Positions 1-64,000 of a stretch of DNA of 64,000 nt are shown here, piece by piece; the stretch's first letter is position 1, and the number at the start of each line of letters is the position of its first letter. Both the position numbers and the translations under genes were made by a program. The notes beneath the pieces are model-generated. The model made no database searches. It saw nothing but the letters and a program-made list of their open reading frames with translations, and was not told where the DNA came from. Source of the DNA: Bacteroidota bacterium (GTDB lineage: Bacteria > Bacteroidota > Bacteroidia > B-17B0 > Aurantibacillaceae); contig JAFDYI010000005.1 in the NCBI GenBank assembly GCA_018267475.1, forward strand, positions 124,001 through 188,000. The letters run 5' to 3'.

Positions 1-134
1 TCGGCGCGGACATCTAAGTGCTTTAGGGTAACTCCTTCTTTTATTTCGGAGGCCACCAAGCCCAAGGTTTGCGATACCATTTGTGCCGATATGCGCATCA
101 GCTCTATCTCTTCCGTTGTTTTTAGATAAATCAT
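1..134 (-). CDS. map: Type I methionine aminopeptidase, N-terminal fragment (runs off the left edge)
   Basis: Reading the minus strand from an ATG at 134-132 gives 44 codons that stay open to the window edge, starting MIYLKTTEEIELMRISAQMV and continuing with KEGVTLKHLD. This is the standard N-terminus of type I methionine aminopeptidase (the K-T-x-E-E-I-E-x-M-R pattern), the metalloenzyme that removes the initiator methionine from nascent proteins in the cytoplasm. The metal-binding residues lie outside the window. Its ATG overlaps the TGA stop of the upstream HAD gene (ATGA), so the two are probably translationally coupled and in one operon with gpmA. The identification rests on the N-terminal segment only. 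Confidence 0.85.
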   Translation of the reverse strand, partial: MIYLKTTEEIELMRISAQMVSQTLGLVASEIKEGVTLKHLDVRA

Positions 135-580
135 TTTCCTAGTATGCGTTTAAAAAAAGAACTTGTTCTCGGTTGAGAATTATAATGTGCTTCTTTGTTT
201 TTTATTTGATGATTAAACTCGCCTCCTTCGGGGTGTAGGTTTTGCCACACTTCGCTCCAGCCTATAAAACCGCCTACATTACGGTCGTCAATAAAAATAT
301 CGGCGTTTATTTTTCGGCTTATATTTGAGGCGTAATCCTCTTCGGGATAGCTTTTGTTTATTGCATAAAACTCAATGCCGTTTTGTTTGCAATAATCCAC
401 CGCTTCTTGCAAGGTATCTCCCGCGCGAAAAGTCCATAAAATAAGCTTATGTCCTTTGGCTTGCAGGGCTTTTAGGGTGTCAAAAGCAAAGAGCATTTCT
501 TTTCCTATCTTAGGGTATTTGTGCTCTACAATAGTTCCGTCAAAATCAACGGCAATTATTTTTCCTTCGTTGCTAATCAT
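131..580 (-). CDS. Small HAD-superfamily phosphatase (C0-type, BT_0820-like)
   Basis: A 149-residue cytoplasmic HAD hydrolase. Motif I is DFDGT (residues 12-16, nucleophile Asp12 and acid/base Asp14), motif II is the Thr of LWTFR (Thr50), and motif IV is the IDD pair at 97-99 (Asp98, Asp99). There is no obvious cap insertion, which is typical of the small C0 HAD proteins of Bacteroidota. Substrate cannot be read from the sequence; a small sugar phosphate or nucleotide-type substrate is plausible. The ATG overlaps the stop of gpmA by one base (TAATG) and its stop overlaps the start of map, so gpmA, this gene and map form a tightly coupled operon. Confidence 0.8.
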   Translation of the reverse strand: MISNEGKIIAVDFDGTIVEHKYPKIGKEMLFAFDTLKALQAKGHKLILWTFRAGDTLQEAVDYCKQNGIEFYAINKSYPEEDYASNISRKINADIFIDDRNVGGFIGWSEVWQNLHPEGGEFNHQIKNKEAHYNSQPRTSSFFKRILGK

Positions 581-1185
581 TATAGATTGTGGGTTTTTAA
601 CACATTAAGAGTCGTATCCAATTCATATAGGCGGGGCTGCGCGGTTCCAATTTCAAATTCTAAAATTTGGGCAGGCGTCATTTTTTCTAAGTGCATAATA
701 AGGGCGCGCAAGCTGTTTCCGTGGGCCGCAATTACGATGTTTTTTCCTGCTTTTAGCTTGGGGGCTATCTCCGTTTCAAAATACGGGATTACACGTTCTG
801 CGGTATCTTTTAGGCTCTCGCCGTGGGGCGGAGCTATATCGTAACTTCGGCGCCATATTTTTACTTGCTCATCGCCGTATTTAGCGGCTGTATCTGCTTT
901 GTTCAACCCTTGCAAATCGCCATACATACGTTCGTTCAGTGCTTTGTTGTAGGTAAGCGGAATGTGGTTTTGGCCACAAACTTCAAGTGCTAATTGCAAG
1001 GTTTTTTGCGCACGCTGCAAGGCCGATGCGTACCCCTCATCAAAACAAAAATTCTTTAACTTTACTCCGGCGGCTTTGGCTTCTTCTATGCCCTTTTCGC
1101 TTAGCGCTACATCTACCCACCCGGTAAATTTATTTTCTAAATTCCAAACCGACTGCCCATGCCTAAAAATAACTAATTGAGCCAT
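580..1185 (-). CDS. gpmA: 2,3-bisphosphoglycerate-dependent phosphoglycerate mutase
   Basis: Interconverts 3- and 2-phosphoglycerate in glycolysis and gluconeogenesis. The 201-residue protein has the RHG phosphohistidine motif at residues 8-10 (His9), the acid/base Glu85 in LNERMYG, the substrate-binding HGESL stretch at 121-125 and the second catalytic His155 in AAHGNSLR. It is shorter than the ~250-residue E. coli enzyme, in line with the compact bacterial variants that lack part of the C-terminal tail. It is the first gene of the gpmA-HAD-map operon, with a TACTTTTG -7 element 14 bases upstream of the ATG. Confidence 0.93.
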   Translation of the reverse strand: MAQLVIFRHGQSVWNLENKFTGWVDVALSEKGIEEAKAAGVKLKNFCFDEGYASALQRAQKTLQLALEVCGQNHIPLTYNKALNERMYGDLQGLNKADTAAKYGDEQVKIWRRSYDIAPPHGESLKDTAERVIPYFETEIAPKLKAGKNIVIAAHGNSLRALIMHLEKMTPAQILEFEIGTAQPRLYELDTTLNVLKTHNL

Positions 1186-1199
1186 AAAAAATTTTTAGA

Positions 1200-1207
1200 C
1201 AAAAGTA
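1200..1207 (-). promoter_or_regulatory. -7 promoter element of gpmA (TACTTTTG)
   Basis: Minus-strand TACTTTTG matches the Bacteroidota -7 consensus TAnnTTTG and ends 14 bases before the gpmA ATG. No TTG at the usual -33 spacing is visible, so only the -7 half is supported. Confidence 0.5.
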
Positions 1208-1253
1208 CAAAAAAAATGTGAGGTGCCGGGACACAAAAAAGGGGTGATTTTTT

Positions 1254-2552
1254 CTACTTTTTTATATTTTGTATTACCCACTTGGCATCGCTGGCAAGCA
1301 TCGAATCAACACTTATGTTATTTTTCTTTGCTTTTTCTTCTATAACACGCATCCATTTTTCATCAGCTTTTATGCGTTTTTTTAATGCTTCTATATCTTC
1401 CTTAAATTTTTTTTGTGTATTTTCTCCCTTCAGGGTATAGTACATATTTTCTATAAAACCCCAACCAAAAGTAGGTAAGGTGGCTTCAGTTGCCATAATT
1501 ATAAACACATCATGCTTGCTAATTTCTTCTTGTAAATTTACTTCGCTGGCATCTAATGGTTTTATATAGCTATCAGGATATATTTGTCGATTGTAATACC
1601 AAAAATGACTTTTATCAAACACTTTAGATATGCCAAAATTGAAAATACCCCAGTAATAACTATCTGAAACGACTAATACAGAAGGTTTTATCTTTCCCGA
1701 ATCAGATTGGAACTGCACTTCAGGCCAAGCCATATCAAAAGATTTTAGTTTAAACAAGATGTTCATTCCATCAGCCACATCGTATTCGCCGTCTTTAGGC
1801 TGGCATATTTCTACCTTATTCCAAAACAGATTAGGCATGTCTATGTTGCGTTTTTTTTCCATAAAACGAATAAGCGAATCAGCAGCTATGCAAGAGCCGT
1901 AATAACTCCAGTGTATGCCGTATTGAGTGTATAAAGGGTACTTTGATTTATTTTTTTGTTGGGCAAAATAGGTATTAAAGTCTATGTGGTCTATCGCTAA
2001 TTGTTTCGCTAATTTTATATACGTTTGATGATTCGTTTTTCCCTTTTTTGTTTTGCGGTTTTCAGGAAAATATTCCGGATAAAAAGTACCTTTTCCTGCG
2101 GCAAATGCTAGTATCAAATTTTTATTGAGTTTATGTAAGGTATCTTGAATAAACTTTAAACGTTGCATAATATGCGTGATGCTATCTTCGCCTACAAAAT
2201 CAGTTCCGTAATATGCTTTTATATAGGCTTCTTCATACAAATAATTTTCTTTACCTATTAACACGCCATTAGCTTTGGCTTTTTTAAACAGACTAAAAGC
2301 TATTTGGTTGTTGATGCGTATAAACAGGCTCCTTGCACCAAAAGTTTCGTTGATATATTTTTCTTGTTGCTCTTGATAAGTACCCAAAAACCAGCTCTCA
2401 ATGCTCCATTTAGATTCTTCCGGGATAATAATGGCTCCTTTTAATGGTTTTAGATCGAAAAGATGAATTGTTTTTTGTATGTATGGAAACGATAGTAGTA
2501 GTAGCAGCAAAAGCAACAACATCTTTTTTATGTAAGACTCTTTCTTTTGCAT
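1254..2552 (-). CDS. AlgX/AlgJ-like SGNH-fold protein for polysaccharide O-acetylation
   Basis: A 432-residue membrane-anchored or secreted protein. An N-terminal hydrophobic run (residues 11-25, nine or ten consecutive Leu) serves as signal anchor. The body has the features of the AlgX/AlgJ/DHHW family: FGARSLFIRINN (71-82), a conserved FAAGKGTFYPE block (150-160), YGIHWSYYG (211-219, His214) and the SGNH block VLVVSDSYYWG with probable nucleophile Ser298. The Asp usually found two residues before the His is Gly212 here. It lies 2 bp downstream of the MBOAT gene, and this AlgI/AlgX-like pairing is the usual arrangement for periplasmic O-acetylation of an exopolysaccharide or cell-wall glycan. 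The polymer is unknown. Confidence 0.8.
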   Translation of the reverse strand: MQKKESYIKKMLLLLLLLLLSFPYIQKTIHLFDLKPLKGAIIIPEESKWSIESWFLGTYQEQQEKYINETFGARSLFIRINNQIAFSLFKKAKANGVLIGKENYLYEEAYIKAYYGTDFVGEDSITHIMQRLKFIQDTLHKLNKNLILAFAAGKGTFYPEYFPENRKTKKGKTNHQTYIKLAKQLAIDHIDFNTYFAQQKNKSKYPLYTQYGIHWSYYGSCIAADSLIRFMEKKRNIDMPNLFWNKVEICQPKDGEYDVADGMNILFKLKSFDMAWPEVQFQSDSGKIKPSVLVVSDSYYWGIFNFGISKVFDKSHFWYYNRQIYPDSYIKPLDASEVNLQEEISKHDVFIIMATEATLPTFGWGFIENMYYTLKGENTQKKFKEDIEALKKRIKADEKWMRVIEEKAKKNNISVDSMLASDAKWVIQNIKK

Positions 2553-2554
2553 AG

Positions 2555-3979
2555 CTAAAATCTAAAATAAATAAAAGGATTAAACCCAAAAGAAGTGATA
2601 GAGGCTACGCAGAGTACAAACAATAAAATAGAGCCCGTAAACACTACTATGTGTTTTTTTATAGGATAGGAATGAAAATAAAGAGCGTCTTGAATTTTTT
2701 GACCGGTCTTGAAGTAAGCAAAAAAAGAAAACAAAAAAGCCAATGTTAAGAAAAAATAAAACTCATTATCTAACGTTACTATACTAGATACATTAAAAGA
2801 AAACATTTTTTTGATATACAAAAAAGCATTACTTAGTTTCTCTTCTCTAAAAAAAACCCAGCCTATTAGCACAATTAAAAAAGCAATAGAAGTACTAAAT
2901 AATTTATGTATTTTATCATACACCTTAGCTAAAAAAAAGCGCTCTATTACCAAAAAAAATCCGTGATAAGCTCCCCAAAAAACAAAACACCAAGATGCCC
3001 CGTGCCAAAGCCCAGAAGCTAAAAACACCAACCACAAATTAAGGTATAAACGCCCTTTTGAGGCAACTCTGTTTCCTCCTAATGGAATGTACAAATAATT
3101 CTTCATCCAGGCACCCAAAGAAATATGCCACCTACGCCAAAATTCCGTAATACTTTTAGATATATAGGGATTATTAAAGTTTTCAGGAAACACAAAACCC
3201 ATCATTTTAGCCAAACCAATAGCCATATCCGAATAACCTGAAAAATCAAAATAAATCTGAAAAGTGTAAGCCAAAATACCTATCCACGCTGTGTACGAAC
3301 TTATATCTGTAACAGGCATAGAAAAAATCATATCTGCTTGCTGCCCCATAGGATTGGCAAGAAGTACTTTTTTTGATAGGCCTAATGTAAAACGATAAAA
3401 ACCGGTGAGCTTAGCGTCAATAGTATCATTTTTAGTGCGATTGGTTATTTGGTCCGCTAAGTCGTGATAACGAACAATAGGCCCTGCAATAAGTTTAGGG
3501 AAAAGAATAATGTAGAGCTGGTAATCCCAAAAATTACTTAGCGGCTTGTGTACGCGCCTATACACATCTACCACATAGGTTATAGACTCAAAAGTGTAAA
3601 ACGAGATGCCAATAGGTAGCACCAATTTAGTCCATTGAATATCTTTAGCGCCGAAAGCAAACAAAAGGGTATTAACGTTTTCGATAAAAAAATTGGAGTA
3701 TTTAAAGTAAAAAAGCAAGCCTACATTCACCGAAACGGATAAAGCCAACATCCACTTCCTTGTTCCATTTTTTTGAACCTTATCCATCCATTGTACCAAA
3801 TGGAAATCAAGAAATGTAGTAGCTAATAATACAAACACAAATTTTGGAGCGCCCCAACTATAAAACAAAACACTAAACAATAGTATTATTAGGTTTTTGT
3901 ATTTTTTATCTGCAAGGAAGTATATAATTAAAAAGGCAGGTAAAAAATATAATAAAAATACGATACTGCTAAAAACCAT
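2555..3979 (-). CDS. MBOAT-family O-acyltransferase (AlgI-like)
   Basis: A 474-residue polytopic inner-membrane protein of the MBOAT family, thought to pass acetyl groups across the membrane to a periplasmic transferase. Family hallmarks are the FWRRWHISLGAW block (280-291, His285) and the catalytic-His block SGLWHGASWCFVFWGAYHG (322-340, His326). LPIGISFYTFESI (121-133) and YFDFSGYSDMAIG (243-255) are also typical of AlgI-like members. It is the first gene of the two-gene unit with the AlgX-like gene and diverges from the PorE-like gene, sharing a 62-bp intergenic region that carries a possible TACCTTAG -7 element for it. Confidence 0.9.
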   Translation of the reverse strand: MVFSSIVFLLYFLPAFLIIYFLADKKYKNLIILLFSVLFYSWGAPKFVFVLLATTFLDFHLVQWMDKVQKNGTRKWMLALSVSVNVGLLFYFKYSNFFIENVNTLLFAFGAKDIQWTKLVLPIGISFYTFESITYVVDVYRRVHKPLSNFWDYQLYIILFPKLIAGPIVRYHDLADQITNRTKNDTIDAKLTGFYRFTLGLSKKVLLANPMGQQADMIFSMPVTDISSYTAWIGILAYTFQIYFDFSGYSDMAIGLAKMMGFVFPENFNNPYISKSITEFWRRWHISLGAWMKNYLYIPLGGNRVASKGRLYLNLWLVFLASGLWHGASWCFVFWGAYHGFFLVIERFFLAKVYDKIHKLFSTSIAFLIVLIGWVFFREEKLSNAFLYIKKMFSFNVSSIVTLDNEFYFFLTLAFLFSFFAYFKTGQKIQDALYFHSYPIKKHIVVFTGSILLFVLCVASITSFGFNPFIYFRF

Positions 3980-3995
3980 ATATCAAACAATTTGG

Positions 3996-4003
3996 CTAAG
4001 GTA
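3996..4003 (-). promoter_or_regulatory. Possible -7 element for the MBOAT gene (TACCTTAG)
   Basis: One mismatch from TAnnTTTG, 16 bases upstream of the MBOAT ATG on the minus strand; a TTTG lies 24 bases further upstream, slightly longer than the usual spacing. Confidence 0.3.
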
Positions 4004-4019
4004 ATAGAAATTTTTATAC

Positions 4020-4027
4020 TAATTTTG
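4020..4027 (+). promoter_or_regulatory. -7 promoter element of the PorE-like gene (TAATTTTG)
   Basis: Exact TAnnTTTG match 14 bases before the ATG at 4042, in the divergent intergenic region. A TTTG at 3991-3994 is 25 bases upstream, longer than the usual ~20. Confidence 0.5.
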
Positions 4028-4041
4028 CAAACCTATTTATT

Positions 4042-6069
4042 ATGAATTTCACAAAAAACATACTGTATGTGTGCGCCTTGCTTTTTACCGGTCTGCATCT
4101 AAACGCACAAGAGGAAGACAAAAAAAATGCCTGCCCCGAACCGGAAAGTAAAAAAGCCATAGACCTTTATAAAAAAGGCAGCGATAAAAAAAAATATCCC
4201 AAACCCGAACGATTAAAATACCTACAAGAAGCTTTAAAGTTAGAGCCTACCTACGCAGAAGCAGCTATGGCTTTGGGCAACGAAATTGTAGTAAAATGCA
4301 AACTGGATAACCTGCCCTTTTCTACCGCATTACCTTATTTTAAAACGGCCGTAGCCGTATGCCCGCAAATACACTCCGAGCCGTATTACTACATTGGCTA
4401 CAGCTATTACGAAGATGCTAAAAACGATTCGGCTGTGAAATACTTAAATCTGTTTTTGAAATTTGTAGATGACGACGAAAAAAAGTTTTCTAAAGATTAT
4501 CAATTCGAACAGTATCAAGCCAAAGAAATGGTAAAATCAGCTAAAAAAGAAAGCGAACTAAAAAAGAAAGTAGTACCTTTTAGTCCGAAAGTATTGCTTC
4601 CTATTTCTACTGCCAACAGCGAGTACCTGCCTTATTTATCGCCTGATGAAACTTTGTTTTTGTTTACCCGCACCCAACTAGACCAAAGCAAAGACCGCAT
4701 ATACCAAACCGATAAAGAAAAAGAAGTTTTTACCATATCACACAAACAAAAAGACGGCACCTTTGACATAGGCAGTCCTATGCCCTATCCTTTTAATACC
4801 AACAATAATGAAGGGGGCGCCTGTTTGAGCATTGACAACAAACACCTTTTTTACACCATCTATAAAATGGAAGGAGGCACACAGCCCAATGCCGATATTT
4901 ATTACAGCGATTTAGTAGATGGTGAGTGGACTGAAATAAAAAAAGTACCTAACATCAATCACCCTATTTATTGGGATTCGCAACCCTCCATATCCGCCGA
5001 TGGCAATGTATTGTACTTTGTTAGCGACCGCCCGGGTGGTTTAGGCAAAATTGATGTTTGGAAAAGCGAGCGCCACCCGCTTACCAAGCAGTGGCAAGCA
5101 CCGGTAAACATGGGACCGAAAATTAACACCTCAGGGAACGAGAAAAACCCATTCATGCACTCGGATTCAGAAACTTTATACTACAGTAGCGATGGTCTTT
5201 TTGGTTTTGGCGGCTACGATATTTTTTATGCACGAAAAGATGATAAAGGGAATTGGAAAGATCCGGAAAACATAGGCTACCCTATAAATACCGATGCCGA
5301 TGATGTCGGATTTTTTACTAGCACCGATGGCAAATACGGCTACTTTTGTTCGGATAACATAGGCTCTATGCGCGGAAAAGGGATAGGCAAATACGATGTG
5401 TATTATTTTGATTTATACAAAGAAGCACGCCCTGAAGCGGTAACTTTTGTACGCGGCGAAGTAAAACAACCCGATGGCGCCCCCATAGTTAATGCCCAAG
5501 TAGAACTAAAAGATACAAAAACAAAAGAAATAATAAAAGCCGTATATGACAGCACCGATGGGGGCTATGTAGCAGCCGTCAATTTAAAAAAACACAAAGA
5601 TCCCTTACTGGTTTCTGTGAAAGCCCCCGATTACTCGTTTGCATCAAAAACAGTAGATATAAAAGAGGCCAGCTTTGATAAACCTCCGGCGCCAACAAGT
5701 CTCAGTGTAGAAAAAGCTGAAAAAGGAAAATCGTTTGTTATAGACAATATCTTGTATGCCACCGGAGCAGCCGATTTATACCCTCAGTCATTCAACACCT
5801 TAGATGAGTTTGCCGATTATCTAAAAATAAACCCCAATATGAAAGTAGAAATACAAGGGCACACCGATAATGTAGGCAACGAAGCGGATAACAAATTGTT
5901 GTCTGAAAAACGCGCGGCTAACGTAAAAAAATACTTGGAAACAAAAGGCATTGATTCCAAACGAGTAACCGCTAAAGGTTACGGATCTAGCAAACCCATA
6001 GCCAGCAACAGCAGCGTAGAAGGCAAAGCTAAAAACCGCCGAACCGAGTTTTTAATTTTGGATAAATAA
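4042..6069 (+). CDS. PorE-like OmpA-family protein (TPR, beta-propeller, CRD, OmpA domains)
   Basis: A 675-residue exported protein. Order of domains: signal peptide (1-23, ending LNAQ), TPR-like helices (about 38-150), a PD40/WD40-type propeller (about 185-460, with repeated S-x-D-x-x-x-L-Y/F strands such as SISADGNVLYFVSDRPGG), a carboxypeptidase-regulatory-like beta-sandwich (about 468-545) and a C-terminal OmpA peptidoglycan-binding domain (565-675) with GHTDNVG at 606-612 and NRRTEF at 665-670. This order and length match PorE, the T9SS component that ties the PorK/N ring to peptidoglycan. Bacteroidota encode several similar OmpA proteins, so PorE itself is likely but not certain. No lipobox is evident. 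Confidence 0.75.
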   Translation: MNFTKNILYVCALLFTGLHLNAQEEDKKNACPEPESKKAIDLYKKGSDKKKYPKPERLKYLQEALKLEPTYAEAAMALGNEIVVKCKLDNLPFSTALPYFKTAVAVCPQIHSEPYYYIGYSYYEDAKNDSAVKYLNLFLKFVDDDEKKFSKDYQFEQYQAKEMVKSAKKESELKKKVVPFSPKVLLPISTANSEYLPYLSPDETLFLFTRTQLDQSKDRIYQTDKEKEVFTISHKQKDGTFDIGSPMPYPFNTNNNEGGACLSIDNKHLFYTIYKMEGGTQPNADIYYSDLVDGEWTEIKKVPNINHPIYWDSQPSISADGNVLYFVSDRPGGLGKIDVWKSERHPLTKQWQAPVNMGPKINTSGNEKNPFMHSDSETLYYSSDGLFGFGGYDIFYARKDDKGNWKDPENIGYPINTDADDVGFFTSTDGKYGYFCSDNIGSMRGKGIGKYDVYYFDLYKEARPEAVTFVRGEVKQPDGAPIVNAQVELKDTKTKEIIKAVYDSTDGGYVAAVNLKKHKDPLLVSVKAPDYSFASKTVDIKEASFDKPPAPTSLSVEKAEKGKSFVIDNILYATGAADLYPQSFNTLDEFADYLKINPNMKVEIQGHTDNVGNEADNKLLSEKRAANVKKYLETKGIDSKRVTAKGYGSSKPIASNSSVEGKAKNRRTEFLILDK

Positions 6070-6073
6070 AAAA

Positions 6074-6790
6074 TCAATCCATAAAATCGGCTATGGCCGA
6101 TAGGCGGTCTAAAATTTCGGGGTGTTTCAAGCGGGCACTCAATATATCGATTCCCTGTTTTGTAGCATCATCTTTAGTAAGCGCATGCGTTTGATACAGC
6201 ATCGTTTTTAAAATGCCAACAGCTTCTTTTTTGCACGACTTCATAGAATTCATCACATTAAGAAGCGTTTGTTCTACTTGGTCGGGGCCGCATATTTCAT
6301 CTACTAAAGCCCATTTCTCTGCTGTATCGGCAGCGTAGTTTTGCCCGGTAAACATCATTTTTCGTACATGCGAAGGAGCCAATTTGTTAAGCAAAGCCGG
6401 CATAATCATACCCGGCACTAAGCCCAACAAGCCTTCGGGCAATGAGAAAGTAGCTGCCGGAGTGGCAATTACGTAATCGGCTGCGCAAACCATTCCCATG
6501 CCTCCACCCGATGCAGCACCATCTACCAAAGCAATAGAAATAAAAGAGGCCGTTTGTAATTTTTTTAAAAAAGAAGCATAGGTATGCATCTCTTTGGTAA
6601 AACTTTTATCCGCATGAGCCACCACCCACTTTAAATCTAATCCTTTACAAAAAATACCGGAGCTCCCTTTTAAAAGCACAAAACGAATTTCACTTTTTTC
6701 TATTTCGTTTACTTGATTTAGTAATGCTTCGATAGAGTTGGGGTTCAAATAAGCCGGTATGTTTATTTCGTGCATCATGGGTATTATCAT
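6074..6790 (-). CDS. Enoyl-CoA hydratase/isomerase-family (crotonase-fold) protein
   Basis: A 238-residue crotonase-fold protein. The CoA/oxyanion-hole elements are present: CKGLDLKW (48-55) and DGAASGGGMGM (90-100). Of the two catalytic glutamates of true hydratases only the second is retained (Glu119 in SLPEG); the position of the first is Gly99. It may therefore be an isomerase or another crotonase activity rather than a classical hydratase. Its ATG overlaps the TGA of hutI (ATGA), indicating one transcript with hutI, and it converges on the PorE-like gene with a 4-bp gap. The pathway is not evident. Confidence 0.75.
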   Translation of the reverse strand: MIIPMMHEINIPAYLNPNSIEALLNQVNEIEKSEIRFVLLKGSSGIFCKGLDLKWVVAHADKSFTKEMHTYASFLKKLQTASFISIALVDGAASGGGMGMVCAADYVIATPAATFSLPEGLLGLVPGMIMPALLNKLAPSHVRKMMFTGQNYAADTAEKWALVDEICGPDQVEQTLLNVMNSMKSCKKEAVGILKTMLYQTHALTKDDATKQGIDILSARLKHPEILDRLSAIADFMD

Positions 6791-8037
6791 TTTACAAGGG
6801 TTCCGTTTAAAAATACAGATTCTATCATATTGCTTCCAAAAGCATACGCTATAAAATCGCTGGAAGGAATTTTTTTTGTAATCAATATATTTGCTTTTTT
6901 TCCTATACTAATGCTGCCTAACTCTTTTTCTACATTCATGGCATAGGCACTATTTAAGGTAGCGGCGTTAATGGCCTCGTTAGGTGTTATTTTGTATTGA
7001 ATGCAAGCAATGCTTTGCATTAAATTCATATTACCGGTAGGGCTTGTACCCGGGTTGTAATCGCTGGATATAGCTAAAGGCAAACCGGCATCTATCATGT
7101 TGCGGGCGGGCGGATTGGGTAAGCCGATAAAGTAAGCCGCGCCCGGTAAAATAACCGGCATGGTTTTCGACGCCAGCAGAAGCTGTATATCCGCCTCATT
7201 TACATACTCTAAATGATCTACGCTAATAGCGCCGCATCTTGTTCCGGCTTCTACGCCGCCACTGTGGCTCATTTGCTGGGCATGTACTTTTGGTATAAGT
7301 CCGTATTTTTTTCCGGCTTCTAAAATGGTTATGGTTTCATCAAAAGAAAAATAATTTTGTTCGCAAAAAACGTCTATAAATTCAGCTAATTTTTCTTGAG
7401 CTACCATCGGTATCATTTCGTTAATAATAATATCCATATAAGCGCGTTTGTTGTGCTTATACTCTTGCGGAAAGGCATGAGCACCTAAAAAAGTTGCTTT
7501 TATAGTAAGAGGGCTGTGTTCTTTTATTTTTTTGATAACACGCAGCATTTTCAACTCGCTTTCAAGCGATAAGCCGTAGCCGCTTTTTATCTCTACTGCA
7601 CCGGTGCCTTGTTGTATCATTTCTTGCAAGCGAGGCAGCGCCTGCTGTATCAATTCTTCTTCTGATGCGTTTTGTAGTTTTTTTACCGAATTTAAAATAC
7701 CACCTCCACGCTGCGCAATTTCTTCGTATGACAGGCCGCGTATTCGGTCGGTAAACTCCTGTTCGCGGCTGCCCGCATATACAATATGCGTATGACTATC
7801 TACCCAGCAAGGAAAAACCATTTTTTCGGCAGCATCTATTACCTGCAGGTCTTTCCAATCGGCAATGCCCGGAAAGTCAGCCATAGTGCCGTAATCGGCA
7901 ATAATTCCATTATCTATAGCCAGCCAGGCATCGCTAATGCAAGGGAGGCTGTCCATCTCTTTTCCTTTTACAACAAAAGCTCCATCTTCTCGTACCTGAA
8001 CTAGCTTTTTGATGTTTTTTATTAAAATTTTTTGCAT
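6787..8037 (-). CDS. hutI: Imidazolonepropionase (histidine degradation)
   Basis: Hydrolyses 4-imidazolone-5-propanoate to N-formimidoyl-L-glutamate, the third step of histidine degradation. The amidohydrolase metal site begins with DSHTHIVYAG (His82 and His84), followed by family blocks FTDRIRGLSYEEIAQRGGGI, EIKSGYGLSLESELKMLRV, HAQQMSHSGG, SVDHLEYV and SSDYNPGTSPTGNM. Length from this start is 416 residues, normal for HutI. A longer reading frame starts at a TTG at 8058, but the ATG at 8037 (MQKILIKN) is preferred because it aligns with the family N-terminus. The other hut genes are not in the window; the partner here is a crotonase-fold gene overlapping by 4 bp. Confidence 0.92.
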   Translation of the reverse strand: MQKILIKNIKKLVQVREDGAFVVKGKEMDSLPCISDAWLAIDNGIIADYGTMADFPGIADWKDLQVIDAAEKMVFPCWVDSHTHIVYAGSREQEFTDRIRGLSYEEIAQRGGGILNSVKKLQNASEEELIQQALPRLQEMIQQGTGAVEIKSGYGLSLESELKMLRVIKKIKEHSPLTIKATFLGAHAFPQEYKHNKRAYMDIIINEMIPMVAQEKLAEFIDVFCEQNYFSFDETITILEAGKKYGLIPKVHAQQMSHSGGVEAGTRCGAISVDHLEYVNEADIQLLLASKTMPVILPGAAYFIGLPNPPARNMIDAGLPLAISSDYNPGTSPTGNMNLMQSIACIQYKITPNEAINAATLNSAYAMNVEKELGSISIGKKANILITKKIPSSDFIAYAFGSNMIESVFLNGTLVK

Positions 8038-8346
8038 ATTACTCTTTACAGAAACCAAAAGGGGGCTTGTTGCTACTTAGTTTAACGACTGATTTCCTCA
8101 CAAAAATATCATTTTTTATTGAAAAAAAGGGGATCGTTTTTTTTAAAAAAGCTAAAAAGAAAAAAAGCCTTTGTGTGGGCATCACAAAGCTACTTACTTC
8201 GTTTATTTTCTTTTTTTAATACTTTTTAACAAGTAAAATCCTACATTCTGAAGATGTTTTAACGTGCATTTACCTCTAATGTTTTGCAAAAGCATTTTTA
8301 TTTTCGTAATTTTGTAGCATCACCATCAACAAAAAAAAACAAAAAA
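8038..8346. other. 309-bp divergent intergenic region between hutI and the C10 protease gene
   Basis: Very AT-rich. It holds the protease promoter (8284-8314). An imperfect hairpin (agcctttgtg / cacaaagct around 8165-8190) is visible but not followed by a T-tract in either useful direction. No convincing hutI promoter was found. No coding potential seen. Confidence 0.5.
8284..8314 (+). promoter_or_regulatory. Promoter of the C10 protease gene (TTG, 20-bp spacer, TAATTTTG)
   Basis: A TTTTG ending at 8286 is separated by exactly 20 bases from TAATTTTG at 8307-8314. This fits the Bacteroidota housekeeping consensus (TTTG, about 19-21 bases, TAnnTTTG). Expected transcription start is close to 8320, giving a leader of about 27 bases before the ATG at 8347. 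This is the best two-part promoter in the window. Confidence 0.7.
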
Positions 8347-10659
8347 ATGAAAAAAGTAATATACTCCGCCTTGGTTTTTGCCATAGCATCGGGTACGGCT
8401 TTTGCTAAACCCGTTACGCCACTTGCGGCTAAAACCGTAGCACAGAATTTTTACAAACAAAATTCGGCTACCCCCATCAATTCTATAACCTTGGCATACA
8501 CTTATACTGATGCCGCCGGGTTGCCTGTGTACTATGCTTACAACATAAACAGCAGCGATGGGTTTGTAATTATATCAGCTGAAGACGCCGGTAGGCCTAT
8601 TATTGGTTATTCAACCAAAAACAGTTTTACCGCGCCGGAAGTGGGACACCAAGCTAATTATTGGTTAGGGCTTCGAGTAAAAGAAGTTCAATCAATGCGC
8701 GAGCGCAATGTAGTAGCTGATGCAAAAGCTGCTGCAGAGTGGAATAAATATGCAACAGCCAGCTCAGCACGTCTGGCAAACGGAGGCAATGCTAGCGTAG
8801 CTATGACGACTACGGTAGCTCCTTTGGTGCAAACTACTTGGAATCAATCTCCTTATTATAACGCCCTATGCCCCGGAGGCTCGGTTACAGGGTGTGTGGC
8901 TACCACCATGTCGCAGATTATGCGCTATTGGAAATGGCCTGCTAGAGGAACGGGCTCTAGCTCTTACACACAAAACCCTAACCCTAATAACTATCCTATG
9001 CAGTCGGCTAATTATGGAGCCACTACCTACAATTGGAACAACATGCCCCTGTCGGTTACCTCTTCTAATATAGATGTAGCCACTATAAACTATCAAACAG
9101 GCGTAAGCGTTAATATGAATTATGCTCCAACCGGAAGCGGTGCGCAAGTATTGCAATATGCGCCGGGAAGCCCTTGCGCACAAAACTCATACATAACGTA
9201 CTTTAGCTACGATCCTAACACAATAGCCGGTTATTACAGAGACAACGTAGGTGATGACACCCTTTGGATGTCTTATATAAAAAATGATTTGGATATTGGC
9301 CGCCCGGTACAATACGTAGGTACCGACCCCAGCGAAGGCGGGCATACCTGGGTTTGTGATGGATATGATGTAAACAACTACGTACACATGAATTGGGGTT
9401 GGGCTGGTTCAGACGATGGTTTTTTTAGCATCAACAACTTGCAAACCACCAACGGTGGCTTTAACCCATCTCAAGGTCATCAAATACTAACCGGTATTGT
9501 ACCCTTAGCCGTAGCTCCTTTAGATGCCAGCGTGGCCAGTATCAGTTCGCCATCAGGTGCTTATTGCCCTAGCAACAACAACCTTACGCCTTCTATAACC
9601 TTGCTAAATGCAGGCAGCACTACTATGACCTCTTGCAACATCAATTATAAAATAGATGGGGGCGCTGTACAAACTATAAACTGGACTGGTAATTTGGTAG
9701 ATCATCAAAGCACCGTTCTTACTCTTCCCAGTTACGTATCTACAGCCGGTACACACACGCTAACTTGTTACTCAAGCAGCCCTAATGGCAGCGCAGATGG
9801 CAACCCCGCAAACGATACTTCTTACACTACATACAGCATTGGCTCTTTGGGAGTACTACCGGTAATAGAAGGTTTTGAAAACCCAAGCACCTACTCTTCT
9901 TGGTCAATGAGCAACAGCGGTGGCGCTCCTAACTGGGCCGTAACTACTACTGCTGCAGCTGATGGCACACATTCTATTATGTTAAACAATTTAGGCAATA
10001 CTTCAGGAAACGTAAGTTTGTTTCAAACAGTTTCTTCTTATAACCTAAGCACTTTAAATTCCCCTGCTCTAACTTTTAAAGCGGCTTACCAAGAAACATC
10101 TACTTCAAACAACGACGGCCTGCAAGTGTTTACTTCCACCGATTGCGGCTCTACTTGGACATCTAGAAGGTATTTGTCAAGCGGCCAATTATGCGCGCTT
10201 GCGGGCGGTACAGGATCTTCCCCTTACGTGCCTGCACCCACTCAATTTACTACCTATACCATCGCTATAGGAGCTGTATCTAGTGGCAGCCAGGTATCTT
10301 TCAAATGGGTATTTACAGCCGGTTCATCAGTAGGTAATAACATTTTCATAGATGATATCAATATATTTGATGCTGCCCCTTTGGGTATTGCTACTATTGA
10401 AAATGCAATGGGATTAAACTTATACCCCAACCCATCGTCGGGTGCTGTGAACATTGCCTTTACCTTAAGCAGTAAAGAAAATATATCCGTTAATGTAGTA
10501 GATATGTTAGGGCGAGTAGTAGAAAGTATTCCTACTCAGCAATACGCTGCCGGTAATAACACTCTTACTATTGGCCAACAAACCTATCAAGCCGGTATTT
10601 ATTTTGTAAACATCAACGTAAACGGCCAGCTCATATCTAAAAAAATAGTAATGCAATAA
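8347..10659 (+). CDS. Secreted C10-family cysteine protease with T9SS type A sorting domain
   Basis: A 770-residue extracellular protease of the streptopain/PrtT family. Signal peptide 1-20 (ending TAFA), then the Spi-like propeptide (AYNINSSDGFVIISAED, about 65-81), then the mature domain with catalytic Cys183 in TGCVATTMSQIMRYW and His333 in GGHTWVCDGYD, followed by MNWGWAGSDDGFF. A CARDB-like sandwich and a jelly-roll-like region (ENPSTYSSWSM, FIDDINIFD) follow, and the last ~80 residues are a T9SS type A domain (LNLYPNPSSGAVNI ... GIYFVNI ... KKIVMQ). The open frame begins earlier at a TTG (8284) that lies inside the promoter, so the ATG at 8347 is taken as the start. It is monocistronic, with its own promoter and terminator. 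Confidence 0.92.
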   Translation: MKKVIYSALVFAIASGTAFAKPVTPLAAKTVAQNFYKQNSATPINSITLAYTYTDAAGLPVYYAYNINSSDGFVIISAEDAGRPIIGYSTKNSFTAPEVGHQANYWLGLRVKEVQSMRERNVVADAKAAAEWNKYATASSARLANGGNASVAMTTTVAPLVQTTWNQSPYYNALCPGGSVTGCVATTMSQIMRYWKWPARGTGSSSYTQNPNPNNYPMQSANYGATTYNWNNMPLSVTSSNIDVATINYQTGVSVNMNYAPTGSGAQVLQYAPGSPCAQNSYITYFSYDPNTIAGYYRDNVGDDTLWMSYIKNDLDIGRPVQYVGTDPSEGGHTWVCDGYDVNNYVHMNWGWAGSDDGFFSINNLQTTNGGFNPSQGHQILTGIVPLAVAPLDASVASISSPSGAYCPSNNNLTPSITLLNAGSTTMTSCNINYKIDGGAVQTINWTGNLVDHQSTVLTLPSYVSTAGTHTLTCYSSSPNGSADGNPANDTSYTTYSIGSLGVLPVIEGFENPSTYSSWSMSNSGGAPNWAVTTTAAADGTHSIMLNNLGNTSGNVSLFQTVSSYNLSTLNSPALTFKAAYQETSTSNNDGLQVFTSTDCGSTWTSRRYLSSGQLCALAGGTGSSPYVPAPTQFTTYTIAIGAVSSGSQVSFKWVFTAGSSVGNNIFIDDINIFDAAPLGIATIENAMGLNLYPNPSSGAVNIAFTLSSKENISVNVVDMLGRVVESIPTQQYAAGNNTLTIGQQTYQAGIYFVNINVNGQLISKKIVMQ

Positions 10660-10683
10660 TTACCGCTTTATTTTTAATCTAAC

Positions 10684-10718
10684 AAAAAGGCCATTCTGAT
10701 GAATGGCCTTTTTGTTTT
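10684..10718 (+). terminator. Rho-independent terminator of the C10 protease gene
   Basis: Perfect 13-bp stem (10684-10696 with 10701-10713), TGAT loop, then TTTTTGTTTT. It starts 24 bases after the protease stop codon. Confidence 0.9.
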
Positions 10719-10790
10719 ACGAAAGAGACAAAAAAACAGCTATTATACCGCATTATTTAATAAGCACTAAACATTTTGTACATTCGCGCC

Positions 10791-12269
10791 ATGATACAAC
10801 GTATTATAGGCAGCATAAAAAAACACGGCTTGTTTATTGGCATTAATCTTTTTTTTTGTGTTATCTATTGCCTTATCTCTTTTGTAAATCATTATAATTT
10901 TAAAACCTTTGCACTTGATTTAGGACTTTATACAAGGGCGTTACACAACTACGCTCATTTTCGTATGACTACCTGCGAAATGTTTTTAGGCACCCAAGAA
11001 AACTTACTGTGCGATCATTTTGATTTATTTTTAATATTATTTTCGCCTTTATATTGGGTATTTGGAAACATAACCTTATTAGTAGTTCAAATAGCGGCTA
11101 TTCATTTTGGGGCTTACGGCATTTATAGATTAGCCTTGTATTCTTCCATAAAAAAAATACCCAGTGCCTTTATCTCCTTTGTCTTTCTTTCTTGTTTTGG
11201 GATTTTTGCAGCTGTTTCGTTTGATTATCACAGTAATTTAGTGGCGGTATGTTTTCTTCCTTGGTTTGTTCTTTTCTTTAAGCAAGCCAAATTCGCCTGG
11301 TCTGCCCTGTTTTTTGTGCTCATCTTAATAGCCAAAGAAAACATGGCTATATGGATGTTTTGCGTGTGCTTTGGGTTGTTTTTTATAGAAAAAAATAAGC
11401 AGCAAAGAAAAATGGCAGCCTTATTTGCCGGTATTTCCATTCTTTTTTTCCTTTTTTTAATTTTATACCTTATGCCGACTCTTTCTATAGAAAAGACATA
11501 CAACAGCGCGAAATTCAGTGTGTTAGGAGCTACCTACCCGGAAATACTTCGTTCTATTTTATCCCACCCAATAGATGCGTTTATCCTTTTATTTAAAAGC
11601 CACCTATCCGACGAAAGTTTGCGTTTTGTAAAGATGGAAACTTGGTGTTTTTGGTTTTTTGCGGGAGGCTTTTTATTTACTCTACGTCCTGCATTTTTAT
11701 TGATGATTATACCCATTATGATGCAAAAAATGTATCACGACGATTTTTCTAAATGGAGTGCCGGTGGACAGTATAACGTAGAAATTATTCCACTAGCAGC
11801 GTGGTGCTTAATAGAAGCAGTAAAAGATATGTCTTTTAAAAAACAATTTTTTCTTATTAGCCTCACAGCGTTACTGAGTGTGGCCGCAACCATTCATCTG
11901 TGCGACAATACGATTGCCTATATCGACAAAACATCTAAGAGATTTTATCAAAAAAGCCACTATGCCCCTTATATTGATCACGATGCCGTGTGTAGAGCTA
12001 TTGCTAAAATACCAAAAAATGCCTCGGTAAGTGCGCAGTCGGCCTTTACTACACGCCTTATTGATAGAAAAAACATCTATCAATATCCTATTGTAAAAGA
12101 TGCCGAGTATATTTTATTATGCGATAAGGGCGGCTACCCCCTATCCCATGAAGATTTGTTAAAAAACATACAGAATTTAGTTTCGTCGCCAGAATGGAGC
12201 TATATACCGATAAGCAAGCATATTTACTTATTTAAACTTAAACAAAAAAACCTAAATTTATCCCCATAA
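10791..12269 (+). CDS. DUF2079-family polytopic membrane protein
   Basis: A 492-residue integral membrane protein with roughly ten hydrophobic segments. The DUF2079 signature is visible near the N-terminus (FALDLGLYTRALHNYAHF, then CDHFDLFLILFSPLYWVF). This family is related by topology to GT-C glycosyltransferases, but its function is not established. A TTG at 10776 opens the frame earlier; the ATG at 10791 (MIQRIIGSIKKHG) is preferred because the TTG lies inside the probable promoter sequence (ACATTTTG / TACATTCG just upstream). The next gene, a CHU_C surface protein, starts 11 bp after the stop, so the two are probably co-transcribed. Confidence 0.75.
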   Translation: MIQRIIGSIKKHGLFIGINLFFCVIYCLISFVNHYNFKTFALDLGLYTRALHNYAHFRMTTCEMFLGTQENLLCDHFDLFLILFSPLYWVFGNITLLVVQIAAIHFGAYGIYRLALYSSIKKIPSAFISFVFLSCFGIFAAVSFDYHSNLVAVCFLPWFVLFFKQAKFAWSALFFVLILIAKENMAIWMFCVCFGLFFIEKNKQQRKMAALFAGISILFFLFLILYLMPTLSIEKTYNSAKFSVLGATYPEILRSILSHPIDAFILLFKSHLSDESLRFVKMETWCFWFFAGGFLFTLRPAFLLMIIPIMMQKMYHDDFSKWSAGGQYNVEIIPLAAWCLIEAVKDMSFKKQFFLISLTALLSVAATIHLCDNTIAYIDKTSKRFYQKSHYAPYIDHDAVCRAIAKIPKNASVSAQSAFTTRLIDRKNIYQYPIVKDAEYILLCDKGGYPLSHEDLLKNIQNLVSSPEWSYIPISKHIYLFKLKQKNLNLSP

Positions 12270-12280
12270 ATAACTTTTTT

Positions 12281-15200
12281 ATGAAAAAAATATTTTTTTC
12301 CATATTCGTTTTTTTGCTTTTTGCTCCTTCTTTAAGAGCACAACAAGGAAAAGACGGTACGCCCAGCATTACCTCCAGTACTGTGGTAAACGTATATACA
12401 GCTCTTGTAGATTCTATTACAGCCGGAACCAACACCCTTACTGTATCCAGCACTACCGGATTATCTACCGGAGATTTGCTGCTTATCCTTCAAATGCAAG
12501 GAGCCGTTGTAAAGGCTAACGTATATCAATGGGGTAATAGAGGGAATGCCTTACCAAATGACACCAGCTTTGGGAAAGTAACAAACTATCAAGGAACAGG
12601 GAACAATGAGTTTGCTGAAGTAGTGTCCATATCAGGAAATACAATAACGGTAGCCTGTAATCTAAAAAATAATTACTGGACAGATCTTTCAAAGAACCTA
12701 GAAAACGGATATTGGCGAAAAACACAGGTTATTCGCGTGCCTCGCTATGTAGCTTTAACCCTTTCGGGATCTGGACAAATAACTTGCCCCGCGTGGAATG
12801 GAACTACCGGGGGAGTAGCCGCAGTAGAAGTTCAAGGAAATACAGTTATTAACAACGCAGGGGTTAATGTGTCAGGTATGGGTTTTAGAGGTGGATCTGT
12901 TTTAAATGCAGCAGGATATAGCGCTACCAACACAGGAGGTAGCTTTATTAGCTCTCCTAATAACCTTGGCGCGCACAAAGGCGAAAGTATTGTAGGAGAT
13001 ACTAATTTATATACGTTAGAGAATTGGTACGCAAATTATTCTTTCAATACGCCTCTTGCCCTTTGTAAAGGCAATGTAGCTAACGGCGGCGGCGGTGGAG
13101 ATGCCATGAATGCCGGCGGCGGCGGCGGATCTAACGGCGGGGTAATCAGCTTATGGAACGGTATGGGCAACCCTGATATGAGTAGCGCCAACAATATAGC
13201 CGCATGGAACCAAGAACCCGTAGGGCCTGTGGGTGGTACCTCACGCCCCACTTCCTCTTCCGGCGGAGGGCGCGGAGGCTATGCTTTTTCAGCCAATAAT
13301 GTAAACCCTACTACCAACGGTCCTAGTGCCCCCGGCACGGGTCCTTGGGGAGGCGATTACCGTCATAACGACGGTGGTTGGGGGGGTATTCCTTTAGATT
13401 ATTCTACCGGAAAAATATTTTTAGGAGGCGGCGGTGGGGCCGGCGATAGCAACGATGGTTCCGGAACATCAGGAGCTAACGGCGGCGGTATTTTTTATTT
13501 GATTAGCTATGGCACGGTATCAGGCGCAGGGCAAATTATAGCTGATGGCCTTGCCGCGTCTAACACTACCGGTGGAGCCGGAGCAGGTGCCGATGGGGCA
13601 GGCGGCGGCGGCGGCGGCGGCGCAGTTATTATAAACTCGTTAGGTAGCATTAACCTTACTAATGCTACAGCCATATCAGCGCAAGGAGGAAAGGGAGGAA
13701 ATTATGTGTCGTACACATTTTTTACTAATAATAATTTTGGGCCGGGCGGCGGTGGCGGTGGCGGCTATGTTTCGCTAAGCAACAGCATTACCGGCGGCGT
13801 TAATGTAAACGGGGGTGCTAATGGAATTGCAGTTGCCGGCGGAGGCAATAATACACAAATAACAAGCAAATTTCCACCTAATGGCGCTACGGCAGGCGGA
13901 GCGGGTTCAAACAATACTTTTATATCGAAATTATATAACGTAGCAGCAAGTAATTACACTACCTGCCCGTCCAGTTCAGCTACTTTTTCAGCCACTGTTA
14001 GCGGCAACCCACCAAGCGGCCTGTCTGTTATGTGGTACACAGCAGCTACCAGCGGCAGCCCTGTATATACAGGCAACCCTTATAATTTTACAGCCCCCTC
14101 TGTTGCAGGTACTTATACTTATTATGCAGGAGCTTGTCCGGGTACTAATAGAGTGCCCGTTATCTTAACGGTAAGTCCGGGCGCAACACCTACCGTTTCT
14201 ATTACAGCTACCAGCACCAACGTATGTGTAGGAACCCCTGTTACTCTTAGTGTTAGCGGAACCGCTGTTACCTATACATGGAGCAGCAATGCAGGAGGCG
14301 GCAACGCATCTACTGCTACCGTTACTCCTTTAGGAAACACCACTTACTCTATTGCTGCTAATGGAGGCAGCGGTTGTGGGGCAGGAACAGCTACAGCCAG
14401 CATTGCCATTAACACCACTACAGCGCCCAGCCTAACTATTACAGCCTCTAGTTACAGTATTTGTTCAGGGAATAGCAGCACCTTAACAGCAAGCGGATCC
14501 AGCTCTTACACCTGGAGCGCTAATGCAGCAAGCGCTACTAGTAGCAGTGTGGCGGTTAGCCCAATAAGCAATACTACATACACGGTAACAGGAGGCACCG
14601 GCACTTGCACCAGCTCTAAAACAGTAAGCATAAGCGTAACGCCTACCCCTACCGTAAGTATTTCGCCCGGTAATGCGTATATCTGTAACGGCGCCAGCGG
14701 AAGTTTTACAGCCAGTGGAGCCAGCACCTACTCTTGGAACAGCGGGGCTACTACCAGCACCGTTTCCGTTTCTCCCGCAAGCAATACCGTATATACGGTA
14801 ACAGGATATAACGCATCGTGTGCCGGCACACAAACTGTTTTAGTGAAAGTAGATGCCGGTATTAGCACCACTAATTACTCGGTTACTAATGCTACCTGTG
14901 GACAAGCCAATGGCTCGTACATATTGAATAGTATAAGTGGGGGTATTTCTCCTTATCAAATTAACTTTAACGGGACCGGTTTCAACGCCATTTCTGCTTT
15001 TTCATACACAGTTTCTAGTTTAAACGGAAACAACTACCCTATTGCACTAAAAGACAGTTTAGGCTGTGTGTATAGCACGTCGGTAATTATAGGAAACACC
15101 TCCGGCATAAGCGCTATGGATACCGTAATTACTAAAGCAAAATGCAACCCTGCTGCCAGCGGAGCTATTGCTATCAATTCTATTACAGGGGGAGTAGCTC

Positions 15201-16804
15201 CTTATCAAACTAATATAAACGGAGGTAGCTTTAGCACGATTAGCACATTTCCTTATACTTATAGTAACTTAACGGCAGGCGTTTATACCGTATCTGTAAA
15301 AGATGCCAGTAACTGCCCGCTGTCTTATATAGTGAACGTGCAAACCACTACAGGTGTTACAGCTGTAAGCTACACCGCTAATTCAGATACATGCAGCAGA
15401 AACGTAGGAGCCATACAAAATATCGTCCCTACCGGTGGAACCCCTTCTTATAGTTTTTCTATTAACGGCGGCGCGTATCAAACGGCTAATATGTTTAATG
15501 GATTAGCCGGGGGTACTTACACTCTTAGCGTACAAGATGCGAATGGCTGCCTATATACAGCGCCCACCGTAAGCCTTTCTAATACAGGAACAGCTATTAC
15601 CCCTACCGTTACCGCAAGCGGTTCCACTACTTTTTGTCAAGGGGGCAGCGTAATACTTACTTGTAGCAGCGCAAGCACTTATACTTGGAGTACAGGGGCA
15701 AACACAGCCAGCATAACAGTATCAAGCGGAGGCAGCTATTCCGTATCGGCTACCTCAAGCAACGGCTGCTCGGCCAATTCTAGTGTGGTAACGGTAACCG
15801 TAAACCCGCTCCCTCCTACTCCGGTAGTAAATGATACAATCATAAGCGAATGTTCTAATCAAATACAAACCTTAATTTTTGGACACGCATCAGGTACTTT
15901 AATTATTCACAATGCCTCTAATCAAATACAAGCCATTCCGTTTACACCTACGGTGTCTGGAGTTTATACCGCTTACGATAGTTTAAGCACAGGCTGTATA
16001 AGTGCCGTAAAAACCATTACGGTTTCTATCAACCCCGCGCCTACCGGTGCCCCCCTAGTTGTTAGCCCTACAAACTACTGTTTAGGTTCTCTGCCTACGG
16101 CGCTAAGCGCTACCGCTTCTACAGGAGCTACCCTTATATGGCAAGATGCGAATCATAACACAATAAGTACTCCTACCCCCGCCACCGGTAGTTTAGGTGT
16201 GCAAACCTATTATGTATATCAAGCTATAGGCGCTTGTGTGGGTACTAATTTTGCTACTGTTACGGTTTACATATTACCAAAGCCCACTGCCAGTTTTACT
16301 TTTTCTCCCAACAGCAACCTTTCAATAGGACAACCCATTACGTTTGCCCCCTCTTCTACTTATAGTGTGGATTCTTATTTTTGGAATTTTGAAGATCCAA
16401 ACGTTAGCTCATCTGTTTCTACCAATTCAAACCCTACGTACATTTATAACACGGCCGGAACCTATTGCCCTAAAATGGTAATAACCAATACGGTTTCTGG
16501 GTGTAAAGATTCTACTACGAACTGTTTAGATGTATTGGCTAATATATCGATGATTATTCCCAATGTATTTTCTCCTAATGGAGATGGTATTAACGATGTA
16601 TTTTCTGTAAAAGCAACGGGCTACAATCTATTTACCTGCGATATATACGACCGCTGGGGCTTACGCTTGTTTACTTTTAATAGTACTAGCGGCTATTGGG
16701 ACGGCGGAAAATCGGTTGATGGGACGTATTTTTACACAATAAAAGCCACCGATGCTAAAGGACAAGATCATGCCTTTAATGGTTTTATGGAATTGATTCG
16801 ATAA
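12281..16804 (+). CDS. Giant T9SS type B (CHU_C) surface protein with polyglycine-rich head
   Basis: A 1,507-residue secreted protein. Signal peptide 1-20 (ending LRAQ). Residues 30-540 start with a beta-rich block (AGTNTLTVSSTTGLSTGDLL) and continue into a region with many runs of four to seven glycines alternating with short beta-like strands. From about 640 to 860 come three CHU_C-type Ig-like modules (e.g. CNGASGSFTASGASTYSWNSG). SprB-like repeats lie at about 870-1110, a PKD-like module at about 1333-1415, and the gliding-motility CHU_C domain at about 1425-1507 (IIPNVFSPNGDGINDVF ... IYDRWGLRLF ... DGTYFYTIKA). Such proteins are exported by the T9SS and are surface-bound or released adhesins. 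The Gly-rich head is unusual and its role is unknown. Confidence 0.88.
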   Translation: MKKIFFSIFVFLLFAPSLRAQQGKDGTPSITSSTVVNVYTALVDSITAGTNTLTVSSTTGLSTGDLLLILQMQGAVVKANVYQWGNRGNALPNDTSFGKVTNYQGTGNNEFAEVVSISGNTITVACNLKNNYWTDLSKNLENGYWRKTQVIRVPRYVALTLSGSGQITCPAWNGTTGGVAAVEVQGNTVINNAGVNVSGMGFRGGSVLNAAGYSATNTGGSFISSPNNLGAHKGESIVGDTNLYTLENWYANYSFNTPLALCKGNVANGGGGGDAMNAGGGGGSNGGVISLWNGMGNPDMSSANNIAAWNQEPVGPVGGTSRPTSSSGGGRGGYAFSANNVNPTTNGPSAPGTGPWGGDYRHNDGGWGGIPLDYSTGKIFLGGGGGAGDSNDGSGTSGANGGGIFYLISYGTVSGAGQIIADGLAASNTTGGAGAGADGAGGGGGGGAVIINSLGSINLTNATAISAQGGKGGNYVSYTFFTNNNFGPGGGGGGGYVSLSNSITGGVNVNGGANGIAVAGGGNNTQITSKFPPNGATAGGAGSNNTFISKLYNVAASNYTTCPSSSATFSATVSGNPPSGLSVMWYTAATSGSPVYTGNPYNFTAPSVAGTYTYYAGACPGTNRVPVILTVSPGATPTVSITATSTNVCVGTPVTLSVSGTAVTYTWSSNAGGGNASTATVTPLGNTTYSIAANGGSGCGAGTATASIAINTTTAPSLTITASSYSICSGNSSTLTASGSSSYTWSANAASATSSSVAVSPISNTTYTVTGGTGTCTSSKTVSISVTPTPTVSISPGNAYICNGASGSFTASGASTYSWNSGATTSTVSVSPASNTVYTVTGYNASCAGTQTVLVKVDAGISTTNYSVTNATCGQANGSYILNSISGGISPYQINFNGTGFNAISAFSYTVSSLNGNNYPIALKDSLGCVYSTSVIIGNTSGISAMDTVITKAKCNPAASGAIAINSITGGVAPYQTNINGGSFSTISTFPYTYSNLTAGVYTVSVKDASNCPLSYIVNVQTTTGVTAVSYTANSDTCSRNVGAIQNIVPTGGTPSYSFSINGGAYQTANMFNGLAGGTYTLSVQDANGCLYTAPTVSLSNTGTAITPTVTASGSTTFCQGGSVILTCSSASTYTWSTGANTASITVSSGGSYSVSATSSNGCSANSSVVTVTVNPLPPTPVVNDTIISECSNQIQTLIFGHASGTLIIHNASNQIQAIPFTPTVSGVYTAYDSLSTGCISAVKTITVSINPAPTGAPLVVSPTNYCLGSLPTALSATASTGATLIWQDANHNTISTPTPATGSLGVQTYYVYQAIGACVGTNFATVTVYILPKPTASFTFSPNSNLSIGQPITFAPSSTYSVDSYFWNFEDPNVSSSVSTNSNPTYIYNTAGTYCPKMVITNTVSGCKDSTTNCLDVLANISMIIPNVFSPNGDGINDVFSVKATGYNLFTCDIYDRWGLRLFTFNSTSGYWDGGKSVDGTYFYTIKATDAKGQDHAFNGFMELIR
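13601..13621 (+). repeat. (GGC)7 trinucleotide run inside the polyglycine region
   Basis: Seven consecutive GGC codons encode part of a polyglycine run. A second shorter GGC run lies near 13111-13130. Slippage would change glycine number without breaking the frame. Confidence 0.8.
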
Positions 16805-16840
16805 CTTTATTACACTATATTGGACTTAATGAGTAAAAAT

Positions 16841-16866
16841 AATGGTACAAACTCTTACCATTTTAT
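16841..16866 (+). terminator. Probable terminator after the CHU_C gene
   Basis: A 7-bp stem (aatggta 16841-16847 with taccatt 16856-16862), 8-base loop, followed by a T-rich stretch. It lies 37 bases after the stop codon. The stem is short, so strength is uncertain; it could also be part of the adjacent transposase relic. Confidence 0.45.
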
Positions 16867-16910
16867 TCATATTACCTCTATGCAAGTGAAAGGTTATAAT
16901 TAAAAAGTGA

Positions 16911-17076
16911 TTTTGTTGCGGAAAAGGACTTGTTCAAAAATGCGATTTCGTAAAAGAGGTTAGGCACTATAAATGTGCCCATTGCAGTAAGTCTTTTTTG
17001 GTAGGGAATGCGTAAAACTAAGGCGCAACCAAAAGAAATGAAAAGGCCAGCTAGAAACGGGTTGCTAGGATTTTAT
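16911..17076 (+). pseudogene. Degraded transposase N-terminus (zinc-ribbon fragment, frameshifted)
   Basis: Between the CHU_C gene and the convergent barrel gene, the plus strand at 16911-17015 reads FCCGKGLVQKCDFV then KEVRHYKCAHCSKSFLVGNA before a stop. The spacing of Cys pairs and the RHYKCxHCxKSF ending match the N-terminal zinc ribbon of IS1-like transposases (xRYKCxxCGKxF). Shifting one frame at about 17011 continues with RKTKAQPKEMKRPARNGLLGFYSKM to about 17088, which looks like the next part of the same transposase type. There is no start codon, the catalytic part is missing, and no flanking repeats are recognisable. I infer a decayed insertion-sequence remnant. Confidence 0.5.
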
Positions 17077-17077
17077 T

Positions 17078-18775
17078 CTAAAATGGAGTGAAGGTTAAGC
17101 CAATCATAAAATTAAAACGTTGTGTGGGATATTTATCCCAACGGTAGTATCGAAAGCTACCAATGTTATTAAAGTTAGCAAAAAACGAAAGCATTTTAGT
17201 GTAACGATATTCTACTCCTAAATTTATATCGGTAATCCCTTTCAATTGCACATCTTGTATTGCCGTAACAGCACCGTTTGTAACCTCTTGGCGTGCCCAT
17301 TGCTTTCCTATCACAAAAATATCGGCTCTAAATAACAACTTACTTTTTAAATTATAATGTGCTGAAAAAGTAATGTCAAAACTGGGTTTGTGCCAAGGTT
17401 TATTATTAGTGGTATCGGTTATGCTATAATGGTAATAATTTCCTTTAGCTATAAAGCTAATTTTTTCTTTTAATTGGTATTTTATTTGGGCGCTAACATT
17501 CAAAAAATTAGTATTCATATATACTACCTTGTATCGGTTGGCAAACAAGTTTTCTGAACTGGCGTTGTAATCCGCCAAGAAGTAAGCCATATTATTATAG
17601 CGACCGTACAATACTTTTGCATCATACGAAGTATTGGAGCTTAAAGCCCCTCGCAAACCGCCATATACATTGTACTTATTATCTGTGTTTTTGTATGGCA
17701 AATCGCTTAGCACAAAGGGATTTGTTTGTGATAGACTTCTATAACTATTTTTGGTAAGCCCTCCATCAAGCCCTGCATAGGGAATGATAATATTTTGATA
17801 TATATCATAATAGATATTAAGGCGGGGATAGAAGTAAAATTTAGTTCCTTGCTGTGGGTTATCAAAGTAATCTACAGTACCGGTAATACCTATATCGCCT
17901 TTCCATTTTTTTCCACCCGCGGCAAAATAGGGATTTAACTTGGCTATAAAATTGTTTACCGTATCGTGTGTGCTCATCACGTTGTAATAATCTGCCGAAA
18001 CAAGCACATTAAAACTTTCTTTATTTATCCGGGTATTAAGTAAAGCATCGGCAAACACGTTGTTTTCGTATGTGTTGTAGTGGTCGCCATAGTTATAGTA
18101 ATTCAAATGTATGTCGTGATTTATTTTTTTTAATGTATCATTATAATGGCTTTGCAATCGCAATTTGCCTTCAAACAGTTGAAAGTATTGCTTGTATAAA
18201 CTGGCATTATCATTTTTTAATGTGTCGTTAAAACCATAGTAATGAACCATGTTCCGTTTGTAATTAAAGTCGGCGCTAAGGGTATGTTTTTTATAGAACT
18301 TTTTAGCATAAAGACTTGCCCCATCATCAGAAAAATTTGTTTTTCCAAGTCCTGCATATTGTGCATTTGATGATAAATGGCTGTAGCGTACTCCCCAATA
18401 CAAATCCTTGCTGCGCAAGCTGTTTAAGAAGAAATCTACATAGGGCATGGTGTAGTTACCAAAGCCCACTTTTAATAACGATCGGTATATTTTAGACAAA
18501 GGTTCGTTCAGCATTTTAGCCGGCTCTATTTTTGACGTTTGGTAACTTGTTTGGTAAGCTGCCCCAGGGGTAGAATAGTTTATGTTTTTTATTTTTTTTA
18601 CCGTATCTACAATTTCTGGTTGGTCGGTTTGTTTTACGGCGGCTTCTTTTATTACCGGTGTGAAATTACTTTTTTGATCAAAGATTTGTTCTCCTAACGA
18701 GTTTTGGGCATTCCCCTTCCATACAAGGCTTATCAAAGCCATACAAAAAAAGTATTTATACACAGACAAACGCAT
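17078..18775 (-). CDS. Outer-membrane beta-barrel protein (TonB-receptor-like barrel without plug)
   Basis: A 565-residue exported protein: signal peptide 1-23 (ending KGNAQ), a ~60-residue linker, then alternating beta-strands throughout and a C-terminal aromatic ending (FNFMIGLTFTPF) as expected for an outer-membrane barrel. It resembles the barrel half of TonB-dependent receptors but has no recognisable plug domain or TonB box. It starts 2 bp after the stop of the 1,045-residue TPR gene, so the two almost certainly act together. Function is not known; a role in envelope assembly or transport with the TPR partner is a guess from pairing alone. Confidence 0.65.
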   Translation of the reverse strand: MRLSVYKYFFCMALISLVWKGNAQNSLGEQIFDQKSNFTPVIKEAAVKQTDQPEIVDTVKKIKNINYSTPGAAYQTSYQTSKIEPAKMLNEPLSKIYRSLLKVGFGNYTMPYVDFFLNSLRSKDLYWGVRYSHLSSNAQYAGLGKTNFSDDGASLYAKKFYKKHTLSADFNYKRNMVHYYGFNDTLKNDNASLYKQYFQLFEGKLRLQSHYNDTLKKINHDIHLNYYNYGDHYNTYENNVFADALLNTRINKESFNVLVSADYYNVMSTHDTVNNFIAKLNPYFAAGGKKWKGDIGITGTVDYFDNPQQGTKFYFYPRLNIYYDIYQNIIIPYAGLDGGLTKNSYRSLSQTNPFVLSDLPYKNTDNKYNVYGGLRGALSSNTSYDAKVLYGRYNNMAYFLADYNASSENLFANRYKVVYMNTNFLNVSAQIKYQLKEKISFIAKGNYYHYSITDTTNNKPWHKPSFDITFSAHYNLKSKLLFRADIFVIGKQWARQEVTNGAVTAIQDVQLKGITDINLGVEYRYTKMLSFFANFNNIGSFRYYRWDKYPTQRFNFMIGLTFTPF

Positions 18776-18777
18776 GT

Positions 18778-21700
18778 TTATTTAGGTTGTATTAAGTTTT
18801 TATTTAAGCTGTCTGTTTTTATATTATTCGGCATTTTATCTATAAGCACATCATTCCCTTTGTTTAAAAACTCTACTTGCATTTGTTCTTGTTGTTGCAT
18901 TTTAAAATTTTGTTCAGCTTGTTTTTTGTCTTTTATTTCTTGTAATTTTTGGTTGGCCAAGTCAATATATTCCTGTTTATCGGCATTTTCTATAATTGAT
19001 TTTAATACTACTTCTGCATTGGTTGTCTCGTTTTTTTGCACATAAACATCACTCATCAGCAGTAAGGCTTTTGTGTTCCAATCATTGGTAGAATAGTCGT
19101 AGTTCATTAGTGTATTTATTGTTTTTTCAGTTTCTTTATATTCTTTTTTCTGGTAATAAGTAAGTGCGGTATAATAGTAGGCTTCTGCTCCTGCTTCATT
19201 TTTAGCATTTTTTATCACGTACAAAAAATCATTCGCTGCTTCGTCGCGTCTATTCATCTCATATAACGATTTCGCTTTCAATTGATGTGCTTCCGTTATT
19301 TGCTGCTGCGCAATTTTTTCGATATTCAGAACCTTGTTGCATTCGTCTATACACATTTCGTAATTTTTTGTATAAAAAGCGCAACGCATAGCACCCAGCT
19401 TAGCTGTAAGTTTGTTTTGCGGACTTTCTGCAACGTCTTGCAAGCGCGCATACAGAGGCAACGCTTCGGCATAATTTTTATCTTTATACAACAGATACGA
19501 TGTTTTTACTAACGATGCTTCGGTGCGTATATTCCTTGGCTTAGAGAGCACATATTGATACGCGACAAGGGCATCTTTATAATTTTCTTTGCTGTAGGCG
19601 CACTCGGCAAAACAAAAATGAGCTTCTGTACTATATTTTCCATTAGGAAATTTACCGATATACTTTTGCATTTCAGGCATCGATAAATCACAGTCTTTTT
19701 TATCGTAATATAAATCAGATGCTTTTTGCCAATAGCTTTCATCTAACTCATCTGTACTTACCGAGCTGCCTATAGAACTCATATAGATTTCCATTTCTTC
19801 GGGCTTATTTTGTTCTTTATATATCTTTTTAATAACATCTACAGCGTCTTTTGCCTCATCTGATTTAGGATCTTGCTTCACAATTCTGTCCATATATCTA
19901 AAAGCACTATCATTTTTATTTTCGTTGTAATATAAAAAACCAATTGTTTTTATACTACGTTGAGTATAGGGAGATGCGGGATAATCTTTAATCATTTTTT
20001 TGTAATAGGTAATAGCATTCTCATTATCGTTCAAGGCTTTATAGCTTTCAGCTGTTTCAAAAACAGATTGCGTTATATACATAGATGATGGATATTTTTG
20101 CTGTAGGGTATGCAAACCATTTATTTTTTCTTTATAGTTTTTTTGCAATCCATCGCATAATGCTTTTTGATACATAGCGTAATCTATATCGGTTTTTCCT
20201 ATGGCAATAGCTGTTTCGTAATGCTCGGCTGCCGAGTTATAACTGCCTTTCATAAAATAACAATCGGCCGTGCGCAAGGTAGCGTCAGCCGCTTTGGTAG
20301 CATCTATATTGGTTTTATTTAGCAGATATTTTCTAAAAGAAATGCCGGCGTCGTCATAATCTTTATTCATAAAATAGGCGTATCCCATATTGTAATTACA
20401 CCCATCGTATTCTTTCAATTGAAAAGAACCCGGCATCAACTGAAATGATTTCCAAATTTCTAACGCATTATTGTATTCTTTATTTTGATAGGATATTTCG
20501 CCCAGCCAATATTTACTTTGCGCCGATACAACCGGATCTTCGCCTAATTTAGATGTTAATAAAAAATACTTTTTTGCTGAATCGTTTCGGTTATTGTTAT
20601 AAAAAGTAATAGCCCTAAAATAAGCCAATTTTTGATATGCTTGTTTCAATAGCACATCATTACTATTCATCTGCTCTATCGTTTGCATTGCGCCTTCGTA
20701 ATTTTTAGTAGATTGAAAACAATTGATTAAAAACGTGTACGCTTCATTTTTGCGCGATGAGTAAGGATAATCGATAATATACTGCTTAAAGTATTTTATT
20801 GCATCGTTGTATGGACTAAAACCTGTTTCATAACAAAGCTTAGCGTAATTAAACAAGGCATTTTCCCGAATAGACGCATCGTAACGCATCATATAAGCGG
20901 AATAATAGGCGCTACGTGCTTTGTTTTTTTCGCCTTGTTTCAAATAACAATCTGCTATATAAGTATATGCATTTTGCGCTAAAGAATCTTCTTTTACAGT
21001 CGTTTTTTCAAAATATGAAATAGCCTTCTGGGTATCGTTTATTTTGTAATAAGCATAGCCCAGCTCATAATTATCGTTAGCGGTGCCGCTCACACCCTGC
21101 AATAGATAAGGAATAGCTTCTGCATAATTTTTTTTATGGTAATAGGACTCTCCTATAATGCGGTTTATCTCTGTTTTTTTCTGCACAAACTGGCTATCGT
21201 TCAACAACTGCGGTGCCGATTTTATTACTTCATCGTACTTACCCTGCAAGTAATATATCTGTGCTATATAATAGGGAACCACACTTCCAAAAGTTTCGTC
21301 GTTAAGTAAGCGTGTAAATCCGGTTAAAGCTTCTGTATAGTTTTTTTCGCTATACATAATATGAGAGTAATAATAGTTGGCCGGTTTGGCATATTTATTA
21401 TCTACATCTTTTATTTCATATAAATCGTTTTTTGCTTTATCGGTTTTTCCTACTTGCAAATAGCTGTAACCTCGTTTAAAATACAATTCGGCTAAATCTT
21501 CTTTGCTCAAATCATAAATATCTACTTGTTCCAAACTTTCAATGGTTTCCGCATATTTTTTCTTCCTAAAGTTTGATTTACCTAAATAAAAATAAGCCCA
21601 TTTTATTTTATTACTTTCGGGGTGCTGACTTATAAACTTACGCATACGCCATTCCCCGTCTTTATTTACCAATTCAATGGCGCAGGCAGCAGCGTAATAT

Positions 21701-21915
21701 TCAGCGTCTATTCTTATTAAATCTTTTGTACTGGTTTTACTTTCAATAATGTTTTGAAAGCTTTTCATACCCGCCGCAAATTTTTTCTTATCAAAAAGGT
21801 CAATGCCAATTTTAAACTCCCTATCGGGCTCGGTATAGATAGTTGTTTTCTGCGCAAAAGCACAAAAATAAAACAAGCACAAAGCCGTTAAAAAAAATTT
21901 TTTTACCAAATACAT
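18778..21915 (-). CDS. Large periplasmic TPR-repeat protein
   Basis: A 1,045-residue exported protein with a signal peptide (1-21, ending CAFAQ) followed almost entirely by tetratricopeptide-like helical repeats, recognisable by recurrent A-x-x-x-Y/F...Y-x-x-G and Y-P-x-S motifs (e.g. FFYLGKSNFRKKKYAE, IAQIYYLQGKYDEVI, YPNG/YPAS breaks). The repeat style recalls YbgF/BamD-type TPRs, which act as periplasmic scaffolds. It ends in a Q/K/E-rich coiled stretch (about 990-1045). It is translated ahead of the barrel gene with a 2-bp gap, and has a TAATTTTG promoter element only 8 bases before its ATG. Specific function unknown. Confidence 0.75.
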   Translation of the reverse strand: MYLVKKFFLTALCLFYFCAFAQKTTIYTEPDREFKIGIDLFDKKKFAAGMKSFQNIIESKTSTKDLIRIDAEYYAAACAIELVNKDGEWRMRKFISQHPESNKIKWAYFYLGKSNFRKKKYAETIESLEQVDIYDLSKEDLAELYFKRGYSYLQVGKTDKAKNDLYEIKDVDNKYAKPANYYYSHIMYSEKNYTEALTGFTRLLNDETFGSVVPYYIAQIYYLQGKYDEVIKSAPQLLNDSQFVQKKTEINRIIGESYYHKKNYAEAIPYLLQGVSGTANDNYELGYAYYKINDTQKAISYFEKTTVKEDSLAQNAYTYIADCYLKQGEKNKARSAYYSAYMMRYDASIRENALFNYAKLCYETGFSPYNDAIKYFKQYIIDYPYSSRKNEAYTFLINCFQSTKNYEGAMQTIEQMNSNDVLLKQAYQKLAYFRAITFYNNNRNDSAKKYFLLTSKLGEDPVVSAQSKYWLGEISYQNKEYNNALEIWKSFQLMPGSFQLKEYDGCNYNMGYAYFMNKDYDDAGISFRKYLLNKTNIDATKAADATLRTADCYFMKGSYNSAAEHYETAIAIGKTDIDYAMYQKALCDGLQKNYKEKINGLHTLQQKYPSSMYITQSVFETAESYKALNDNENAITYYKKMIKDYPASPYTQRSIKTIGFLYYNENKNDSAFRYMDRIVKQDPKSDEAKDAVDVIKKIYKEQNKPEEMEIYMSSIGSSVSTDELDESYWQKASDLYYDKKDCDLSMPEMQKYIGKFPNGKYSTEAHFCFAECAYSKENYKDALVAYQYVLSKPRNIRTEASLVKTSYLLYKDKNYAEALPLYARLQDVAESPQNKLTAKLGAMRCAFYTKNYEMCIDECNKVLNIEKIAQQQITEAHQLKAKSLYEMNRRDEAANDFLYVIKNAKNEAGAEAYYYTALTYYQKKEYKETEKTINTLMNYDYSTNDWNTKALLLMSDVYVQKNETTNAEVVLKSIIENADKQEYIDLANQKLQEIKDKKQAEQNFKMQQQEQMQVEFLNKGNDVLIDKMPNNIKTDSLNKNLIQPK

Positions 21916-21923
21916 TCGTGCAA

Positions 21924-21931
21924 CAAAATTA
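21924..21931 (-). promoter_or_regulatory. -7 promoter element of the TPR/barrel operon (TAATTTTG)
   Basis: Exact TAnnTTTG on the minus strand ending only 8 bases before the ATG at 21915, which would give an almost leaderless mRNA. No clear -33 element. Confidence 0.5.
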
Positions 21932-22005
21932 GCGAGTAAAAAAGCCGTATATCCTAACCAAAAATCAAGTTATTAACGCCGCTCTGTTTAAAGCATAAAT
22001 TACCG

Positions 22006-23520
22006 TTATTTCTTAGGAATTAACAGCAAAATTTCTTCGGCTATAGTGCGATTGTTTTGTAAACGAGGCACCTTGTATTGCCCACCTAATTTATTTTTAT
22101 CGCTTAGCCACCTATAAAAAGTATTTTTAGGGAGGCTTAGCACTTCCGGCTGCTCTATCACATAATTATGATAACGCTTGGCTTCATAATCTGAATTTAT
22201 ACTTTTTAATGATTTATCTAAGGTGGCCGAAAAAAAACCGATATTATTGGGCTCTTGCGCAAACTCTATTAACCATTGGTGTTTTCCTTTATTTTCTTGT
22301 GTAAAAAAAGGAGCAACCGTGTATTCATTTATCTGTGCGTGCGTTTTTTCGCAAGCTATTTTTAATGCTTGCTCGGCATTATGTATCATCAGTTCTTCAC
22401 CAAACACATTGATGTAATGTTTGGTACGCCCTGTAATAATAAAGCGATATGGGTTGAGGGAAGTAAAACGAATGGTATCGCCCAAACGATAGCGCCACAA
22501 GCCAGCGTTGGTAGTAATTACCAGTTCATACACCGTTTGGGTATCTACTTGCGATATATGAAGTGCCGTTGGGTTAGGCTTATCTATGTCTTCTTGAGCA
22601 ATAAACTCATAAAAAATGCCATAGTCAAGCATCAACAACATTTCGTCGCTTTCCGGCAAATCTTGTAAACCAAAAAAGCCTTCCGATGCGTTGTATATTT
22701 GCATGTACTTTGTTGGGCTTCCGGCAAACATCTTTTTGAACTGATTTTTGTAAGGAGTAAGGCTCACGCCTCCATGAAAATACACTTCTAAATGAGGCCA
22801 AATTTCATTGATGTGATGGGTGTTTTTTTGTTCTAAAATACGCCGCATCAACACCAACATCCAAGAGGGTACTCCGGCTATGCTGGTAACATTTTCTTGC
22901 AACATAGCCTCTGCCATTTTATCCAATTTTTCGTCCCAATTTTCTAACAGAGCTATTTCTAAATCGGGAACTCTAAAATATTCTGCCCAGGCCGGCAAAT
23001 TTTGCATTACAATAGCGCTTACATCTCCATAATACGATTCGTAATTTCCGGTTAAATGTGTTTGGTGGCTGCCTCCTAATGCCACGTTTTTTCCGGTAAA
23101 AAGTTGCGTATCGGGGTTGTTTACGCAATGCAAGGTAACCATATCACGCCCACCGTTGTAGTGGTTTTCGTTCAAACTTTCTTTGCTTACCGGTAGAAAC
23201 TTACTTTTATCGGTGGTACCGCTGCTTTTGGCAAACCATTTTATTTCGGTGTTCCATAAGATATTTTGTTCGCCGCTACGCACTCGTTCTATCAGCGGTT
23301 TTAAGCTTTCATAATCTTGCAGCGGAATTTGCTCTTTAAATTGTTGGTATGATTGAATAGAGGAGAAATGGTGTTTTTTACCAAACTCCGTATGCCGAGC
23401 AGAGCGTACTAATTTTTGTTGCCATTCATTTTGAACATCGTGCGGGTATTTCATAAACAAGTCTATCTGATGCATGCGTTTTTTCATGATCCAGCTTGCT
23501 ATAGAGTTTAGTAGAGCCAT
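22006..23520 (-). CDS. GH3-family acyl-adenylate-forming protein
   Basis: A 504-residue cytoplasmic protein of the GH3 (auxin-responsive promoter) family, part of the ANL adenylating superfamily. Visible features are the ATP-binding KSSGTTDKSKFLPVS motif (about residues 94-108), FTGKNVALGGSHQT, GVPSWMLVLMRRIL, YNASEGFFGLQD and the C-terminal GRTKHYINVFGEELM hinge. In plants GH3 enzymes conjugate amino acids to hormones; the bacterial members, frequent in Bacteroidota, have no assigned substrate. It stands between the TPR operon and the E1 gene on the same strand with ~90-bp gaps on both sides. Confidence 0.85.
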   Translation of the reverse strand: MALLNSIASWIMKKRMHQIDLFMKYPHDVQNEWQQKLVRSARHTEFGKKHHFSSIQSYQQFKEQIPLQDYESLKPLIERVRSGEQNILWNTEIKWFAKSSGTTDKSKFLPVSKESLNENHYNGGRDMVTLHCVNNPDTQLFTGKNVALGGSHQTHLTGNYESYYGDVSAIVMQNLPAWAEYFRVPDLEIALLENWDEKLDKMAEAMLQENVTSIAGVPSWMLVLMRRILEQKNTHHINEIWPHLEVYFHGGVSLTPYKNQFKKMFAGSPTKYMQIYNASEGFFGLQDLPESDEMLLMLDYGIFYEFIAQEDIDKPNPTALHISQVDTQTVYELVITTNAGLWRYRLGDTIRFTSLNPYRFIITGRTKHYINVFGEELMIHNAEQALKIACEKTHAQINEYTVAPFFTQENKGKHQWLIEFAQEPNNIGFFSATLDKSLKSINSDYEAKRYHNYVIEQPEVLSLPKNTFYRWLSDKNKLGGQYKVPRLQNNRTIAEEILLLIPKK

Positions 23521-23611
23521 CGTTTAAATGCGAGGTGCTGTTACGAAAACAAAACACGTTGTTCGTATTTTTTTGGTTGAGACTTGTTATTCATAAAAAC
23601 AATATATTCTC

Positions 23612-25609
23612 TTAGTAATGCATCAGTTTTTTTAATTTTTCTTTAAACCGTTCTTTAGGTAAAAAATTATGTTCTAAATCTACATTCATAGGCACGGGTG
23701 TATCTAAGCTGCCCTCGCGCATTACGGGCGCATCAAGATATTCAAAACAGTGTTCGGTAATAAGAGAAGCTATCTCGCCGCCAATACCTCCCGTTAATGT
23801 GTCTTCATGCAGCACCATTACCTTTCCGGTTTTTTTTGCTGAAGCATACATTGTTTCTACATCTAAAGGAGCTAAGGTTCTTAAATCAATTAAATCGGCC
23901 GACAAACTGCTGTCTTCGTTTAAAATATCTAAAGCCCAATGCACGCCTAACCCATAACTGATAATGGTAACCTCTTTTCCTTCTCGCACCAATCGGGCTT
24001 TTCCGAAGGGGATGGTGTAATAATCGTCGGCTACTTCTTCGGTAATGCTGCGGTACAATGCTTTGTGTTCAAAAAACAGCACAGGGTTGGGATCTTCAAA
24101 AGCACTTAACAGCAAGCCTTTGGCGTCGCTGGGAAAAGCAGGATATGCTATTTTTAAGCCCGGCGTATGAAAAAACCAAGCTTCGTTGCTTTGGCTATGA
24201 AAGGGGCCTGCTGCTACTCCGGCTCCCGTAGGCATACGCACCACCACATCGGCGTTTTGATTCCAACGATAATGACTTTTTGCTAAGTTGTTTACTATTT
24301 GGGTGATGCCTTCGCTTACAAAATCGGCAAATTGCATTTCTACCATTGCTTTCATACCGTTAATGGAAAGCCCAAAACCGCTGCCCAAAATAGCACTTTC
24401 GCACAGCGGTGTATTGCGCACGCGTTCTTTTCCAAACTCTTCTGCAAAACCTTCCGTTATTTTAAACACGCCTCCATATTCAGCAATATCTTGCCCCATA
24501 AGTACTAAGTTGCTGTGTTTTCTCATAGCTAAACGCATACCATCAGAAACGGCATCTATCAAACGTTTTGAAGCAGTGTTGGTTGATGGTTTTACTTCTT
24601 GTAGCTGAAAGGGAGCGTATCTGTCCTGCAGCTCTTTATCCGTGTGTACCGGAGGCATGGGCTCGGAAAATGTTTGCTCTAATCCCGATTCAATTTCTTG
24701 TTTTATATCCGCGCGAATGCGCTCTATTAAATCTTCAGTAAGCACTCCTTCATCTAATAAAAATTTCTCGTAATTATTTACCGGATCTTTTTTAGCCCAT
24801 ACATCAAATAACTCTTTAGGCACATACTTAGTACCTGATGCTTCTTCGTGCCCGCGCATACGAAAAGTAATACACTCTAATAATACGGGGCGCGGGTTAT
24901 GACGTATATCTTCTGTTATTTTTTTTACCGCCTCATACACTTTCAATACATTGTTCCCATCTACCTGAACTCCCTCTATACCATAGCCCAAAGCTTTATC
25001 AATAAATTGTTTGCAGCGAAATTGTTCGTTGCTGGGGGTAGAAAGCCCATAGCCATTATTTTCTATCACAAAAATTACCGGTAGATCCCAAACAGCGGCC
25101 ACGTTAATACTTTCATGAAAATCACCCTCTGAGGTGCCGCCATCTCCCGAAAACACAGCCACTGCTTTTTTATTATTTTTTAATTTATTAGCTAAAGCAA
25201 TGCCGTCAGCCACCCCCATTTGAGGCCCTAAGTGCGAAATCATACCTACAATTTTATACTCTTGTGTACCAAAATGAAAACTTCGGTCGCGCCCGCTGGT
25301 AAAGCCTCCTAGCTTACCCGTAAACTGAGAGAATAAGCGGTTGAGCGGAATGCCTCTAGTAGTAAACACACCTAAGTTTCGGTGCATAGGTAAAATATAT
25401 TCCTCTGTATCCATAGCGCTGGCTAAGCCAACCGAAATAGCTTCTTGCCCGATGCCACTAAACCATTTAGCTATTTTACCTTGACGTAGCAAAATCAACA
25501 TTTTTTCTTCTACCATGCGAGGTTTTAAAATGTTTTTATACAAGGTTAAAAGAGTATCGTCTTTATGTTTTTTTCGTTCGTAGCGAACGGGCGTTTCGGC
25601 TGTTATCAT
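23612..25609 (-). CDS. 2-oxoacid dehydrogenase E1, fused alpha and beta subunits
   Basis: A 665-residue thiamine-diphosphate enzyme. Residues 1-335 are the alpha subunit with the ThDP motif (SGDGGTSEGDFHES ... VIENNGYG, about 150-187); 345-665 are the beta subunit (LMGQDIAEYGGVFKITEGF, FHSQSNEAWFFHTPGLKIA, LHEDTLTGGIGGEI). It decarboxylates a 2-oxoacid and acylates the lipoyl group of an E2 partner. The single-chain fusion is common in Bacteroidota and is usually annotated as branched-chain (2-oxoisovalerate) or pyruvate dehydrogenase; the sequence alone does not settle the substrate. E2 and E3 are not nearby. A TACCTTTG promoter element lies 26 bases before the ATG. Confidence 0.9.
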   Translation of the reverse strand: MITAETPVRYERKKHKDDTLLTLYKNILKPRMVEEKMLILLRQGKIAKWFSGIGQEAISVGLASAMDTEEYILPMHRNLGVFTTRGIPLNRLFSQFTGKLGGFTSGRDRSFHFGTQEYKIVGMISHLGPQMGVADGIALANKLKNNKKAVAVFSGDGGTSEGDFHESINVAAVWDLPVIFVIENNGYGLSTPSNEQFRCKQFIDKALGYGIEGVQVDGNNVLKVYEAVKKITEDIRHNPRPVLLECITFRMRGHEEASGTKYVPKELFDVWAKKDPVNNYEKFLLDEGVLTEDLIERIRADIKQEIESGLEQTFSEPMPPVHTDKELQDRYAPFQLQEVKPSTNTASKRLIDAVSDGMRLAMRKHSNLVLMGQDIAEYGGVFKITEGFAEEFGKERVRNTPLCESAILGSGFGLSINGMKAMVEMQFADFVSEGITQIVNNLAKSHYRWNQNADVVVRMPTGAGVAAGPFHSQSNEAWFFHTPGLKIAYPAFPSDAKGLLLSAFEDPNPVLFFEHKALYRSITEEVADDYYTIPFGKARLVREGKEVTIISYGLGVHWALDILNEDSSLSADLIDLRTLAPLDVETMYASAKKTGKVMVLHEDTLTGGIGGEIASLITEHCFEYLDAPVMREGSLDTPVPMNVDLEHNFLPKERFKEKLKKLMHY

Positions 25610-25635
25610 ATTTTTACAAGGTTGGTTTCAAGTTT

Positions 25636-25643
25636 CAAAGGTA
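25636..25643 (-). promoter_or_regulatory. -7 promoter element of the E1 gene (TACCTTTG)
   Basis: Exact TAnnTTTG on the minus strand, 26 bases before the ATG at 25609. A TTG lies 23 bases upstream of it, slightly long. Confidence 0.55.
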
Positions 25644-25684
25644 CTATTTCTTATCTTTTTGTGTAACAATTTGATACTAAATTT

Positions 25685-25699
25685 AATTAGAATCTAATT
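25685..25699. promoter_or_regulatory. Perfect 15-bp palindrome upstream of the E1 promoter
   Basis: AATTAGA-A-TCTAATT, two 7-bp arms around one base, 41 bases upstream of the E1 -7 element. The size and location suit a dimeric regulator site, but AT-rich palindromes also arise by chance. It lies in the gap between the E1 gene and the esterase gene. Confidence 0.35.
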
Positions 25700-25726
25700 G
25701 CCTAAATTTTGATAAAAAGCTATCAT

Positions 25727-26947
25727 TTAGTCCAATACACGAACAAAAAGAGTAGGGTATTTTTTTTGACAACCTATACTATCCGTTTCTGTTACATTGA
25801 TGCAACCACTTGTCTTTCCCCAGTTTAAGTACACTACGTTTGATTGTGTGTGTTTTACCTCTTTACAATCTGTTGGCAACACCCACTCGTAAGTAGATTT
25901 TTCGTGCCAAGTTACTTGATAACTAAGGCTTTTTTCCCATCTGTTTACTTCTTTTTTTCCTTCTATTTTAGGAGCCTCTATCAAATTAAAATCATAGGCC
26001 GTAAACAGTGTGGAAAAATATTTTTTATTTTCGGAAAACACTCCTTTTTTTCCTCCTTGACAAGAGCAATGACCAGTGTCTATTAACAAAGCGTGTCCTA
26101 AATTATTTATTTTGTAAAAAACAACGGATTCTACACCTAATTTTGTTTTATATGCACTTCTTTCTATGTCAGATATTCCTGTATAAGATGGTATAATTTC
26201 ATTAGGAGTAGTGCTAAGCCCGTGCAAATTAGTCCATTGTTTCATCAATTCTATAGCATTTTGTTTGTGCACAATACGGTCATTATTGCCTTGATAAATA
26301 ATTATGTTAGGGTATTTTCCTAAATACGAAGGGTTTTGTTTACGCACATATTCTGCCCATTTTTCGGGCGACTTTATTCTTTTTCCAAAAAAAACCATAG
26401 GATACGTAAACAAATTGGTAGCCACCTTATAAGGAACCCCTGCAAAAATAGCTCCTGAATGGAATAGGCTGGGATAATCAGCCATCATTACAACGCTCAT
26501 GGCAGCTCCTGCCGATAAGCCAGTAATGTATATTTTATTGGTATCAATAATGTATCTTTTTTTCATATATTCTATCATTTGTTTGATAGAGGAATTCTCT
26601 CCACTCTCTTTATTGATATGTTTTTTCTTATACCATTTAAAGCAACGTTCAAGGTTATTGATGACACGTTGTTGTGGATATAACACATAAAAATTATACT
26701 CGTCAGCCAATTTATTCCAACCGGTTAAAGAAGCTACCGATTCTGCGCACTGTGTACAGCCGTGCAACACTACCACCAATGCGATAGCCTTATTTCCCTC
26801 TACACCCAAAGGTATATGGGCGTACATTTTTAAATGCCCTTTATTTTTTCCAAAATTTTTTATCTGTTGTAACTCTTGGGCTTGTAGCCTTGTGCACAAA
26901 AACAAAGAAAAAATACTGATGTATATTTTGATATATATAAAACGCAT
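25727..26947 (-). CDS. Secreted PHB-depolymerase/feruloyl-esterase-like hydrolase
   Basis: A 406-residue alpha/beta-hydrolase of the Esterase_phd (LpqC) family. Signal peptide 1-24 (ending LQAQ), oxyanion region LVVVLHGCTQCAESVASLTGW (57-77), nucleophile elbow GLSAG (Ser145), and a late His in GHALLIDTGHCSC as candidate third triad member. The family includes esterases acting on polyhydroxyalkanoate, feruloyl and acetyl esters. The last ~90 residues look like a beta-rich C-terminal module (WVLPTDCKEVKHTQSNVVYLNWGKTSG). It follows the glycosyltransferase gene by 1 bp, at the end of the UPF0173-parA-parB-GT39 run. The substrate is not predictable here. Confidence 0.8.
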   Translation of the reverse strand: MRFIYIKIYISIFSLFLCTRLQAQELQQIKNFGKNKGHLKMYAHIPLGVEGNKAIALVVVLHGCTQCAESVASLTGWNKLADEYNFYVLYPQQRVINNLERCFKWYKKKHINKESGENSSIKQMIEYMKKRYIIDTNKIYITGLSAGAAMSVVMMADYPSLFHSGAIFAGVPYKVATNLFTYPMVFFGKRIKSPEKWAEYVRKQNPSYLGKYPNIIIYQGNNDRIVHKQNAIELMKQWTNLHGLSTTPNEIIPSYTGISDIERSAYKTKLGVESVVFYKINNLGHALLIDTGHCSCQGGKKGVFSENKKYFSTLFTAYDFNLIEAPKIEGKKEVNRWEKSLSYQVTWHEKSTYEWVLPTDCKEVKHTQSNVVYLNWGKTSGCINVTETDSIGCQKKYPTLFVRVLD

Positions 26948-26948
26948 A

Positions 26949-28367
26949 TTATTTTTTCTTTTTTTTATATAAAAAAAACGTTTGAGTAGAGATGTTTACT
27001 TTTTCGTACTGATGGCGGAGGTGCCTATTTATCGGAATATCTTTGGGTGTCAAATAATAGGTTCTGTGTTGCGCTGTGTCTGCATCTAAAGAAACTCTTT
27101 GTGTTCGGTAATAAAAAGCATGCAAAACCCAGTCGTCCCACATGGCAGGCGCTAAACTTATAACAGCCCCTTTAGGTATTTGCTGCGTAATGAGAAGTGC
27201 ATCTTGTATCATCTCCTTTTCTCGCCCAATTTTATTTGAGAAATAAAAAACAGATACTAAGGATAAAGAAAAAACAGAACAAGAAACTATCTTTAAAAAA
27301 ACATGTTTTTTTTTTTGTTGCATCGTATCGTTCCATAAAGCAGTAAGCGCATCGCCGCTTACAATAGCTAAACCCATAGCAAAAAAAGGCATGGCGGGCA
27401 GCACATAAAAGCTTCGCTGTTTCATACTCACCATAATAGGGAGTACGCCACACAGGCCAACACAAAAAAATACCCACGCCCCTTTATCTATTTTTTTAAA
27501 ACTTACTGTTTTTCTTTTTTTTATCCAAAACACAAGCAACAAAAGACCTGTACTGAGCAGCGCAATAAGCAGGTCAACCAAAAGGCTCCCTACAATATAA
27601 AAACGAGTGTTTACTGTTTTTATTTTTTGCAAACTAGTAACTACCTGAGCTTGCATATACTGAGAAATACTTTCTCTCGCCTCCGGAAACAACAGCAATA
27701 ACAGCAAAGGGATAATACAGCTTGGCAACACCAATATGCTTTCTTTTAATGAAGCAAAAAAAGATTTTTTATTATAAATAAGTTGATAAATAAACGGGAA
27801 AGCTAAAGGAAACAGGGCAGTAAAGCCTTTTGTAAGAAAGCCCAAAAAGAGCATAAAACCTGAAAGAAAAATAAAAAAGTTTTTTTTTGAGGTTAGGCTT
27901 TTTAAATAAAAAAGTACGGAAAGCATAACAAAAACAGCAACGGTATTTTCTAATAAATTATTGACGCTTGCCCATAGCACTAATGGGTTTATAAGCCATA
28001 ACAACAGCGCAAACCAAGCGTATTTTAATCTTAGCTGATTCCATATTTTACATATCAAAAAAGCTGTTATGGCATACGTAGCTACGGAGTATATTTTTTC
28101 TATATAATAGCTATCACCAAAAACAAAATAGAATACACTTTGTATGCCAAAAGCTAGAGGCGGGTGTTCGCGAAAATGATACAGCGAAGTTTTAGTAAAA
28201 CTTAAATCCCAGAAAGAACCAATGCCGTGTGCTAAATTATTTGATACGCAGGCGTAATACAGCCCATCCATAAACATGCCCTGCGACAAAAAAGAAGGGC
28301 TTATTAAAAGCAAAAAAAGTCCTGCTATAAAAATATAAGGGGTGCTATTTTTATTTAGTATTCTCAA
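26949..28367 (-). CDS. GT39-like (GT-C fold) membrane glycosyltransferase, TTG start
   Basis: A 472-residue polytopic membrane protein of the ArnT/PMT type. The first luminal loop carries the expected acidic residue (QGMFMDGLYYACVSNNLAHG, about 29-48) and FREHPPLAFGIQ (65-76), typical of GT39 members that use polyprenyl-phosphate sugars. Around ten further membrane segments follow. No ATG gives a full-length protein: the frame opens after the parB stop and the first usable start is TTG at 28367, so it is probably translated by coupling to parB, 3 bp away. The nearest Met (residue 31) would remove the first membrane helix. Confidence 0.75.
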   Translation of the reverse strand: MRILNKNSTPYIFIAGLFLLLISPSFLSQGMFMDGLYYACVSNNLAHGIGSFWDLSFTKTSLYHFREHPPLAFGIQSVFYFVFGDSYYIEKIYSVATYAITAFLICKIWNQLRLKYAWFALLLWLINPLVLWASVNNLLENTVAVFVMLSVLFYLKSLTSKKNFFIFLSGFMLFLGFLTKGFTALFPLAFPFIYQLIYNKKSFFASLKESILVLPSCIIPLLLLLLFPEARESISQYMQAQVVTSLQKIKTVNTRFYIVGSLLVDLLIALLSTGLLLLVFWIKKRKTVSFKKIDKGAWVFFCVGLCGVLPIMVSMKQRSFYVLPAMPFFAMGLAIVSGDALTALWNDTMQQKKKHVFLKIVSCSVFSLSLVSVFYFSNKIGREKEMIQDALLITQQIPKGAVISLAPAMWDDWVLHAFYYRTQRVSLDADTAQHRTYYLTPKDIPINRHLRHQYEKVNISTQTFFLYKKKKK

Positions 28368-28370
28368 TTG

Positions 28371-29258
28371 TTAGCGCGTATTTAATCGCTCTATCATATC
28401 TTCAAATTCTTCTTTATTTTTAAAAGACAGGCTAAGAACCCCGCTTCCATCTTTTTTTCTTTTTATGAGTACTGGTATATGAAATGCGTTGCTTAGCTGT
28501 TCCATTACTTTTTTATCTTCAAGTGGCGTTACGTTGTTTGGTCTTGCTTTTGGAACGTGTGTTTTTATTTTTTCACCGCGAGCGAGTGTCTCTACTTCTC
28601 GTACTGATAAATTTTCTTCTATTATTTTTGCAAACAAAGCCAACTGCAAATCTTCATTATCAATGGTAACTAAAGCGCGAGCATGCCCCATGCTTATTTC
28701 TTTTTCAATAATTCCTTTTTGTATTTCTACGGGCAATTTTAATAAGCGCAGGTAGTTTGTGATGGTGCTTCGTTGTTTGGCTACTTTTTCGGCTAATTGC
28801 TCTTGCGTAAGACTGCATTCATCAATAAGGCGTTTGTAGCTTATGGCTACTTCAATAGCATCTAAATCTTCGCGTTGAATATTTTCTACCAAGGCCATTT
28901 CAAGCATAGCTTGGTCGTCGGCAATGCGAATATAAGCCGGCACTTCTTTTAGCCCTGCCAGTTGCGAGGCACGAAAACGGCGCTCGCCCGAAATAAGTTG
29001 GTACTTATCGTATCCCATTTTTCGTACGGTAATGGGTTGAATAATACCGTGCTGTTTTATGGATTCGGATAATTCTTTCAGAGCATCTTTATCAAAATTG
29101 GTTCGTGGCTGAAAGGGATTTATTTCTATGTCCACAATTTTTATTGCATTTACAGAGCCGGACACCGGCGCGGCTTTTCCAACTTCTTTAGTCGTTATAT
29201 CTGTTTTAGCGTTTTCTAACAAGGCGCTCAATCCGCGCCCCAATGCTGGTTTTGCCAT
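28371..29258 (-). CDS. parB: Chromosome partitioning protein ParB
   Basis: A 295-residue ParB/Spo0J protein that binds parS sites and loads along DNA as a CTP-dependent clamp for segregation. N-terminal LGRGLSALL box (6-14), ParB/Sulfiredoxin domain with INPFQPRTNFD, the CTP-binding GERRFRAS (about 94-101) and ENIQREDL (about 128-135), followed by the KorB-type HTH (LTQEQLAEKVAKQRSTITNYLRLL region) and a C-terminal dimerisation domain. It is 26 bp downstream of parA. No parS-like inverted repeat was recognised in this window. Confidence 0.95.
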   Translation of the reverse strand: MAKPALGRGLSALLENAKTDITTKEVGKAAPVSGSVNAIKIVDIEINPFQPRTNFDKDALKELSESIKQHGIIQPITVRKMGYDKYQLISGERRFRASQLAGLKEVPAYIRIADDQAMLEMALVENIQREDLDAIEVAISYKRLIDECSLTQEQLAEKVAKQRSTITNYLRLLKLPVEIQKGIIEKEISMGHARALVTIDNEDLQLALFAKIIEENLSVREVETLARGEKIKTHVPKARPNNVTPLEDKKVMEQLSNAFHIPVLIKRKKDGSGVLSLSFKNKEEFEDMIERLNTR

Positions 29259-29284
29259 GTTTTTTTTAATTAAAGTTTAAAAAA

Positions 29285-30130
29285 TTATTCTAATTTTTCT
29301 TGATCGTCATCGTCGTCATCATCCTCATCGGTATCGATAAAACGGTCGTCGTCGCTTATTTTAGTAAGACCGTTTTTTTGCAAAATTTCTCGTGCCAGGT
29401 TTAAGTAATTCACGGCGCCCTTTCCGGTAGCATCGTACATAATGATGGTTTTTCCATAACTGGGTGCTTCTCCTAGTTTGGTGTTTCGGTGTATCACGGT
29501 GTTAAACGCCATATCTTGAAAATGTGATTTTACCTCTTCTACCACCTGATTGGATAAACGCAAGCGAATATCGTACATAGTAAGCAATATGCCCTCTACT
29601 TCTAAATCTTCGTTCATTTCGGTTTGTACCAGTTTTATAGTGTGAAGCAGTTTACCCAGACCTTCTAAAGCGTAATATTCGCACTGTACGGGTATTATTA
29701 CCGAATTGGAAGCCGTTAAAGCATTGATGGTTATTAAACCCAAGCTGGGTGCGCAATCAATGATTATAAAATCGTATTCGTCTTTTACTTTCGCTAAAAC
29801 ACTTTTTAATTTTTGGTTTCTATTCACTTGCCCAACTAACTCTATCTCTGCTCCTACTAGTCCCATTTCTGATGGTAGCAAATACATGTTGGGTGTACCG
29901 GTTTCTATGATGGCTTTTTTTATGTTACCTTCTCCCATTAAACATTCGTAGGTACCCATTTTTGTAGAGCGCGGATCTACTCCTACTCCCGAAGTGGAAT
30001 TGGCTTGGGGGTCGGCATCTACTAAAAGTGTTTTATACTCCAGTACCGCCAAGCTCGCGGCTAAGTTAATGGCGGTGGTCGTTTTTCCTACGCCTCCTTT
30101 GTGGTTGGCTATTGAAATTATTTTTCCCAT
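29285..30130 (-). CDS. parA: Chromosome partitioning ATPase ParA (Soj) with acidic C-terminal tail
   Basis: A 281-residue Walker-type partition ATPase: deviant Walker A KGGVGKTT (11-18), LLVDADPQANST (35-46) and IIIDCAPSLGL (about 123-133). It binds DNA non-specifically when ATP-loaded and drives ParB-parS segregation. After the end of the usual fold (about residue 258) there is an extra tail with nine Asp in a short stretch (DTDEDDDDDDDQEKLE), encoded by GAT/GAC repeats. Two imperfect direct repeats fill the leader immediately upstream of the ATG (30135-30177). Confidence 0.95.
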   Translation of the reverse strand: MGKIISIANHKGGVGKTTTAINLAASLAVLEYKTLLVDADPQANSTSGVGVDPRSTKMGTYECLMGEGNIKKAIIETGTPNMYLLPSEMGLVGAEIELVGQVNRNQKLKSVLAKVKDEYDFIIIDCAPSLGLITINALTASNSVIIPVQCEYYALEGLGKLLHTIKLVQTEMNEDLEVEGILLTMYDIRLRLSNQVVEEVKSHFQDMAFNTVIHRNTKLGEAPSYGKTIIMYDATGKGAVNYLNLAREILQKNGLTKISDDDRFIDTDEDDDDDDDQEKLE

Positions 30131-30134
30131 ATTT

Positions 30135-30177
30135 TTTTATGCGCTGCGTGTGCTGTTTTATGCTGCGTATTGCGCTG
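30135..30177. repeat. Two imperfect tandem ~21-bp repeats in the parA leader
   Basis: Copy 1 (30135-30155) reads TTTTATGCGCTGCGT then GTGCTG; copy 2 (30156-30177) reads TTTTATGCTGCGT then ATTGCGCTG. They fill the whole 47-bp gap between the stop of the UPF0173 gene and the ATG of parA. Possible roles are an operator for parA autoregulation or simple duplication; function is inferred only from position. Confidence 0.5.
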
Positions 30178-30861
30178 TTATTTATTTATAGTTTCGTTTA
30201 TTGGTATTAGGGTTAGTTTTTTTCCGGCTACAGAAAATTTATTTACGGCCTCTTCGTGATTTATTTTTATTACCTCAAAGGTATCGTAATGCATACCGAT
30301 AATATCCTTGCATTTAATGAAATCGGCTGCAATAATGGCATTATCTACTCCCATGGTATAATTATCGCCAATGGGCAAAAAAGCAAAGTCAATTTTTCGG
30401 TAATCGCCAATTAGTTTCATATCATAAGTAAGGGCTGTATCGCCTGCGTAGTAAAAGTTACCTTGATTACTTTCTACTACAAAGCCCATAGGATTACCGC
30501 CGTAAGTGCCATCGGGCATGGAGCTGGAGTGTTCGGCTTTTACACACTTAATGGAACCAAAGTCAAATTTAGCTTTACCGCCGGTGTTCATGCCTCGTAT
30601 GTTTTTTACGCCTTGTTTGGCTAACCATTCGCCTATTTCAAAAGAGCTTACTACAAGGGCATTGGTGCGCTTTGCAAGCGCTACGGCATCGGCAATATGG
30701 TCGCCGTGCCCATGAGAGATTAAGATATAATCGGCCTGCAAGGTGTTTATATCTATATTTTTAGCTAAGGGGTTGGGACTAATAAAGGGGTCAAATACTA
30801 TTTTTTTTTCATTTATAGTTATTCCAAAACTGGAATGCCCATAGTAAGTTATATCCATCAT
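30178..30861 (-). CDS. UPF0173-family metal-dependent hydrolase (metallo-beta-lactamase fold)
   Basis: A 227-residue cytoplasmic protein. It starts with the family pattern ITYYGHSSFGI and has the metal motif SHGHGDH (49-55), AEHS (about 114-117), YAGDT (about 138-142) with the bridging Asp, and MHYDTF near the C-terminus. These are standard for the UPF0173/UlaG-like branch of the metallo-hydrolases. The substrate is unknown. It is the first gene of the minus-strand run leading into parA and parB, 47 bp upstream of parA. Confidence 0.85.
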   Translation of the reverse strand: MMDITYYGHSSFGITINEKKIVFDPFISPNPLAKNIDINTLQADYILISHGHGDHIADAVALAKRTNALVVSSFEIGEWLAKQGVKNIRGMNTGGKAKFDFGSIKCVKAEHSSSMPDGTYGGNPMGFVVESNQGNFYYAGDTALTYDMKLIGDYRKIDFAFLPIGDNYTMGVDNAIIAADFIKCKDIIGMHYDTFEVIKINHEEAVNKFSVAGKKLTLIPINETINK

Positions 30862-30979
30862 ACTTCACAAAATTTTTGAGCCTTAAAGATAGAGGTTAAT
30901 ATGCAACGCCTTGGTTTTATTTTTTGAACAAAATACAGAATAATGTTCACAATAAAGTACAAAAAAAAGAAACTACGCT

Positions 30980-31930
30980 TTAGAATTTGGCCTTTGTAAT
31001 TCTGCCTCTGCGTTTAGATGGAATGAGATAGCCTATTTTTACCTGCAGTGTCATATAGGAATCTTTATCTTTTGGGTTTCCGCGCTGGGCTCCCGTACCA
31101 TCGGCATTAGGCGAGGTAGCACCCGGTATGAGCCCCAAACTGGGGTCGGCTAATGCAACTGCGGTAGGCCCTTTATACTGCAGCAGAAGCGCTTTGTCAT
31201 AGTATGTGCGACTTACTCCATCAATATAATCGGTAAATGTTTTCCTGAAAATATATTCAATGCCCACCGTCCATTTTTTCTGTATGGTAAATTTAGCACC
31301 CAAACCCATAGGAATACATACAGAAACCAAGCTAAATTGATTGGGGCCTCCGGGCAATCCTTGCCCTTCTAAACTGTATTGGCGTACAGAATACCAATTA
31401 CCTCCTAAATACTCTTGCGGGTTGTAATAAAAAGCACCAATACCTACGGTAAAATAGTAAAAAGAACTAAAAGCGTGGTAGCGCCTGCTCATTGTTTTTT
31501 TTATTTGATAACGGTTGCCGTGTTTGCTGAATGAAAAGCCATACTCTATGCGCGTAACCAGTTCAAAGATATTGGATTTAAAATTCAAATTTCTATTGTG
31601 CCTAAAGGGCTCTTGAGTCAGCTTATCGTCGCCTGCTACTTGCAAAAAAGTAAAGTCGGTAGAGCTTGCCCAATTTTTGCTAAAGCGGTAGCGGTAGCCC
31701 AAGGTTACAGAGGGCTTGGTAAGTTTAAATTCTATATCGGCGTAGCTGTAGTGCGTTCCTACTTTATTTAACCCTCCTAGGTCGCCCAAAAAGTTAGAAA
31801 TGCCCACCCCAAAATACACTTCCTTTCGCTCTTTTTTCCAAGCGTTTCTAGAGGCAAAATATTGAGCATGGGCTGAAAAGCCATAGCACAAAAAAAACAA
31901 CATGAGATATTTTAAATGCCTTCCAACCAT
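30980..31930 (-). CDS. PorG-like outer-membrane beta-barrel (DUF6089 type)
   Basis: A 316-residue exported protein: signal peptide 1-23 (ending SAHAQ), then EVYFGVGISNFLGDLGG (37-53) and an eight-to-ten-stranded barrel pattern ending IGYLIPSKRRGR. The N-terminal GxGxSNFLGDLGG pattern and size resemble PorG, the T9SS outer-membrane barrel linked to PorK/N, and related DUF6089 proteins. Bacteroidota carry several paralogues, so the exact identity is uncertain. It is monocistronic. Confidence 0.6.
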   Translation of the reverse strand: MVGRHLKYLMLFFLCYGFSAHAQYFASRNAWKKERKEVYFGVGISNFLGDLGGLNKVGTHYSYADIEFKLTKPSVTLGYRYRFSKNWASSTDFTFLQVAGDDKLTQEPFRHNRNLNFKSNIFELVTRIEYGFSFSKHGNRYQIKKTMSRRYHAFSSFYYFTVGIGAFYYNPQEYLGGNWYSVRQYSLEGQGLPGGPNQFSLVSVCIPMGLGAKFTIQKKWTVGIEYIFRKTFTDYIDGVSRTYYDKALLLQYKGPTAVALADPSLGLIPGATSPNADGTGAQRGNPKDKDSYMTLQVKIGYLIPSKRRGRITKAKF

Positions 31931-32022
31931 TTCTTAATAAAGGTGCGAAGTTACGAAAATAAACATACCTAAAAAATTTCATTTTTTAACACTTTTAACG
32001 TATTCAATCAAGGTAAAATACT

Positions 32023-34647
32023 TTAAAAAAGTCCTAAAGCGCGAGTAGCTACAAAGCCTTCGTTGCCATTAGCAAGTTGTATGGCGGTATAGTCGGCCTC
32101 TGTATTTAATACGTTTACTTTTGTGCCTTCATGCAGGGTAAATTTAATTTTTGATTCAGCATGAGGCTCGCTTAGCACGGGTGCATCAGCCGTAAGAATA
32201 ATGGCTTGCGTTTTTTTATTTAATTGATGTAACGCCGCCGTGCCTATAACAAAGGAGCACACAAAAGCAACCAGCAAAGTAAGTCCGCCCCAAAAACCCA
32301 AACGTTTCAACATTTTGTTTTCTGTTACTATAAAAAGTACAAAAAGAAGAGCGGCAAACAACAAACAAAGAATAGTAGCATAAGCCCAGCCGGTGATGCT
32401 AACCATACTGTACAACTCACTTTTTATGGTGTTTACAAAAAAGTTTTCTTTGTTTTCTATTTTATCTATCACTTTGGTGTTAGCCAGCATCAAATTGTTG
32501 GTTATGTCTTTATCGGAAGGATTTAATTTTTGAGCTAATTCATAATGATAAATGGCTTCGCCTAATTGATTATTTTTGTAATAAGCGTTTCCTAAATTAT
32601 AGTGCAAAGCCGCTGATACTTTCCCTTCTTTTACTACAGTCTCATAATAGGAAATGGCTTTTTTAAATTCCTTTTTATGGTACGCCATGGCGGCGCTATC
32701 AACCTCGTTTGCGGAAAAAGCAGAAAAAGCAAAAAACAAACAAACAAAAAATGCGGCAAGATGCGTTTTGCTTTTTTGAGTCAATTGTGCCTCAATAGAA
32801 ATAATGAGTGCAAGCGTGTTGTTATATACCAAGCCCAAATCTTTTTCGGCGGCAGCCGGTGCGTAGCGTGCGTATTCGCAATCGTTTAAGGCGTTTACCA
32901 ATTGCTTTATCATATCGGCATGCACTTGTTTTTGCATTAAATGCTCACTAATATTTTCTTTCGATAAATCGGCTACCGGTATGTTTAATTTATCGCTAAT
33001 GTATTTATTTAAAGCCGTCAGCACTTCGTTGTAAAAAGCATCTTGCTTGTTTTCATTTTTAAATTTCTCGGCTAAGGCTAATTGCTTTTTCGCTTTTTTG
33101 AGTGCTCGTTTTTGTTTCATGCCCACCACATCTACTTGGGTTTTCAGGTACCGGTTTCTCCCTATCACGAAAGTTATAAAACTGAATATAATAAGCGTTA
33201 GAATACCGTAATGTTTCCACGAAGAAAAAAAGGTTTCATCTGCATTTTGCAAATTCAAACTTCCGGTTTTGATGTAGCGTATATCATTTTCCTCACTTTG
33301 AATTTCGTTTTTAGGGCTATATACTTGTGCTTGCGCAACCGCGTTTGGATCGGCGGCATCTACTGTTATTTTAATTTCGGGTGCACTCAGGGTTACATAT
33401 TGTTTTTTTTCTACATCAAAATAGCTGAAACTGATGTTATTTAGATTGTAGGTTCCTTCTTTGCGCGGAATAAGGAGGTATTCGTATGTTTTGCTGCCGC
33501 TTACACCGCCTTGGGTAGAGATGCTTTCGTTTACCTTAGGTTCATAGGTTTCAAAGCCTTCCGGAAAATTTATTTTAGGTGCAGAAGCTAAACTGATGTT
33601 TCCTTTACCGCTAAGGCTTAGTTTTAAACTAACGCTTTCGTTGGCTTTTACACGGTCTCTACTTACCTTAGCGTTAAAAGAGAAGGCGCCTACGGCTCCG
33701 GTAAAGCTTTCCGGTTTTCCTTTTTCAGGTAAGGCTTGTACATCTATAATAAGGGGCTTGCTTTTTAGTTTTACCACCACATCTTGCCCGCCACCGCCAA
33801 AAAATTGATCAAAAATACTTTGCTGTTTTCTGCTTTGTGTGTGCACAATCCAGTCCAGCTCTATGGGGTCTATGGTTAGTTTGCCGGTGCGCTGCGGAAA
33901 TAAATAAGTATGGTTCAACTCTACCACGCCATAGGGCACCCCATCTATGGTTTCAGTATTTATGGGCAAAGGCCCTTTTTGTTCTTCTGTTTTTGACCAA
34001 AAACCTTCGTAACTGGGAAATTTACCGTTCTGCATACCTCGGTGGGTGATGCCGTTTTTAGCATAAATTTTTTGCGAAACGGTTATTTGCTCGCCTATAT
34101 AGCATTGCTTTTTATTTACATACGTGCGCACAAACAAATCTTGATTTCCTATGTTTTTCTGCTGTTGGGGCTGTTGGTCTTCTTCCTCAAAAAAACCGCC
34201 AAAGGGGTTGCTTTGTTGCTGCTGCCTTTGCTGTTGCTTTTGTTGGTTGGGATCGCCCTTGCTTACTTCTATTGCAATGGGGTTTGATTTGGCCTCCGCG
34301 CCGTTCACTACTGCCGAGGCCGCGCCTATAGTAAAATGCCCCTCTTTACGAGCCGCTATCATGTACGAATAGCTTACGCTTTGGCTTACAATACCATTTG
34401 CAAACTGCATGCTGGTGGACTGGTTCGGCCCGCTGTAAATATCAAAATCAGATAGCGAAGGTTTGGTAAAATTGCCCATGCTGCCATTAGCGGAAAACGT
34501 AATTTGAAAAACCTCGCCCGTTACCACTTTGTTTTTACTTACCTGCGCTACTAATTTTTGAGCACGCGCAGCAGATGCCCACAACAGGCATAAGCCTATA
34601 AGGAGCCCATTTATTTTTTTTATGTGCAAGTGGTTTCTTTGTTTCAT
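32023..34647 (-). CDS. BatD-BatE fusion protein (Bacteroides aerotolerance family)
   Basis: An 874-residue membrane protein that joins two normally separate Bat proteins. Signal peptide 1-30; BatD beta-sandwich region about 31-440, interrupted by a Gln-rich linker (about 135-165) ; membrane helix at about 483-500; cytoplasmic helical region about 510-625. At about 629-647 there is a second signal-like segment (HLAAFFVCLFFAFSAFSA), then a BatE-type TPR pair (650-715, YNLGNAYYKNNQLGEAIYHY), two membrane helices (about 752-772 and 786-808) and a C-terminal SH3-like domain (815-874). Bat proteins support oxygen and stress tolerance in Bacteroides and Leptospira by an unknown mechanism. The BatA/B/C partners are not in this window. 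Confidence 0.85.
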   Translation of the reverse strand: MKQRNHLHIKKINGLLIGLCLLWASAARAQKLVAQVSKNKVVTGEVFQITFSANGSMGNFTKPSLSDFDIYSGPNQSTSMQFANGIVSQSVSYSYMIAARKEGHFTIGAASAVVNGAEAKSNPIAIEVSKGDPNQQKQQQRQQQQSNPFGGFFEEEDQQPQQQKNIGNQDLFVRTYVNKKQCYIGEQITVSQKIYAKNGITHRGMQNGKFPSYEGFWSKTEEQKGPLPINTETIDGVPYGVVELNHTYLFPQRTGKLTIDPIELDWIVHTQSRKQQSIFDQFFGGGGQDVVVKLKSKPLIIDVQALPEKGKPESFTGAVGAFSFNAKVSRDRVKANESVSLKLSLSGKGNISLASAPKINFPEGFETYEPKVNESISTQGGVSGSKTYEYLLIPRKEGTYNLNNISFSYFDVEKKQYVTLSAPEIKITVDAADPNAVAQAQVYSPKNEIQSEENDIRYIKTGSLNLQNADETFFSSWKHYGILTLIIFSFITFVIGRNRYLKTQVDVVGMKQKRALKKAKKQLALAEKFKNENKQDAFYNEVLTALNKYISDKLNIPVADLSKENISEHLMQKQVHADMIKQLVNALNDCEYARYAPAAAEKDLGLVYNNTLALIISIEAQLTQKSKTHLAAFFVCLFFAFSAFSANEVDSAAMAYHKKEFKKAISYYETVVKEGKVSAALHYNLGNAYYKNNQLGEAIYHYELAQKLNPSDKDITNNLMLANTKVIDKIENKENFFVNTIKSELYSMVSITGWAYATILCLLFAALLFVLFIVTENKMLKRLGFWGGLTLLVAFVCSFVIGTAALHQLNKKTQAIILTADAPVLSEPHAESKIKFTLHEGTKVNVLNTEADYTAIQLANGNEGFVATRALGLF

Positions 34648-34812
34648 CTTTTAGAAAAAATAAAGCGTAAAAATACTAAATATCGCGGTTTTAAGTCTTG
34701 CTAATTATTTCTTTTTAAAAATACTTTAAACAAAAACACCCTATACTTAACCAAAATAATTTCAAATCTATGCTCCTAATCCATGTTTTTATCGCATAGC
34801 CCATAATTTGTT

Positions 34813-34820
34813 TACCTTTG
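34813..34820 (+). promoter_or_regulatory. -7 promoter element of rnr (TACCTTTG)
   Basis: Exact TAnnTTTG match 15 bases before the rnr ATG; no -33 TTG at normal spacing. Confidence 0.5.
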
Positions 34821-34835
34821 CATCAAAAGTAATTT

Positions 34836-37112
34836 ATGCCGCGCAAAAACCAACAAAGCCCCAACCCCTTTACAGAACCAGTATTAGACGTGCTAAAACA
34901 CAATGCGGGCAAAATACTCAATTACAAGCAAATTTCGGCTCTGTTGGAACTTCATAGCGAGTCGGATAGGGTAGATATTATAGAATCTTTAGACTTACTG
35001 GTAAAAGAAGGTCTTATCCTTGAAAGAGAATTAGGCAAATTTCAATACAAAGAGCAAGAACTTTTTGAAAATGGAACCATTGATTTTATTTCCTCCGGAG
35101 GTGCTTATGTCATTACTTCTCCCACCGAAAAAGATATTTTTATACCCAAAGGAAAAACAAAAGATGCGCTGCATGGCGATACCGTGCAGGTAAAAGTTAC
35201 CTACGCCAACAACCACAAGCGCGAAGGCATCATACAAAAAGTAATACAACGCCGCCGTACCGACTTTGTAGGGGTGGCGCAAGTAACAGCCAAAAGTTGC
35301 TTTGTAGTACCCGATAACAACAAACTGCATGTAGATTTTTTTATCCCCCTTAGCAAAACAAAAGAGGTGAAAGACGGACAAAAAGTGCTTATAAAACTGG
35401 TTGGTTGGCAAAGCGGAGAAAATTGCCCTATGGCCGAAATCAGCGAAATACTGGGTTACCCCGGCGCACATACCACAGAGATGCACGCCATCATGGCCGA
35501 ATACAACCTGCCCGACCATTTTCCGGAAGAGGTAGAGGCAGCTGCCAAAGGCATCAACACACAAATTACCAACGAAGAAATAGCCCTTAGAAAAGATTTT
35601 AGAAACACCACCACCTTTACCATAGATCCCTACGATGCTAAAGACTTTGACGACGCCCTCTCTTTCAAAAAACTACCTAACGGCCATTACGAAGTGGGAG
35701 TACACATTGCCGATGTTACACACTATGTAAAACCCCACGATATTATTGACGAAGAAGGCGTGCAAAGGGCTACCTCCGTTTATTTAGTAGATAGGGTAAT
35801 ACCCATGCTGCCCGAAATACTGAGCAACTTTGTATGCTCGCTGCGCCCTAAGGAAGAAAAACTATGCTTCTCGGCTGTATTTGAGATGAACGAACAAGCA
35901 CAAATTGTAAACGAATGGTTTGGTAAAACCGTTATTTTTTCCGACAGGCGTTTTACCTACGAAGAGGTGCAAGAAATAATAGAAGGGAAACCCGGCGATT
36001 TTAAAGAAGAAATTTTAATTTTAGATGCTTTAGCTAAAAAGCTTCGAGACGAGCGCACTAAAAATGGCTCTATCTTTTTTGATAAGGAAGAAGTAAAATT
36101 TAGATTAGACGAAAAAGGAGTACCGGTAGAAGTGTTTTTTAAAGTACAAAAAGATGCGCATAAACTGATTGAAGATTTTATGCTGCTGGCCAATAAAAAA
36201 GTAGCTACTGCCCTTACCCAAGCCCTGCCTAAAAACAGCAAACCCACCGCTAAATCGGCGGCAGCTGTATATAGAATACACGATTCTCCGGCTAACGAAA
36301 AACTAACCGACCTCAACAGTTTTGTCGCTAAGTTTGGCTATTCGCTGAACATGCAGGGTAAAAAAAGCACCACCGCCTCTATAAACAAATTGTTGCGCGA
36401 TGTAAAAGGGAAACCCGAAGCCGGAACAATTGAAATTTTAGCTATACGCTCTATGCCTAAAGCCGTTTACAGCACCGAAAACATAGGGCACTACGGCTTA
36501 GGCTTTGATTATTATACACACTTTACCTCGCCCATTCGCCGCTACCCCGATATGATGGTGCACCGCTTGTTAGAGGCCTACATTAAACACCAACAATACA
36601 GCAACTTAGAAGAATTAGAAAACCTTTGCAAGCACGCATCAGCACAAGAAAAAACAGCCGCCGAGGCCGAGCGCGCCTCCATAAAATACAAACAGGTAGA
36701 ATTTTTAAAAGATAAAGTGGGGCATATTTTTCCGGCTATCATTTCTGGAGTTACCGAATGGGGCATCTACGCCGAAATTATTGAAAACAAATGCGAGGGC
36801 TTAATACGGGTGCGCGAAATGAAAGATGACTATTACACCTACGATGAGGATAATTATTGCTACATAGGAAAACGCAGCAAAAAAGTTTTCGCACTAGGCG
36901 ATAAAGTATTGATTGAAGTAAAAAATGCCGATATGCTTAAAAAACAGCTTGACTTTTTATTGGTAGATACCATAACGCCTAACGAAACACAGCACCACCG
37001 AATAGAAAACCGAGAACGCGCATTGGGCAACAAAAAAGACAAAAAAGGGCATCACGAAAAAAATAAAAGTCGCAAAGCACCTATTCCGCCCAACAAAAAA
37101 AGAAGGCGATAA
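34836..37112 (+). CDS. rnr: Ribonuclease R
   Basis: A 758-residue processive 3'-5' exoribonuclease that degrades structured RNA. N-terminal winged-helix (about 10-65), cold-shock OB domains (70-240), the RNB catalytic domain with the metal-binding Asp cluster in IDPYDAKDFDDALSF (about 263-277), HYGLGFDYYTHFTSPIRRYPD near 550-570, a C-terminal S1 domain (about 640-720) and a Lys/Arg-rich tail. Length and domain order are standard for RNase R. It is followed by the helicase gene after 90 bp with its own promoter element. Confidence 0.95.
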   Translation: MPRKNQQSPNPFTEPVLDVLKHNAGKILNYKQISALLELHSESDRVDIIESLDLLVKEGLILERELGKFQYKEQELFENGTIDFISSGGAYVITSPTEKDIFIPKGKTKDALHGDTVQVKVTYANNHKREGIIQKVIQRRRTDFVGVAQVTAKSCFVVPDNNKLHVDFFIPLSKTKEVKDGQKVLIKLVGWQSGENCPMAEISEILGYPGAHTTEMHAIMAEYNLPDHFPEEVEAAAKGINTQITNEEIALRKDFRNTTTFTIDPYDAKDFDDALSFKKLPNGHYEVGVHIADVTHYVKPHDIIDEEGVQRATSVYLVDRVIPMLPEILSNFVCSLRPKEEKLCFSAVFEMNEQAQIVNEWFGKTVIFSDRRFTYEEVQEIIEGKPGDFKEEILILDALAKKLRDERTKNGSIFFDKEEVKFRLDEKGVPVEVFFKVQKDAHKLIEDFMLLANKKVATALTQALPKNSKPTAKSAAAVYRIHDSPANEKLTDLNSFVAKFGYSLNMQGKKSTTASINKLLRDVKGKPEAGTIEILAIRSMPKAVYSTENIGHYGLGFDYYTHFTSPIRRYPDMMVHRLLEAYIKHQQYSNLEELENLCKHASAQEKTAAEAERASIKYKQVEFLKDKVGHIFPAIISGVTEWGIYAEIIENKCEGLIRVREMKDDYYTYDEDNYCYIGKRSKKVFALGDKVLIEVKNADMLKKQLDFLLVDTITPNETQHHRIENRERALGNKKDKKGHHEKNKSRKAPIPPNKKRRR

Positions 37113-37177
37113 AACAACCGCCTAAATTAGTTCATAAAAATGTAGTATATTTTTCTTTTAGTAAGCACGAAGAGTGG

Positions 37178-37185
37178 TAACTTTG
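37178..37185 (+). promoter_or_regulatory. -7 promoter element of the UvrD-type helicase gene (TAACTTTG)
   Basis: Exact TAnnTTTG match, 17 bases before the ATG at 37203; -33 half not evident. Confidence 0.5.
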
Positions 37186-37202
37186 TACGTTTTTAACCCA
37201 TC

Positions 37203-39599
37203 ATGAGCCATTTTTTAGAAGAATTAAACCCCGTACAACGCCAAGCTGCCGAGCACACCCAAGGCCCTTTAATGATTATTGCCGGAGCCGGTTCCGGCAA
37301 AACCCGTGTTCTTACCTATCGCATTGCCAACATTATAGAAAAAGGCGTAGCCCCCTTTCATATCTTAGCCCTTACCTTTACTAACAAGGCTGCCCGGGAA
37401 ATGAAAGAACGTATCGGAAAAATAATAGGCGAAGCACGCGCCAAAGCCTTATGGATGGGTACCTTTCATAGCGTATTTGCCCGCATACTGCGCTTTGAAG
37501 CAGAAAAGCTGGGCTTTCCACAAAATTTTACCATATATGATACCGACGACAGCAAAAGCCTGATAAAAGAAATTTTAAAAACACTAAACCTAGACGAAAA
37601 AGTATATAAACCCGCAAGCGTTTTAGCCCGCATATCCAACGCAAAAAACAGCTTAATATCCGCACAACAATACAAGCTCAACCCAAGCACCTTAGCCGAC
37701 GATAGGGCTTCGCAAAAACCCATGATATGCGATATATACGAAGCCTATCAAAAACGTTTGTTTCGTGCCGGAGCTATGGATTTTGACGATCTGCTTTTTA
37801 ATACCAACATCCTACTGCGCGATTTTCCTGACGTACTACTAAAGTATCAAGAAAAATTCAAATACATCTTAGTTGATGAGTATCAGGATACCAACTTTTC
37901 TCAATACGTAATTGTAAAACAACTAGCTGCTCGCTACGAAAATATATGCGTAGTGGGCGATGATGCACAAAGTATTTATTCGTTTCGCGGAGCCAACATT
38001 CAAAACATCTTAAACTTTGAAAAAGATTATCCCGACGTAAAAAAAATGTTTCTGGAACAAAACTACCGCTCTACCAATAACATTGTGCAGGCAGCCAACT
38101 CCATCATAAAAAACAATACCGAACAGTTTGAAAAAAATGTGTGGACAGGCAACCCCGAAGGAGAAAAAATACAAGTGCTTTGTTCGGCTACCGATATGGA
38201 GGAAGGATATAAAATAGCCAACGATATTTTTTCTATTAAAATGAACAAGCAATTGCCCCACACAGCCTTTGCTATATTATACCGCACCAATGCCCAATCG
38301 CGAGCTTTTGAAGAAGGCTTTCGCAAGCGCAACATTCCCTACCGCATCTATGGCGGCACCTCTTTTTATCAGCGCAAAGAAATAAAAGATGCTTTAGCCT
38401 ACTTTCGTTTAAGCATCAACCCACATGATAGCGAAGCGATGCGCCGCATTATCAACTACCCCGCACGCGGCATAGGGCAAGCTACCATTGATAAAATTTC
38501 TATACTGGCAAACGATAACGATGTAAGCATCTTTACCGTATTAGACAACCTGCGCGATTTTAACCCCGACGTAAATGCCGGCACCCTTCATAAACTAAGC
38601 GATTTTGCTGCCTTGATAAAAAATTTTGGCAACATGGCCACACAACAAAACGCGTATGAAACAGGAAAACATATTATAAACGCTACGGGCATTTTGCGCG
38701 AACTCAATAAAGAAAAAACACCCGAAGAAATTTCTAGAGTAGAAAACGTAGAAGAACTTTTAAGCGCTATGCAAAGTTTTGTAGAAGCCGAGCGCAGCCA
38801 ACAAGAAGAAGAACTAAAAAAAGACATACTAGAACACCAAACAAATCCGGCTGACAACCTATTTGCACAAGAACCTAATGCCCAGCTAAAAACCATTGAT
38901 GAGTTTATGCAAGAAATTGCCCTGCTTACCGATGCCGATAAAGATAAAGAAGACGGAAACACCGATAAAGTAACACTAATGACGGTACACGCCTCTAAAG
39001 GCTTGGAATTTCCATACGTGTATGTAGTAGGTTTAGAAGAAAATTTATTCCCCTCGCAAATGACTTTGATGGATAAACAAAGCTTGGAAGAAGAGCGTCG
39101 CTTATTTTATGTAGCCCTTACCCGTGCCGAAAAACGCGCCACCCTAAGTTATGCACAAAGGCGTTTCCGCTTTGGCAATCACGTAATGTGTGAGCCCAGT
39201 CGTTTTATTGATGAGATTGATGAAAAGTACGTCAATATACCTGAAGATATAAACCTTGACAGAAATGATTTTTCATCTTCTTCTCAAAAAGCAAATACAT
39301 CGTATCAAAAAAACGAGCCTCGCAAAAGCAATGTAAATTTGGTTCGCCCCCAACAAGCCTCGCCTACCTTAAAAAAGAATTTAATACCCGTACAACAGCT
39401 AAACAAACAAGTTCCCTCGGCCTATTCGGAAGATATAAAACGCATCGTTGTTGGCATGGTAGTAACACACGAGCGGTTTGGACGAGGAACCGTGCAAGCA
39501 TTAGAAGGCGATTTCCCAAACACAAAAGCCTTCGTTAGTTTTCCTGAAGGGACCAAGCAACTGGTGTTAAAATATGCTAAGTTGCAAATAGTATCTTAG
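37203..39599 (+). CDS. PcrA/UvrD-type DNA helicase
   Basis: A 798-residue superfamily 1A 3'-5' helicase for repair and replication-fork maintenance. Motifs: Q-motif LNPVQRQAA (8-16), Walker A GAGSGKT (28-34), motif II VDEYQDT (about 225), motif III GDDAQSIYSFRGA (about 251-263), motif IV QNYRS, motif V TVHASKGLEF and motif VI VALTRAEKRATLSYA. The last ~50 residues form the Tudor-like PcrA C-terminal domain that contacts RNA polymerase (GMVVTHERFGRGTVQ). The overall architecture is closer to PcrA/UvrD than to Rep. Confidence 0.93.
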   Translation: MSHFLEELNPVQRQAAEHTQGPLMIIAGAGSGKTRVLTYRIANIIEKGVAPFHILALTFTNKAAREMKERIGKIIGEARAKALWMGTFHSVFARILRFEAEKLGFPQNFTIYDTDDSKSLIKEILKTLNLDEKVYKPASVLARISNAKNSLISAQQYKLNPSTLADDRASQKPMICDIYEAYQKRLFRAGAMDFDDLLFNTNILLRDFPDVLLKYQEKFKYILVDEYQDTNFSQYVIVKQLAARYENICVVGDDAQSIYSFRGANIQNILNFEKDYPDVKKMFLEQNYRSTNNIVQAANSIIKNNTEQFEKNVWTGNPEGEKIQVLCSATDMEEGYKIANDIFSIKMNKQLPHTAFAILYRTNAQSRAFEEGFRKRNIPYRIYGGTSFYQRKEIKDALAYFRLSINPHDSEAMRRIINYPARGIGQATIDKISILANDNDVSIFTVLDNLRDFNPDVNAGTLHKLSDFAALIKNFGNMATQQNAYETGKHIINATGILRELNKEKTPEEISRVENVEELLSAMQSFVEAERSQQEEELKKDILEHQTNPADNLFAQEPNAQLKTIDEFMQEIALLTDADKDKEDGNTDKVTLMTVHASKGLEFPYVYVVGLEENLFPSQMTLMDKQSLEEERRLFYVALTRAEKRATLSYAQRRFRFGNHVMCEPSRFIDEIDEKYVNIPEDINLDRNDFSSSSQKANTSYQKNEPRKSNVNLVRPQQASPTLKKNLIPVQQLNKQVPSAYSEDIKRIVVGMVVTHERFGRGTVQALEGDFPNTKAFVSFPEGTKQLVLKYAKLQIVS

Positions 39600-39621
39600 T
39601 TTTTTTGCGCAATGCAAAAAA
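39599..39621 (+). other. A/T hairpin between the helicase gene and porP/sprF
   Basis: A TTTTTTTGC / GCAAAAAAA stem with a short GCAAT loop immediately after the helicase stop. It may be a weak transcription end or an mRNA structure; the A-rich side faces downstream, so it is not a canonical plus-strand terminator. Confidence 0.3.
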
Positions 39622-39639
39622 AGTACTACTTTAGCCTAA

Positions 39640-40650
39640 GTGAAAAAACGCATATTTACAATTTGTGCGCTCTTTTTTTTAACGCAAACTCGGGCGCAGG
39701 ATATTCATTTGTCGCAATTTTGGGCTACCCCCTTGTATCTAAACCCGGCGCAGGCAGGTGTTTTTGATGGCGATTACCGCGCAGGCATGGTATATCGAAA
39801 CCAGTGGAGAGCCATACCCGTACCCTACTCTACCTTTAGTTTTTTAGGTGATGCCAAAATAAGTCGCGCCTTTTCCCAGCACAGCGATGCCGGAGTAGGT
39901 TTGGTTTTTAACAACGATGTATCGGGCGATAGCCGATACAGCATCAACCAAATGTATGTACCCCTTTCGTATATTCAACGCTTCAAAAGCGATACCAATT
40001 TGAATATATCAGTAGGTATTTCGCCCGGCATAAGCAACATTGCCTTTAATACCAGCAAACTCACCTACGACAATCAGTTTGATGGCGATGCTTACAACCC
40101 TGCCCTACCCAGCGGAGAAAGCTATCCCACACAAACCAAAACCTATTTTGATATGGCGGCCGGCATAGCCGCACAATACAACTTTAAAAGAGGGGGCTTT
40201 ATATCGGCAGGCAGCAGCTTGTCGCACCTTACGCGCCCCAACATTTCTTTTTTTAAAAGCGAAGGGGTAAACTTATATATAAAATCAACCAGCTACCTCA
40301 ACCTAAAATACAGGATAAAAAATTTATTATTCTTGTTGGCCGATGTTATGTACCAACAACAAGGCCCCTTTCATGAAACAATTATAGCCACCCGTTTATC
40401 TTACACCATAAACCAAGGCGACAATATCGCTTTTAATTTTGGTGTAGCGGGGCGCCTGGGCGATGCCGCCATTGCCCTTGTAGGCATGGATTATAAAAGT
40501 TTTCGTGCCGGCATAGCATACGATGTAAACACCTCACGCTTTAACCCCGCCACCAACAAAAGAGGCGCCTTTGAAATTTCTATACTATACATTTTCAAGA
40601 AAAAACCACTATTTATTCCTAAAAAACGCGCTTGCCCGGTTTATATGTAA
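39640..40650 (+). CDS. PorP/SprF-family T9SS outer-membrane protein (GTG start)
   Basis: A 336-residue outer-membrane barrel. Signal peptide 1-19 (ending TRAQ), then the PorP/SprF hallmark DIHLSQFWATPLYLNPAQAG (20-39), GDYRAGMVYRNQWRAI (43-58), and a C-terminal barrel. PorP/SprF proteins are needed to bring specific type B (CHU_C) cargo proteins such as SprB to the surface. Start is GTG at 39640, since no in-frame ATG lies upstream of the signal peptide. Unlike typical sprB-sprF pairs, the nearest CHU_C protein (42055) is separated by two unrelated genes. Confidence 0.88.
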   Translation: MKKRIFTICALFFLTQTRAQDIHLSQFWATPLYLNPAQAGVFDGDYRAGMVYRNQWRAIPVPYSTFSFLGDAKISRAFSQHSDAGVGLVFNNDVSGDSRYSINQMYVPLSYIQRFKSDTNLNISVGISPGISNIAFNTSKLTYDNQFDGDAYNPALPSGESYPTQTKTYFDMAAGIAAQYNFKRGGFISAGSSLSHLTRPNISFFKSEGVNLYIKSTSYLNLKYRIKNLLFLLADVMYQQQGPFHETIIATRLSYTINQGDNIAFNFGVAGRLGDAAIALVGMDYKSFRAGIAYDVNTSRFNPATNKRGAFEISILYIFKKKPLFIPKKRACPVYM

Positions 40651-40816
40651 AAATCGTTCTAACTCTCTTTTTCGCGCACCAATACCTTCTTTTTTAGCAC
40701 AAACGCAAAACTGTATTTTTTCATAAAAAAAAGCCCTTTTTAATGTTAAAAATTTTTGCATAAATAAAGTAGGGCTAATCGTATTTGCTGTATATATTCG
40801 CACAAAATTTAGCCAC

Positions 40817-41611
40817 ATGCAAACTATGACGACCTACGAAAATGTTTTAACCGAATTGAACCAAAAGGTTTTAACGATTACTGTTAACCGCCCCGATAAA
40901 CTGAACGCTCTTAATGCCAAAACCATTGAAGAACTTCACGAAGCGTTAATAGAAGCTGAAAACGATAAAGAAGTGCGCAGCGTTATTATTACCGGCGCAG
41001 GCGAAAAATCGTTTGTGGCAGGAGCCGATATTGCTGAATTTGCCAACTATAATATTGAACAAGGGAAACTACTAAGCGCTACCGGGCATTTTAAACTTTT
41101 TAATTTTATAGAAAATTTTTCAAAACCCATCATAGCTGCCGTTAACGGCTTTGCCTTAGGAGGCGGCTTGGAATTGGCTATGGCTTGCCACATACGCGTA
41201 GCCAGCGAAAACGCAAAAATGGGCTTGCCCGAAACCTCTTTAGGCGTAATACCCGGATATGGAGGAACCCAACGCTTAGCCCAATTAGTAGGTAAAGGAA
41301 AAGCCTTTGAAATGATTACCACCGCCGATATGATGAATGCAGCAGATGCCTGCAAATGGGGCTTGGTAAACTACGTAGTACCTCTACCTGAATTGCTACA
41401 AAAATGCGCCGAGATAGCAGCTAAAATAAGCTTGCGCTCACCCATTGCCGTAAAAACAGCCATCAAAGTAATTAACGCCGGGTTCAATAACAAATTCAAT
41501 GGATACGATGTAGAAATTGAAGAATTTGGAAAGATGTTTGGCACCTCCGACTTTAAAGAAGGAGTACGCGCCTTCTTAGAAAAAAGAAAGCCCAGCTTTA
41601 ATGGAAATTAA
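40817..41611 (+). CDS. Enoyl-CoA hydratase
   Basis: A 264-residue crotonase with both catalytic glutamates: Glu119 in ALGGGLELAMACH and Glu139 in GLPETSLGVIPGYGGTQRL. It hydrates trans-2-enoyl-CoA to 3-hydroxyacyl-CoA in beta-oxidation or in butyrate-type pathways. The substrate chain length is not readable. Its 3' end overlaps the start of the DUF4296 lipoprotein gene by 11 bp in another frame. It is a better candidate for a true hydratase than the second crotonase at 6074-6790, which lacks one glutamate. Confidence 0.92.
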   Translation: MQTMTTYENVLTELNQKVLTITVNRPDKLNALNAKTIEELHEALIEAENDKEVRSVIITGAGEKSFVAGADIAEFANYNIEQGKLLSATGHFKLFNFIENFSKPIIAAVNGFALGGGLELAMACHIRVASENAKMGLPETSLGVIPGYGGTQRLAQLVGKGKAFEMITTADMMNAADACKWGLVNYVVPLPELLQKCAEIAAKISLRSPIAVKTAIKVINAGFNNKFNGYDVEIEEFGKMFGTSDFKEGVRAFLEKRKPSFNGN

Positions 41612-41942
41612 ATCCAAACTAAAATACATACATACTATCGGCTCTCTTAGCTGTTTGCTGCTGTTTTCCTGCTCCTTCCGAAAAGAAATAAAACCACCGG
41701 TGGATTTAATCAATACCGACACCATGAGTTTTATTCTATCCGACCTTTCTTTAAGCGAAACCATCTTAACCAGTCAAGGCAACGTACCCGGCGACACGTT
41801 AAAAACGCTTAATGTATTAGACAAATACCATATTTCGGCAGCCCGTTTTGACAGCAGTTTTATGTACTATTCCAAAAACCCAAGAAAACTAAAGGCCATC
41901 TACACCCATGTTTTAGAAAACTTAAACAAAAAGCAGCCCTAA
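41601..41942 (+). CDS. DUF4296 lipoprotein
   Basis: A 113-residue putative lipoprotein with lipobox LLFSC (Cys24). It contains the DUF4296 pattern found in Bacteroidota: VDLINTDTMSFILSDLSLSE followed by LDKYHISAARFDSSFMYYSKNP and a helical end. Function unknown; members are predicted envelope proteins. The ATG lies inside the last codons of the crotonase gene (11-bp overlap), so it is expressed from the same message. Confidence 0.8.
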   Translation: MEIKSKLKYIHTIGSLSCLLLFSCSFRKEIKPPVDLINTDTMSFILSDLSLSETILTSQGNVPGDTLKTLNVLDKYHISAARFDSSFMYYSKNPRKLKAIYTHVLENLNKKQP

Positions 41943-42012
41943 TAGCTTTGTTTAGACTTTTTATTTTCACATCTTTTAACGTAAAATTCAGTTTTTTTTA
42001 AGAATAGTGTTG

Positions 42013-42020
42013 TAATTTTG
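42013..42020 (+). promoter_or_regulatory. -7 promoter element of the SprB-repeat gene (TAATTTTG)
   Basis: Exact TAnnTTTG match 34 bases before the ATG at 42055. A second, weaker ATATTTTG lies at about 42024-42031. Confidence 0.5.
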
Positions 42021-42054
42021 CTCATATTTTGCGACGAACTTTATTTTTTACACG

Positions 42055-45000
42055 ATGAATTTTAATTTTATTAGGCTTAAAACTAAGAGGTTGGTACGTA
42101 GTTTTAAGATAGTAATGAGCTGCGGAATGCTTTTTTTACAAGCAAAATCAACTCAAGCACAATGTATCACCGCCTACCCTCATGTAGAGGATTTTGAAGT
42201 AATCCCTACGTGGACAGCTGTAACAGCCCCCACCAGTTCGGTAGCCGGCACGTGCGACTGGGCTTGGGGAACACCCAACCACACCTATGTTATTCACAGT
42301 GCAGGCAGCGGCAACAAGTGTTGGTCGGCAGGAGGGCTTTCGGGCGCTTTTTACAACTACAACCAACAGTCTTATATATACAGCCCTTGTTACAACTTTT
42401 CTACCCTTCAATATCCTTACATACAGTTTAAATTATTTTATGACATTGAATATAAGTTTGATGGAGGAAACCTTCAATCGTCAATAAATGGAGGTGTTAG
42501 CTGGCAAGACGTAGGCGCCCTTGGCGACCCTATTGATTGCAATACCGCCAACTGGTACAACTATGGAAACATTAAATTTTTAGATCAACCTGCCGGTTTT
42601 GTTCCTTCTAAAGCGGGCTGGTGCGGCAATGTAGAAACCGGAGGGCTTGGCTGGGATCCTACGCATCCGGGTACTGCCTGTGTAGGAGGCAATGGAGTAG
42701 GCCAATGGGTTACAGCAAAGCACTGCTTAACAGGTTTAGCAGGGCAACCCAGTGTGATGTTTCGTTTTACCTTAGGGGCAGGCTATACCTGTAATGATTT
42801 TGATGGTTTTGCCATAGACTCTGTGGCTATTGGTAATGGCATGAATAACTCCGCTACTTTTACACATAGCTGCGCTTCGGTTAATACAATTAACTTTTCG
42901 GCTACGCCTAATGCCTGCCCAACAAACACCTACTTATGGGATTTTGGTGATGCCGCCTCAGGAGCTAGCAACGCATCTTCTTCTCAAACCCCTTCGCACA
43001 CCTTTTCTGCGCCGGGTTCTTATACCGTTATGCTAATAGCCTCCGGCGGAAATTGCAATCCACCCGACACGATTAAACAAACCGTGAACATCTTATCAGC
43101 TTCACTCACTTCCTTTTCCAACACAAGTTGTTCCGGTTTAGGTTCAGCTACGGTTTCCGTAACATCGGGGGTAGCTCCCATTAACTACACTTGGTCGCCC
43201 AGCGGTGGTAATGCCAGCACCGCCTCCAACCTTGCAGCCGGAAACTACACCTGCTCTATAAGCGATGCTGCCAGTTGCCCTACCACAGTAACCGTAGCCA
43301 TAGCGGCATCTTCTTCTTTTTCGGTAACGGTGAACACAACACCCGCAGCTTGCTCTTCAGCCGGCTCGGCTACGGCCATTCCAAGCGGAGGCGCTACTCC
43401 TTATACTTACACCTGGTCGCCCAGCGGAGGCAATGCAAACACCGCTTCTAACCTTACAGCAGGAAATTACAGCGTACTTGTAGTGGACAATACGGGTTGC
43501 TCCGTAACTACTTCTTTAAGCATTACCAGTAGCGGAAGCGGTATTACTGCCACGGTTTCTTCCAGCAGCGTTACCTGCAACGCGGGCAACAACGGAAGTG
43601 CTACTGTAACTATAAACGGTGGCACCACTCCTTATACTTACACGTGGTCGCCTGGCGGTGGCAATAGCAGTGTAGCCAACAACCTCAGCGCCGGCACTTA
43701 TACGGTGGAAAGCAGCGATGCTAATGGCTGCACCAACACCATGACGGTAAGTGTTACGCAGCCTCCTCCTCTTACGGTTACGGTAACCTTTACTAATGTA
43801 TCTTGCTATGGCGGCACTAATGGAGCTGCCTTAGCCTCCGCTTCGGGAGGCAGTGGGGGTTATCATTATTCGTGGACAACCAGTCCGCCACACCATGCGG
43901 CTTATACCACCATGCCTGCCGGAGTATTTAACTTATTGATATTTGACACCAACAGTTGCTTAACCATTACCACAGTAACTATTGGGCAACCACCACCTAT
44001 AACCCTAACTACCACCACCAGCAGCGTAACCTGTAATGGCGGGACCGGCACAGCTTCTATTACCCCGTCAGGCGGAACACCGGGTTACAGTTATACCTGG
44101 ACACCCAGCGGAGGCTCCGGGCCATCAGCAACCATACCCGCAGGCACTTACACCGTATTGATAAGCGATAGTCATTCTTGCCTTACCGCCGACACTATCC
44201 AAATAGCACAGCCGCCTGCCCTTACTACTGCCACCACGGCTACCGCCACCACCTGTGGCTTAGCTAACGGAAGCGCCAGCGTAACAGCAGGAGGGGGAAC
44301 ACCCGGATATACCTACAACTGGATTCCAAGCGGAGGAAATGCGGCTCTAGCAAATAACATAACGGGGGGCACTTATACCGTAATAGTAAGCGATGCCAAC
44401 AGTTGCACCCTAACTGCCACCGTGCCGGTAACTCCTTCTAACAGCCTTAGCTTAAGCGAAACGCAAACCAACGTAAGTTGTTTTGGTTTGAGCGACGGCT
44501 CGGCCAACGTCAGTGTTCACAACGGCACCCCCACTTACACCTACACCTGGGCGCCCAACAGCAGCACTACCAATACAGCAAACAACCTACCGGCAGGAAC
44601 TTATAGCGTAAACGTTACAGACACCCACTCGTGTGTAGCCAGCCTAAGCCTTACCATAACACAGCCTGCCCCGCTAAGCACTACCCTAACGGCAGCAGCT
44701 ACTACCTGTCATTTATCTAACGGAACGGCCAGCGCCAGCGCTAGTGGAGGCACCCCCATCTACAACTTTAGTTGGATGCCGGGAGGGCTGGTTGGTGCTT
44801 CTGAAGACAATTTAGCAAGCGGGACCTATACCGTAATTACCACCGATGCCGACCATTGCAAGGATACCACAACCGTATCGGTAGCACCCAGCAACGGCGC
44901 GCCTGCCATTAACTTTAGCGAAAACCCCGGCTTTGGCTGCTCGCCTGTATGCGCCTTGTTTTCTGCTGTGGCTGCCCCGGTAGCTAATGACTCTATTGTT

Positions 45001-45687
45001 TCGTGGACTTGGTTGTTTGGCGATGGCAGCATGGGCAACGGCGACAACCCGAATCATTGCTATACCATAAGTGGCACCTACAGTGTAGGCTTAATAGCCA
45101 CCGACCAACACGGCTGTATGGATACCCTTATTAAATTTAATGTTATAAACGTGTATCCCAAGCCCATAGCCAATTTTTATGCAACGCCATACAATACCGA
45201 TATTTTCTCTCCGGCTATTAGTTTTTACGACCAATCGCAAAGTAATATAACTTCTTGGCAATGGGCATTTGGCGACAATAGCTCTTCTTCTATTCAAAAC
45301 CCGGAACATACTTATACCAACCCGGGCACCTACCCAGTAGAGCTCATTGTAACCAACAGCAGCGGCTGCAAAGACACTACAATAAAAGATGTAACCATAA
45401 AGCCCGTTTACACATTTTATGCCCCCAACTGTTTTACGCCTGATGGCGACGGACTAAACGAAACGTTTATGCCGGTAGGAACCGGTTGGGACAACAGCTC
45501 GTATCACTTATGGATTTTTGACCGATGGGGCTTGATGTTTTATCAATCTACCATTCCGGAAGATGGTTGGAACGGAACTTACCACAACAGCTCTGTGCAA
45601 GAAGATGTGTACGTATGGAAAGTAAGTTTAAAAGATGTTTTTGGGCAAGAGCACGAGTATCACGGCATTGTATCGGTAGTGCGGTAA
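42055..45687 (+). CDS. SprB-repeat T9SS type B (CHU_C) surface adhesin
   Basis: A 1,210-residue surface protein. N-terminal signal (hydrophobic MSCGMLFLQAKSTQAQ, about 22-37), a jelly-roll-like region (40-265), one PKD module (about 268-348), then about eight SprB repeats (about 352-952), each built on a Cys, a G-S/T-A stretch and P-Y-x-Y-x-W-S/T-P (e.g. CNGGTGTASITPSGGTPGY). Two more PKD modules (about 970-1120) and the CHU_C domain (1121-1210, FYAPNCFTPDGDGLNETF ... IFDRWGLMFY ... EDVYVWKV) follow. SprB-type adhesins move on the cell surface in gliding bacteria and depend on PorP/SprF proteins; one such protein is encoded 1.4 kb upstream. Confidence 0.9.
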   Translation: MNFNFIRLKTKRLVRSFKIVMSCGMLFLQAKSTQAQCITAYPHVEDFEVIPTWTAVTAPTSSVAGTCDWAWGTPNHTYVIHSAGSGNKCWSAGGLSGAFYNYNQQSYIYSPCYNFSTLQYPYIQFKLFYDIEYKFDGGNLQSSINGGVSWQDVGALGDPIDCNTANWYNYGNIKFLDQPAGFVPSKAGWCGNVETGGLGWDPTHPGTACVGGNGVGQWVTAKHCLTGLAGQPSVMFRFTLGAGYTCNDFDGFAIDSVAIGNGMNNSATFTHSCASVNTINFSATPNACPTNTYLWDFGDAASGASNASSSQTPSHTFSAPGSYTVMLIASGGNCNPPDTIKQTVNILSASLTSFSNTSCSGLGSATVSVTSGVAPINYTWSPSGGNASTASNLAAGNYTCSISDAASCPTTVTVAIAASSSFSVTVNTTPAACSSAGSATAIPSGGATPYTYTWSPSGGNANTASNLTAGNYSVLVVDNTGCSVTTSLSITSSGSGITATVSSSSVTCNAGNNGSATVTINGGTTPYTYTWSPGGGNSSVANNLSAGTYTVESSDANGCTNTMTVSVTQPPPLTVTVTFTNVSCYGGTNGAALASASGGSGGYHYSWTTSPPHHAAYTTMPAGVFNLLIFDTNSCLTITTVTIGQPPPITLTTTTSSVTCNGGTGTASITPSGGTPGYSYTWTPSGGSGPSATIPAGTYTVLISDSHSCLTADTIQIAQPPALTTATTATATTCGLANGSASVTAGGGTPGYTYNWIPSGGNAALANNITGGTYTVIVSDANSCTLTATVPVTPSNSLSLSETQTNVSCFGLSDGSANVSVHNGTPTYTYTWAPNSSTTNTANNLPAGTYSVNVTDTHSCVASLSLTITQPAPLSTTLTAAATTCHLSNGTASASASGGTPIYNFSWMPGGLVGASEDNLASGTYTVITTDADHCKDTTTVSVAPSNGAPAINFSENPGFGCSPVCALFSAVAAPVANDSIVSWTWLFGDGSMGNGDNPNHCYTISGTYSVGLIATDQHGCMDTLIKFNVINVYPKPIANFYATPYNTDIFSPAISFYDQSQSNITSWQWAFGDNSSSSIQNPEHTYTNPGTYPVELIVTNSSGCKDTTIKDVTIKPVYTFYAPNCFTPDGDGLNETFMPVGTGWDNSSYHLWIFDRWGLMFYQSTIPEDGWNGTYHNSSVQEDVYVWKVSLKDVFGQEHEYHGIVSVVR

Positions 45688-45734
45688 CTGCTTTTTATTT
45701 ATTAAACAAACGCTGCCTGCAACAGAAATAGCCG

Positions 45735-45763
45735 TTGTATAAAATAAAAAACCAGTATCTTCG
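45735..45763 (+). promoter_or_regulatory. Promoter of the beta-helix lipoprotein gene (TTG, 18 bp, TATCTTCG)
   Basis: TTG at 45735-45737 and TATCTTCG at 45756-45763, 18 bases apart, just before the ATG at 45774. The -7 element has one mismatch (TTCG for TTTG). The TTG is also the first possible start codon of the frame but is better read as promoter. Confidence 0.45.
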
Positions 45764-45773
45764 TTGGGATTTT

Positions 45774-47288
45774 ATGTTGAATAAAATTTCTTTCATACTT
45801 ATTTTAACCTCTTGCTTGTTTGCCTCTTGCAAAAAAGACCGGCAAATAACAGCCTCGGGTATTAAACTTACTTTCTCGCAAGATTCGGTACTGTTTGATA
45901 CCGTGTTTACCAAGATAGGATCCACCACGCAATTGCTGCGCGTGCATAATCCTAACAACGGCAGCGTGGTTATCTCTTCCATAAAATTAGCCCGCGGAAG
46001 TGCTTCGTACTACAGACTTAATGTGGACGGGGCGCCCGGCACTTCTTTTAGTAATATAGAAATTGCAGCTAAAGACAGCATCTATATTTTTGTACAAGTT
46101 ACCATTGATCCCAACAACCTCAACAACCCTTTTATATACAGAGATTCTATATTATACGAACTAAACGGCAACCAACAATATACCAACCTTATTGCCTTTG
46201 GGCAAAACGCCTACTACCACATGCCCAATCAAAAAATTATTCAAAGTCCTACGCAAGCCCTGTATTACAGCTTGGACACGAATATAACAGGCCATGCTAC
46301 CGTAACTTGGAAGAACGACAAGCCACACCTTATATATGGCTATTTAGTGGTGGACTCGTTACACACCTTAATTATACCTAATGGCACTAAAATATACGTG
46401 CATAACAGCGGCGGCTTATGGGTATATCGTTACGGAGCCATACAAATAAACGGTACACTACAAAACCCGGTTACCTTTCAGGGCGATAGGTTAGAACAAG
46501 AATACAAAGACGTGCCCGGACAGTGGGACCGAATTTGGATAAACGAAGGAAGCACTTTAAATCAAATAAACTATGCCGTTATTAAAAATGCGTACATAGG
46601 CATACACGCCGGCTATTCTACCCTTGATGGTTATGGAAATACGATAAATGCCGGAGACCCCAAACAACTTACGCTAAGCAACACTATTATACAAAACTGC
46701 TCCAGAACGGGGCTATTAGGGCATTATTACAATATAACAGGGGGCGATAATGTGATTGTAAACTGCGGACAAAATCTATTAGAGCTTGACTATGGCGGAA
46801 GCTATAGCTTTTATCAATGTACCTTTGCTAACTACTGGGCACAAACTAACAACAGCCAAAACGCGAATGCGCGCACTTCTCCTTCCTTTTGCTTCAACAA
46901 CTATTTTAATAACGGCGGCAGCAATACCCTTCTTCCTTTTGCCAACTTATCGTTTGGAAACTGCATTTTTGACGGCACTTTGGCTGAAGAATTTTTATTT
47001 GATACGCTATCCGGTGGGTTTGCTAGCCCCTATTTCTTTAATTATTGCGCCCTAAAATCAGGCATGGCACCCCTTACTACCTACACAGGCGCACATACCT
47101 CGCACGCTATCGTACTCAACTCAAGCAACATACACTACAACAACACCACTACGTACGATTTTAGCCTTGTTTCAAACTCGGCTCCCATCAGCGGAGGCAA
47201 CACCTCGGTAAACGGAGGCTACAATACCGACATTAAAGGTAATTTATTTGCAAGTCCTAACCCAAGCATGGGTGCTTATGGCCCTTAA
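45774..47288 (+). CDS. Lipoprotein with predicted right-handed beta-helix
   Basis: A 504-residue lipoprotein: signal MLNKISFILILTSCLFASC with the lipobox cysteine at Cys19. Residues 40-135 look like an Ig-like/DUF-type module (DSVLFDTVFTKIGSTTQLLRVHNP), and 180-450 contain short repeated beta strands of the pectate-lyase/beta-helix type (IIPNGTKIYVHNSGGLWVY, LTLSNTIIQNCSRTGLLGHY, YSFYQCTFANYW). Such proteins are often glycan-binding or glycan-degrading; no catalytic residues can be named. It follows the SprB-repeat gene on the same strand but has its own promoter-like sequence, and an alternative TTG start at 45735 is rejected. Confidence 0.7.
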   Translation: MLNKISFILILTSCLFASCKKDRQITASGIKLTFSQDSVLFDTVFTKIGSTTQLLRVHNPNNGSVVISSIKLARGSASYYRLNVDGAPGTSFSNIEIAAKDSIYIFVQVTIDPNNLNNPFIYRDSILYELNGNQQYTNLIAFGQNAYYHMPNQKIIQSPTQALYYSLDTNITGHATVTWKNDKPHLIYGYLVVDSLHTLIIPNGTKIYVHNSGGLWVYRYGAIQINGTLQNPVTFQGDRLEQEYKDVPGQWDRIWINEGSTLNQINYAVIKNAYIGIHAGYSTLDGYGNTINAGDPKQLTLSNTIIQNCSRTGLLGHYYNITGGDNVIVNCGQNLLELDYGGSYSFYQCTFANYWAQTNNSQNANARTSPSFCFNNYFNNGGSNTLLPFANLSFGNCIFDGTLAEEFLFDTLSGGFASPYFFNYCALKSGMAPLTTYTGAHTSHAIVLNSSNIHYNNTTTYDFSLVSNSAPISGGNTSVNGGYNTDIKGNLFASPNPSMGAYGP

Positions 47289-47313
47289 TTAAAAACCATT
47301 TAAAATACACATC

Positions 47314-48219
47314 ATGAAATCACTTTCTTTTTTTGCAGGTTTGGCCTTACTGATAGTAAGCTCCTCTTGCAGTTCTAACAAAAAAGCAGAAGATGCCACC
47401 GCATCTACAACACAGGTAGATTTAGCGGCTACAGTGCCGGCGCCACCTCTTGCTGAGCCCAGCGAATCTTCTAAAAAAACAGAAACTCGCGTGCTATTTA
47501 CACCGCCTGTTGCCGAAGACAAAAAACAAACTACAAACAGCAAATACGAAAAAAAGAAATTGATAAAAGACGGCAACATTTCTATAAAAACCAAAGATAT
47601 AGCCGCCAGCAAAAAAAACATAGATGTTGTTTTAAAAACACTAAACGCCTATTACGACAACGAAAGCTTGCAAAATGACGAGTTAGCCGTTTCTTATAAT
47701 TTAACCGTGCGCGTGCCCGCCGAAAATTTTGAAAAACTCATAAGTCAATTAGAAAATGGCACCGACGAGATAAAAAACAAAAATATTTCAACAAGAGATG
47801 TAACCGAAGATTATACAGATGTAGAAACACGCTTGGCCAACAAGCGCGAGTACTTGAAACGATATAAGGAACTGCTAAGCAAAGCTGTAAGTGTAAAAGA
47901 TATTTTAGATATTGAGGAAAACATACGCATCTTAGAGGAAGAAATAGAAAGCCAAGAAGGAAGGCTTAACTACCTGAACGACCAAATAGCATACAGCACC
48001 TTAAACATCAACCTGTATAAAGAAAAAGAGTTTATATACAAACCCGAAACACAAGTCAATTTTTTTGAGCGTATCAAAACGGCGTTGGGTAGCGGCTGGT
48101 TTTCTATTATAGATTTTTTGCTTTGGGTTGTTTCTGTATGGCCTTTTGCTATCATAACATGCGTTATATTTATAGTAATACGAAAAATAAAAAAAAGAAA
48201 AAAAGGAGGGGCTAAATGA
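47314..48219 (+). CDS. DUF4349 lipoprotein with C-terminal membrane helix
   Basis: A 301-residue protein: lipobox VSSSC (Cys19), a low-complexity linker, then the DUF4349 domain (about 85-250) with KLIKDGNISIKTKDI, TRDVTEDYTDVETRLANKR and a long coiled coil (LLSKAVSVKDILDIEENIRILEEEI), and a C-terminal transmembrane helix (about 267-290) followed by a basic tail. Such proteins may link membrane and envelope; no activity is known. The stop overlaps the sufE start (ATGA), so it is in the SUF-related operon, an unexpected partner. Confidence 0.8.
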   Translation: MKSLSFFAGLALLIVSSSCSSNKKAEDATASTTQVDLAATVPAPPLAEPSESSKKTETRVLFTPPVAEDKKQTTNSKYEKKKLIKDGNISIKTKDIAASKKNIDVVLKTLNAYYDNESLQNDELAVSYNLTVRVPAENFEKLISQLENGTDEIKNKNISTRDVTEDYTDVETRLANKREYLKRYKELLSKAVSVKDILDIEENIRILEEEIESQEGRLNYLNDQIAYSTLNINLYKEKEFIYKPETQVNFFERIKTALGSGWFSIIDFLLWVVSVWPFAIITCVIFIVIRKIKKRKKGGAK

Positions 48220-48644
48220 CCATTACAGAAATAGAGCAAGAGATTATAGACGAGTTTGAATTGTTGGGAGAAGATTGGGAACTACGATACGAGCATTTAA
48301 TTGAATTAGGGAAATCGTTGCCTTTGATAGATGCCAAATACAAAAACGATAACCACATCATAAAAGGCTGTCAAAGCCAAGTGTGGTTGCATGCCGAAAT
48401 AAAAAACCAACAACTGTTTTTCACAGCCGATAGCGATGCTATCATCACTAAAGGAATGATTGCCTTGCTGATACGTGTTTTTTCCGGGCAAAGCCCCGAA
48501 GCTGTTTTGCAGGCCAACGTACAATTTATCGACCAAATAGGGTTAAAGGAGCATCTATCCCCTACCCGAGCCAACGGATTGCTAAGTATGATAAAACAAA
48601 TGAAATTAGATGCTTTAGCGCTAAAAGAGAAACATAATTTGTAA
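48216..48644 (+). CDS. sufE: SufE-family sulfur acceptor
   Basis: A 142-residue SufE protein that accepts persulfide sulfur from the cysteine desulfurase SufS through Cys52 in IKGCQSQVWLHA. Further family features are ELRYEHLIELGKSLP at 22-36 and a central RVFSGQSPEAV. It overlaps the DUF4349 gene by 4 bp and precedes the DUF59 gene. SufS itself and the SufBCD scaffold are not in the window. Confidence 0.92.
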   Translation: MTITEIEQEIIDEFELLGEDWELRYEHLIELGKSLPLIDAKYKNDNHIIKGCQSQVWLHAEIKNQQLFFTADSDAIITKGMIALLIRVFSGQSPEAVLQANVQFIDQIGLKEHLSPTRANGLLSMIKQMKLDALALKEKHNL

Positions 48645-48649
48645 TTTTG
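48642..48649 (+). promoter_or_regulatory. Possible internal -7 element before the DUF59 gene (TAATTTTG)
   Basis: An exact TAnnTTTG match overlaps the sufE stop codon and ends 4 bases before the next ATG, so any transcript starting there would be leaderless. It may be chance. Confidence 0.3.
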
Positions 48650-48653
48650 CGGC

Positions 48654-48989
48654 ATGGCTGCCATTATAAAAAACCCTATTACCAGTACCGACCTTGCGCA
48701 ACGAGTAATAGATGAAATAAAAACCTGCTACGACCCCGAAATACCCGTTGATATATGGGAACTAGGGCTGATATACGAAGTAGAACTAACAGAAGAAAAT
48801 GATTTAAAAGTAATTATGACACTAACCTCGCCCAACTGCCCGGCTGCGGAAAGTCTGCCCGCCGAAGTAGAAGGAAAGCTAAAGGAATTAAGCGGTATAA
48901 AATCCATGAAGTTGGACCTTACTTTTGAGCCCCCATGGACTAAAGAGATGATGAGCGAAGTGGCTCAATTAGAACTGGGTTTTATGTAA
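48654..48989 (+). CDS. DUF59 (MIP18/SufT-like) Fe-S cluster assembly protein
   Basis: A 111-residue DUF59 protein. Family marks are the acidic DPEIPVDIWELGLIYEV (27-43) and the conserved Cys62 in TLTSPNCPAAESLP, followed by LTFEPPWTKEMMSE. These small proteins help SUF-type Fe-S cluster maturation in many bacteria. Its position directly after sufE supports that role. The spacing after the sufE stop is 9 bp. Confidence 0.9.
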   Translation: MAAIIKNPITSTDLAQRVIDEIKTCYDPEIPVDIWELGLIYEVELTEENDLKVIMTLTSPNCPAAESLPAEVEGKLKELSGIKSMKLDLTFEPPWTKEMMSEVAQLELGFM

Positions 48990-49022
48990 AAAAAAACAAA
49001 TTTACCATACAATCATCAAAAC

Positions 49023-49754
49023 ATGAAAAAACAAATTATCATTGCGGCATTAACTACCAGTTTTTTTGCCGTTTCGTGTCAAAGCCAAACCGGCGTTACC
49101 CATGCCAATCAAATAAACACCGTAATACCGATAGAAGAGTTTAACAACAAACTTACCGAACTAAAAAACGTGCAATTAGTAGATGTGCGTACGCCCGAAG
49201 AATATCAAGAAGGGCATCTAAAAAATGCGTTGAATTACGATATAAACGGAAGTGATTTTGAAAGCAAGTTAAACAGCTTAGATAAAAACAAACCCGTATT
49301 GGTATATTGCCTATCCGGCGGGCGCAGCGCACAAGCTGCCAGCATGATGGCTGAAAAAGGTTTTGCTCAGGTATATAATATGAAAGGCGGAATGATGAAG
49401 TGGAACGCTGCTAACCTACCAACAGAAAAAGGTGCTGTTGCAGAACTAAAAAAAGGACTATCCTTAGATGATTTTAACAAAAAAATAGCCAGCAGCCAAT
49501 ATACCTTGGTTGATTTTAATGCCAAATGGTGCGCTCCTTGCAAAAAAATGATGCCTATGTTTGAACGATTAGAAAAAGAAAAAGCAAGCAAACTATCTCT
49601 ATTCAAAATTGACGCCGACGAAAATAAAGAATTGATGAAAACGCGCGGTATTTCAGCTATTCCATACCTGGAACTATATAAAAACGGAAAACTACTTTGG
49701 AAACACGAAGGAGAAATTGATGAACCCACTTTTTTAAAAGAAACCGGTTTGTAA
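49023..49754 (+). CDS. Rhodanese-thioredoxin fusion lipoprotein
   Basis: A 243-residue predicted lipoprotein (lipobox FAVSC, Cys19). Residues 35-133 form a rhodanese domain with DVRTPEEYQEGHL (54-66) and the active-site Cys96 in YCLSGGRSA; residues 145-243 form a thioredoxin domain with WCAPC (169-173) and the cis-Pro segment AIPYLELYKNG. Together they suggest sulfane-sulfur or thiol-disulfide handling in the periplasm. It lies 33 bp after the DUF59 gene, so it may be expressed with the SUF-related genes, though the predicted location is outside the cytoplasm. Confidence 0.88.
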   Translation: MKKQIIIAALTTSFFAVSCQSQTGVTHANQINTVIPIEEFNNKLTELKNVQLVDVRTPEEYQEGHLKNALNYDINGSDFESKLNSLDKNKPVLVYCLSGGRSAQAASMMAEKGFAQVYNMKGGMMKWNAANLPTEKGAVAELKKGLSLDDFNKKIASSQYTLVDFNAKWCAPCKKMMPMFERLEKEKASKLSLFKIDADENKELMKTRGISAIPYLELYKNGKLLWKHEGEIDEPTFLKETGL

Positions 49755-49759
49755 CCGTT

Positions 49760-50788
49760 TTACAGAGCCCCTATTTGTGTTTCTATATACGGTACCAACG
49801 CCGCAAACACTTTTTCTGCATGAAGCTGCTGCAAGCAAGCAAAATCAGGGCATTGATTGGGGTTTGCAACCCTACTCGCATTAGGAGCTATCCACGCATT
49901 GCAAGGGCCACACGGCAAATGCAAACTAACGCATTTGTGTTTGCTGCTAAACTGTTCATAACCATACAGCACGGTTGATGAACCACCCCATATTGTAAAA
50001 GTAGGCTTGCCTAAAGCCACCGCTAAGTGCATTAAACCACCATCTAAACCTATAAAAAAAAGAGACTGATGTATTAGTTGCATAACCTCCGATATATTGG
50101 TTTTTCCTACAAAAGAATGCACTTGTTTTCCCATTTTTTGAATAATACTATCCGAAAGAGCGGTTTCATTTTCATCGCCCAACAGCATCAACTTTTGTTC
50201 TGGGTATTTTTTTGCAAACAAGTTTAAAAACTCAATCCAATGATGAGAAGGCCAATTTTTGTAGGGCGCTTTGCCGTTGCCGGCACTTATTTGTACGACA
50301 ACATAAGGATGAAGTATATGCTTTTTTTGTTTCGACACAAAAGGAATCTCAAAATCAGATAAAGAAACAGATGAATTATCTACCAATAAACGCATATTTT
50401 GTTGCGCATCGTGTAAGTGCGCTTGCGGTACTATGTAATTTATTTTCTTACGAAAAAAAGGAAATGCCTCTTTATGTGTATTGATTTTATGCCCCATAAG
50501 TGCCGCACAAAAAAGGTTTATTTTAGTGGCAGCAAAATAATTTACAAAAGCAATATCAAACGAGTGAATATGAGTAAGAGAGAAGGCCATTTGCTGACTT
50601 TTATCTTTTTTCACCAATACCTCATCTAATAGAGGGTTTTGATAAAAAATATCCTCGCAAGCGTGGGGCGATGTAAAAAAGCCGCTGAGCCAAAAGTTTT
50701 GTGCTTTTAACTGCTTAATTAGCGGAATGAGAAGTACGGCATCTCCTAATCCCGCCGAAAAAAACAATATGGCTTTTTGTTGTTTCAA
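49760..50788 (-). CDS. GT9-family (heptosyltransferase-like) glycosyltransferase, TTG start
   Basis: A 342-residue GT-B enzyme of family GT9, related to heptosyltransferases that build the inner core of lipopolysaccharide with ADP-heptose. N-terminal FFSAGLGDAVLLIPLIKQL (9-27) and the C-terminal donor-binding FIGLDGGLMHLAVALGKPTFTIWG motif (split here as positions about 245-268) are typical. The open frame has no upstream ATG: the first codon is TTG at 50788, directly before KQQKAILFFSAG. The next Met (residue 48) would delete the acceptor-side fold, so TTG is taken as the start. Confidence 0.82.
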   Translation of the reverse strand: MKQQKAILFFSAGLGDAVLLIPLIKQLKAQNFWLSGFFTSPHACEDIFYQNPLLDEVLVKKDKSQQMAFSLTHIHSFDIAFVNYFAATKINLFCAALMGHKINTHKEAFPFFRKKINYIVPQAHLHDAQQNMRLLVDNSSVSLSDFEIPFVSKQKKHILHPYVVVQISAGNGKAPYKNWPSHHWIEFLNLFAKKYPEQKLMLLGDENETALSDSIIQKMGKQVHSFVGKTNISEVMQLIHQSLFFIGLDGGLMHLAVALGKPTFTIWGGSSTVLYGYEQFSSKHKCVSLHLPCGPCNAWIAPNASRVANPNQCPDFACLQQLHAEKVFAALVPYIETQIGAL

Positions 50789-50875
50789 TGCGTACGCAAA
50801 AGTATTAGAAAGCCTTGCATAACAGCCTAATCTTTATTATTTTTCTAATAATTTATTTTAGAACCATTTTTTTTA

Positions 50876-50883
50876 TACATTTG
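50876..50883 (+). promoter_or_regulatory. -7 promoter element of tRNA-His (TACATTTG)
   Basis: Exact TAnnTTTG match 13 bases before the tRNA 5' end; no -33 TTG seen. Confidence 0.6.
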
Positions 50884-50896
50884 CACTCCATTTTAT

Positions 50897-50971
50897 GGAT
50901 CGTGTAGCTCAGTTGGTTAGAGCATCAGATTGTGGTTCTGAGGGTCGTGGGTTCGAGCCCCATCTCGGTCC
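50897..50971 (+). tRNA. tRNA-His (GTG anticodon)
   Basis: A cloverleaf can be folded with the tRNA-His-specific extra G at position -1 (50897) pairing with C73 (50971). D arm GCTC...GAGC, anticodon stem TCAGA/TCTGA, loop TTGTGGT with anticodon GTG at 50932-50934, and T arm GTGGG-TTCGAGC-CCCAT. The CCA end is not encoded. The acceptor stem as read (GATCGTG with CTCGGTC) contains a T-T mismatch at position 6-67 and a G-T pair at 3-70. It has its own promoter and terminator. Confidence 0.93.
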
Positions 50972-50982
50972 CTTACGGGAAT

Positions 50983-51012
50983 AAGCCGCTATTTTAGCGG
51001 CTTTGTTTTTAT
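50983..51012 (+). terminator. Rho-independent terminator after tRNA-His
   Basis: Perfect 9-bp stem (50983-50991 AAGCCGCTA with 50995-51003), TTT loop, then TGTTTTTATTG. It starts 12 bases after the tRNA. Confidence 0.85.
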
Positions 51013-51101
51013 TGTTGCCTAAAAAAATACAGTGCTGACCCAAAAATTTAGTTGAAGGTGTTTTTTAACCATCTTATTTTTTTAACTGATAGTGTATTTT
51101 T

Positions 51102-52661
51102 TTACTTGGCCGTAAGTGTGATGTATGGTATAATAACCTCTTCTAAAGAAATGCCTCCATGCTGAAAGGTATCTCGGTAGTAGTTCACGTAATAATTATA
51201 ATTATTGGGGTAGGCAAAAAATTTGTTTTCTTTTGCAAAAATGTACACAGAGCTTACGTTTTGCTTAGGTAAAAAAGCATCGCTCGGATTTTTTACTTCA
51301 AATACTTCTTTTTTGTTGTACTCCAAAGTACGCCCTGTTTTATATCGCAAATTGGTGTTTACATTTTTATCTCCCACCACTTTTATAGGTTCTTTTACAT
51401 GCACGGTACCGTGGTCGGTGCTGATTACAATTTTTATTTTCTTTTGTGCCAACTGTTGAATAATATCTAATAAAGGAGAATGTTCTAACCACGATTTAGT
51501 AATAGAACGGTAAGCCGGTTCATCATCAGTCAACTCGCGTATTACTTCCATATCGGTGCGCGCATGAGAGAGCATATCCACAAAATTATACACAATTACG
51601 TTTAAATTGTTTTGCAATAAGTTATTGATGTTTTCAGCTAATCTTTTACCGGCGGCATGATTGGTTATTTTGTTGTAACTCATCTTTAGGTCTTTGCCCA
51701 AGCGTTTTAGTTGTGCTTGCAAAAATGGCTCTTCATACTGGTTTTTCAACCCTTCCTCTTCGTCATTAAGCCACATATCCGGAAATCGTTTTTGTATTTC
51801 GGTAGGCAGCAAGCCGGCGAAAATAGCGTTGCGCGCATACTGCGTTGCCGTAGGTAAAATAGCGTAATAAGCCTCATCGCTCTCTACTTTGTAGTACTCT
51901 GATAAAATAGGCTGTATCACTTTCCACTGGTCGTAACGCAAGTTATCTATCAACAAAAAAAACACACACTCGTCTTTTTTCAATTCCGGTATCAGCTTGT
52001 TTTTTAGTAGTGTGTGCGACATGGTGGGGGCATCATCGGCCGTGCCATTTACCCACTTCAAATAGTTGCGTTCTATAAACTTACTAAAGCTGTTGTTAGC
52101 TTCTGTTTTTTGCATGCGCAGCACTTCCAACATACTTTTATCTGATGATTTGTCAATTTCTAATTCCCAATAAATAATTTTTTTATATAACTCTACCCAC
52201 TCTTTATAGCCCATATCGTTATACAACATCGTGCTTATTTCTTGAAACGCCTGACGGTATTGGGTATTGGTTTTTTCGCCTACTAAGCGCTTGTTATCTA
52301 ATGTTTTTTTAAGCGCTAACAAAATTTGATTGGGGTTTACCGGTTTTATTAAATAATCGGCTATTTTAGACCCAATAGCATCGTCCATAATATACTCCTC
52401 CTCACTTTTGGTAATCATTATTACGGGCACGCTGCTATGCGTTGCTTTTAGGCGCGACAATGTTTCTAAGCCCGTAAGCCCCGGCATGTTTTCATCTAAC
52501 AACACCACGTCAAATGGTTTTTCTTTTACTAAATCCAAAGCTTCATCACCACTACAGGCAGTGCTTACTTCATAGCCTTTTTGCTGCAAAAAAAGAATAT
52601 GGGGTTTTAGTAGTTCAATTTCATCATCTGCCCACAACAAGTTTATTTTATCGGTACTCAT
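51102..52661 (-). CDS. porX: PorX, T9SS two-component regulator with PglZ-type phosphatase domain
   Basis: A 519-residue protein. Residues 1-120 form a CheY-like receiver (LLWADDEIELL 8-18, phospho-acceptor Asp56 in VVLLDENMPG, Lys in YLIKPVNP). A helical linker (about 125-200) leads to an alkaline-phosphatase-superfamily PglZ domain with LIDNLRYDQW (about 240-249), the Thr in LPTATQYARNAIFAGLLP (about 271-288) and STDHGTVHVKEP (about 415-426). PorX works with PorY and the sigma factor SigP to control T9SS genes, and its effector domain cleaves cyclic or linear oligonucleotides in reported work. No porY is in the window. A TAGTTTCG promoter element lies upstream. Confidence 0.93.
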   Translation of the reverse strand: MSTDKINLLWADDEIELLKPHILFLQQKGYEVSTACSGDEALDLVKEKPFDVVLLDENMPGLTGLETLSRLKATHSSVPVIMITKSEEEYIMDDAIGSKIADYLIKPVNPNQILLALKKTLDNKRLVGEKTNTQYRQAFQEISTMLYNDMGYKEWVELYKKIIYWELEIDKSSDKSMLEVLRMQKTEANNSFSKFIERNYLKWVNGTADDAPTMSHTLLKNKLIPELKKDECVFFLLIDNLRYDQWKVIQPILSEYYKVESDEAYYAILPTATQYARNAIFAGLLPTEIQKRFPDMWLNDEEEGLKNQYEEPFLQAQLKRLGKDLKMSYNKITNHAAGKRLAENINNLLQNNLNVIVYNFVDMLSHARTDMEVIRELTDDEPAYRSITKSWLEHSPLLDIIQQLAQKKIKIVISTDHGTVHVKEPIKVVGDKNVNTNLRYKTGRTLEYNKKEVFEVKNPSDAFLPKQNVSSVYIFAKENKFFAYPNNYNYYVNYYRDTFQHGGISLEEVIIPYITLTAK

Positions 52662-52680
52662 AGCTTTTTTATTTCAGGAA

Positions 52681-52714
52681 CGAAACTACACATATTTTAT
52701 TGTGTTTATACAAA
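52681..52714 (-). promoter_or_regulatory. Promoter of porX (TTTG, 22 bp, TAGTTTCG)
   Basis: Minus-strand TTTG at 52714-52711 and TAGTTTCG at 52688-52681, one mismatch from TAnnTTTG, about 19 bases before the porX ATG. It lies just after the terminator of the preceding CHU_C gene, as expected for a separate transcription unit. Confidence 0.5.
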
Positions 52715-52718
52715 CAAA

Positions 52719-52748
52719 AAGCGCGCCATCTTTTCAGATAACGCGCTT
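52719..52748 (-). terminator. Terminator of the 1,674-residue CHU_C gene
   Basis: On the minus strand AAGCGCG-TT-ATCT / AGAT-GG-CGCGCTT forms an 11-bp stem with a small internal mismatch and a GAAA loop, followed by TTTTTG. It lies about 25 bases after the stop codon at 52774. Confidence 0.75.
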
Positions 52749-52773
52749 CTTCTCTCCGTGAGAATCCACTACA

Positions 52774-55700
52774 TTATTTTATTAAAGTTACTATTCCTTG
52801 ATAGTTATGCCCTTTATTTAAAATATCACTAAAAGACACTTTCCATACATACACATCTTCTTGCAGGGTTTGTCTTGATGCATCGCCGTTCATGCTTCCA
52901 TTCCACGATTGTTCTAAACCGGTAGAATGATACAACAACAAGCCCCAACGGTCGTATATCCAAAGATTGTACGTGCTGTCTTTAATACCCATACCGGTGC
53001 CTTTAAAATTATCGTTCAAACCATCGCCGTTAGGTGTAAAAGAATTGGGTATGTAAAAAGTTACAATAGGTTTAATCTCTAACGTATTGGTGGTAGAATC
53101 TTTGCAGCCATACATATTGATAACCCATTGGGTAACGGTATAAACTTCGGTAACATCGGCATCGTCCGGGTTGCTGTAGGTATGATTAAAAATACCATTG
53201 CTGTAACTTACATTGTTTGACGAGTTGGCCGGTAAATAGGTATCTCCTAAGTTGTACATAACTCCATTAGCTCCGTATTGCAGGGTAGGTGTGTAGGTGC
53301 TAGCGCCCAGCGAGGTGTTAAAAAAGGTGATAACCGGTTCTGTAATATCGGCATCGGGCGGGTTGTACGAGAAACCTGCTTGCGGAACCGGATATGCTTC
53401 TATAAAGTTGTTTTTAGAAAGCGATTCGGTACAACCTTTATCCGTTGTTACGGTAAGCGATACCGAATAATACTGAGGCTGCGTGTGCGATGTGTTGTTG
53501 TATGTAACAGCGGGCTGGCTAGAGCCGCTTGATGAACCATTTCCTAAATTCCAGTTCCAAGAAACAATACTTCCGGTAGCCACTTTAGAACTGTCTATCA
53601 GTGTGGTGTAAAAAGGAGCGCATCCTTTTGTTACCCCCGTAAAGCTTACTACAGGGTTAGGATACACAATAACCGGTTGTACCGTATAAGACGAACAAGA
53701 GGGGTTAGAGTTGGTAGCTACTGTTAATTTTACCGAATCGGTGCCGGCAGGAGTTACCGTGTAAGAAGGATTTTGCGAAGTGCTTTCTACGCTTCCGTTA
53801 TTGCTCATATCCCATTGCCAAGAGTTTACCTGAACGCCTCCACATACCGAAGATAAATCGGTAAACAGTATTGGTTTTCCATCGCAAGCAGGCGCGTAAC
53901 TAAAGCTAGCCACGGGGTTGGGTTGCACGGCAATGCTAAAACTAATAGGAGGACTTGGGCAGCCATTTAACGAAGATACTACTGTAACTAAATTACTTAA
54001 AGGCGAGCAACCGGTGTTTTGTGCCGTAAAAGAGGGTATGGAAGGAGCCGTATAGGTGCCTACAATAGAACCCGATACCGAATAAGTAAATATAGTTAAG
54101 GTGTTGGTAGGGGTGCTATTAAAATTAATTTGAGGAACTACCGTTTTGGGGCAGTACGACAGATTAGGCATAGAAGACACCACCGGAGTTGGATAAACCG
54201 TTACGTAAGCCGTATCCGTTTTTCCCACACAACCATTTAAGGTGGGCGTATAGGTTATTTGCCCCGTTTGGTTCATCATCGTTCCATTAGCGGGTGCGGT
54301 ATAAGAAGCAGGTGTACCGGTACCGCTTGGCGGCATACCCACCGCGGCATTATTGGTTACAGTCCAATTGTAATGTACACCAGCTGCCGGGTTTGTTACT
54401 ATTATGGTAGGTGCAGGGATTATTGAAGTAGGACAGGCACTAAACGAGGTGGCCGTCATAGTAGGCAATGGTTTTACAAAAATAGTAAACGTAGAGTCCG
54501 GGCCTATACAACCATTTGCGGTAGCGGTGGCCGTTATCAATCCACTAATAAGAGCATTGGTGGCATTCGTTGTTACAAAAGAACCTATATTGGTCGTTCC
54601 GGTAGCCGCTAATCCTATGGCAGGATTGCTGTTTGTCCATGCTACGGTGGAGTTTGCCGGACAGGCCGTAAAATTAGCTACAGCAAGTGTTTGATTAGCA
54701 CAAAGGCTATCGTTAGGCATGTGGCTTAAATAAGGTGTTGGGTACACGCTTATAGTAAACGTGGCCGGAGGCCCATAACAATATAAGGTGTTCGTTCCTA
54801 TCACCCCCGCCGAAACAGGGTATCCCTCTACTGTATCTACCAATAAATTACAAGTTAAGTTTTTTGCAATAGCCGTATAATTGGGTATGGCATTTTGCCC
54901 TACCGTATCGGCCAAAGGAATACCGCCATGAGTGGCCGTTTGACCTGTAGAAGGATTAGGATAATTCACATAATATATAGTAGCTAAGGTAGGCAAAGCA
55001 GGCGAAGCGCTGCTGGTAGTAAAGGTTGTTTGCGCTGTGGTAACAGGCGTTCCCGGACAAAGGCTAAAACTAGCAGGGGCTGCAACCGTAGGGTTACAAA
55101 ACACCGTATAGGTACCTCCGGCGCTTACACCACAACCAAAATTAGTAGTAACGGTGTAAGAAATGCTATACGTATTGCAAGAAGCATAAGTATGAAAAGC
55201 CTCAGGAACGTTAGTGGTAGTATCAAAACCATCACCAAAACTCCACGTCCAAGTGGTAAGAGAATCGTGTATGCCCGGTGCCGCAGGAAGCGTAGAATAA
55301 TCATAAATACCCGACTGACTGCCTGCACAAACAGCGTCATAGCCTCCACTAAATACAGGGTTGGGATGTACAACCGCCGTAGTAGAAGCCGTACCGGCAC
55401 AACCACTGGTAGTAGTGGCCGTTAATACCACCGTATAAACACCTGCCGTAGCATACGTGTAAGTTACAGGGCCGGCAGTAGCGTTAGTACCCGAACCATC
55501 GCCCATATTCCAGTTCCATGTAGAAAAGCTGGCTTGACTGGGGGTATTATTAGTTAAAGTTGTTCCTAAAGTGTTACAAACCGTACTGGAGCTAATGCTT
55601 AATACCGGCATGGGGTTTACTACGGCATTGCCCGTAGCGGTAGCCGTGCAACCACCTACAGCTGTTACCGTAAGCGAAACAGGAAATGTGCCCGAAGCAG

Positions 55701-57798
55701 AATAGGTGTGATTATCGGTAGAAGTACTCACATTGTCGGTATTCGGAGCAACTCCGCCAAAGCTCCAATTATAGTTATTGATGCTAGCTGCCGGAGCCGA
55801 GGCTCCTGCATCAAATACAGAAGGACTGCCTTGGCAAACCTGCGCTACTGAAAAAGAAGCCGTAGGCTGCACATTGACTGTAGCATTTGCGGTAGCCGTT
55901 ACCGAACAACCTCCTACCGCCGTTACCGTTACCGTTACCGCGTAAGGACTACCCGCCGCGCTGGCATAAGTGTGAGTGGGGTTGGCAGCAGCAGCCGCAG
56001 GAGCTGTGCCGTCGCCATAATTCCACACATAAGTATAGCTGGTAGAAGTACAGGGCGTTGCCGCCGTAGTTGATGTAAACGCCGATGCTACACCCGCACA
56101 AACAGGGGGCACACTAAAGGCTTCTGTAGGACTTGGATTTATTTGCACCGTTTGCGTAGTAGTAGCATTACAAGCGGAAGTATTAACCGTAAGCGTTACC
56201 ACAAAATTACCGCAACTGGTGTAAGCGTGAGTTGTATTAGGAGATGCCGCCGTGGAAGTACCCACCGTTCCGTCACCAAAGTCCCAATTATAACCCGTTA
56301 TGGTAGCTCCACCCGTGGAGGTAGAAGTGTTGGTAAATTGCACGTTGTTGCCCAAATAACATTGCGGCGTATTGGTAGGCGAGTTGGAGGTAAACACCGC
56401 GTTAGGCCCGTTTACCACCGTGACGACCTTGGTAAGTGTAGCCGTACAAGAACCGCTGGTAGAATCTTTTAAGGTTATGGTGTAGGTGCCGGGCGTAGCA
56501 TAGTTATGCACCTGGTTGGCACCGCTGGCCGCATTGGTAACGGCTGAGCCGTCGCCCCAGTTCCAACTCCAATTTAAGATGCTGCCGCTGCTAACAGTGG
56601 AACCATCGGTAGCTGTAAGGGTAGTGCCGCAAGCCGTTTGTGTAGTAGAAAAACTAGGCACTGGGTCGGGTGAAGTTGTTAATGTAGCAAACATACTCGG
56701 CGCCGGGCATCCGGAAACCGAGGTTGTATTTAGAGTATAAGTACCCGCCACTGTAGTAGTTAAATTTTGAGAAGTACCTACCGTTGTTCCGGATGAGTTT
56801 ATCCAATTGTAGGTAGCAAATCCCGGCGGCCCTTGCAGTACCCCCGGCCCACCGCTGGGTACACACAGGCCATGAGCCGTGGTAATGATATTAGAACCAC
56901 ACATAGCATCTATATAAGCGTAGCCAAAGTGCCCCCCTTGATTACAATCACTCACAATAAAAGTAACCGCCATGGTGTGCCCGGAATAAGCAGGAGCCGT
57001 TAAATCTACCCCTACGCTGGTCCAAGGGTAGGTATAAACGGTAGCATCTGCTGAAGAAACCGACCAACCATTTAAAGCGCCTGAAGTAGGAGCCGTAGCA
57101 TCGTATTGGGTACAATTAATAACCGACCCGGTAGTCATGTCTGTAAAATCCACATGAAAATAGGGCTGCTCATTTACCGGATGCGAGCCACTTTGCAAGG
57201 CTACTGAATACATAAAAGTAAATATATTAGAAGACGGGCCTACTACAAAAGTATAAACCGCTTTTTCCATTTTATAGCCTGCGCAAGCATTATTTAATAA
57301 TAAAGCATAGTTTCCTCCCCCTGCCGATACAGCCGGTTGGCCGCTATACCCATCAGTACCCGTAATATCTTGACCCGGTGTTCCACAAGAACCGAATGTA
57401 CCTGTACGGTTTACCACCCAATAGTTGCCATCAGTAGCACCGGTTACGCAGGTATTACAAGGCAAATTTTGCCCGCTATTACTTGCAGAATAAAAAGTCC
57501 AACCGGTAGTGCCTCCGGTTTCAAAACCCGGGTTTACGCAAGAAGATGCGTTTACCACCGGAGGGGCGCCACGTTGCCCAAATTTATTGGGGTTTTGTTG
57601 GTAGTAAGTCCTGCGTTCTTTTAGCCTGGTACGGGCAAAATCCGTTTCCCACTGAGAAACCGTGCTGTTTTTAGAGCGTTGCAAAATTTGCTCAATATCC
57701 GCATCGGTCCACGTAGCGGGATTTACAATTTCCTGAGCTTGTGCTCTAATCCATAATACGCTTGATACAAAAGCGATAAGGGTAAAAATTTTCTTCAT
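52774..57798 (-). CDS. Giant PKD-repeat T9SS type B (CHU_C) protein
   Basis: A 1,674-residue secreted protein. Signal peptide 1-22 (ending RAQAQ), then a region with WTDADIEQILQRSKN and a carbohydrate-binding-like jelly roll (about 90-300; NPGFETGGTTGWTF). From about 385 to 960 it carries PKD modules one after another, each with WxWxxGDG (e.g. GYNWDFGDGTVG, TWNWNMGDGSG-type) and a THAY/HTY turn; further Ig-like/PKD modules run to about 1560. The CHU_C domain occupies about 1578-1674 (FYIPNSFTPNGDGLNDNF ... IYDRWGLLLY ... EDVYVWKV). Likely a filamentous adhesin or enzyme scaffold exported by the T9SS. Adjacent to porX but with its own terminator. Confidence 0.9.
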   Translation of the reverse strand: MKKIFTLIAFVSSVLWIRAQAQEIVNPATWTDADIEQILQRSKNSTVSQWETDFARTRLKERRTYYQQNPNKFGQRGAPPVVNASSCVNPGFETGGTTGWTFYSASNSGQNLPCNTCVTGATDGNYWVVNRTGTFGSCGTPGQDITGTDGYSGQPAVSAGGGNYALLLNNACAGYKMEKAVYTFVVGPSSNIFTFMYSVALQSGSHPVNEQPYFHVDFTDMTTGSVINCTQYDATAPTSGALNGWSVSSADATVYTYPWTSVGVDLTAPAYSGHTMAVTFIVSDCNQGGHFGYAYIDAMCGSNIITTAHGLCVPSGGPGVLQGPPGFATYNWINSSGTTVGTSQNLTTTVAGTYTLNTTSVSGCPAPSMFATLTTSPDPVPSFSTTQTACGTTLTATDGSTVSSGSILNWSWNWGDGSAVTNAASGANQVHNYATPGTYTITLKDSTSGSCTATLTKVVTVVNGPNAVFTSNSPTNTPQCYLGNNVQFTNTSTSTGGATITGYNWDFGDGTVGTSTAASPNTTHAYTSCGNFVVTLTVNTSACNATTTQTVQINPSPTEAFSVPPVCAGVASAFTSTTAATPCTSTSYTYVWNYGDGTAPAAAAANPTHTYASAAGSPYAVTVTVTAVGGCSVTATANATVNVQPTASFSVAQVCQGSPSVFDAGASAPAASINNYNWSFGGVAPNTDNVSTSTDNHTYSASGTFPVSLTVTAVGGCTATATGNAVVNPMPVLSISSSTVCNTLGTTLTNNTPSQASFSTWNWNMGDGSGTNATAGPVTYTYATAGVYTVVLTATTTSGCAGTASTTAVVHPNPVFSGGYDAVCAGSQSGIYDYSTLPAAPGIHDSLTTWTWSFGDGFDTTTNVPEAFHTYASCNTYSISYTVTTNFGCGVSAGGTYTVFCNPTVAAPASFSLCPGTPVTTAQTTFTTSSASPALPTLATIYYVNYPNPSTGQTATHGGIPLADTVGQNAIPNYTAIAKNLTCNLLVDTVEGYPVSAGVIGTNTLYCYGPPATFTISVYPTPYLSHMPNDSLCANQTLAVANFTACPANSTVAWTNSNPAIGLAATGTTNIGSFVTTNATNALISGLITATATANGCIGPDSTFTIFVKPLPTMTATSFSACPTSIIPAPTIIVTNPAAGVHYNWTVTNNAAVGMPPSGTGTPASYTAPANGTMMNQTGQITYTPTLNGCVGKTDTAYVTVYPTPVVSSMPNLSYCPKTVVPQINFNSTPTNTLTIFTYSVSGSIVGTYTAPSIPSFTAQNTGCSPLSNLVTVVSSLNGCPSPPISFSIAVQPNPVASFSYAPACDGKPILFTDLSSVCGGVQVNSWQWDMSNNGSVESTSQNPSYTVTPAGTDSVKLTVATNSNPSCSSYTVQPVIVYPNPVVSFTGVTKGCAPFYTTLIDSSKVATGSIVSWNWNLGNGSSSGSSQPAVTYNNTSHTQPQYYSVSLTVTTDKGCTESLSKNNFIEAYPVPQAGFSYNPPDADITEPVITFFNTSLGASTYTPTLQYGANGVMYNLGDTYLPANSSNNVSYSNGIFNHTYSNPDDADVTEVYTVTQWVINMYGCKDSTTNTLEIKPIVTFYIPNSFTPNGDGLNDNFKGTGMGIKDSTYNLWIYDRWGLLLYHSTGLEQSWNGSMNGDASRQTLQEDVYVWKVSFSDILNKGHNYQGIVTLIK

Positions 57799-57848
57799 AA
57801 TACTTGTTTTTTTTAGACAAACATTTCATTTTCACCTACCAACCGCAC

Positions 57849-57856
57849 CAAAGATA
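57849..57856 (-). promoter_or_regulatory. -7 promoter element of the giant PKD gene (TATCTTTG)
   Basis: Exact TAnnTTTG on the minus strand, 50 bases before the ATG at 57798. -33 half not evident. Confidence 0.5.
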
Positions 57857-58044
57857 CAAAAAGATATTTAATGTTAAAATAGGTAAATGTTAAATTTTCT
57901 TCGGTTTTTGATTTTTTTTATTAACAAATGTTCAAAACGTTGATCTTGAAAAGCGAGTTTCTCCTTTTTTAATCGCAGAATGGTCCTTTTTGTCTAAAAA
58001 AGCCTGTTTTATTTCATAAAAAGCAAAAAAATACTTCTTTTTTA

Positions 58045-58052
58045 TACCTTTG
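58045..58052 (+). promoter_or_regulatory. -7 promoter element of serS (TACCTTTG)
   Basis: Exact TAnnTTTG match, 18 bases before the serS ATG. Confidence 0.55.
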
Positions 58053-58070
58053 CGGCACTTTTAAATAAAT

Positions 58071-59345
58071 ATGCTGCAAATAGGTTATATCAAAGAAAAC
58101 AAAGAAGAAGCGCTCCGCCGTCTTGCTATAAAAAATTTTAAAGATGCCGAAACAATCCTTAGCAAAGCGCTGCAATTAGATGCTGAACGCCGACAAACCC
58201 AAAAAGAAAGCGACGATACCAAAGCCGAAGCCAACGCCCTTGCCAAACAAATAGGCGAGTTGATGAAAAACGGAAAAAAAGAAGAAGCAGAAACCATAAA
58301 AGCCAACACGGCTGCACTAAAACAAAAAGAAAAACAATTAGACGAGCAACTAAAACAAAAAGAAAACGAAATACAAACCCTTTTGGTGCAAGTGCCCAAC
58401 CTCCCCCACGCTTCAGTCCCCCCGGGCAAAACACCCGAAGACAATGTAACCATTTTTGAATATGGCAACAAGCCTGCCTTGCCCGCCCAAGCGCAAGCCC
58501 ATTGGGACTTAGCCGCTAAATACAATTTAATTGATTTTGAGTTGGGAGTAAAGCTAACGGGCGCCGGTTTCCCGGTATATAAAGGCAAAGGAGCCCGCCT
58601 GCAACGTGCTCTTATCAACTTTTTCTTAGATAAAGCCCTGGCTGCAGGATATGCCGAGGTGCAACCCCCTATTTTGGTTAATGCAGATAGCGGATACGGC
58701 ACCGGACAACTGCCCGACAAAGAAGGACAAATGTATTTTGTAAACGAAGACGGCCTATACCTAATACCCACTGCCGAAGTACCCATAACCAACATATACC
58801 GCGATGTCATGCTGAAAGAAAATGAACTGCCTATAAAAAATTGCGGCTACACCCCTTGTTTTCGCAGAGAAGCCGGCAGTTATGGTAAAGATGTAAGAGG
58901 GCTAAACCGCTTGCATCAATTTGATAAAGTAGAAATAGTACAAATAACCACCCCCGAAAAATCATACCAAACCTTAGAAGACATGCGCGAATACGTAGCT
59001 TCTTTGTTAAAAGAATTAGAGCTTCCCTTTCGTACCCTAAAACTATGCGGAGGCGATATGAGTTTTGCCTCTGCTCTTACCTACGATATGGAGGTATGGA
59101 GCGCCGCACAACAACGCTGGTTAGAAGTAAGTTCGGTATCTAACTTTGAAAATTTCCAGACGAACCGCCTAAAATGCCGCTACAAAACAAACGATGGAAA
59201 AACAAACTTATGCCACAGTTTAAACGGCAGCGCACTGGCTTTGCCTCGCATTGTAGCCGCTTTATTAGAAAACAATCAAACAGAAAACAGCATTAAAATA
59301 CCTAAAGCGCTGGTGCCCTACACCGGCTTTGAAAACATTAATTAA
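58071..59345 (+). CDS. serS: Seryl-tRNA synthetase
   Basis: A 424-residue class II synthetase. N-terminal long antiparallel coiled coil (about 30-105) that binds the tRNA variable arm, then the catalytic core with TAEVPITN (about 232-239), motif 2 region FRREAGSYGKDVRGLNRLHQF (about 264-284) and motif 3 NGSALALPRIVAALLE (about 388-403). Start, length and order fit the family. The next gene, an OmpH-like protein, begins 17 bp downstream. Confidence 0.95.
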   Translation: MLQIGYIKENKEEALRRLAIKNFKDAETILSKALQLDAERRQTQKESDDTKAEANALAKQIGELMKNGKKEEAETIKANTAALKQKEKQLDEQLKQKENEIQTLLVQVPNLPHASVPPGKTPEDNVTIFEYGNKPALPAQAQAHWDLAAKYNLIDFELGVKLTGAGFPVYKGKGARLQRALINFFLDKALAAGYAEVQPPILVNADSGYGTGQLPDKEGQMYFVNEDGLYLIPTAEVPITNIYRDVMLKENELPIKNCGYTPCFRREAGSYGKDVRGLNRLHQFDKVEIVQITTPEKSYQTLEDMREYVASLLKELELPFRTLKLCGGDMSFASALTYDMEVWSAAQQRWLEVSSVSNFENFQTNRLKCRYKTNDGKTNLCHSLNGSALALPRIVAALLENNQTENSIKIPKALVPYTGFENIN

Positions 59346-59362
59346 CCTCACATCTATCATCT

Positions 59363-60022
59363 ATGAAAAACGTATCTCTTATTATCAGTGCCGTGCTGGC
59401 TGCCGCGGTAGCCATATTATTTTATATGAATGCATCTCTTAAAAAAGAGTTGCAAGCGCTGGCAATCGGAGGCGCTGATGCCGATGCACCCAAAGTAGTA
59501 TTGCAACCCGCAGCCCCTATAAACAGCGCCGAACTAAAAAACGCACGCATCGCATACATCAACATCGATTCCTTAGATTTCAGATATCAATACATTATTG
59601 ATAACTCAAAAGAGTATGCCAACAAACAAGCTGCTATTGAAAGCCAACTAAACAGTATGGCCGCTAAATTTCAAAATGATTATACCGACTTTCAGCAAGC
59701 AGTACAAGCGGGAGTACGCGGCGAAGCCGAGCTAGCCAAACAAAAAGCACAATTAGAACAACAACAATACGACGCCGCAGCCAAGCAAAAACAATTAGAA
59801 GGTTTAGGAGAAGAAATTGCAAAAAAAAGAGGCGAAATGCTCAAAAAAGTATCTGATTACATTGCCTCGTACAATAATGGGCGCTACGACTATATACTGG
59901 CATACACTACCGCCAACATCAGTTCGGTTCTATACGCCAAACCCGATTTGGATATTACCAAAGAAATTATAGATGGCTTAAATGCCGAATACAAAGCTCA
60001 TAAAACCAGTACAAAAAAATAA
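59363..60022 (+). CDS. OmpH/Skp-like periplasmic chaperone
   Basis: A 219-residue protein with an uncleaved-looking N-terminal hydrophobic anchor (5-23) and a Skp-type body: RIAYINIDSLDFRYQYI (61-77) followed by a long coiled coil (about 85-160). Skp/OmpH proteins hold unfolded outer-membrane proteins in the periplasm. It is downstream of serS by 17 bp and upstream of the MazG-like gene by 9 bp, so probably co-transcribed. Confidence 0.82.
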   Translation: MKNVSLIISAVLAAAVAILFYMNASLKKELQALAIGGADADAPKVVLQPAAPINSAELKNARIAYINIDSLDFRYQYIIDNSKEYANKQAAIESQLNSMAAKFQNDYTDFQQAVQAGVRGEAELAKQKAQLEQQQYDAAAKQKQLEGLGEEIAKKRGEMLKKVSDYIASYNNGRYDYILAYTTANISSVLYAKPDLDITKEIIDGLNAEYKAHKTSTKK

Positions 60023-60031
60023 ACATTCGTC

Positions 60032-60415
60032 ATGCAAAAAAAACTAAAAAGCGTAGCCGAGTTTCATGAGGTTTTTAAAATAGGAAACGCCTCTGAGCTT
60101 ACCTTATTAGATGAAAAAAACTACACCCTGCGTTACAACCTGCTAAAAGAAGAAAACGAAGAATACTTAGAGGCTTGTAAGCGCGGCGATATGGTTGAAA
60201 TTGCTGATGCCCTGGGCGACCAATTATATATTTTGTGCGGTACTATTTTAAAACACGGCCTACAAAACAAAATAGAAGAAGTATTTGACGAAATACACCG
60301 AAGCAATATGAGCAAACTAGATGAAAACGGGCAACCCATATACCGCGAAGACGGCAAGGTTATGAAAAGCAGCCGCTATTTCCGTCCGGATATAAAAAAG
60401 ATACTGGCCTTGTAA
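60032..60415 (+). CDS. MazG/HisE-like nucleotide pyrophosphohydrolase
   Basis: A 127-residue all-alpha NTP pyrophosphohydrolase of the MazG superfamily. The metal-binding helix pair is visible as LLKEENEEYLEA (37-48) and EIADALGDQLYILCG (55-69), followed by EEVFDEIHRSNMSKL (82-96). Single-domain members hydrolyse a nucleoside triphosphate or phosphoribosyl-ATP to its monophosphate. The SNMSKLDENGQPIYREDGKV ending is the pattern found in phage- and Bacteroidota-type members rather than true HisE. Confidence 0.82.
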   Translation: MQKKLKSVAEFHEVFKIGNASELTLLDEKNYTLRYNLLKEENEEYLEACKRGDMVEIADALGDQLYILCGTILKHGLQNKIEEVFDEIHRSNMSKLDENGQPIYREDGKVMKSSRYFRPDIKKILAL

Positions 60416-60432
60416 TTTTCAACGCCTATTGG

Positions 60433-60486
60433 TTATGAAACACAAAAAACATTTTTTATGAGTTACGTCATAATACATTCATAAAA
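60433..60486 (+). promoter_or_regulatory. Array of TTATGA/TCATAA half-sites (candidate operator)
   Basis: TTATGA occurs at 60433-60438 and 60456-60461; its inverse TCATAA at 60468-60473 and 60479-60484. The middle pair forms TTATGA-N6-TCATAA, and the outer right half-site extends the TTTTATGA / TCATAAAA symmetry (60454-60461 with 60479-60486). The cluster lies 8-60 bases upstream of the TACCTTTG promoter element and covers the -33 region. The arrangement suits a dimeric transcription factor, of unknown identity. Confidence 0.5.
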
Positions 60487-60493
60487 TAGTTGA

Positions 60494-60501
60494 TACCTTT
60501 G
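60494..60501 (+). promoter_or_regulatory. -7 promoter element of the metal-type operon (TACCTTTG)
   Basis: Exact TAnnTTTG match, 6 bases before the ATG at 60508, giving a near-leaderless transcript. No TTG at -33; the position is taken by the half-site array. Confidence 0.55.
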
Positions 60502-60507
60502 TCGGCG

Positions 60508-60891
60508 ATGCCTCATAAAATTTTTGCTATATTTTTTCTTAGCTTGTACAGCCTCGTTTTATTTAAGCCTTTATTCCCTTTTATAGATTATCTCCTTCAT
60601 AAAGAATACATCATTAAAAATCTATGCGAAAACCGAAATAAACCCAATATGCATTGCAATGGAAAATGCCATTTGATGAAACAATTAAAAAAAGCAAACC
60701 ACGAAGCCATACCCGAAGAAAACAACACAAAAAAAACAACACATCAAGAAGAAAACACAAGTCACTTGCGCTCGCACGATGCCTTTTACATTTGCCCCGC
60801 ATTCGTAAAAAAGCACGGGTTTACTCCTTTTTTAAAAGAAAAAATGCCTTCTCCTTTTAGCGGTACTATTTTTCATCCGCCTCAAGCATAA
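60508..60891 (+). CDS. Small membrane-anchored protein with HC-NGK-CH motif
   Basis: A 127-residue protein: one hydrophobic helix (about 4-30), then EYIIKNLCENRNKPNMHCN and GKCHLMKQLKKA. Cysteines are at 40, 50, 54 and 96; the block MHCNGKCHLM (48-57) places two Cys next to two His and two Met, a plausible metal or redox site. Similar Bacteroidota proteins with L-C-x-N-R...CNGKC-x-L-x-K-Q-L are familiar to me near metal-related outer-membrane genes, but I know no assigned function. A TTG at 60490 opens the frame earlier; the ATG at 60508 is preferred since the TTG precedes the promoter. First gene of the four-gene operon. Confidence 0.65.
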   Translation: MPHKIFAIFFLSLYSLVLFKPLFPFIDYLLHKEYIIKNLCENRNKPNMHCNGKCHLMKQLKKANHEAIPEENNTKKTTHQEENTSHLRSHDAFYICPAFVKKHGFTPFLKEKMPSPFSGTIFHPPQA

Positions 60892-60963
60892 CGTTTGCTT
60901 TATTTTTAAAAGGCGCACCAAGCGCTCCTCTAAACGTTGTCTTAATACTTAATCAAAAAAAAC

Positions 60964-62019
60964 ATGAAAAGGATATTTTTTATTCCTTTTGTGTGGTTGC
61001 ACCTAATTTTAGGAGCCCATAACAAAAAGGAAGATAGCACCGCTGTTTGCGCTATTCATTGTACAAAAAACAACATAGCCCCGGCAGGTATTATGACCGA
61101 CCATGTACACCAGCGCAAACATTTTTCTTTTGCATATAGTTATATGTTTATGAATATGAGCGGTAACAAAAGAGGTACAAATGCGGTTAGCGACGAACAG
61201 GTTTTTACCAACTATATGATGTCGCCCTCTAAAATGAATATGCAAATGCACATGCTGATGCCTATGTATGGGATAAATAACCGCTTGAGCATTATGGCTA
61301 TGATACCTTACAGCATAATCCGTATGAGTATGCACGAAATGCCTAACCAAAGCCAGAATATGCCGGATATGTGCGACATGAACAGTTCATCTTCTGCCAA
61401 CAGCAACTCGGGCTTAGGAGACGTAAAACTATACCTAATGTATAACTTTTTGCGCTCTTGTACACACCGATTGGTTGCAAGCGCAGGGGTAAGCCTTCCT
61501 ACAGCCAACATTCGTAGTGCAAATACTTCTAGCAGCATCATTCCTTATTGTATGCAGGTAGGTACAGGCAGCTACCACATACTCTCCAGCTTGGTATATG
61601 TAAAAGAAGGAAGGCTTTTTTCTTTTGGTGCAGCCCTGCAAGGAAGTATAAGCACCGGCAGTAATAAACAGGGATACCGTTGGGGTAATGAATGCAGTGT
61701 AAGCCCCTGGCTTGCATACAAACCTATAAAATTTATGGGAATTGCCGCCCGAGCAGAGGCTTACTATGCAGGGGCTATACAAGGTTGGGACAATAGCATC
61801 AATCAGTTAGCCGGTAACGATCCGTCGGCTGATGTAAAAAACTATGGTTCGCAGCAACGGCTTGACCTTTTTTTAGGATTAAATTTTTATGTACCCGTTG
61901 CTTCATCACAAACAGCATGCGTGCTGATAGAATATGGAAAGCCCTTATACCAAAACCTGCAAGGCCTGCAAATGCCTTTTCAAAATATACTAAACCTAAG
62001 ACTTCAGTATAACTTTTAA
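60964..62019 (+). CDS. Met-rich outer-membrane protein (Phenol_MetA/transporter-like barrel)
   Basis: A 351-residue exported protein (signal about 1-18). Residues 44-140 hold 20 methionines in MxM and MxxM spacing plus several His (e.g. SKMNMQMHMLMPMYG, MSMHEMPNQS, MPDMCDM). From about 145 the protein is beta-barrel-like (GLGDVKLYLMYNFL, RLVASAGVSLPTANI, RLDLFLGLNFYVPV) and ends in an aromatic residue, NLRLQYNF. The Met content suggests binding of Cu(I) or Ag(I). It is expressed from the same unit as the flanking MbnP-like gene. Function in transport or sensing is inferred. Confidence 0.65.
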   Translation: MKRIFFIPFVWLHLILGAHNKKEDSTAVCAIHCTKNNIAPAGIMTDHVHQRKHFSFAYSYMFMNMSGNKRGTNAVSDEQVFTNYMMSPSKMNMQMHMLMPMYGINNRLSIMAMIPYSIIRMSMHEMPNQSQNMPDMCDMNSSSSANSNSGLGDVKLYLMYNFLRSCTHRLVASAGVSLPTANIRSANTSSSIIPYCMQVGTGSYHILSSLVYVKEGRLFSFGAALQGSISTGSNKQGYRWGNECSVSPWLAYKPIKFMGIAARAEAYYAGAIQGWDNSINQLAGNDPSADVKNYGSQQRLDLFLGLNFYVPVASSQTACVLIEYGKPLYQNLQGLQMPFQNILNLRLQYNF

Positions 62020-62058
62020 CCCTCTCTAAAACACATTTTAAACACCAATAAAAAAACT

Positions 62059-62823
62059 ATGAATATCATGAAAAAAATAATTTTAACACAACTGGTAATA
62101 AGTCTTCTCTTTTTTTCTTGCAAAAAGAAAGAAGAAACACAAACGCCGCCCACCCCCTTAGGCACCGCAGCTTTGCACTTACACACCAACATAAATAATA
62201 ACGAAGTAGATTCCGGCATGATAGCCTCCGACGACTTAGGCAGAAAAATAAAACTAAACATAGCTCAGTTTTATATTTCAAACGTAACGCTAAAACAAAG
62301 TAATGGAAGTACCGTGGCGCTTACAGGAATGTATCTACTAAAAAACATACAACAAGAGGAATATGTGTTGGGACAAATACCTACCGGAAATTACAGCTCG
62401 ATTTCTTTTAACGTGGGTATTGACGCCGCTACTAATGCTACCCTCCCCGCTTCGCATACGGGTATATTGGCCGCGCAAACCCCGCCTATGTGGTTTGGTA
62501 GCGCTTTGCAAGGCTATATTTTTATGAATATAGAAGGCGCGAGCGACAGTACCGGAACCGGCAGCTACTTCCGCTCTTTTGCCTATCAAATAGGTACTAA
62601 CGTTTTATATCAACATGTTACGCTTACATACAATACGGCTTCTCCGCTTGTAATAACAAGTCAAGGCACTTCGCTTATACACGTTACATGCGACTACGGC
62701 TACTTATTGAAAAATGTCAGCTCTTTTAAAACGCAAAACGCCGTAGCGACTCCTTTTAACAGCGATTCTGTTTTAATAAAACAAATAGCCAACAACATTC
62801 CTGCCATGTTTAGATTTGAATAA
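62059..62823 (+). CDS. MbnP-like lipoprotein (copper-binding family)
   Basis: A 254-residue lipoprotein with lipobox LFFSC (Cys21). After a short linker it shows the MbnP-family pattern: AALHLHTNINN (His40, His42), KIKLNIAQFYISNVTLKQ (64-80), TGNYSSISFNVGID (109-122) and PPMWFGSALQGYIFMNIEG (142-160, Trp145). In methanotrophs MbnP binds copper and has a tryptophan modified by the di-haem partner MbnH; no MbnH gene is here. The four-Cys variant of the family is also not matched, as few Cys are present. Assignment to the family is based on the pattern; copper binding here is inferred. A second ATG at 62068 is also possible. Confidence 0.65.
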   Translation: MNIMKKIILTQLVISLLFFSCKKKEETQTPPTPLGTAALHLHTNINNNEVDSGMIASDDLGRKIKLNIAQFYISNVTLKQSNGSTVALTGMYLLKNIQQEEYVLGQIPTGNYSSISFNVGIDAATNATLPASHTGILAAQTPPMWFGSALQGYIFMNIEGASDSTGTGSYFRSFAYQIGTNVLYQHVTLTYNTASPLVITSQGTSLIHVTCDYGYLLKNVSSFKTQNAVATPFNSDSVLIKQIANNIPAMFRFE

Positions 62824-62825
62824 TA

Positions 62826-63218
62826 ATGAAAAGGAAACATCATGCGAGCCTCTCTATTTTAGGTATAACTAGTTTGTTGTTCTTTTTATGTTCTTGCCAG
62901 AAAAAAGAAAATACTTCATCGCAAGTTTTGCCCGGAGTAGTATCTTTTAGTCAAGACATTGTTCCTATATTCAATGCTTCTTGTCTTGCAAGCGGCTGCC
63001 ATGCCGGGGGGAGCCCGGCAGCTAACCTAAACTTAACATCAGGCATGGCCTACACTCAATTGTTTTCAAAACACGAAATAGACACCATAAACGCCAACAA
63101 TAGTGTTTTGTACATAGAGGTGCAGTCGGGGTCTATGCCTAAAAACGGCGCCATGCTTAGTAATTATCAAATAGGGCTTATCCAAAAATGGATACAACAA
63201 AAAGCGAAGAACAATTAA
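62826..63218 (+). CDS. Single-haem c-type cytochrome lipoprotein with CX4CH motif
   Basis: A 130-residue lipoprotein (lipobox FLCSC, Cys24). Only one haem motif is visible: Cys53-LASG-Cys58-His59, four residues between the cysteines instead of two. A possible distal ligand is Met104 in SGSMPKNG. The surrounding FSQDIVPIFNASC and HAGGSPAANLNL resemble the planctomycete-type cytochrome domain found in Bacteroidota. It begins 2 bp after the MbnP-like stop codon, so they are co-translated. Whether haem is truly attached is not proven. Stop codon lies in the loop of the terminator. Confidence 0.7.
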   Translation: MKRKHHASLSILGITSLLFFLCSCQKKENTSSQVLPGVVSFSQDIVPIFNASCLASGCHAGGSPAANLNLTSGMAYTQLFSKHEIDTINANNSVLYIEVQSGSMPKNGAMLSNYQIGLIQKWIQQKAKNN

Positions 63219-63231
63219 GTTCTTCGCTTTT
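63200..63231. terminator. Perfect terminator overlapping the stop codon; shared by convergent genes
   Basis: A 13-bp perfect stem (63200-63212 with 63219-63231) with AATTAA loop containing the TAA stop of the cytochrome gene. U-tracts are present on both strands, so it can end both this operon and the convergent peptidyl-prolyl isomerase gene. Confidence 0.9.
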
Positions 63232-63254
63232 AAAAAAAGTAAATACGATATGCT

Positions 63255-64000
63255 TTACTTAACAGTACTCAACACGTTTTGATTGACATCTATCTTGTGG
63301 TTGCTACGCAAATTAGAAATCCATTCTTTTTCCAAATAATTTTGATAATCTGAAGTAACCATACCGCGGCATTCAGCTAATTTTTTAGGTGTTTGAGGCA
63401 GTATTTTATTTACTAACACTACATATACGCGCCCATCTGCTTGTTTTGCCTCTGTTTTAGAGCCGCCTTTCCAGTTAGCATCGGCCTCTTTATTTTCTCC
63501 TTTTAAATACGTAACATTTTCCACACTAATATCCAGTGCATTTTTTTTGTTTAGTTTATCTAAAATTTCTTTTTCTGTTTTTTTAGCAGCCAACATTTTG
63601 TTTAGTTCTTTAGCCACTTTTTCGTTAGCACATTTGTAGGTGCTTACCTCGGCGCGCTCACCCCACATGTAATTTGTTTTATTGTTTTCGTAATATTTTT
63701 CAAGCCCTGCGCTGTCTTTTACGGCTTTGCTCCATACTTTTTTATCGGTTAAATCAAACAACAAGATACCATCACGGTATTCTTCTAACAAAGCGCGATA
63801 ATCAGGGTATTTTTTTTCTAATTGAGTTTCTTCATAGGCAATCAGGCGGTCGTCTATATAGGCATGGTACTGCGCATTTACAACAGAAGCCACATCTATT
63901 TTGGCACGGCGTGTTTGGTGGGTTTCTAAATAATCGCCAAAGTCAAGCACCCCATAATTTACGACCTCTTTATTATTTTTTAAGGTAAAGATGTATTTGT
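63255..64000 (-). CDS. SurA-like peptidyl-prolyl isomerase, C-terminal part (runs off the right edge)
   Basis: The minus-strand frame is open from the window edge to the stop at 63255. At least 248 codons are present. The sequence contains YPDYRALLEEYRDGILLFDLTDKKVW then SKAVKDSAGLEKYYENNKTNYMW, the typical C-terminal part of Bacteroidota parvulin/SurA-like chaperones, and repeated helices. An internal GTG at 63950 is not the start, because codons upstream continue in frame (KYIFTLKNNKEVVNYG). The parvulin domains lie outside the window. Probable periplasmic folding of outer-membrane proteins. Confidence 0.75.
   Translation of the reverse strand, partial: KYIFTLKNNKEVVNYGVLDFGDYLETHQTRRAKIDVASVVNAQYHAYIDDRLIAYEETQLEKKYPDYRALLEEYRDGILLFDLTDKKVWSKAVKDSAGLEKYYENNKTNYMWGERAEVSTYKCANEKVAKELNKMLAAKKTEKEILDKLNKKNALDISVENVTYLKGENKEADANWKGGSKTEAKQADGRVYVVLVNKILPQTPKKLAECRGMVTSDYQNYLEKEWISNLRSNHKIDVNQNVLSTVK

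Follow-up and report, generated by a model that had tools for sequence, protein, structure and literature searches.

What does an MbnP-like protein do when the gene next to it does not encode MbnH? The function of MbnP has so far been tied to MbnH, which is thought to be its maturation or activation partner and which, also by analogy with CorA and MopE, converts a Trp of MbnP to kynurenine. In the window, a 64,000-nucleotide stretch of a Bacteroidota contig, an MbnP-like gene (C) is followed by a gene for another kind of haem protein (D), and two further genes (A and B) precede the pair (Table 1). No PF03150 (MauG/CCP) gene is present at this locus, which does not hold the MbnP/MbnH gene pair. 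Elsewhere, the same genome carries MauG-like genes and a lone canonical MbnP (L001).

An earlier sequence-only reading had described four genes with gaps of 72, 39 and 2 bp, a -7 element preceded by half-sites, and a terminator at the end. The same open reading frames were recovered, with exactly these gaps (A/B, B/C and C/D, respectively), and the hairpin with its T run was found. The -7 element is TACCTTTG, and the half-sites turned out to be the arms of a perfect dyad, TATGA-N6-TCATA. The operon is preceded by serS, an OmpH-like gene and a PRA-PH/MazG-type gene, and followed by a convergent gene for a peptidyl-prolyl isomerase. A, B and D had no match above cut-off in Pfam or NCBIfam. Pfam also gave herpesvirus families for A and D, but these matches scored below cut-off and were discarded as chance.

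Table 1. Features of the operon (positions in the window).
Feature	Position	Strand	Remarks
Dyad TATGA-GTTACG-TCATA	60457-60472	+	Perfect 16-bp dyad; predicted Crp/Fnr-type operator
-7 element TACCTTTG	60494-60501	+	Bacteroidota type; 6 bp before ATG of A; predicted near-leaderless start
Gene A	60508-60891	+	127 aa; one N-terminal hydrophobic helix; C-terminal PP
A, motif HCNGKCH	60652-60672	+	
Gene B	60964-62019	+	351 aa
B, Met ladder M91-M101	61234-61266	+	
B, Met ladder M111-M123	61294-61332	+	
Gene C	62059-62823	+	254 aa; lipoprotein
C, H40-x-H42	62176-62184	+	Invariant His pair
C, M144-W145	62488-62493	+	M144 invariant
C, H208	62680-62682	+	Invariant His
Gene D	62826-63218	+	130 aa; lipoprotein
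D, haem motif C53-X4-C58-H59 (CLASGCH)	62982-63002	+	Conserved MP at M104-P105
Terminator-like hairpin	63200-63231	+	13-bp stem, 6-nt loop, T run; overlaps stop codon of D; between convergent genes

Protein C had been read as an MbnP-like lipoprotein, and both its sequence and its predicted fold agree. It matches Pfam MbnP (PF20243) with 91.4 bits for a cut-off of 27 (E 8.6e-26), and its AlphaFold2 model (pLDDT 92) retrieved from the PDB, at E<=0.001, six chains of MbnP (7l6g) only. Against TIGR04052, the model of the canonical MbnH-linked MbnP, its score was only 24.4 bits, for a cut-off of 140. The presumed metal site differs. Among 45 aligned D-type C proteins, H40, H42, M144 and H208 are invariant, and the D-linked proteins share a His-x-His strand, a segment resembling M-W-F-G and another resembling H-xxx-D-Y. 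Conversely, 15 of the 16 MbnH-linked proteins have a W-x-W motif, and they lack the His set. Where the canonical type reads MFWAWNTG, C reads MWFGSALQG, without W-x-W, and the residue following M144 is its sole Trp. A single intermediate (L036) combines HFH with WSW. A tree of 78 C proteins, from which the motif columns were left out, separated the D-linked from the MbnH-linked proteins, so that the partner changes just once along it. In this tree, the D-linked C proteins form a clade that is sister to the MbnPs with MbnH. Moreover, two genomes that are 100% complete and carry A-B-C-D (G051 and G047) contain no PF03150 gene, so that D-type C is independent of any MauG/CCP protein there.

The CX4CH motif noticed earlier in D was confirmed, as CLASGCH. 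The haem motif is invariant among aligned D homologues, in which a Met and a Trp are also conserved, and most of them keep the downstream MP. The spacing within the motif varies at one aligned site: CX4CH is found in most homologues, CX2CH in three (L066, L127 and L139) and CX5CH in the L051 group. Such variation around one Cys-Cys-His set, the canonical spacing included, is what haem attachment predicts. CXnCH and a distal Met are the marks of a c-type cytochrome of the PSCyt1/cytochrome c6-like kind; one member of the D family scored just below the Pfam cut-off for PSCyt1 (21.2 for 22), and cytochrome c6 was matched in the PDB (E 0.01). D is therefore predicted to be a lipoprotein and a mono-haem cytochrome of the c type. 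It does not resemble MbnH or MauG, as it has a single CX4CH in 130 aa and no PF03150 match.

The earlier suggestion that D might functionally replace MbnH is not supported as it stood, given that D is mono-haem, that it has no CCP/MauG domain, and that its partner C lacks W-x-W. Without W-x-W, C has no Trp that an MbnH-like oxidation would obviously target, and its site appears, from the alignments, to have been re-made with histidines. It is more likely that D does something other than the job of MbnH, namely electron transfer to copper.

As for the first two genes, the HC-NGK-CH motif and the membrane location proposed for A were both recovered, the former as HCNGKCH and the latter as one hydrophobic segment. 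In 12 aligned sequences, C40, C50, G52, C54, L56, P124 and P125 of A are invariant, and all A relatives compared, those of MbnH loci included, keep CxGKC or CxGSC, a further Cys and the terminal PP. Judged by its sequence, A is anchored in the membrane and carries a thiol motif, CxGKC. B, announced as a Met-rich barrel, has 25 Met in 351 aa and a modelled barrel of 12 strands (AlphaFold2 pLDDT 84.7), as in COG4313-type channels; its best PDB match is the COG4313 outer-membrane channel 4rl8 (E 1.3e-10), a likeness of predicted structure for which neither Pfam nor NCBIfam gave a sequence match. M93, M97, M99, M121 and M197 are invariant among 46 aligned homologues, and the barrels of D-type loci contain 21-37 Met, compared with 6-11 in MbnH-linked or H-type loci. 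On the strand pair 86-103/108-125, Met 91-101, 111, 113, 121 and 123 alternate with hydrophobic residues (98, 100, 102, 108, 110, 112 and 116). From this alternation, we infer that the methionine rows point away from the lipid and towards the pore. B is thus predicted, from the model, to be an outer-membrane channel with Met ladders. Weak homologues of B on plasmids of Ruegeria, Methylocystis and Methylosinus have neighbours that are uninformative on function, and the most distant B homologues, which have YfiR/GGDEF-like neighbours (L104, L105 and L107), were left aside as cases in which the barrel is put to another use. The claim that three of the four products are rich in Cys, His or Met stands for A (4 Cys, 10 His) and B, and is weaker for C and D, for which the conserved positions matter, not the content of these residues.

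Whether the four genes stay together elsewhere had been named as the test of the operon, and they do. Among the relatives found with C, the order A-B-C-D is present in two congeners (L023 and L031), and members of two further families of the class share it (L027 and L029). A collection of species genomes was then scanned with the B alignment, yielding 68 loci, of which 56 have a strong B (>250 bits). Considering only strong-B loci with room for the genes in question, A lies directly 5' of B in 47 of 50, C follows B in 42 of 46, C and then D follow in 34 of 46, and the full order was found in 29 of the 40 with room on both sides. In a 395-genome sample of the class, the best D homologues adjoin C, 11 of 12 further loci that could be completed have all four genes, and the operon occurs in about 15 genomes (~4 per cent). 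The order recurs across many Bacteroidota families. These counts mean that the operon is real, old and patchy. D-type C also occurs without D (L024, L075, L081, L083, L086, L087 and L090), and as some of these loci keep A-B-C, D is dispensable. One genome with A-B-C is that of the cultured Cytophaga aurantiaca DSM 3654.

The neighbours of the operon, and those of B homologues, point to a metal. SCO1/SenC directly follows D in two loci (L043 and L049), a secreted HMA-domain protein (family f6) is encoded near the operon in 18 loci, and YHS proteins, CtaB and cytochrome oxidase (cox) genes are further neighbours. Outside Bacteroidota, a B homologue is found in the order cusF-B-cusB-cusA (L098), and another has genes for a multicopper oxidase and a copper ATPase as neighbours (L096). 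These neighbourhoods make copper or silver the likely substrate; contexts of both the efflux and the uptake type occur. The earlier idea of an envelope copper (or silver) module with MbnP and without MbnH is thus upheld by the kept gene order, the clade-wide exchange of partner and the copper-gene neighbours. In the open-access literature, where coverage of MbnP/MbnH is sparse, we found no description of the D-type operon.

The promoter suggests when the operon is expressed. The exact dyad TATGA-N6-TCATA has 8 copies in the genome, for 4 of a reversed control pattern. Only 3 of the 8 have a TAnnTTTG element at 29.5 or 30.5 bp from the dyad centre, and these are the promoters of the present operon (29.5 bp), of a nor operon with norC- and norB-like genes at its end, and of a nos operon (cytochrome c-nosZ-(196 aa)-nosL-nosD-nosF-nosY). 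Based on the density of TAnnTTTG, the chance that two of the other seven dyads have a -7 element at that spacing is about 2e-4. The same dyad and spacing precede the nos operons of three other family members (G027, G016 and G392), and a copy of the dyad with one mismatch lies 5' of a Crp/Fnr-family gene in this genome (L161, 1589-2182). If transcription starts 5-7 bp after the -7 element, as assumed here, the dyad centre is near -41.5, a usual activator position of the Crp/Fnr family. A dyad shared with nos and nor at a fixed distance is what a common Crp/Fnr regulon would give, the operator itself being predicted. Given this common promoter architecture, the operon and the genes for N2O and NO reduction are probably activated together in this genome.

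This link does not extend far. In three congeners (L023, L025 and L031), TAAGTTTG is found at a comparable place, and the dyad before A is absent in congeners, with one near match, in G191. Across the class, NosZ was not associated with the operon (6 of 15 genomes with it, 127 of 395 overall, p 0.34), and a role as a general NosZ-specific copper supplier was rejected for lack of this association. The denitrification link is therefore lineage-specific at best.

Putting these elements together, we give roughly an even chance to the following reading. The operon would be an envelope module handling Cu(I), possibly silver, and a D-type variant of the MbnP system. Cu(I) would cross the outer membrane through B, along the Met ladders; C would capture it at the His site, with no need for kynurenine or MbnH; D would set the redox state of the C-bound copper, for capture or release; and A would relay copper at the inner membrane. 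During denitrification, a regulator of the Crp/Fnr type, common to nos and nor, would probably turn the operon on in this genome, and copper would thereby reach NosZ and other copper enzymes. We infer, in this scheme, the identity of the metal, its direction, the role of D, the relay by A and the delivery to NosZ. A bolder version, to which we subscribe only tentatively and which is more doubtful than the first, is that of a hitherto undescribed system for acquiring Cu(I) at the outer membrane. In it, a His site and a mono-haem partner would replace the Trp-kynurenine/MbnH chemistry, and the system would have been recruited here to the denitrification regulon to provide copper for clade II N2O reductase.

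The same genes could work in the opposite direction and expel excess copper or silver, B being the exit channel and C and D a sequestering or oxidising pair, in the manner of Cus/Cop. B homologues between CusF and CusB/CusA, or next to genes for a multicopper oxidase and a copper ATPase, fit such a detoxification, as do the HMA and YHS neighbours. However, the operon has no gene for an RND pump, a copper ATPase or a copper-sensing regulator, the SCO1, CtaB and cox neighbours need copper, and the promoter has a nos/nor-type site and no obvious copper-stress site; we consider detoxification unlikely. It is still less probable that D matures or activates C with its one haem, through some oxidative modification other than kynurenine. 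The strict exchange of D for MbnH on the C tree and the position of D directly after C, with gaps of a few bp, would suit a maturation partner, and there is a precedent in CorA/MopE, where a haem protein is co-transcribed with the modified copper protein (PMC3912023). Yet D, a domain of ~100 residues whose single haem is probably ligated by His and the conserved Met, is unlike MauG/MbnH, C has no W-x-W, and several genomes have C without an adjoining D.

Least probable of all, in our opinion, is that the operon serves another metal such as iron, or a redox task such as electron transfer through the barrel and a surface cytochrome, the copper neighbours being incidental. A barrel with an outer lipoprotein cytochrome does recall electron conduits, and a distant B homologue on a Methylosinus plasmid is annotated beside feoB, but a conduit would need more than one haem, soft Cu(I)/Ag(I) is the better fit to the Met ladders and to the MbnP fold, and several copper neighbours are independent of each other. 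The reading as a Cu(I)-handling module would make the D-type operon a new variant of the MbnP system, with both partner and metal site apparently exchanged. With a mono-haem cytochrome in place of MbnH, a matching change at the presumed metal site and a Met-ladder channel, this large sister clade offers a natural experiment on the roles of the partners, and the residues of that site are testable. To our knowledge, little is known of how Bacteroidota acquire the copper of clade II N2O reductase, which acts as a nitrous oxide sink; the promoter architecture common with nos and nor makes a direct link between copper and this enzyme testable.

Compared with known systems, the operon is reminiscent of the Cus/Cop copper-silver systems by the distant B homologue in cusF-B-cusB-cusA and by its putative Met-rich metal path, but it has no RND pump, P-type ATPase or multicopper oxidase. 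COG4313 channels (4rl8) share the predicted 12-strand barrel of B, which differs by its Met ladders, by the missing Pfam/NCBIfam match and by its copper-operon setting. CorA/CorB and MopE/SACCP of methanotrophs likewise place an envelope copper protein gene beside a haem protein gene (PMC3912023, PMC3423442), but C is of another sequence family, and D is mono-haem whereas their partners are di-haem. The copper site of CorA is formed by Kyn62-x-His64 and His114 (PMC3912023). The set of two His and a Trp-derived kynurenine seen in CorA/MopE has no counterpart in the sequence of C, where His40-x-His42 and His208 may form a similar layout, with a His at the Kyn position, by analogy and not by homology. 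The likeness to MbnP/MbnH (TIGR04052/TIGR04039; Methylosinus trichosporium MbnP, 7l6g) lies in the MbnP domain and fold of C and in the haem protein gene next to it; the D-type operon differs in having a mono-haem lipoprotein in place of MbnH, the extra genes A and B, and, in C, His-x-His and a further His instead of W-x-W.

An MbnP of the canonical W-x-W type is also encoded in the genome that holds the window, as is an MbnH-like protein; their genes are on separate contigs and are not neighbours. In L094, L097 and L099, a small unrelated lipoprotein (family f4) replaces the MbnP-like gene between B, the predicted barrel, and the D-like cytochrome; f4 was also found divergent beside A-B-C-D, where a further barrel (f5) and a protein of the HMA type (f6) accompany it. 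Homologues of D carry an unusual haem-type motif, CX5CH, in L051, L052, L054, L057, L061 and L108. Elsewhere in the window, the repeat-rich surface protein has a gliding-type C-terminal end.

The dyad of predicted Crp/Fnr type ahead of the window operon also precedes an unusual operon, in which two beta-eliminating lyase (tryptophanase-like) genes are followed by norC-/norB-like genes; on the other side there is a divergent Fasciclin gene. A Crp/Fnr-family gene carries a copy of the dyad with one mismatch, together with the -7 element, and is a candidate for a regulator controlling its own expression.

Features in the window and elsewhere in its genome (G000)
Feature	Region	Position	Remark
Surface protein, 1674 aa	window	52774-57798	strand opposite serS, upstream of it
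Lyase and norC-/norB-like operon	C17:56000-70000	L145 4020-8626	
nos operon	C17:34000-48000	L157	cyt c, nosZ, 196 aa, nosL, nosD, nosF, nosY, truncated-haemoglobin-like
Crp/Fnr-family gene	C32	L161 1589-2182	
W-x-W MbnP, MbnH-like	C3, C12	L147, L153	

The nos operon is of clade II and complete. It is followed by genes for two small exported Cys-rich proteins, one of which contains CC pairs and, like gene A, has a PP late in its sequence.
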